A program made the translations under genes and the position numbers. The notes beneath the pieces were generated by a model, which made no database searches, had not been told where the DNA came from, and was given only the letters and a program-made list of their open reading frames with translations. A stretch of 22,730 bases of DNA from a virus. Shown here piece by piece: positions 1 through 22,730 of the stretch (the stretch's first letter is position 1; every line of letters begins with the position of its first letter). The stretch lies in the IMG/VR virus record IMGVR_UViG_3300035703_000422, positions 1 to 22,730 of that record. One strand, given 5' to 3'.

Positions 1-1909
1 TTGATAGCGCCTGATCTCCAACCGTGCTAGTTAGGGTGTCTAGTCGTGAAGCCGACGATGTTCCATCTGGAAATACTTCTGCAGTCACTACGCTCAGCGC
101 TGCAGCTGTCGCAAGTCGCGCGGTACCGTCTGTGTTGAACACCTCGGCTGCAAGCCCGTCGATGCGGCTCGCGCTCGATGTGCCATTAGGGAACACCTCG
201 GTTTCGATGGTGCTCAGGGCAGAGGCTGTAGCAAGCCGCGACGTGCCGTTCGGGTTAAACACCTCAGAGGTAAGGAGATCAATCCGGCTGGCTTGAGAGG
301 TCCCATTGGGGAATACCTCAGCCTCGATCAGGCTCACCGCCGACGCCGTAGCCAATCGAGAGCTACCGTTCGGGTTGAAAACTTCAGCCGTCAAAGTATC
401 CAGTCGGCTGGCATTTGCCGTGCCGTCTGGGAATACCTCGGTGATGACTGTGTTCAATGCAGACGCAGTCGCAAGGCGGCTCGAACCATCCGCGTTGAAC
501 ACCTCTGCGCTCAACAGGTCGATCCGACTGGCATTCGCCGTCCCGTTCGGGAAGACCTCCGCTGTCACGGTGTTCAGTGCAGAGGCGGTAGCAAGACGCG
601 AGCTGCCGTCACCGTTAAATACTTCAGCGGTCAGCAGGTCAATGCGACTCGCGCTCGCGGTTCCATCGGGAAACACTTCCGTCTTGAGCAGCTGGGCGAT
701 GTTGGATGTCGCCACGACGCCGGTCGTTTCGTTGTTGACCGTAGATTCCAGTGTGTCCAAGCGACTGGCAGAAGCCGTTCCGTTAGGGAACACCTCTGTC
801 TTCAGCTGGCTCGCGATTTGAGCTGTAGCGTTGACGCCATTGACCGGGTCATCGACCGTGCTCTTGAGCGCAAGAATGGCTTGCGCAGAAGGTGACGTAC
901 TGCTCGGATCGATCAGGTTGATCTGCGTGATTGACGAGAAGTTCGCGCCGGTCAGGCTAGCCAAGCTGTTGTACTGACCAACCAGCTGCCAGTACGTCGT
1001 ATTCGTGGGCACGTTACCGGTCGTCGTAACCTTCGCCCGATAGATGTAGCTGAGCCCAAGGACCGTGTAGCGGGCTAGGTCCCCCGCGACATATGTGATG
1101 GTCGGGCTGTACTCGCCAATGTTCTCGACGGCGTCGATCTGCGCTTCGAGATCTTCCTTTGCGGCGTTGATCGCATTGGTTCGATCTATGATCTCAGTGT
1201 TGATAGCCGCGGTGCGATCCGCCACTTCTTTGCTGATGCGAGTGACGTTCGCGCGGGTCTGGTCGAAAGCGCTGTCTATTCGCGTCGCAAGATCACGAGA
1301 CAAGCTGCTCTCAAGGATCTGCCCCTCGATAGCGGCAATCAGGACCGCAGGGTCGATGCCCGTCGTTACCTCGGTGCCGAACGAGCTGTTCCATGCGGAC
1401 TTTATGCCCGCTGCAGAGACCGTCCTGACCCAGTAGTAGACCGTACGGTTCTCGCCCACCACGTCCGTGAAGAACTGGCTGGTCGAGGTGCCGATCAGCG
1501 CGGCAGCCGACAGGTCGTTCGAGAAAGCACGCCACACTTCCCAGTACGACTGGTTCGGGAAGCCCGACATGTTCCACGACAGGAAAACAGTGTCGAAAAC
1601 AGCTGTTGCCTTGAGTTCCGTGGGCGCAGGCGGAGGCGTCAGGTCTTTCGTCGGGTCGTACAGCTCAGGGATCCCGCCGTCGAGCAGCGTCGATCGCACA
1701 CGAACTGGTGTGCTGAGCAGGCTTGATGCACTACCGGTTGTGTCTGTCTGAACCACGCCCAGTGCTTCGAGGTCACGGAATGTGACCCCAGCATCGAGCT
1801 GGTCACCGCGGCGACCGACACGGACCTCCAGTGCCTCTTTGAGCGCACCGACGACTTCTGCTGCGTTGGTCCCGTCGAACTCTGGGATATTCGGCAGCTT
1901 CGTCGTCAT
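1..1909 (-). CDS. Phage tail-tip / host-specificity protein with FN3 domain and 40-residue repeats (C-terminus outside window)
   Basis: The frame is open from an ATG at 1909 to the left edge without a stop, giving 636 visible residues. The ATG overlaps the TGA of the upstream 862-residue gene (ATGA), so translation is probably coupled. Visible order: an N-terminal segment beginning MTTKLPNIPEF; a fibronectin type III-like domain at about residues 92-183 (strands LSWNMSG, YWEVWRA, YYWVRTVSAAG); a helical, coiled-coil-like stretch at about 190-260; a short module with Y, AGDLARY, YRAKV, P and YW spacing that resembles a chitin-binding (CBM5/12) fold, encoded near 976-1118; then about six copies of a 40-residue repeat to the window edge. 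This layout is typical of trimeric receptor-binding tail proteins at the distal tail. The tail-protein role is well supported by context; the receptor is unknown. Confidence 0.85.
   Translation of the reverse strand, partial: MTTKLPNIPEFDGTNAAEVVGALKEALEVRVGRRGDQLDAGVTFRDLEALGVVQTDTTGSASSLLSTPVRVRSTLLDGGIPELYDPTKDLTPPPAPTELKATAVFDTVFLSWNMSGFPNQSYWEVWRAFSNDLSAAALIGTSTSQFFTDVVGENRTVYYWVRTVSAAGIKSAWNSSFGTEVTTGIDPAVLIAAIEGQILESSLSRDLATRIDSAFDQTRANVTRISKEVADRTAAINTEIIDRTNAINAAKEDLEAQIDAVENIGEYSPTITYVAGDLARYTVLGLSYIYRAKVTTTGNVPTNTTYWQLVGQYNSLASLTGANFSSITQINLIDPSSTSPSAQAILALKSTVDDPVNGVNATAQIASQLKTEVFPNGTASASRLDTLESTVNNETTGVVATSNIAQLLKTEVFPDGTASASRIDLLTAEVFNGDGSSRLATASALNTVTAEVFPNGTANASRIDLLSAEVFNADGSSRLATASALNTVITEVFPDGTANASRLDTLTAEVFNPNGSSRLATASAVSLIEAEVFPNGTSQASRIDLLTSEVFNPNGTSRLATASALSTIETEVFPNGTSSASRIDGLAAEVFNTDGTARLATAAALSVVTAEVFPDGTSSASRLDTLTSTVGDQALS
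40..790 (-). repeat. Tandem 120-bp (40-residue) coding repeats in the tail-tip gene
   Basis: Within the tail-tip gene the translation alternates a 22-residue half (AEVFN-x-DGSSRLATASALNTV type) with an 18-residue half (AEVFPNGTASASRIDLL type). Together they give a 120-base period, visible as GGGAA(C/T)ACCTC-like blocks on the plus strand near 190, 310, 430, 550 and 670. The two halves share the core EVF-N/P-x-G-(S/T) followed by S/A-R-L/I, so the 40-mer itself looks like an old duplication. The protein pattern is well kept while synonymous positions differ between copies. Such repeats usually form a trimeric stalk that sets fibre length. Confidence 0.9.
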
Positions 1910-4494
1910 AGGTTCTTCAGCTCCCACGCAGACTGCGCCAGAGCCACGCCCGTTACGTCACTGGTACCTGTGATCTCCACGTACCACTCGCGGGCGAGGA
2001 AGCCCGAGTGCAGGCGGAACGGGTTCGAGCTGGTGACCGTGTACGTGCGCTCCGTGCCGTCCGCAGTGACCTTGAGGGTGACCGGGTACGTGTTGGCAAT
2101 CACCTGACCAAACGACATGTTGATCGGTGACGGCAGCGCGGCGATCTTCGAGATCCAGCGGTACGTGCGATTGCTGTTGCCAGCGAACAGAGATTCCAAC
2201 CCGCTTGCCGTGAGGACGTACAGGTTGTCGTCCTGCACCACACGGTGACCGGCGTAGGCGACCACGTCGGTTTCGCACCACGTAGCCGTCTGTCCGGTGG
2301 GGTCAAAGATGAACATCTTGACCGCGCTGTTCACCGTGCAGAAACCGAGGTAGCGGTTTTCGTGCCAGTAGCCGTGGATGCTCGACGGGTTGTACGCCTG
2401 CCACTGTGCTTGGCTCAGGACGCCCGCCGTGAGTACACGCGCACCGCCGGCGCCTATCATCACCAAACCGTCCGGAGAGGCGTAGATGATCCCGTTCTCG
2501 GTCTCCACGATCGATCGCTTGGACACACACGCCTGTTCGAGCGGCAGCTTCTGCACCGTCATGGACTTCGGGTCCACGCCAGTCACGATGTACGGATGCG
2601 CCTTCGTCAGGATCGCAGCCGACTGACCGAATACGCCCATGCCGACCACCGGGAACTCCACAGTCAGGCGAGCGCCGGCGGGCCATGCGCTCGGCAGGTA
2701 AGGCTCAGAGAAGCAGATGGTCTTTTCCTGAGACCACCCGATGGCGATTCCATTCGCCATTAACCGCAATCCCTGCAGATCGGATGGCGGCTGTAGCCAG
2801 TCCGTGGACGGTAGGACTTCACCAAGGGATGCCTGCGGCACGTTGTCCTGCGTCGAACTCACGCCGATGAGGACTTCCTTGACGAACTGAAAGCTCGTCG
2901 CGGCATTGCCCGTGGCGCTGCGATACAGGTAGATCTTGGTGACGTTGTAGTTGCCAGTGGGAGCCCCGGAGATATTGGAAACAGTGACCGGGGATTCTGG
3001 ATCGATGTCGACGGATTCAGAGGGTTCGCTCGGGGGACCTTCCTCGCCGTACTCGGTAACGTATGTGTAGACATACACCCGGGTCTCGGCATTGCGAGTG
3101 GGCTGGAGGTTGCCTGAGGCGGCGAAGGGTTGATCGGGAGGAGTCAGCGCGTCCGGATTGGTGGGCGCTGCGCGGGAGGCGAGACTCGCGGTGGTTGCAG
3201 AGTCCGTGTAGGTGGTCTGGCTGGCTGGCAGCTCGATGACGAGCTTGTAGTTCGCCTCGGTCACCGTGAAGGTGCCTTCGCTGCTGACCGTGACGTTCTG
3301 GCGGTATATGCGCTTCTTCTCGGCGCCCTCGGGGATCTCGCCACCGTGGACGAGCTTCACCCGAGAGGTGCCGTCCACTACGCCAATAAAGCCGCTGCTG
3401 TTCGACAAGGGGCTTTCATAGCCCGTCTCGTCGACCCAACTGACGGCGTATACGCGCTTCTGAAGGTTGGCGTCAGGCACGTTGACCGTCGACTCGTCGT
3501 CGATCTCCAGCGTCGCCGTAGGAGCGAATACGGGCTTCGGTGGGACGTCCGCCGCACCGGTGGGTATGGTGGGCGCGCTGGTCAGGTCAGCGTCTAGGGC
3601 GTCGTCCTCGTACTTGGTCTGCGTCAGGGGGATCGTCGCCACCCGGCGGTAGACGTCATTGACCTTGCGGTAGATGCGCTTCTGGGTGACAGCCGACTGA
3701 CCGTTGTCGTCGAGCGGGAGTCCAGACAGGGTGACCCGAGCGAGGATACGCTTGGAGATATTCGCCGATCCGGCGCTAACAGCTGTTGCCCCCCTGTCGA
3801 AGGTCAGCGTTCTGCCGTCAGGGATGGTCAGGACCTTGAACGCCCCACTGACCCCGACGACAACCAAGTAATCGTTAAGTTCAAATTCGTGTGAGTTGGT
3901 GAACGTCACCGTGACCGTCGTCCCAACGACAGCAAGGGTCGCCGGGTACAGACCGAAGTCGTAGTGGTTCGAGAGGACCGTGGTCTTCGCCGTGACGCCG
4001 AGCGCGGACTCTTTGGTGCCGGCAGCATTCAGGAAGGTGACAGCGTATTCGCGCGTCTGGGTGGTCGCATCGGACACTACGGCGCCCGTGGCGATCGGCG
4101 TGTTCGCAGGCTTAGGCAGTCCGAGGCGATAGTACTGCGACGGGTACGGCGCATTCCCGCCAGCGACGAACATCTTGGGTCCGTACTTGGGGAAGCTGTC
4201 GCCCGTCCAGTACACGCGATCGTACTGGTCTTCCAGAATGGGAGACTCAATCACATCCACTTCCGTGGTCCACGACATCCACTTGGTGTTGTTCAGGACC
4301 GGGTACAGCTTGCGGACGTTCGCTGCAACGAACTGTCCGACCGTAATAGCCGTGCTGCCGTTGGTCTTGTACGGCACAAGGGCGCCCGATTGCAGGCGCG
4401 CATTGAGGGCGTACTGAGCCTCAGCGTCGTTGAGCAAGCGCGGGTCGACCAGTGGTCGCATCCCGGCGAAGCCTTTGAGGACGAGCGCCGCCAT
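1906..4494 (-). CDS. Large virion structural protein, nozzle/tail-hub-like (862 aa)
   Basis: The 862-residue protein starts at an ATG that overlaps the TAA of the preceding gene (TAATG). The N-terminus (VLKGFAGMRPLVDPRLL, then a QYALNARLQSGAL stretch) matches a pattern I associate with podovirus nozzle or tail-tube-B-like proteins. The middle holds three tandem beta-rich modules at about residues 147-311, 345-447 and 470-565. Each opens with R-x-Y-x-V/Y-x-F/W/Y and G-x-E, and carries a K/T-x-I-Y-R/L-x strand. The C-terminal third is rich in short beta segments such as GIIYASPDGLVMIG and NLYVLTASGLESLF, suggestive of a propeller. No membrane segments are seen. A place in the tail between adaptors and tip is inferred from gene order; the exact name is uncertain. 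Confidence 0.75.
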   Translation of the reverse strand: MAALVLKGFAGMRPLVDPRLLNDAEAQYALNARLQSGALVPYKTNGSTAITVGQFVAANVRKLYPVLNNTKWMSWTTEVDVIESPILEDQYDRVYWTGDSFPKYGPKMFVAGGNAPYPSQYYRLGLPKPANTPIATGAVVSDATTQTREYAVTFLNAAGTKESALGVTAKTTVLSNHYDFGLYPATLAVVGTTVTVTFTNSHEFELNDYLVVVGVSGAFKVLTIPDGRTLTFDRGATAVSAGSANISKRILARVTLSGLPLDDNGQSAVTQKRIYRKVNDVYRRVATIPLTQTKYEDDALDADLTSAPTIPTGAADVPPKPVFAPTATLEIDDESTVNVPDANLQKRVYAVSWVDETGYESPLSNSSGFIGVVDGTSRVKLVHGGEIPEGAEKKRIYRQNVTVSSEGTFTVTEANYKLVIELPASQTTYTDSATTASLASRAAPTNPDALTPPDQPFAASGNLQPTRNAETRVYVYTYVTEYGEEGPPSEPSESVDIDPESPVTVSNISGAPTGNYNVTKIYLYRSATGNAATSFQFVKEVLIGVSSTQDNVPQASLGEVLPSTDWLQPPSDLQGLRLMANGIAIGWSQEKTICFSEPYLPSAWPAGARLTVEFPVVGMGVFGQSAAILTKAHPYIVTGVDPKSMTVQKLPLEQACVSKRSIVETENGIIYASPDGLVMIGAGGARVLTAGVLSQAQWQAYNPSSIHGYWHENRYLGFCTVNSAVKMFIFDPTGQTATWCETDVVAYAGHRVVQDDNLYVLTASGLESLFAGNSNRTYRWISKIAALPSPINMSFGQVIANTYPVTLKVTADGTERTYTVTSSNPFRLHSGFLAREWYVEITGTSDVTGVALAQSAWELKNL

Positions 4495-4805
4495 TACCAG
4501 AGGTCCTTGCGAGCCCAGTGGTTCGCGCTGAACTTGTCGTCCTTGGTGAGCTTGCCATCCTTGTTACGGATGCCACCCGAACGCTTGAGGTAATTCTCGC
4601 GGCGCTTCTCGCTGCCGTGCTGGGTGTAGTCCTCGTAGCCACGAAGACCGTACTTCACCAGCTTCACATCGTCGCCCTTCTTGGCGAGGACCATCTTTTT
4701 GGCGCTGTCACCGGCGGGGGCTTTCTTCGGCTTGTTGAAGCCGTCGAACGTGTGACCCCGATAGACCAGCTTGCCGCCTTCGCGCTTGACGTCTTTCGCT
4801 TTCAT
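4494..4805 (-). CDS. Small basic DUF5754-like phage protein (103 aa)
   Basis: A 103-residue, lysine- and arginine-rich protein with ATG preceded by GAGG at good spacing. The segment KLVKYGLRGYEDYTQHGSEK followed by RRENYLKRSGG resembles the Y-G-x-x-G-Y-x-D-Y-T-x-H-x-x-x-x-R-R-x-N-Y-x-x-R pattern of DUF5754-type proteins found in phages and large viruses, whose function is unknown. It lies just after a terminator-like hairpin and is joined by TAATG to the 862-residue tail protein, so it may be the first gene of the last tail sub-operon. A structural or assembly role is only inferred from context. The family match is from memory and needs a profile search. Confidence 0.6.
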   Translation of the reverse strand: MKAKDVKREGGKLVYRGHTFDGFNKPKKAPAGDSAKKMVLAKKGDDVKLVKYGLRGYEDYTQHGSEKRRENYLKRSGGIRNKDGKLTKDDKFSANHWARKDLW

Positions 4806-4826
4806 CGCGTCCTCGTAGAAAGAAGA

Positions 4827-4846
4827 AGCCCCACCGGAGTGGGGCT
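4827..4846 (-). terminator. Hairpin terminator-like element before the DUF5754-like gene
   Basis: Perfect inverted repeat: AGCCCCAC at 4827-4834 and GTGGGGCT at 4839-4846 around a CGGA loop. Read on the minus strand it comes just after the stop of the 57-residue gene and is followed by a pyrimidine tract (TTCTTCTTTCT). That gives the look of an intrinsic terminator, probably leaky because tail genes continue downstream. The T tract is broken by C, so it could instead be an RNA-stability hairpin. Confidence 0.65.
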
Positions 4847-4850
4847 CTTG

Positions 4851-5024
4851 TTACTCAGCTTTCGCAGCTTCCTTCGGCGGCTCAGCGGGCGGTGCCAGCT
4901 GGACCTGCGCCTGTTGCTGCAATTTGTTGATCAAACCAGCGACCGCCTCGAACGGCTGCTTGGCGAGGGCGGCAACCAGTAGGTTCCCCTCCTCCATCGT
5001 GACTTCAAACTTCAGTGTGCTCAC
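4851..5024 (-). CDS. Hypothetical small protein, GTG start (57 aa)
   Basis: An open frame from a GTG at 5024 to a TAA at 4853-4851 encodes 57 residues. It is supported by a strong GGAGG five bases before the GTG and by filling the space between the Hint protein gene and the terminator. The ATG three codon-phases upstream gives only a very short frame, so GTG is the likely start. The N-terminal half (LKFEVTMEEGNLLVAALAKQ) looks like a short strand plus helix, followed by a Gln-rich helix and a Pro/Ala/Glu-rich tail. It has no membrane segment. I do not recognise the family; many phages carry similar small acidic proteins near tail genes. Confidence 0.7.
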   Translation of the reverse strand: MSTLKFEVTMEEGNLLVAALAKQPFEAVAGLINKLQQQAQVQLAPPAEPPKEAAKAE

Positions 5025-5042
5025 ACATACCTCCGTGGATGG

Positions 5043-5081
5043 TTCCGTACGTACCGGTATTGTTTAGTTTACCGGACGGAA
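5043..5081 (-). promoter_or_regulatory. Bulged stem-loop in the Hint-gene / 57-aa-gene spacer
   Basis: Outer arms TTCCGT (5043-5048) and ACGGAA (5076-5081) and inner arms CCGGTA (5054-5059) and TACCGG (5070-5075) form a 12-bp stem with a five-base bulge (5049-5053) and a ten-base loop. There is no T tract, so a simple terminator is unlikely. The minus-strand loop and 3' arm read CTAAACAATACCGG, almost the same as a sequence in the stem-loop upstream of the capsid gene. RNA processing, mRNA protection or a phage promoter are all possible. Confidence 0.55.
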
Positions 5082-5106
5082 GCAGGAATTCCCCTGTGTT
5101 TGTGCG

Positions 5107-6042
5107 TTAATAGACCAGAACGTGGTTCGCGTAGAACCGGGTATTGCCGAACGTGTAGACGGCGCCCGGATACACGATGCGCTCGATCTTCACGATCTTT
5201 TTGGGGCTACCAAGTTCGTTTACGACACTATCCCCAAGCTCGACGACCTTCGCGAGACCCATGTCCTTGTACTCGGGTACCGGGACGAGAGACGCATATC
5301 CCTTACCGAGGATGTACAGCGGATGCTCCTCGGATGCTTTGAGCGTAGAGCCGTCCTCAAAGGTGTACTGGTACATCGGGCGCTCGGTACGGACGATGAC
5401 CTCGGTCACCGGCACGGCGACATTGGTCTTGAGCTCCTCGCTGTACGTGAGGATGAAGTCGCCAACCTGCACTTCGCCGATCGCCCTGAGCGAGCCGTCG
5501 CCCATGAGGATCAAAGTGTCTGGCGTGAAGCAACAGAACGGGCATCCCGTGTACTCGGTCTCCAGAAAAACCCGCCAATACCGGGTGTTGCTGCCCGAAG
5601 TCGCGTTGACCTCGAACTCGGCGATTCGATATGCATTAAAGCCAGTACCTAGGACGAAATTCGCTGTATTGCCTGTCCCGCTGCCAGACGCGACCAGCGT
5701 GCTTCCGTCAACCTGACCGGCGCCAAATTGACCGGACACTCGGGTCCATGTCCACGAAGCGGACTGGGTGCAGGAGATGGAGCGCTGCGCAGTGCCGCCA
5801 GCTTCACCATAGAAATAATCCTGAATCAAAACGCGGCTGCTGGACGACGTACTGCCATCAGGGCTAAACGTACCGCCTGACGGCGGGACGCTTTTGCCAT
5901 AGAAATCACTAAACGCAATCGTCCCACTTGGGAATGTACCGCTGGAGTGTGATGTCCCGCGATACGAGTTCAAGTCATTGCCTCGACCAAACTCCGCGTT
6001 GATCTGCGACATGCTAATTGCGCCGGATGACTGCAATGGCAT
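5107..6042 (-). CDS. Phage structural protein with C-terminal Hint (hedgehog/intein-type) autoprocessing domain (311 aa)
   Basis: ATG at 6042 is preceded by AAGGT at seven bases. The N-terminus (SGAISMSQINAEFG, then LNSYRGT, then IAFSDFYGKS) is the short motif set common at the start of phage tail/minor structural proteins. A Ser/Gly/Thr-rich beta domain follows to about residue 165. From Cys171 the sequence fits a Hint fold: block A is CFTPDTLILMGDGS with IGEVQVGD; block B is LKASEEHPLYILGKG with His240; the C-terminal strands are VYTFGN and FYANHVLVY. The protein stops where canonical inteins carry HN plus a nucleophile, so N-terminal thioester formation or cleavage is possible but full splicing is not expected. 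A CPFCC cluster (Cys167, 170, 171) sits at the junction. The Hint call is strong; activity is inferred. Confidence 0.8.
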   Translation of the reverse strand: MPLQSSGAISMSQINAEFGRGNDLNSYRGTSHSSGTFPSGTIAFSDFYGKSVPPSGGTFSPDGSTSSSSRVLIQDYFYGEAGGTAQRSISCTQSASWTWTRVSGQFGAGQVDGSTLVASGSGTGNTANFVLGTGFNAYRIAEFEVNATSGSNTRYWRVFLETEYTGCPFCCFTPDTLILMGDGSLRAIGEVQVGDFILTYSEELKTNVAVPVTEVIVRTERPMYQYTFEDGSTLKASEEHPLYILGKGYASLVPVPEYKDMGLAKVVELGDSVVNELGSPKKIVKIERIVYPGAVYTFGNTRFYANHVLVY

Positions 6043-6051
6043 AACGCTACC

Positions 6052-6372
6052 TTACGACGCCCACGGGATCGGCTTGGTCTGCATTGCAGCCTCTTCGATC
6101 ATGCGGGCAATGACGTTAGCGATGTGCTCCTTTGCGTGAATCGTTGACCGGCTTTCGTCGATCCAAGCGACCACCTGCTCGCGCGACAACGACTCGAAAG
6201 GCGTGAAGGTCGCGGGAGTCGCATCGGGCAACCGCACCGTTACGGGAAGGTGGAACGTCACGTCTCCGTCAGCGCCCCACACGTTCACATCGATCTCGCG
6301 CACCACGTCAGACAGCGCGCCCTGTGAAGCGACGCGCAGACCGTTGATGGCGTACGTGTATGTGACAGCCAT
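6052..6372 (-). CDS. Small phage protein, paralogue of the upstream 118-aa protein (106 aa)
   Basis: A 106-residue protein with ATG preceded by GGAG at six bases, 12 bases after the preceding stop. It aligns end to end with its neighbour: MAVTYTYAINGLRVASQGAL against MALVYTYKINGARVVSQAGL, then DVVREIDVNV/DVVKELDVTV, LP-x-x-V-x-L-x-DA, a central F-x-x-F-x-SL-x-x-EQ, an AWI-x-ES block, HIA-x-V, and the ends KPIPWA/KPLPWA. The pattern matches small phage proteins I would place in a DUF7936-type family, of unknown function. The N-terminal half looks beta and the C-terminal half helical. The gene sits between fibre and Hint protein, so a fibre-assembly or virion accessory role is plausible but unproven. 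Confidence 0.7.
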   Translation of the reverse strand: MAVTYTYAINGLRVASQGALSDVVREIDVNVWGADGDVTFHLPVTVRLPDATPATFTPFESLSREQVVAWIDESRSTIHAKEHIANVIARMIEEAAMQTKPIPWAS

Positions 6373-6384
6373 GCGCGGCTCCGA

Positions 6385-6741
6385 TTAGCGAACCGGGGCG
6401 GGAGCGGCGGGCTCAGTCGGCGCGGGCGCCCACGGCAGCGGCTTGGATTCCATCGAGAGCTTCTCTACTTCCTTGGCGACCACGTAGGCAATGTGCCCCT
6501 TGATGCCGTCGAGCTGCGGGGACTCAGCGATCCACGCAATCATCTGCTCCTCAGTGAGGCTGTCGAACGCCGTGAAGCTGTTCGGGTCAGCGTCTTCGAG
6601 CTTAACCTGCGTCGGCAGGTCAAACTTCGCAGCGCCGTCCGTGCCAGTCACTGTGACGTCGAGTTCCTTGACCACGTCGGTCAAGCCAGCCTGCGACACC
6701 ACACGGGCGCCATTGATCTTGTAGGTATAAACAAGTGCCAT
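6385..6741 (-). CDS. Small phage protein, first of a tandem paralogous pair (118 aa)
   Basis: A 118-residue protein whose ATG follows GAGGAG at good spacing, ten bases after the fibre gene. It is the paralogue of the 106-residue protein immediately downstream and differs mainly by a C-terminal extension rich in Ala and Pro (APAPTEPAAPAPVR). That extension may be a flexible linker. The shared fold has an N-terminal YTYKINGARV strand, a middle LPTQVKLEDADP segment, and a helical LTEEQMIAWIAES segment. No catalytic motif or membrane segment is visible. The tandem arrangement shows a local duplication followed by divergence. Function unknown. Confidence 0.7.
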   Translation of the reverse strand: MALVYTYKINGARVVSQAGLTDVVKELDVTVTGTDGAAKFDLPTQVKLEDADPNSFTAFDSLTEEQMIAWIAESPQLDGIKGHIAYVVAKEVEKLSMESKPLPWAPAPTEPAAPAPVR

Positions 6742-6751
6742 GTCATTCTCC

Positions 6752-9700
6752 TCAGTGAAGTCTTGATTTCAACTCGGCGAGCTCGCGCTTGAGTGCGACC
6801 AGCTCTTTCGCAAGCTCCACAGCGGATGCCATGGCGGCGTTGCCGTACGAGACGGACAGGGTGCCCATTTCGTCCGCAGCCTTGGTGATCGCCTCAGGCA
6901 GAACCGCTTGCAGCGATTGCGCAGAGACACCGACCTGCGTAATTCTCTCGCCGTCCGTACGGTCGTAAATACCGACCTTTACCGCAGCCAGTCGCTCGAC
7001 AAAGCTTTCCGGCATTGGGCGCCAGTTCGTCTTTAGCCGCTCGTCCGAGTACGCCGTCACGTTGCCGGACGCTTTGATCGAGTAGGACATACACGATCCG
7101 AAACCGCCGTTGATCAGCACCAACATGCCGTGACTATCAAGGTTGCCAGCAACGCCGCCTGCAGACGGGTAAGACCAAGCCATACCGTAAAGATTTCCGG
7201 CGCTTGTTCCGTCTGCCGGCAGCTTGTAGCTGTCGCCCATAGCGAACACGCCTTGATAGCGGGTCGATGAGTAAACGCCAACGATGCCGTTGCCGTAGTT
7301 GTCGTCGATGTAGAAGTTGCCGTTCGCGCGCGTGGCGCGAGCTGCCGTGATGTTCCAGCTTCCGCTTGCTCCGGACCCTGTCAGCGATGGTGAGTAGCTG
7401 TTGTAGTTGCCGGCATCGAGAACGGTGCATTCGGTTCCGCCGCCATACGTGCTTCTGTAGACGTATAGATATCCACTTGCCCAGCGATATTTCCAACCGT
7501 AGCTGTTTGCGTGCCAGCCAACGGTGTTCCCATCGGTTCCGCACATCAATGAAACGTTAGTATTGGCAGCGTCAAACTCAAGACCACCCCAACCGTTGCG
7601 GCTGCCATTTATTCTCCACGGACCGTAGGACGCATTGTTTGGATAGAAGTGCGCGTTATTGATCGTAGAGTAAAGCCCGCTGGCGTTAGCGAATTCAATC
7701 CATTCGTTGCTGTAATTCCTACCGGTGGTAGTCCAGCCGGGGCTGATTGTTAGGCGACCGGACATTGTTCCGCCAGATAGCGGAACGGCGTAGCTGCTGT
7801 AGTTGGCGGCGTGCAAAACTTGATTGCCAGCCTGAGTAATTGCGCCGCCTGCGTTGAAGCTGGCTGGCGTACGAAGCGCACGGAGATCGCCGGTGACGCT
7901 CGTGAACGATTCGGTCGTAGTCTGCGTCGCAGACCAGTTGCCGACCATATCCATGACGTTGTCGTAAAAACTGGCATTGTGGATCTTACGAAGCACGATC
8001 GTGCCGTATTCCCACGTCGATCCTGACGTGCCGAATACGACGCAGAACCGTCCGTCCTTCACGCCGAGGCGAACTTCTTTCCCGCACTGCCCGATGACGT
8101 TCGCGCTGACGTTGTACCAGCTAGTACTCCAGTTGTGACCGCCAACGATGACTGTCGATACAGCGTTTCCGTTGTACTCGTAAATGTCGAACACCATGTG
8201 AATCATGCCGTAGTTCGACGTGGTTCCCGGCAGGTAGAAGATGACCATGCCGGTTGAGGTGCTGCCCGCGCTCCAGTTGACGTTTGGTCGCGCGATATTG
8301 TTGCCCTGCTCAAAGTGAGAGCGGAGCGTCATGTTGCCTTGGTTGCTGATCGCGGCGACGTTGCCGAGCGTTTCAACCTCTCTGAATATCCAACCGCGAT
8401 TCGCGGTGGAGTTCATCGTGAAGTATGTAGCCCAGTCAGCAGACACAGCGCCGTACGTGCCGAAGTTTACGGTCTGCGCGAAATACAATCCGTACGTCGG
8501 CGAAGTCGGCGATCCGCTGTACAGATTGATTCCGATACCGGCTGCTGACCCTGAGTTGACGGTGATTCCGCTTCCCGCGTATGCAGCCTGCGACAGCGTA
8601 ATCGCGCCGCTTTCAAGGGATAGAAGGGGCTGCGAGCCATACCCGTAGCGGTCGAAAACAAAACGACTCGCGCTGAAGGTATGTGTTCCGCTGCTCGACG
8701 TCGAGATCGACGACCACGAATTTACGTTGCCAACCGTGCCGCCGTAGTAGATCGTCCCCGTAAGGTGCGTCGTTCCCTGCACACCAAGGTTGGCGTCTGT
8801 GTTGGTCGAGCCGCCAGCGGTAATTTGCGATGCCCGAATTGCGCCACTTACTGTGCCGCCGCTCAGCGGGAGTGCGTAGCTGCTGTAGTTACCAGCATGA
8901 AGCAGCGTATTGGAGCCGCCTTGGAGGAGTACCCCATCGCCACGAATGACAAAGTTGATGTCACCGGAGTCGGCGTTGCCGTCCTTAAAGACGATGGATT
9001 CCCCTCCAGACGTCGCAATGACAAGTCCGGCAGCACCGGTTCCGGTGTTGGCGAGGCTCTTGATGAACCCGCGCATCGAGTTCGCGCCGTCGCTGAACGT
9101 CAGCTGGTTCGCGGAACGGAATTCGACCTGCCCTGTGAGTTGACCGCCGCTTAATGGCAAAGCGTAGCCGCTGTAGTTCGCGCTGTGCAGCACCTGCTTG
9201 AACGAGTTCCACGTGTTGCTGTCCGTCTTATTGCGGAATTCAAATGTCCCGCCGTAAGTGACGTGCAGCTGCCACGGACCGACAGAGCCTCCTGCGTTGA
9301 ACGTCAGAATCGCGCTGCTATCACCCGTGTTATTACGGGTATAAAAGCCGTTCGACGTTGCAGAGTCCTGATTCGCCTGTGCGACAGACCCGCGATAGAT
9401 CATCCAGTCGGCGTTATTGGAGAGGTTACTCGCAGTTGCGGCGTTGCCGGTAATAGAGATTCCCCACGCCCCGCTCGCGCCGCTACCCGTAAGCGACGGG
9501 GAGTACGAGGTGTAGTTGCCGGCGTGGAGTACTTGGTTACCGCCTTGCTGAAGCGAGCCGCTAGAGACGTTTACGGCGCTACCGGAGACTTGCAGATTCG
9601 CGCTTGACGAGCCGAGATTTATGGCTGCGTAGCTTCCCGCATCACGGTCGTAGGCATACACAAAGCCTTGACCGGCAGATATGCCGATCTCAAGAGCAAG

Positions 9701-10501
9701 ACCGGTAGCAGAGCCTGTTGCGGGCGAGTTGTACCAGCCGCGAGCACGAATCTGACCTAGACTGTTGAGTTGATTTGCGGCGTTGTACGGCGTGTAGCCG
9801 AGCGCAGTCGTGACGTCAGACGAGCTCAGCGTGACCGCCCCGGTGCGCGTATTGAAGCTCGTTACGCCGCCGTCGATCTGAATGTTCCCAGAGCCGAGCA
9901 GCGAGTTTCCGTTCACCGTCTTAATGGACGTGCCGGAGACAAGCGTCGTCTGGTACGTGCTCGCTGCCGTGGAGCTCGTCAGGTACGGAGACAGCGCCGA
10001 GCTGGTGATGTATCCGCTGTCGTTCGTGAACGAACTGACGTTCGTGGGCGCCGTGTAGCTGAACACGCCGGTCGTGCTGTTGTACGACAGCGAACCTGAC
10101 GCACTGACGGAGCTCCGGGCACGCGCGGTCGTGAAGTACAGATTCGTACTGCCTTCAGTCACCGCATCGGTGCTGCCCGGGGAAGCCGAGATCTCCACGT
10201 ACGCCGAGCCTGACCATCGATAGGTCTTGTTCGTGTCGAGTACGACGTAGATCTTTCCTGTCTCGCCCGTTCCCGGGAGTGACAGGAAGTTCGCAGCCTC
10301 CACAACATCGTCGACATAGGACGGCAGCTGTGTAGATGGCACTTTACCGGAGCCATCCAACGAGGCGTAGCCACCAGCCACGCCCTTATTCGAGGCGGAC
10401 TCCTTCTGTCCCAGCTCTGTATTGAGATTGCTGAAGTTGCTATCAACCTCAGCATTGGACAGCGGTGAACCCTTTTCGGACCGGAGAGTAATGCTTGCCA
10501 T
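6752..10501 (-). CDS. Tail fibre / tail spike with C-terminal S74 intramolecular chaperone (1249 aa)
   Basis: A 1249-residue protein starting at an ATG with AGGGA six bases upstream. The N-terminus (ITLRSEKGSPLSNAEVDSNF, then GYASLDGSGKVPSTQLPSYV, then GKIYVVLDTNKTYRWSG) is a conserved virion-attachment region of phage fibres. The body contains about five spaced copies of LHAGNYSSYALPLSGG-like repeats, typical of trimeric fibre shafts, and the motif GNSLLGSGNIQ. The C-terminus holds a peptidase S74 domain: AYSDERLKTNW around Ser1152, a GVSAQSLQAVLPEAI segment, and a final coiled coil (ELVALKRELAELKSRLH). In this family the domain trimerises the fibre and then cuts itself off at the conserved Ser, which here would release about 98 residues. 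It is likely the main adhesin. Confidence 0.92.
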   Translation of the reverse strand: MASITLRSEKGSPLSNAEVDSNFSNLNTELGQKESASNKGVAGGYASLDGSGKVPSTQLPSYVDDVVEAANFLSLPGTGETGKIYVVLDTNKTYRWSGSAYVEISASPGSTDAVTEGSTNLYFTTARARSSVSASGSLSYNSTTGVFSYTAPTNVSSFTNDSGYITSSALSPYLTSSTAASTYQTTLVSGTSIKTVNGNSLLGSGNIQIDGGVTSFNTRTGAVTLSSSDVTTALGYTPYNAANQLNSLGQIRARGWYNSPATGSATGLALEIGISAGQGFVYAYDRDAGSYAAINLGSSSANLQVSGSAVNVSSGSLQQGGNQVLHAGNYTSYSPSLTGSGASGAWGISITGNAATASNLSNNADWMIYRGSVAQANQDSATSNGFYTRNNTGDSSAILTFNAGGSVGPWQLHVTYGGTFEFRNKTDSNTWNSFKQVLHSANYSGYALPLSGGQLTGQVEFRSANQLTFSDGANSMRGFIKSLANTGTGAAGLVIATSGGESIVFKDGNADSGDINFVIRGDGVLLQGGSNTLLHAGNYSSYALPLSGGTVSGAIRASQITAGGSTNTDANLGVQGTTHLTGTIYYGGTVGNVNSWSSISTSSSGTHTFSASRFVFDRYGYGSQPLLSLESGAITLSQAAYAGSGITVNSGSAAGIGINLYSGSPTSPTYGLYFAQTVNFGTYGAVSADWATYFTMNSTANRGWIFREVETLGNVAAISNQGNMTLRSHFEQGNNIARPNVNWSAGSTSTGMVIFYLPGTTSNYGMIHMVFDIYEYNGNAVSTVIVGGHNWSTSWYNVSANVIGQCGKEVRLGVKDGRFCVVFGTSGSTWEYGTIVLRKIHNASFYDNVMDMVGNWSATQTTTESFTSVTGDLRALRTPASFNAGGAITQAGNQVLHAANYSSYAVPLSGGTMSGRLTISPGWTTTGRNYSNEWIEFANASGLYSTINNAHFYPNNASYGPWRINGSRNGWGGLEFDAANTNVSLMCGTDGNTVGWHANSYGWKYRWASGYLYVYRSTYGGGTECTVLDAGNYNSYSPSLTGSGASGSWNITAARATRANGNFYIDDNYGNGIVGVYSSTRYQGVFAMGDSYKLPADGTSAGNLYGMAWSYPSAGGVAGNLDSHGMLVLINGGFGSCMSYSIKASGNVTAYSDERLKTNWRPMPESFVERLAAVKVGIYDRTDGERITQVGVSAQSLQAVLPEAITKAADEMGTLSVSYGNAAMASAVELAKELVALKRELAELKSRLH

Positions 10502-10534
10502 GCTGCTTCCCTAGCGACTAATGACGGGGTGGAA

Positions 10535-10553
10535 GGGCGTGGGTCTCACGCCC
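10535..10553 (-). promoter_or_regulatory. Stem-loop between the 153-aa gene and the tail fibre gene
   Basis: Perfect seven-base arms GGGCGTG (10535-10541) and CACGCCC (10547-10553) with a five-base loop. On the minus strand it lies six bases after the TGA of the 153-residue gene and is followed by TTCCACCCC, with no T run. It may protect mRNA ends or weaken read-through into the fibre gene. Confidence 0.5.
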
Positions 10554-10559
10554 GCCAAA

Positions 10560-11021
10560 TCACACTGCAGAGAGCGTGATCGTCCACGTAACCGTGAGCG
10601 CGTCGTCAGCAGCCTTGTTCACCACCGGGAACACAGTGCGGCAGAGCATGTCGCCAGCAGACGCATCGTTGAAGATGCCCGCCTCGGTCACGGCACCGGT
10701 CGCGTCGCCAGCCTCAAAAGAAGCGACGTACACAACCTTCTCGTTGTTCGTGCCAGCGATCGTGGTTGAGTCGAGCGCCTCACGTGAGCCGAGCAGGCTA
10801 ACGAGATCCGTCTGACCCGCAGCCGCGGCGGTCGTGCCCGAGCCGAGACCCATGTGGGACATGACACCCTTCGAGGTACCAACCATGCGGCTGATGATGT
10901 ACGCCAGACCAGCGTTGACGACGAGGTTGTCGACGTCCCGCTCATCCTTGACGTTGCCGTCTTTGTCGCGCAGAACGATGCTCAGGCGACCCTTCACCTT
11001 CAACTTTTCAAGACTGTTCAT
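10560..11021 (-). CDS. Minor phage structural protein (153 aa)
   Basis: A 153-residue protein with ATG preceded by GAGGG at six bases. It has VKGRLSIVLRDKDGNVKDE, then VVNAGLAYIISRM, then MGLGSGTTAAAAGQTDL, and ends with strands that include TVTWTITLSAV. This combination (an early G-x-V-K-D/E-x-R-D-V-x-N-L-V-V-N-A-G segment, then a M-x-x-G-x-G-T-T block and a late T-E-A-G-I-F motif) recurs in small structural proteins encoded next to phage fibres, which are often annotated only as phage tail or structural protein. The T-E-A-G-I-F strand is at about residues 115-120. No enzyme motif is seen. It likely forms part of the tail or the fibre attachment site. Confidence 0.7.
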   Translation of the reverse strand: MNSLEKLKVKGRLSIVLRDKDGNVKDERDVDNLVVNAGLAYIISRMVGTSKGVMSHMGLGSGTTAAAAGQTDLVSLLGSREALDSTTIAGTNNEKVVYVASFEAGDATGAVTEAGIFNDASAGDMLCRTVFPVVNKAADDALTVTWTITLSAV

Positions 11022-11035
11022 TTATAACCCTCACA

Positions 11036-12475
11036 TCAAGTGAATGAACGAGAACTTCCAACGTAGTCCTCTGCGAAATACGAGAAGTCGCAGTACCCCT
11101 GCGATCGCAGCGTTCCCGAACTGCCGATCGCAACGGAGTCAAATTTGCCGAGCTCGGGAGCCAGTACGCTGGCGTCCGACACCGTGGATGCATCTGCCCT
11201 GCTAGTGCTAAACGCTTTTGCGATCAGCTGTGATACAGCGAGCGCGTCGTTTGGCTCGCGCAGGTAGACCACGGTCAGCAAAATGGTGTCTGAGAATTGC
11301 GCCGCATCGGACGGCGCTTTGATGAATGACGAATAAATTGCGTCGGTGAGCTGCGCGGCGTCTTCGACAGACTTGCCAGCCGCCAGAGCCACGGCATCCA
11401 CCAGTGCAGCGGTGTCCTCACGAACCTTTTCGTAGGCTGCCTCGTAGGCATCAGCTGCCCCGGAGCCGTCCGCTAGGACCTTGCCGAGCGCATAGTTGCT
11501 GTCGTCCGTCAGCCCCGCCCCGTCTGCGAGTCCCTTATCGACGCTGCTCGCGCGGCTGTCCGTGATGGCGGCTAGGTCAGAGGTGGATTTCTGTAAGTCC
11601 AGAGCTTTCTGCTCAATGACTTGACCCGAGTCCGCGAGCGACTTCTCGAACGCCGTAAACAGGGCGTCTAACAGCTGTCCCGTGTCAGAGAGTGCCTTAG
11701 CTACCCCTAGTGTCGAAAAGTCGACAGCTGTTGCCGTGTCGTCGAAGTACCGGGCGTAGTTGACCTGCCGGTAGAAGACATCCCCCGCCCCGGCGACGTT
11801 GCTTGTTGTCTTGAAGAAGAAGACCTCTTGGTCGTCCTCGGCAGAGGCAGCGCCGTCGATGTCGTCGGTCGCGCCGACCCCGTCGAACAGGGGCTTGCTC
11901 AGATCTCGGTAGGCGACGTCCGCGGTGACCGCAATGTCCGCCACGTTCTTGGCAAACTGGGCATGCGCCTCGTCCACCAGCTGGGCGGCGTCGGCGACGT
12001 TCTTGGTCAGGTTGACCGTGGCGTCCTCGGCGACCGTGCCGGCGTCCGTAAGCAGCTTGGCGACGCTGTTGAAGAGCGCGTCAGACAGCACAGGATCGTC
12101 CCTGAGCGCCTTGGCGAAGAAGTACGCCCGAGTCTCAGTCGCCGTCACGCCCTCCCCTAGTGCCTTCTGCAGCGCCAGAATCTGGGCATCCGTCAGGCTG
12201 GCAGCGTCCGTGGCGCTCTTGTCGAACTGAGCGACGTAGCGGTCGATCGCACCAAGGGTGTCGGCGAGCTTCTTGGAGAAGTCCTGACGCAGGGCGTCCT
12301 GCGCCGAGACCGTCTCGTCGCGCTCGATGAGAATCAGGAATAGTCCGATCTCGTAGACCAGCTTGAGGGCGGAGGCTTGAAAGGCAGCGGCAAGGGCGCC
12401 GGCAGAGGTGGTCGCGCTGATCGTCGAGGCGGTGATGACGCTCTTGAGCGTCGTCCACGCAGCGGTCAGTTTCAC
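11036..12475 (-). CDS. Repeat-rich phage structural protein, K-x-L-A-D repeats (479 aa)
   Basis: Start is a GTG that overlaps the TGA of the upstream gene (GTGA), with AGGA six bases before it. After an N-terminal helix-like segment the protein is built of degenerate repeats of about 18-22 residues with the core F/L-x-K-x-L/V-A/S-D-x-x-x-x-x-D-A. Examples are LTKNVADAAQLVDEA, FAKNVADIAVTADVA, VAKALSDTGQLLDAL, FEKSLADSGQVIE, VDKGLADGAGLTDDS and LGKVLADGSGAADA. The protein is strongly acidic. The last 40 residues (SQGYCDFSYFAEDYVG) differ and may be a capping or attachment domain. Similar repeats occur in structural proteins of other phages, with no known function. Gene order places it in the tail. 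Confidence 0.7.
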   Translation of the reverse strand: MKLTAAWTTLKSVITASTISATTSAGALAAAFQASALKLVYEIGLFLILIERDETVSAQDALRQDFSKKLADTLGAIDRYVAQFDKSATDAASLTDAQILALQKALGEGVTATETRAYFFAKALRDDPVLSDALFNSVAKLLTDAGTVAEDATVNLTKNVADAAQLVDEAHAQFAKNVADIAVTADVAYRDLSKPLFDGVGATDDIDGAASAEDDQEVFFFKTTSNVAGAGDVFYRQVNYARYFDDTATAVDFSTLGVAKALSDTGQLLDALFTAFEKSLADSGQVIEQKALDLQKSTSDLAAITDSRASSVDKGLADGAGLTDDSNYALGKVLADGSGAADAYEAAYEKVREDTAALVDAVALAAGKSVEDAAQLTDAIYSSFIKAPSDAAQFSDTILLTVVYLREPNDALAVSQLIAKAFSTSRADASTVSDASVLAPELGKFDSVAIGSSGTLRSQGYCDFSYFAEDYVGSSRSFT

Positions 12476-12810
12476 CCGATGTCCTCACGGACGCGGAACT
12501 TCAGCAGGTCATAGACGGTCTGGCGAGCGCCCGTGGCAGCCCAGTAGACCTCGATCTCGCCTTCGTAGTCGCCGGCGTCGACGTTCAGGTCGCCCGTCTG
12601 CCACGCAATGACAGCCTTGCCGAGCGTGGCTTCCTGCGGATTCACAATGCCCTGCCGGGAGAACAGCGGAGCCGTGCCGCCCACCTCGCGGAAGTGCAGC
12701 GTGACCGTAGCGCCGGTGAGGTCAATGACTTCCCCGGTGTTCTCGTCGGTCAGCGTGACACGCACCTGAGGGCGGGTGTCGCCCTGTACCAGCTTGATCT
12801 TCTCTGCCAT
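12472..12810 (-). CDS. BppU N-terminal-like phage protein (112 aa)
   Basis: A 112-residue protein whose ATG is preceded by AGGAG at six bases, placed inside the end of the upstream gene. The pattern KLVQGDTRPQVRVTLTDENT, then VIDLTGATVTLHFREVGG, then DAGDYEGEIEVYW fits the immunoglobulin-like BppU_N/baseplate upper-protein domain (Q-G-D-x-x-P-x-x-x-x-x-L-T-D, then V-D-L-T-G-A-T-V-x-x-x-x-R). In other phages this domain links receptor-binding proteins to the tail. Its gene is joined to the repeat protein by GTGA and follows two adaptor-like genes, so a connector or fibre-docking role is plausible. The fold assignment rests on motif resemblance only. Confidence 0.65.
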   Translation of the reverse strand: MAEKIKLVQGDTRPQVRVTLTDENTGEVIDLTGATVTLHFREVGGTAPLFSRQGIVNPQEATLGKAVIAWQTGDLNVDAGDYEGEIEVYWAATGARQTVYDLLKFRVREDIG

Positions 12811-12811
12811 G

Positions 12812-13462
12812 TCAGACTCCTGTCAGGCGGACGCGCAGGTCCGCGCGCGTGTGTCCACGGGATGCGCGCTGGCGAGCGACGTTGATGCCGCTATTGAACG
12901 CAGCCAATGCGAGACTCGCCGCCGGACCATTGGTCCACGGTTTGCTCGCCATGCTGAGTAATCGGTATTTCGCCCCGTGAGAGACCGTCTCGGCGTAGTC
13001 CTCAAACAGGACGTCCTCGAAGGTCTCGGCACTGCGGGTGGGCTTCAGAGCCGCCCGTACGGTCAGCCCGTTGGGCACGGTGTCCTTGGGGATCGGGTAG
13101 ACCGTGAAGGTCCGCTCGTCCTTCTGGATGAACATGCGCGGGTCAGAGCGATCCTTGTCGGCGCCCGTGAACAGCGTGTTGTAGACCTCGGCGTTGTGGA
13201 CGTTGTCCGGCGCCGTGGGCGTGAGCTCGACGTCCTTGTACCAAACGCGCAGCAGCCGGGTGACCAGCTGGTCGGTGGGCGGGTCAATGTCGTAGTCCGT
13301 GATCCCCTTCACCACCGTGACTGGGTCAAGGTCGCGCTGAATGATCAGCGTCTTCTCGCAGAACTCGATGAGCGCCGCGCGGATTGCCACGTCGGCGGTC
13401 ACCTCGGGGCATCCCGGTACCTCGGGGATGACGTACTGATAGAAGTCGCTGAGCGTCGCCAT
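12812..13462 (-). CDS. Phage adaptor / head-tail joining-like protein (216 aa)
   Basis: A 216-residue protein starting at an ATG fused to the upstream stop (TAATG). The segment LSDFYQYVIPEVPGCPEVTA, then IRAALIEFCEKTLIIQRDLDP and GITDYDIDPPTDQLVTRLLRVW resembles small adaptor proteins that follow the capsid gene in many podoviruses. The C-terminal half contains DPRMFIQKDERTFTVYPIPK and a helical, Ala-rich end. The companion gene just upstream looks like a related adaptor. A position between the portal and the tail nozzle is inferred from gene order and length. It has no membrane or enzyme motifs. Confidence 0.65.
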   Translation of the reverse strand: MATLSDFYQYVIPEVPGCPEVTADVAIRAALIEFCEKTLIIQRDLDPVTVVKGITDYDIDPPTDQLVTRLLRVWYKDVELTPTAPDNVHNAEVYNTLFTGADKDRSDPRMFIQKDERTFTVYPIPKDTVPNGLTVRAALKPTRSAETFEDVLFEDYAETVSHGAKYRLLSMASKPWTNGPAASLALAAFNSGINVARQRASRGHTRADLRVRLTGV

Positions 13463-14160
13463 TACGCCACCTCAAGGGTCGCGGACTTCGGCGGCGTACC
13501 GTCCATGTTCGCCACGTTCGGCGAGGTCGCGATGCGCTTGCGGTTACCAATGCCCAGTGAATTGGCAAACATCTGGTAGTGCATGCCGGCGCGCTGGACG
13601 TTCCCGGCGTACTCGGCGTCCTTGCTGAACGCGCGGTACAGGATGTAGTCGAGCAACACGCCAGCGTAAATGTCCTCGTTCTCAAGGACAGTCGTCGAGG
13701 ACAGCTGTTGGTCAGTGATGTCGACCGGCGACTTGGAGTACACGACCTCCAGCTTGTGACCAGCGGTGGCAGGCGGATAGACGTAGAACGTCTTCGGGCT
13801 GCGCTCATCGAACATGAAGTGCTTCAGGTTCGTCGAGGCAGTCTCCGTGTGCCAGTCTGGGCGCTGGGCATCGAGGATCTCGCGCTCAACAATTCGCACG
13901 GAACGACCCACCACGTCAGCGGCGGATACGTTGCGCACGGCGTCGAGGAAGCGATTGCCGTCCGAGGGGATGGTCTGCTTCGAGCCGGCTACCAGCGTCA
14001 ATGTGCTGGTCGAGGAATAGATGTCCGGGCGATGAATCGCAAGCTCGCGCCGTCCGTCATTCAGGTAACGGAGCAACTCGGCTTGCGTCCAGCGCACATT
14101 CGTCGTGTCCTGCAGAATGTCACCCGCACGGGTGAGCAACTCATTCGGTGTCTGTGCCAT
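13462..14160 (-). CDS. Phage adaptor protein, DUF6682-like (232 aa)
   Basis: A 232-residue protein with ATG preceded by GGAG, starting inside the end of the 64-residue gene (20-base overlap). The N-terminus (LLTRAGDILQDTTNVRWTQA, then ELLRYLNDGRRELAIHRPDI) is the hallmark of a phage adaptor family (A-x-x-x-L-x-D, then R-W-x-x-x-E-L-L-x-Y-L-N-x-x-x-R-E). A strand-rich middle with TIPSDGNRFLDAVRN and a FYVYPPATAG motif follows. In this family the protein sits at the portal-tail junction. The family name is from memory; the role fits the gene order of capsid first and adaptor next. Confidence 0.75.
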   Translation of the reverse strand: MAQTPNELLTRAGDILQDTTNVRWTQAELLRYLNDGRRELAIHRPDIYSSTSTLTLVAGSKQTIPSDGNRFLDAVRNVSAADVVGRSVRIVEREILDAQRPDWHTETASTNLKHFMFDERSPKTFYVYPPATAGHKLEVVYSKSPVDITDQQLSSTTVLENEDIYAGVLLDYILYRAFSKDAEYAGNVQRAGMHYQMFANSLGIGNRKRIATSPNVANMDGTPPKSATLEVA

Positions 14161-14335
14161 TAGTTTCTCCGTCAGTCTGGATCGCGACTTTCTTTCTGCG
14201 AGCCTTTTTCATCTCAGGCTGCTCAGATACAAGCACCTCAGGCTTGGGATCTTCGTAGATGTCGTACTCGCCACTGTCCATGAGGACCTTGTGGTAGACG
14301 TAGACATCGCCTGTTTGCTTGTGTCTCAGAAGCAT
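14141..14335 (-). CDS. Hypothetical small phage protein (64 aa)
   Basis: A 64-residue protein with ATG preceded by AGGA and placed directly after the capsid-gene terminator. It starts MLLRHKQTGDVYVYHKVL, a short beta hairpin that recurs in small phage proteins encoded between capsid and adaptor genes. It ends in a basic patch (KKARRKKVAIQ) followed by an acidic tail. Its stop overlaps the adaptor start by 20 bases, suggesting coupled translation. Possible roles are capsid decoration or head completion, but nothing in the sequence decides between them. Confidence 0.6.
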   Translation of the reverse strand: MLLRHKQTGDVYVYHKVLMDSGEYDIYEDPKPEVLVSEQPEMKKARRKKVAIQTDGETNGTDTE

Positions 14336-14344
14336 GTGATTCCT

Positions 14345-14382
14345 ATAAAAGAAAAGGACCGGGGGAGGATGCCCTCCCCCAG
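14345..14382 (-). terminator. Intrinsic-type terminator after the major capsid gene
   Basis: Perfect eight-base arms GGGGGAGG (14361-14368) and CCTCCCCC (14373-14380) with a four-base loop. On the minus strand the stem is followed by GGTCC and then TTTTCTTTTATAG. Position, 20 bases after the capsid stop, and the T-rich tail make this the best terminator in the window. It would leave the capsid message as a strong, partly separate transcript. Confidence 0.75.
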
Positions 14383-14400
14383 CCCCGGTGCGCCTATGAA

Positions 14401-15387
14401 TTAGGCGTAGAAGAAGCCCTCGGCAAGAGCTTCCGGCTTGATCACCTTGTAGCCGTAGACGTTCAATCCACGGACGAGGTTGCCGAAGGTCGTCTGCGAG
14501 CGCAGCGACTCCACCTTGGTCACCTGAGAGGCGAACGTGATGGCGTCGTTGGTGCCGGCATAGACGTAGGTGCCCTTCACGGTGCCCACGCCAGCGTCGC
14601 CAGCTTCGCGAGTCGCGCCAGTGGCGGTCGGGAGCAGGTTGCTGACATAGAGCGTGAAGCGGTCAACCATGCCGAGGCGACCGTTGCGGAGCGGCGACAT
14701 GTTGTCACCCGAGATCGAGGCGTCCTTCAAATCGGACGTCTTGATGAGGGCGGCAAGCCACGCCGGGATCACCATCCAGCGACCCACTTCCGGCACGTTC
14801 TGCTCGTCGAGAACCTGACCCATGGCAACGATCTTCTCGATCACGTTGTCCTTGGTCAGCTTCGCGCCAGTCAAACCGCCGGTGGCGTTGCCGTCACCGA
14901 GGTTGATGTTGGCAGAGAGAGCGCCCGCGGCAGCGCCTTGGTTGGCGGCAGCAGCGGCGTTCTTCACGCCAGCGAGCACGTCGGTGTCGATCGCGATCTT
15001 CATCTGCTGAGCGGCATCGTTCGTGAAGATGTCCATCAGCTTGAGATCGCTCTGCACGTCGTCCACGTCGTCAACGACGACTTGGAAGTACTTGCCCTTG
15101 TCGATCAAGAGCTCAACCACACCGCCGGTCGGAACCTGCGAGGTCAGAGCCTGACCCTTGGTGTAGTTCGAGATGGTGATCGACGGGATCGTGCGGATCT
15201 CGACCTTGTCGCCCTGATCCTTGATCTCGCCTTCCCAGTCGTTGTTCGTGATCGACGACAAAACCGTCGACTGATAGAACTTGACCTGAAGCTTGCCAGA
15301 CCAAATCTGCGGGATGAAAACGCCAGCGTAGCTGTCGCTGGTGCCCGAAGCGGCACCGTAGTAGTTGTTAGAGACTGCGAGAGACAT
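14401..15387 (-). CDS. Major capsid protein, HK97-fold type (328 aa)
   Basis: A 328-residue protein with ATG preceded by AGGAG at six bases and no overlap with its neighbours. The sequence shows the usual capsid layout: N-terminal FIPQIWSGKLQVKFYQSTVL, a beta segment with GDKVEIRTIPSITISNY, a helix with DDVDDVQSDLKLMDIFTND, a long central helix region DVLAGVKNAAAAANQGAAAG, then MVIPAWLAALIKTSDLKDA (a common capsid P-domain motif) and a C-terminal segment with NDAITFASQVTKVESLRSQT. It follows scaffold and portal genes and carries its own terminator, consistent with the most highly made virion protein. No fused protease is visible. Confidence 0.88.
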   Translation of the reverse strand: MSLAVSNNYYGAASGTSDSYAGVFIPQIWSGKLQVKFYQSTVLSSITNNDWEGEIKDQGDKVEIRTIPSITISNYTKGQALTSQVPTGGVVELLIDKGKYFQVVVDDVDDVQSDLKLMDIFTNDAAQQMKIAIDTDVLAGVKNAAAAANQGAAAGALSANINLGDGNATGGLTGAKLTKDNVIEKIVAMGQVLDEQNVPEVGRWMVIPAWLAALIKTSDLKDASISGDNMSPLRNGRLGMVDRFTLYVSNLLPTATGATREAGDAGVGTVKGTYVYAGTNDAITFASQVTKVESLRSQTTFGNLVRGLNVYGYKVIKPEALAEGFFYA

Positions 15388-15440
15388 AAATTACTCCTGT
15401 GAATGTTGTCTCTGCCGCACCTCTAGTTGGTTGCTTTATA

Positions 15441-15463
15441 CGCTAGACGGTATTGTCTTAGCG
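15441..15463 (-). promoter_or_regulatory. Stem-loop upstream of the capsid gene, overlapping the scaffold stop
   Basis: Arms CGCTA-GAC (15441-15448) and GTC-T-TAGCG (15455-15463) pair with one bulged base around a GGTATT loop. The scaffold TAA stop (15460-15458) lies inside the stem. On the minus strand the sequence reads CTAAGACAATACCG, near-identical to part of the stem-loop at 5043-5081. There is no T run. It is either a processing/stability site giving a capsid-specific transcript or part of a phage promoter; TATAAA follows at 15440-15435 on the minus strand, but without a well-spaced -35. Confidence 0.5.
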
Positions 15464-16402
15464 CAAGCGTCCTTCCTTCTGTGCGGCGAAAATGTCTTGC
15501 TCAATCCTCGCCGCCTCATCCTGCGTATGAACGCCACGTCGCAGCTCGTCATAGAAACGAGCGACATCCGCGGTGGTCCACACTTTCTTGCTCGGGGGTG
15601 GCTTCGTCGCCTTGTTGGCTGACGGCACCACCTGATTCGCAAGGCTAGGTTTTGGCGACTCGGGTTCTGTCTGCCGAGACTCGTTGTACGAGTTGAAGAA
15701 GTTCGCGATACGCCAAGCATCAAGCTTCTCGTAAGCATCGTCGAAGAGCTCCTGCCGGGGGCGACCCGTGTATGGGTCAAGTCCGCCCAAGTGAGCGAGG
15801 AATCCTTCGTCCGTGTTTAACTTCTCCCACTGCGGAGCTTCGCGACTGAGCTGATCAAAGAACTGCTGTCGCGCTACGCGGCGTTGCGTCTCCGTGACTT
15901 CCTGTACCTGCGCCTTCAGATTCGGATCAACACCCGGTGTGGCGTTACGCGCTACACGCTGGACCATGTCGATGAAGTCCTTACCGTACTGCTCGACCTC
16001 TTCCGGCTTAACGCCGAGGTCGGCAGGCTCTGCGGGCTTGGCTTCCGCGTCGCGGAGCTTCGTCTGCAGGTCGGTGATCTGGTCTTTCATCTCGCGGATG
16101 GTCTGCGCCATGCGCGGCATTTCCTTCGACAGACGCCCCTCTGCCACTTTCGCTCGTTGCTTCCAGTGGTTTAGGTCGCCATCGTCGGTAGGCTCTGCTG
16201 CCTTGTCCGGCTCTGCTTTCGCGGGGTCCACGGGGGGAGCGCTATCGGCAGGAGCTGGGGGTGCGGAATCTGCAGGTTGTGCGGGCGGGGTCTCGGCAGC
16301 CTTCGGAGCCTCAGGTGGTTGCTGAGGAGTTCCGTACGCCTGCTGGTAGATTTGCTCCGCAAGCTCTGCTTGCTTCTCAACTGACTTCGGTAGTCTTGGC
16401 AT
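15458..16402 (-). CDS. Scaffold-like head assembly protein (314 aa)
   Basis: I choose the ATG at 16402, with AGAGGA about six bases upstream; an in-frame TTG at 16408 is less likely. The protein is 314 residues, highly charged and low in aromatics. Residues about 25-72 are Pro/Ala-rich, followed by a coiled-coil-like stretch (HWKQRAKVAEGRL, then MPRMAQTIREMKDQITDLQ). Next comes a mixed region with VTETQRRVARQQFFDQL, and the end is basic and helical (AARIEQDIFAAQKEGRLR). This make-up, and a position between portal and capsid genes, is classic for phage scaffolds, whose C-terminal basic helix binds the capsid. No protease motif is seen. Confidence 0.8.
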   Translation of the reverse strand: MPRLPKSVEKQAELAEQIYQQAYGTPQQPPEAPKAAETPPAQPADSAPPAPADSAPPVDPAKAEPDKAAEPTDDGDLNHWKQRAKVAEGRLSKEMPRMAQTIREMKDQITDLQTKLRDAEAKPAEPADLGVKPEEVEQYGKDFIDMVQRVARNATPGVDPNLKAQVQEVTETQRRVARQQFFDQLSREAPQWEKLNTDEGFLAHLGGLDPYTGRPRQELFDDAYEKLDAWRIANFFNSYNESRQTEPESPKPSLANQVVPSANKATKPPPSKKVWTTADVARFYDELRRGVHTQDEAARIEQDIFAAQKEGRLR

Positions 16403-16485
16403 TGTCAATCCTCTGAGCCGTGTCCTACGCGCAAGAGAGCCTCTGCGGAGTCTCTGCCTACGTGACTGGAGTCAGGGCGGGTTAT

Positions 16486-16502
16486 GCCGGAGAACCTCCG
16501 GC
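16486..16502 (-). promoter_or_regulatory. Stem-loop in the 67-aa gene / scaffold spacer
   Basis: Perfect seven-base arms GCCGGAG (16486-16492) and CTCCGGC (16496-16502) with a three-base loop, five bases after the TGA of the 67-residue gene on the minus strand. No T run follows. The rest of the 105-base spacer holds smaller inverted repeats (GACTGGAGTC at 16464-16473) but no clear promoter. It may separate head-gene messages. Confidence 0.5.
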
Positions 16503-16507
16503 GGGGT

Positions 16508-16711
16508 TCATCTGCCTTCGAGTGAAAGCAGCTTGATCAAGTCAGAGAGTGCTTGGCAGTAGCCTTGCAGCTTGTGGGTCTGGATTTCTGCGGTGCAGTC
16601 CTCCAACTCCCCTCGCCTGTCCTCTCTGTACTTAGTCAACAATTCCACGAGCTTTTGAACGTCTGAGTCCCGTCTCAGACGCTCGACGAACTCGCGGGGA
16701 AATTGATTCAT
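16508..16711 (-). CDS. Hypothetical helical protein (67 aa)
   Basis: A 67-residue protein starting at an ATG overlapped by the upstream stop (TAATG). It is predicted almost all helical: FVERLRRDSDVQKLVELLTK, then REDRRGELEDCTAEIQTHKL, then GYCQALSDLIKLLSLEGR. Small charged helical proteins of this type lie beside portal genes in several phages, but no function is known to me. The position between portal and scaffold suggests a head-assembly accessory. Confidence 0.6.
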   Translation of the reverse strand: MNQFPREFVERLRRDSDVQKLVELLTKYREDRRGELEDCTAEIQTHKLQGYCQALSDLIKLLSLEGR

Positions 16712-17010
16712 TACTTCTTGAAGGAGCCGCGCTGCCAGCTCATCTTGTCGTGATGTCTCGGCATCTCGCCGACCATGCCGCCGTTCGCCATCGGAACGCC
16801 GGTGGTCTTCTTCTTGCGAAGACCGGTGAGCTCTGCGGTTTCCTCATCCATGCCGAGCGGGAGCATGTCCTCCTCGCCGGCGTTACGCCCCATGAGGACG
16901 TCCTTCAACATTTGGCGATCGTCGTCGCGCTCTTTCTTCGTATCTTTGTAGCGCTTGGCGGCGAGGTAGCCCTCGCCCATGCCGGTAGCAAAAGATGCCC
17001 ACTTGCTCAT
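16711..17010 (-). CDS. Hypothetical protein after portal (99 aa)
   Basis: A 99-residue protein starting at an ATG overlapped by the portal stop (TAATG), so probably made by translational coupling. The N-terminus MSKWASFATGMGEGYLAAKR is followed by a charged helix (DTKKERDDDRQML), a Met/Glu-rich segment (EEDMLPLGMDEETAELTGLR), and a C-terminal low-complexity region (MANGGMVGEMPRHHDK) rich in Gly, Met and His. I do not recognise a named family, though the MANGGMV tail recurs in small phage proteins near portals. It may be a virion or assembly accessory. Confidence 0.6.
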   Translation of the reverse strand: MSKWASFATGMGEGYLAAKRYKDTKKERDDDRQMLKDVLMGRNAGEEDMLPLGMDEETAELTGLRKKKTTGVPMANGGMVGEMPRHHDKMSWQRGSFKK

Positions 17011-18941
17011 TACATGACTCCTTGCGGTTGTGGCTGCTGCATCAATGCTTGCTCGGCGGCTGCAGCCTCCGCCTCCTGTCGCGCCTTCTCTGCCGCGAGG
17101 ATCTCCTCGGGCTTCGGCACGATCTTGTCGACATCAATGTTGAGACCAGTTGCCGCCTGACGCAGAAGCTCAGCGCGACCAGCCGGTCCAATGATTTGCA
17201 GGTCGAACGGATTCGCCGTGAGCTGCATGAACTCATTGCGGCGAGCCATCATCGTTTCCTTGAGCAACGTGCCTACCACGCCAGACGCCACGATCTGCAT
17301 GTCGCCCTTAATGGTCGGGTCGTCGTCGTAGATCATCAGGTGGTCGTAGAAGCGGGTGAGCATTTCGCTCGTCGCCTTGTCGAGCGCAAGGATCGCCTGC
17401 TTGATTCCTTTGGCTGCGTTCTCCATGAGCATCGAAAGACCCGATGCCGTACGTCCGGCGCCCGAGACGTTGCTCGAACCATAGACGTAGTTCGGCACAC
17501 CCGTGACTTCGTCAGCGACTTTCTGGAAGTACTGCATGACGTTCATCAAAGTCTCGGCGTTCATGTTCGGCTGGAAGAAACGCACAGCCGGCTGACCGCC
17601 ACCGGTGCGATCCGAGGTGGTCTGCCAAATCTTCCACGGGTACATCTGCGTCAGGTTCTCGCCGTCCGGCAAGCGATCCACACTCACCTCGACCTGCGGA
17701 CCCGAAGCAATACCCATGTTGTTCGAGAGCGCGCGGGCAGCACCGTTACAGATGATCTGCGTGTCACGCATGATCTCGGGAAGTCCCACGCCCCAAAACG
17801 CACCCGGGATGGACTCCCAGCTCGCCTTTGAGTACGGGCGGCGACCCAGCGGGTCCGGGTTCTGGATCGCTTTGATCACGTGCGAACCCACCTTCCAGCA
17901 GTTGACCTCGTACTCACCCTCGGGGTCGATGCCGCTGGTCAAGCCCCACTCGATGAGCATGGAGCCCGAGACGGAGCCCCAGAACTCGATCGAGTCAATG
18001 ATCTCGGTGCCGACGAGCGTGTGGTTGCGACCCTCGAGCAAATTGCGCTCGCTGTCGCTCTGCTCCATGAACTGCATGCCACTACGACCGTACTGCTCCA
18101 ACGCAGCTTTGATCGCCTCGTCGTTGTAGCCCGGTGTGCCAATCAGTGCAGAGAGATCCGCGCGCGTCAGCTGGTGGCGCTGAATGATGTAGCCATCTTG
18201 ACAGGTGACTGCGTTCGGCGATGGGAAGATGTCGTAAGGCGACACGCGCTCAAAGGACTCCGCGATATCTTCGGAGACCTCGGGCTTGAAGTTGCGACCC
18301 CACTTCAGCGAACGCTTTTTCTTGACGGTCGGACCTTTGACGATCGCTGCCGGGAAGGTGACGAAGTCATAGATCAACTCAGACTGCGTCTCTGCCCAGC
18401 GCGCCTCGATCAGCTTGTCGAGCATGCGGCGCTCCATCTTGGTCGCCGCGCTCTTCGCCTGATCATTGAGCGCCTTGGTGACTGCCTCGTAGAGTTCCTT
18501 CATGCGCGCATCGATCGCGCGCGGGTCGATCGCCATGCCCTGCTGTTGTACGGCATCGGCTTCCATCACCACCGTCTCGATCACGCCTTCGCGCATCTCG
18601 TTCGGCAGTGAAGGTTCCGCAGTCGGCGTAAGCGACCACGTCTGCTGCCCAGTGGACAGCATCACGTCTTTGATCCAGCTCTCGGCTGCACGGCACTTGA
18701 TGTCCGTGAGCATCATGTAGATATCCGAGCCGCCCGTCTCGCGAATCTGCGCAAGCTTGTCCGGGTCGTACTCGCCACGGCGCTGGCGCTCGCAACGGAG
18801 CAAGCGCTCGGTGATGTCCGCCTTGGCGGACTTCGCCTCCTGATAGCACTTGTCGATGTACGCAGCCAAAGACAGTACGGTCGTCTCAGGGACTTCCGTC
18901 TTGTCGATGTCCCGACGCAATTTGAGCGATTGAAGTGCCAT
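17010..18941 (-). CDS. Portal protein (643 aa)
   Basis: A 643-residue protein, in the range of P22/podovirus-type portals. It begins six bases after the large terminase and is followed by head genes. Visible features: an N-terminal helix with AAYIDKCYQEAKSAKADITE; RETGGSDIYMMLTDIKCRAA and SWIKDVMLSTGQQTWSL, common near the portal clip/wing start; FERVSPYDIFPSPNAVTCQD, where the S-P-Y/D-I-F-P-S-P motif is typical of this portal family; GAFWGVGLPEIMRDTQIICN; and a helical stem region NVSGAGRTASGLSMLMENAA. The C-terminus is a Gln/Ala-rich tail (AAAAEQALMQQPQPQGVM), as in barrel/crown ends. It forms the dodecameric DNA channel. Shine-Dalgarno match is weak; coupling to terL is likely. Confidence 0.9.
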   Translation of the reverse strand: MALQSLKLRRDIDKTEVPETTVLSLAAYIDKCYQEAKSAKADITERLLRCERQRRGEYDPDKLAQIRETGGSDIYMMLTDIKCRAAESWIKDVMLSTGQQTWSLTPTAEPSLPNEMREGVIETVVMEADAVQQQGMAIDPRAIDARMKELYEAVTKALNDQAKSAATKMERRMLDKLIEARWAETQSELIYDFVTFPAAIVKGPTVKKKRSLKWGRNFKPEVSEDIAESFERVSPYDIFPSPNAVTCQDGYIIQRHQLTRADLSALIGTPGYNDEAIKAALEQYGRSGMQFMEQSDSERNLLEGRNHTLVGTEIIDSIEFWGSVSGSMLIEWGLTSGIDPEGEYEVNCWKVGSHVIKAIQNPDPLGRRPYSKASWESIPGAFWGVGLPEIMRDTQIICNGAARALSNNMGIASGPQVEVSVDRLPDGENLTQMYPWKIWQTTSDRTGGGQPAVRFFQPNMNAETLMNVMQYFQKVADEVTGVPNYVYGSSNVSGAGRTASGLSMLMENAAKGIKQAILALDKATSEMLTRFYDHLMIYDDDPTIKGDMQIVASGVVGTLLKETMMARRNEFMQLTANPFDLQIIGPAGRAELLRQAATGLNIDVDKIVPKPEEILAAEKARQEAEAAAAEQALMQQPQPQGVM

Positions 18942-18947
18942 GTTCTT

Positions 18948-20393
18948 TTAGACCCAGCCTGCAGCGGCGGGCACCCTTCTCACCGTCTTGGCTCTGACTG
19001 GATTCATCTCAGACCTCATGTGTAAGCATCCGTACTGCAATGCGTCGTGGATGTGACTGAACTTGTCCTTCACCGGGCGATCTTTGAATCGCGCCGTGCC
19101 GGACACCCTTAGCCGCTCGTAGCGGTAACCCCCGTTGAATCCCTTCCGCAGCATCTTGCAGCTGGGGTCGAGCAGGAATCCCGGCTCGCCACCAGACAGT
19201 CGCTGAAGGAAGTACGCCACTGACTCACGGCGAGCGATGAACTCGTTCGTCGGAGCTGGCTCACAAAGCAGCCCAAGCTCCATGAGCTCCTGCATGCAGG
19301 TCTTCTCGTCGGTCTGGCTGCGAATGTTGCCGGCAGGGTCGCCCACTGCCTCAACACGATATTTGCTGTACTCGCCGCGGATCACCGGGCGAACGATCTC
19401 GGAATAGAACTGGCGTATACCCATATCCTCCGAGACCAATTCTTTGAGAATCATCAGCTGACCACGGCTGTTCATCTGCAAGAACGCACACGCTGGCGTG
19501 AGACCGAAGTCGAACGCGAGGAGGATGGGCATCCCAGATACCGGGTTCAGCGACTTCTCGCTGAAATGAATCTTGTCGTTGTACTCCGGATAGACGGGCT
19601 TGCCGTCCATCGTCGTACCGTATTCGCCGAGCAGGAATACTTTGATCCAGTCGTCGGTCTTGCCGGCAAGCTGGTTCAGGTAGTACTGGTAGCCGAGCGA
19701 GTGGTTGGCAATGTTCTCGGCGTCCGGGTTCGGCAGGAACTGACCGTAAGTCGGTGACTTCGTGTCTTGGTCCCGCATCAAGCCACCGGGCTGCTTGAAG
19801 AATTTGAAGATCTCAGGGCGATCCTCTTCGGCGAGCTTGTACCACCAGCTGTCATCGTCCGGTGGGTTGGTGTCCATGATGACGCCAGTCCAGCTAGGTC
19901 CGCCGTTACGCTTGGAGGGGAAGCGTCCGACGCGCTGCGTGAGCATGTCGAGTACCGCCTTGTCCATCTCCGAGGCTTCGTTCATCCAGCCGCCAGTGAG
20001 TTCCAGTGACCTCAACTTGCCAACATCCTCAGGGCGATCGAGCGCCATGAAGATCGCTTCAAGCTCAAGTCCCGTACCGTCACCGATGTCCGAGATGTTG
20101 ATGTGCGACGTGATGGGTGTGTCCCACTTCATCGTCGCCAGATCCTGATACCAGTCCATCCACGTCTTAATCGTGGTCGACTTGAGCTCAGGGTACGTGT
20201 TACGGCAGATCGCCCAGCGTGAGCGACGGATGCCGTCCGGTCCCGGCTGCTGTTCCAGCGCACGGGAGAGAATCTCAAAGCAACATGCCGTCGACTTGCC
20301 CGAGCCGACAGGACCCATCAAGCCACGTACGAACGAGCTGTCTTGGTGGAACGCCTGACTGACCGGACCCGGTGCGACGTAGTTGATATTCAT
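18948..20393 (-). CDS. terL: Terminase large subunit (481 aa)
   Basis: A 481-residue protein with both terminase domains. ATPase: Walker A GPVGSGKST at residues 27-35; a Walker B-like region LELTGGWMNE ending at Glu139; a coupling motif MDTNPP at about 173-178. RNase H-like nuclease: Asp295 in LLAFDFGLTP, Asp352 in AVGDPAG, and Asp450 in FSHIHDALQYG, matching the three acidic residues of the family. It translocates DNA into the prohead and cuts concatemers, working with the small terminase encoded about 2 kb upstream. The ATG overlaps the stop of a 36-residue ORF as ATGA, and its own Shine-Dalgarno is weak and distant, so coupling is likely. Confidence 0.95.
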   Translation of the reverse strand: MNINYVAPGPVSQAFHQDSSFVRGLMGPVGSGKSTACCFEILSRALEQQPGPDGIRRSRWAICRNTYPELKSTTIKTWMDWYQDLATMKWDTPITSHINISDIGDGTGLELEAIFMALDRPEDVGKLRSLELTGGWMNEASEMDKAVLDMLTQRVGRFPSKRNGGPSWTGVIMDTNPPDDDSWWYKLAEEDRPEIFKFFKQPGGLMRDQDTKSPTYGQFLPNPDAENIANHSLGYQYYLNQLAGKTDDWIKVFLLGEYGTTMDGKPVYPEYNDKIHFSEKSLNPVSGMPILLAFDFGLTPACAFLQMNSRGQLMILKELVSEDMGIRQFYSEIVRPVIRGEYSKYRVEAVGDPAGNIRSQTDEKTCMQELMELGLLCEPAPTNEFIARRESVAYFLQRLSGGEPGFLLDPSCKMLRKGFNGGYRYERLRVSGTARFKDRPVKDKFSHIHDALQYGCLHMRSEMNPVRAKTVRRVPAAAGWV

Positions 20394-20500
20394 CGTTGGC
20401 GGCTAATCCTTTGCAGCTCGCGCTCAACGCGCACCGCAGCCGCTGTCTGCAGAATCCACTCGAACGTATTCACGTTTGAGTTCCAGTCGAACACCGGCAT
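20390..20500 (-). CDS. Hypothetical mini-protein coupled to terL (36 aa)
   Basis: An ATG two bases after the lysozyme TAA (TAA-GG-ATG) opens a 36-residue frame whose TGA overlaps the terL ATG as ATGA. The sequence begins MPVFDWNSNVNTFEWIL and ends in a charged helix with RVERELQRISRQR. The exact fit between two genes, using the same type of overlap seen elsewhere in the window, argues that it is translated. There is no membrane helix or lipobox, so it is not an obvious spanin. A longer frame running upstream through the lysozyme gene is an overlapping shadow. It may work mainly as a coupling leader for terL. Confidence 0.5.
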   Translation of the reverse strand: MPVFDWNSNVNTFEWILQTAAAVRVERELQRISRQR

Positions 20501-20502
20501 CC

Positions 20503-20949
20503 TTACAGGAGCTTCGCTTCGGCGGCGCGCCTGCGCACCAAACCGGGCAGCACCTTCCCCCCGCCCCTCGTCCACTTCATCAGCTGCTCCTTCGCAGCCT
20601 CCCAATCCTCCGCATTCACCTTCCGCCTCAGCGTCGAGGTCTGCAATCTCCCCAGACCCAGATTGAAGGCGAAGTCCGTGATCGCTGCTAAGCGTGTCGG
20701 ATGGAGCAAAAGGATGGGACATAGACGAAGTACCCCGGGAAAGAAGTCTCTCTCCAGTTGAAACATGAGGAGACCCGTCGCCACTTCCCGTGTGATCGGC
20801 GGATCGGTGAGCTCTACCCTACGACCGTCCAGATAGTAGGTCGCGCCGTACCCGATGGTCGGGACACCGGCGCTACACAAGTAAGGCTTAGACCGAAACC
20901 CCTCGAAGTGCTTGCACAGCTCCGAGGTAATCGACAAAGCGTCGCCCAT
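20503..20949 (-). CDS. Endolysin, GH24-type lysozyme (148 aa)
   Basis: A 148-residue protein of normal phage-lysozyme length. The catalytic pattern E-x8-C-x5-T is present: Glu16 in HFEGFRSKPY, Cys25 and Thr31 in CSAGVPTIGYG; this is the Glu-Cys-Thr version of the T4-type Glu-Asp-Thr triad. Further family marks are LAAITDFAFNLGLGRL and the end GLVRRRAAEAKLL. It cuts the glycan strands of peptidoglycan. No signal peptide or SAR segment is visible, so export should depend on a holin. The ATG overlaps the holin stop (TAATG). A spanin is not obvious nearby. Confidence 0.92.
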   Translation of the reverse strand: MGDALSITSELCKHFEGFRSKPYLCSAGVPTIGYGATYYLDGRRVELTDPPITREVATGLLMFQLERDFFPGVLRLCPILLLHPTRLAAITDFAFNLGLGRLQTSTLRRKVNAEDWEAAKEQLMKWTRGGGKVLPGLVRRRAAEAKLL

Positions 20950-21446
20950 TACAGCCCACGCTTAGCCAGAGTCCGGTCGAGGAACCAATAATTCAGGGTG
21001 CCAGCGACGAGAGCCGCGAAATCCGCGCTCATCATCGTCTTGAACACCGCATCCGGGCTCGCCCCACCAGCCCAAGCGTTGTATGCGTACCAGCAGTGGA
21101 TGAAAGTCCACAGTGCCAGCACCCAATACGTCACGACGGGGCGCACAGAGGCGCTCAGGGAGGCTACCCAGCCTGCCCCAGCCGCCTTAACCATCTCCGT
21201 CTGCTGCTCAATCGCCGCATTGAAGGCGGACATGGCGCTCGTATCCACCGCAAGGTCGCGTTGGGCGCCAATCTCAGCCATTTTCTGCGCACCACGCTGC
21301 TCTTCGAGCTTGCATTGGCGATCGAACATGGACAATTCATGTGCGCGCTCGTTCTTTCGGTCGAACGCCTTGAGGAATTCGGGTACCAGACGGAACACAC
21401 CGCCCAGTACGGACCCGAGTACACCGCCGCCGAGCAGCTCAACCAT
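20949..21446 (-). CDS. Holin, GTA three-helix type (165 aa)
   Basis: A 165-residue protein. The N-terminal segment VELLGGGVLGSVLGGVFRLV is an amphipathic or membrane helix. A charged, coiled middle follows (RKNERAHELSMFDRQCKLEE), with QKMAEIGAQRDL and AAIEQQTEMVKAAG. Then come SVRPVVTYWVLALWTFIHCW (membrane helix, about 100-123) and ADFAALVAGTLNYWFLDRTL (about 141-160). This layout, in particular the S-x-R-P-V-x-T-Y motif, matches the holin family described for gene-transfer-agent release (GTA_holin_3TM). It would permeabilise the inner membrane for the lysozyme encoded next. It is coupled to the lysozyme by TAATG. Confidence 0.8.
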   Translation of the reverse strand: MVELLGGGVLGSVLGGVFRLVPEFLKAFDRKNERAHELSMFDRQCKLEEQRGAQKMAEIGAQRDLAVDTSAMSAFNAAIEQQTEMVKAAGAGWVASLSASVRPVVTYWVLALWTFIHCWYAYNAWAGGASPDAVFKTMMSADFAALVAGTLNYWFLDRTLAKRGL

Positions 21447-21449
21447 GAC

Positions 21450-21833
21450 TTACGCCTTCTTCCGGCGCTTCGCGCGCGGCTTTTCAGGCTCAGGCTTCGT
21501 CTCTGGCTCTATGTCACCCCTCGCCACGCGCACCATGTGAAACAAATCACTCGCGTGGTACCTGCGGAAGGTGTTCGCAACCACCCCGAGTAGGCTGTAC
21601 GACACAAAGCCAATCACGAAACCTGCTGGGATCTGCATCTCCCAGCTTGTCGGCAGTCCGAGGAGCAGTAAAACCGGCGGTCCGAAGATGACCGCACACG
21701 CCGTTGATGTCCCACCTCTCGTAAAAGCTTCCGTAATGGTCTGTGGGCGGATGTAAGCCATCATGCTGGAACCGCCAGCCAGCCCCGAAACCGCCGCCGT
21801 AAGCTTCTCTGTGACGTAAGACGAGACATCCAT
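21450..21833 (-). CDS. Two-helix membrane protein, possible second holin or antiholin (127 aa)
   Basis: I prefer the ATG at 21833, one base after the upstream stop, with AGG about nine bases before it; an earlier in-frame ATG at 21857 (135 residues) overlaps the previous gene and lacks a ribosome site. The protein has two hydrophobic helices at about residues 42-60 (STACAVIFGPPVLLLLGL) and 66-88 (IPAGFVIGFVSYSLLGVVAN), and a strongly basic tail (EKPRAKRRKKA). Size, two membrane spans and charged C-terminus fit class II holins or antiholins, and it sits directly before the GTA-type holin. The family is not certain. Confidence 0.65.
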   Translation of the reverse strand: MDVSSYVTEKLTAAVSGLAGGSSMMAYIRPQTITEAFTRGGTSTACAVIFGPPVLLLLGLPTSWEMQIPAGFVIGFVSYSLLGVVANTFRRYHASDLFHMVRVARGDIEPETKPEPEKPRAKRRKKA

Positions 21834-21834
21834 A

Positions 21835-22101
21835 TCAGTGAACCTGTGTTGATTCATGGTTAGCCAGCTCGAATGACTGGATTAACATCCCCGCGAGCCT
21901 TTCGAGATCACGGGGTCCGTGCATTTCCCGCATGTCCACCTCCACTTCGTACTGGTGGATGTGCCCATGCAGGCTAATGAATCCATGTACTAGCACCAGA
22001 AACGGTGCCAGCTGTCCCTGCATCTCGCTGCGGTACCCCACCTGTACGCTTTTCAGCGGTTCGAACTGGCGTAAGTACTTCTGTAAGGCGACATCGAACA
22101 T
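21835..22101 (-). CDS. Hypothetical protein (88 aa)
   Basis: I place the start at the ATG at 22101, six bases after GGAG; a TTG four codons upstream is in frame but less likely. The 88-residue product starts MFDVALQKYLRQFEPLKSVQ and contains VLVHGFISLHGHIHQYEVEV and DMREMHGPRDLERLAGML. The His/Val-rich strand pattern suggests a small beta protein with a C-terminal helix. There is no membrane helix long enough to be certain, no catalytic motif that I recognise, and no family match from memory. It is the first gene after the non-coding segment and may be regulated by it. Confidence 0.6.
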   Translation of the reverse strand: MFDVALQKYLRQFEPLKSVQVGYRSEMQGQLAPFLVLVHGFISLHGHIHQYEVEVDMREMHGPRDLERLAGMLIQSFELANHESTQVH

Positions 22102-22144
22102 GCAAGGCTCCAAAAAAAATTACCGTTGAGTACAACAAGCCCCA

Positions 22145-22159
22145 GTACCCCCGGGGTAC
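22145..22159. repeat. Inverted repeat GTACCCC-C-GGGGTAC
   Basis: Seven-base arms GTACCCC (22145-22151) and GGGGTAC (22153-22159) around one base. Further GGGGTA(C/T) copies lie at 22224-22230 and 22235-22241, at offsets of 71 and 11 bases, which are close to whole helical turns. This looks like a protein-binding site rather than an RNA hairpin. Confidence 0.6.
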
Positions 22160-22176
22160 CCGTGGTCCACAGGGGG

Positions 22177-22225
22177 TCACACTAGGTGTGAGGGTGCAAA
22201 AAAGCGCGCTCACTGCGTGTGAAGG
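22177..22225. repeat. Two operator-like repeats, TCAC...GTGA, 31 bases apart
   Basis: TCACAC-TAG-GTGTGA at 22177-22191 and TCAC-TGCGT-GTGA at 22210-22222 are each inverted repeats. Aligned as direct repeats from CACT they match at 12 of 15 bases (CACTAGGTGTGAGGG against CACTGCGTGTGAAGG) with a spacing of 31 bases, about three helical turns. A dimeric regulator site is plausible. Confidence 0.55.
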
Positions 22226-22324
22226 GGTATATATGGGGTACCAAACGCCGCCGGGTCGCGCGCGTGCGGGTCCGCATGGGCGTGCCCGAGCGTGCGCGCG
22301 GTCGATCGCGCCTGTGCGCCGTGC

Positions 22325-22395
22325 GCGAACAGCTGTCCGCGTGTGCGCGCCCGGTTAGTCAGCGCGCGAACAGGGGGCTCAACAGGGGCGAACAG
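22325..22395. repeat. GCGAACAG iterons next to terS
   Basis: Exact GCGAACAG at 22325-22332, 22366-22373 and 22388-22395, spaced 41 and 22 bases. AACAGGGG occurs at 22369-22376 and 22381-22388. The array ends 13 bases before the terS stop codon. Repeats beside terS can be terminase binding sites, but this is inference. Confidence 0.55.
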
Positions 22396-22407
22396 TCGAC
22401 CACCGGA

Positions 22408-22730
22408 CTATTTGTCCGCGCGATCCTCTTGCACGATCAGCGAGTTACCGTCGATTGTGTGTCCCACGCTGTGGGGAACACGCGATATCCCGATGTTGAA
22501 CGTGATGCCTGAGCGCTGCTCGACAGCCTGTTGCTCGCCCCACTTCTGCGGGCGCAGCTTGGCGGCTACCCACTTGCGGGCGTCCATGCGCAACCGGGCA
22601 GCCTGTATCTGCTCAAGGGTCCCAAACTGGGACTCGTCGGCGATCTCGACAATCTCGTCGGCGAGCGAGTCGGCGCGGTCTTCGTGCGCGCGTGCGTAGC
22701 GCTGCATGAAATCTTTCTGCTCACGCAGCC
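22408..22730 (-). CDS. terS: Terminase small subunit, Sf6-like (N-terminus outside window)
   Basis: The frame is open from the right edge to a TAG at 22410-22408, giving 107 visible residues; an internal ATG at 22707 is probably not the start because the open frame and family similarity continue upstream. The sequence has DFMQRYARAHEDRADSLADE, then IVEIADES, then IQAARLRMDARKWVAAKLRP and QKWGEQQAV. This matches the Sf6 gp1-type small terminase pattern (Y-A-x-A-x-E-x-R-A-D-x-x-x-x-E-I-x-E-I-A-D, then A-R-L-R-x-D-x-R-K-W). Those segments form the oligomerisation core; the missing N-terminus would carry the helix-turn-helix DNA-binding domain. It recognises phage DNA to start packaging with TerL. 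Confidence 0.88.
   Translation of the reverse strand, partial: LREQKDFMQRYARAHEDRADSLADEIVEIADESQFGTLEQIQAARLRMDARKWVAAKLRPQKWGEQQAVEQRSGITFNIGISRVPHSVGHTIDGNSLIVQEDRADK

Follow-up and report, generated by a model that had tools for sequence, protein, structure and literature searches.

The window analyzed here, a 22,730-base IMG/VR virus record, encodes on its minus strand a terminase, a portal-type protein (phrog_332/phrog_1216), a major head protein, an endolysin and tail proteins. On this strand, too, positions 5107–6042 hold an open reading frame of 311 amino acids, running from ATG to TAA and with full-length homologues in L002–L009 and L018, in which a putative fibre-tip module, a β-sandwich and a Hint domain follow one another. 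The N-terminal module (residues 1–50, SSGAISMSQINAEFGRGNDLN...FSDFYGK; 5893–6042) is shared with Gp38-type adhesin proteins and was modelled with low confidence (pLDDT 43–56), and the middle β-sandwich (residues about 56–165; 5548–5877), assigned from the strands of an AlphaFold2 model, is the most variable part of the protein. A CPFC motif (residues 167–170; 5533–5544), whose cysteines are conserved in relatives, abuts the candidate nucleophile Cys171 (block A; codon at 5530–5532), the first of the 141 residues of the Hint domain (residues 171–311; 5110–5532). Block B is represented by S237-E-E-H240 (5323–5334), and the protein ends in FYANHVLVY (residues 303–311; 5110–5136), its last residue occupying the position of the penultimate His of inteins and the TAA codon (5107–5109) that of their terminal Asn. 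All of the elements named in a preliminary description of this locus, namely the reading frame at 5107–6042 on the minus strand, Cys171 (CFTPDTLILMGDGS), VGD, S237-E-E-H240-P and the final FYANHVLVY followed by a stop, were found.

Upstream, likewise on the minus strand, lies a tail-fibre gene of 1249 amino acids (6752–10501; phrog_25788, tail fibre) with a C-terminal Peptidase_S74 chaperone (residues 1152–1205; PF13884, 36.5 bits). Between this gene and the Hint-bearing reading frame are two DUF7936 genes, at 6052–6372 (PF25590, 44.8 bits) and 6385–6741 (PF25590, 47.6 bits), both minus strand. The two are tandem DUF7936/phrog_7802 paralogues with a possible link to fibre-tip assembly.

Residues 171–311 are a Hint domain. 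Searched alone, the window protein passed the TIGR01445 intein_Nterm model over residues 171–243 (31.3 bits against a cut-off of 24.5) and stayed below the cut-off of the Pfam Hint models (PF01079, 23.8 bits against 29.7), which were cleared by its relatives L029 and L026 (34.0 and 30.1 bits). As Pfam and PDB searches with the single sequence gave only weak matches, family profiles were used instead. The profile built from 18 members for structure comparison matched 6y75 (Tetrahymena BIL2, 2.4e-13), 2lwy (Clostridium BIL4, 4.8e-10), the gp41-1 intein (5e-9) and hedgehog (1at0, 1e-3). AlphaFold2 modelled the domain with pLDDT values mostly between 87 and 97 (means of 10-residue blocks, two of which fell to 70 and 83), and a Foldseek search with this model returned BIL2 (6y75) as the best match (TM 0.83 to the target, E 2e-11), the top matches all being Hint domains of BIL2, BIL4, inteins and hedgehog (TM 0.71). 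Profile searches, by TIGR01445 and the family profile, and structure prediction, by AlphaFold2 and Foldseek, thus arrived at the same fold. An AXH fold (PF08517), which scored below its cut-off over the same residues, was rejected, given that the ataxin AXH profile matches were far weaker than those to BILs and that the fold search led to Hint domains.

Next, we considered which catalytic residues the family retains. Across 18 members with 41–93% identity to the window protein, the block-A Cys1 (C171 in the window), the block-B [ST]xxH motif (S237/H240 in the window, with T in one member) and a terminal Tyr as the very last residue were each kept in 18/18. The IMG/VR relatives define a subfamily signature of Cys(-1)-Cys1-F-T, SxxH, invariant YK and VY, and FYANGxLVY followed by the stop. 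The C-terminal His-Asn, the +1 Cys/Ser/Thr and the C-extein of inteins are absent from the window protein, in which Tyr stands in place of the His; the His-Asn found at the C-terminal end of A-type BIL Hints is absent from both the window protein and the 18-member alignment. Scanning the collection for FYANGxLV[HY], with the downstream bases left unspecified, gave at least 81 matches, 71 of them distinct among those listed. Among the matches listed, eight of the ten Tyr-type ends (FYANGxLVY) stop at once and two run on for four residues, and all 71 His-type ends (FYANGxLVH) continue, 64 with Asn and seven with Ser. Both TAA and TGA follow the terminal Tyr in the family. The recurrence of a stop after Tyr across the family and the scan marks the missing Asn as a conserved property rather than decay or an assembly error. 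The profiles, the model and the conservation in 18 members together bear out the preliminary reading of a C-terminal Hint with thioester-forming residues but without a splicing end. In two further proteins (L199:5347-7035(-) and L225), a degenerate Hint-like region is followed by a second Hint (CHTYPYCCFSEDTL) that ends in FYANGILVYDEQK, four residues past the Tyr.

C170 directly precedes Cys171, and C167, C170 and C171 make up a conserved CPxC-C cluster that was absent from the preliminary description. Cys(-1) is present in 17/17 full-length relatives examined and Cys(-4) in 15/17, CPxC stands ahead of Cys1 in most of the 18 aligned members, and the Cys(-4)/Cys(-1) cluster supplies the sole cysteines of several family proteins. 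Its place beside the nucleophile suggests gating by redox state or metal; a literature search combining all terms for redox control of inteins by CxxC motifs returned no match. Block F of the window protein is altered (VYTF-GNTR-FYAN), lacking both the usual VYDL aspartate and the block-F histidine. At the position equivalent to hedgehog D46, a by-eye alignment places E220 in the window and E, D, N or T across the family, a variability that does not point to a base dedicated to activating a hydroxyl.

The N-terminal module (consensus SSGxISMSQINAEFGRGNDLN...FSDFYGK) also occurs in relatives with other C-termini, which are of Gp38 adhesin, glycine-rich, short β or cysteine-rich type. The Gp38 adhesin domain PF05268 was detected on this module in L048 (40.3 bits) and L058 (25.8 bits; cut-off 25), and L048 additionally matches phrog_2056, 'host specificity'; the Pfam search found no PF05268 match in the window protein. 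In 12 loci, genes with the N-module begin 0–16 bases downstream of a fibre gene tipped with S74, as recognized by sequence motif. Genes of unrelated phages that encode the Tyr-ending Hint (Hint-Tyr) mostly lie 0–24 bases after fibre genes or other long open reading frames: a fibre gene (collagen-like and/or S74, by phrog and Pfam matches) is close upstream in L026, L031, L178 and L213, and a long reading frame of mostly unknown family in L025, L033, L155, L205 and L236. Exceptions are L029, which encodes a subtilase, and L023, where the gene adjoins a tape measure gene. The window has the order fibre gene, two DUF7936 genes and Hint gene; as the DUF7936 genes part the fibre from the Hint gene, a tip location is deduced from the relatives. 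In gp38 of the T2/S16 type, the N-terminus caps the tip of the gp37 fibre and the C-terminal domain binds the receptor (PMC6851490; PMC12892980). By this comparison of sequences and gene order, the window protein is best placed as a tip protein of the Gp38 slot whose C-terminal adhesin domain appears to have been swapped for the sandwich and Hint. The preliminary assignment to a phage tail protein stands, but the slot of the relatives suggests a fibre-tip position in place of a generic structural role in a short tail. Three N-module genes (L068, L070 and L071) encode 82-residue fibre-tip-slot proteins with tails of alternating cysteines (CACDCVCDCACAC), and L069:2492-3313 carries a similar cysteine tail followed by a Hint of another lineage.

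Hints of four lineages occur on this type of N-module. Besides the Tyr-stop lineage, these are a VHSE-ending lineage ('CIYENIP...TxDHP...FYANGVLVHSE'; L176, L193, L194, L234, L242 and L246), located directly after S74-type or similar fibres, the Hint of L001 (Providencia phage PSTNGR1; end '...NGYLVSS...') and that of L069 (end '...DNYAVTGW...'). All four keep Cys1 and [ST]xxH. His-Asn was found in 0/14 distinct proteins of the four lineages, compared with 64/81 FYANG-type ends among the matches listed, a contrast rather than a test because the two sets were sampled differently. Other Hints of unusual layout were also encountered. An environmental phage protein (L187:1588-3915(-)) contains two complete tandem Hints, each ending in HN, and L177:1020-2897(-) contains one; in both proteins a degenerate Hint-like stretch comes first. 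The phage Hints of L080:2020-6642 and L072:5803-6684 lack HN and have a long extension after NG[FY]xTTSI, the L080 protein being 1541 amino acids long and cyanophage-like in appearance.

Pairwise dN/dS values for the Hint were 0.008/0.516 (window–L002), 0.003/0.455 (window–L008), 0.003/0.405 (window–L009) and 0.334/1.807 (window–L018). The domain is under strong purifying selection and is maintained, not decayed. Between the window and L009, the Hint is 99% identical and the middle domain 47% identical at the amino acid level, the similarity dropping near the CPxC junction; the corresponding figures for L006 and L018 are 97% and 54%. This contrast indicates that the Hint moves as a unit, independently of the part preceding it. 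Several mutually unrelated N-terminal modules are joined to Hint-Tyr, including a siphovirus tail protein (L023, phrog_2048), a subtilase (L029, PF00082), 'INVAGVWK' repeats (L032, L033 and L236) and several small virion-like proteins. In L029:4384-6426, from an environmental virus, the S8 subtilase is fused to Hint-Tyr through a cysteine-rich linker (CEYCCVAANCC). Two phage contigs each carry two different Hint-Tyr proteins: L178 (10262-11956 and 2197-2961, minus strand) and L205 (1984-3066 and 12634-13512, plus strand).

A first scan of genome contigs returned no family member, and a second returned one true member (L084) together with distant Hints, many of polymorphic-toxin type. L084 is a Hint-Tyr gene on a Desulfuromonadales MAG contig almost identical to the viral contig L025, and probably represents phage DNA that was assigned to the MAG during binning. 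Together, these data describe a phage-borne, C-terminal Hint subfamily, non-splicing as judged by its residues, that recurs in environmental phages. In view of this recurrence, the word 'uncommon', applied in the preliminary description to such a way of maturing or cross-linking a short tail, needs qualifying.

In canonical Hint chemistry, Cys1 and block B bring about the N–S acyl shift, and the remaining steps depend on the terminal Asn together with a +1 nucleophile (PMC7765530; PMC8616854). Only the residues for the first half are present here, so that cleavage or acyl transfer at the Cys170–Cys171 bond is expected if the Hint is active. We therefore lean, by a modest degree, toward a fibre-tip protein of the Gp38 slot whose Hint would be built for N-terminal thioester chemistry alone, leading to cleavage or acyl transfer. 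For this scheme we infer the fibre-tip location, the formation of the thioester, its resolution and the gating. The likely role of the N-terminal module is to cap the fibre matured by S74. Cys171, aided by S237/H240, would shift the Cys170–Cys171 peptide bond to a side-chain thioester, which, lacking a terminal Asn and a +1 nucleophile, could be resolved only by an external nucleophile such as water or a thiol. Resolution would free the 141-residue Hint and leave residues 1–170 (ending ...CPFC) either free or bonded to the attacking group, with the CPxC-C cluster probably gating Cys171 via its redox state or a metal. The outcome may be release of the Hint, cross-linking within the virion or covalent attachment to the host; a CPxC thiolactone remaining on the N-terminal part once the Hint is released was also considered. 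Transfer to an amine has a precedent in Tetrahymena BIL2, a zinc-activated Hint that attaches the ubiquitin-like domain on its N-terminal side to the side chains of lysines (PMC8616854), although BIL2 keeps its Asn. The receptor-binding nature of the slot, and the interchange of the Hint with adhesin domains there, speak for an exposed function. Against the thioester reading, a purely structural Hint would likewise be expected to conserve its fold residues. The N-terminal thioesters of Hints are usually minor equilibrium species that hydrolyse; this tendency and the altered block F are grounds for caution.

The competing accounts rank in the order of assembly-time autocleavage, host-directed covalent attachment level with a catalytically silent Hint, and cross-linking within the virion. 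Autocleavage and covalent attachment to the host are specific outcomes of the explanation that we prefer, and the sequence does not separate them. In the former, which we advance tentatively as a possible course of events, the Hint would be a folding or assembly aid that is removed in the reducing cytoplasm through attack by water or a thiol, such that virions hold residues 1–170 only. N-side cleavage is the default of Hints without Asn, as in B-type BILs (PMC7765530), the neighboring fibre ends in an S74 chaperone, and T4 gp38, from the same slot, acts as an assembly factor and leaves once assembly is complete (PMC12892980). This course would, however, leave the conserved CPxC-C cluster and the strict Tyr end unexplained, and the Hint takes the place of the receptor-binding domains of relatives.

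In the account of covalent attachment, the thioester would form or persist at the fibre tip of the virion until attacked by a host-surface amine or hydroxyl, leaving the phage part bonded to the receptor as the Hint departs. The fibre-tip slot is shared with Gp38 receptor-binding domains, the Hint is most C-terminal, where relatives bear the adhesin domain, BIL2 hands its N-terminal domain to lysines (PMC8616854), and covalent binding of host proteins is known from bacterial thioester-domain adhesins (PMC4450167). We nonetheless regard attachment of this kind as unlikely, given the generally minor and hydrolysed state of Hint thioesters, the absence of any sign of host specificity or of a protected thioester, and a variable middle domain that could be the receptor binder instead. 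A more elaborate form, in which a redox- or metal-gated tip Hint is displaced when a cell-surface nucleophile attacks the Cys171 thioester, making adsorption chemically irreversible, appears doubtful.

Alternatively, catalysis may have been lost and the Hint may persist as a stable β-domain, for example for receptor binding, an account to which we assign the same low standing as covalent attachment to the host. The missing block-F catalytic residues and splicing end are consistent with it, as is the loss of His-Asn in at least four lineages on this type of N-module. A scaffold, however, need not retain a nucleophile, yet Cys1 and [ST]xxH are kept in 18/18, C170 is invariant and Cys1 and [ST]xxH persist in the three other lineages; its surfaces, moreover, should vary more than dN/dS suggests. 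Improbable, in our assessment, is a cross-link that would lock the tip by transferring residues 1–170 to a neighboring virion protein, such as the fibre or DUF7936, at one of its amines or thiols; the preliminary description had raised cross-linking to a partner in general terms. DUF7936 lies between the fibre and tip genes in the window, in L054 and L057 (a single small gene each) and in other close relatives, and the isopeptide chemistry of BIL2 offers a precedent (PMC8616854), but upstream of Hint-Tyr genes in unrelated phages no neighbor of DUF7936 size is present, so that no common partner is apparent. Finally, a truncated or split intein, with Asn and C-extein encoded elsewhere or lost through sequencing or assembly error, was rejected as highly improbable despite a C-terminus resembling block G, since the last position is Tyr rather than His, the stop falls at the same residue in 18/18 members from many metagenomes with both TAA and TGA, and ten relative contigs scanned held no separate C-intein and only the same full-length Hint type.

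Phage adsorption is usually viewed as non-covalent binding followed by rearrangement of the tail. A conserved, exchangeable Hint that has lost the residues for splicing and kept those for thioester formation, located in a receptor-binding slot, suggests that some phages process their own tip or attach it covalently, and protein ligation by thioester chemistry may find a natural switch in the CPxC-C cluster. In the literature searched, which comprised open-access full text only, Hints on fibre-tip proteins are not described, those reported from phages belonging to ribonucleotide reductase, a helicase and terminases. Proteins of uncultured phages already bear automated annotations of the kind 'Hint domain containing protein'.

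Among known systems, the thioester-domain (TED) adhesins of Gram-positive bacteria share with the proposed mechanism the principle of thioester-based covalent binding (PMC4450167), as an analogy only, since their fold is unrelated and their thioester links Cys and Gln side chains. Gp38 adhesins of the T2/S16 type share the slot after the distal fibre, and a close N-module bears PF05268 in relatives; the window protein, however, lacks the Gp38 polyglycine domain, and the comparison with gp38 is based on slot and relatives rather than on a sequence match to its attachment domain. Hedgehog proteins (1AT0, 6TYY) also have a C-terminal Hint that starts with CFTP and lacks the Asn, and they transfer their N-terminal part to cholesterol, whereas the window protein ends with the Hint and has no sterol-recognition region, the position equivalent to D46 varies in the by-eye alignment and the profile match is weak (1e-3). 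BILs (C. thermocellum BIL4, 2LWY; A- and B-type) resemble the window Hint in being non-splicing and in their variable, non-essential-enzyme contexts. A-type BILs cleave, and B-type BILs, which lack the intein C-terminal motif, cleave on the N-terminal side (PMC7765530). A-type members nevertheless have HN, known BILs are found in bacterial proteins rather than phage tip proteins, and the window Hint, in which the intein C-terminal motif is absent, is altered in block F as well. The closest solved structure by both profile and fold is BIL2 of Tetrahymena BUBL1 (PDB 6Y75, 6TMM), which similarly places a Cys1 Hint after an independent N-terminal domain; BIL2 lies between two ubiquitin-like domains and retains its terminal Asn (N143), whereas the window protein joins its Hint to a tail protein and ends at Tyr.
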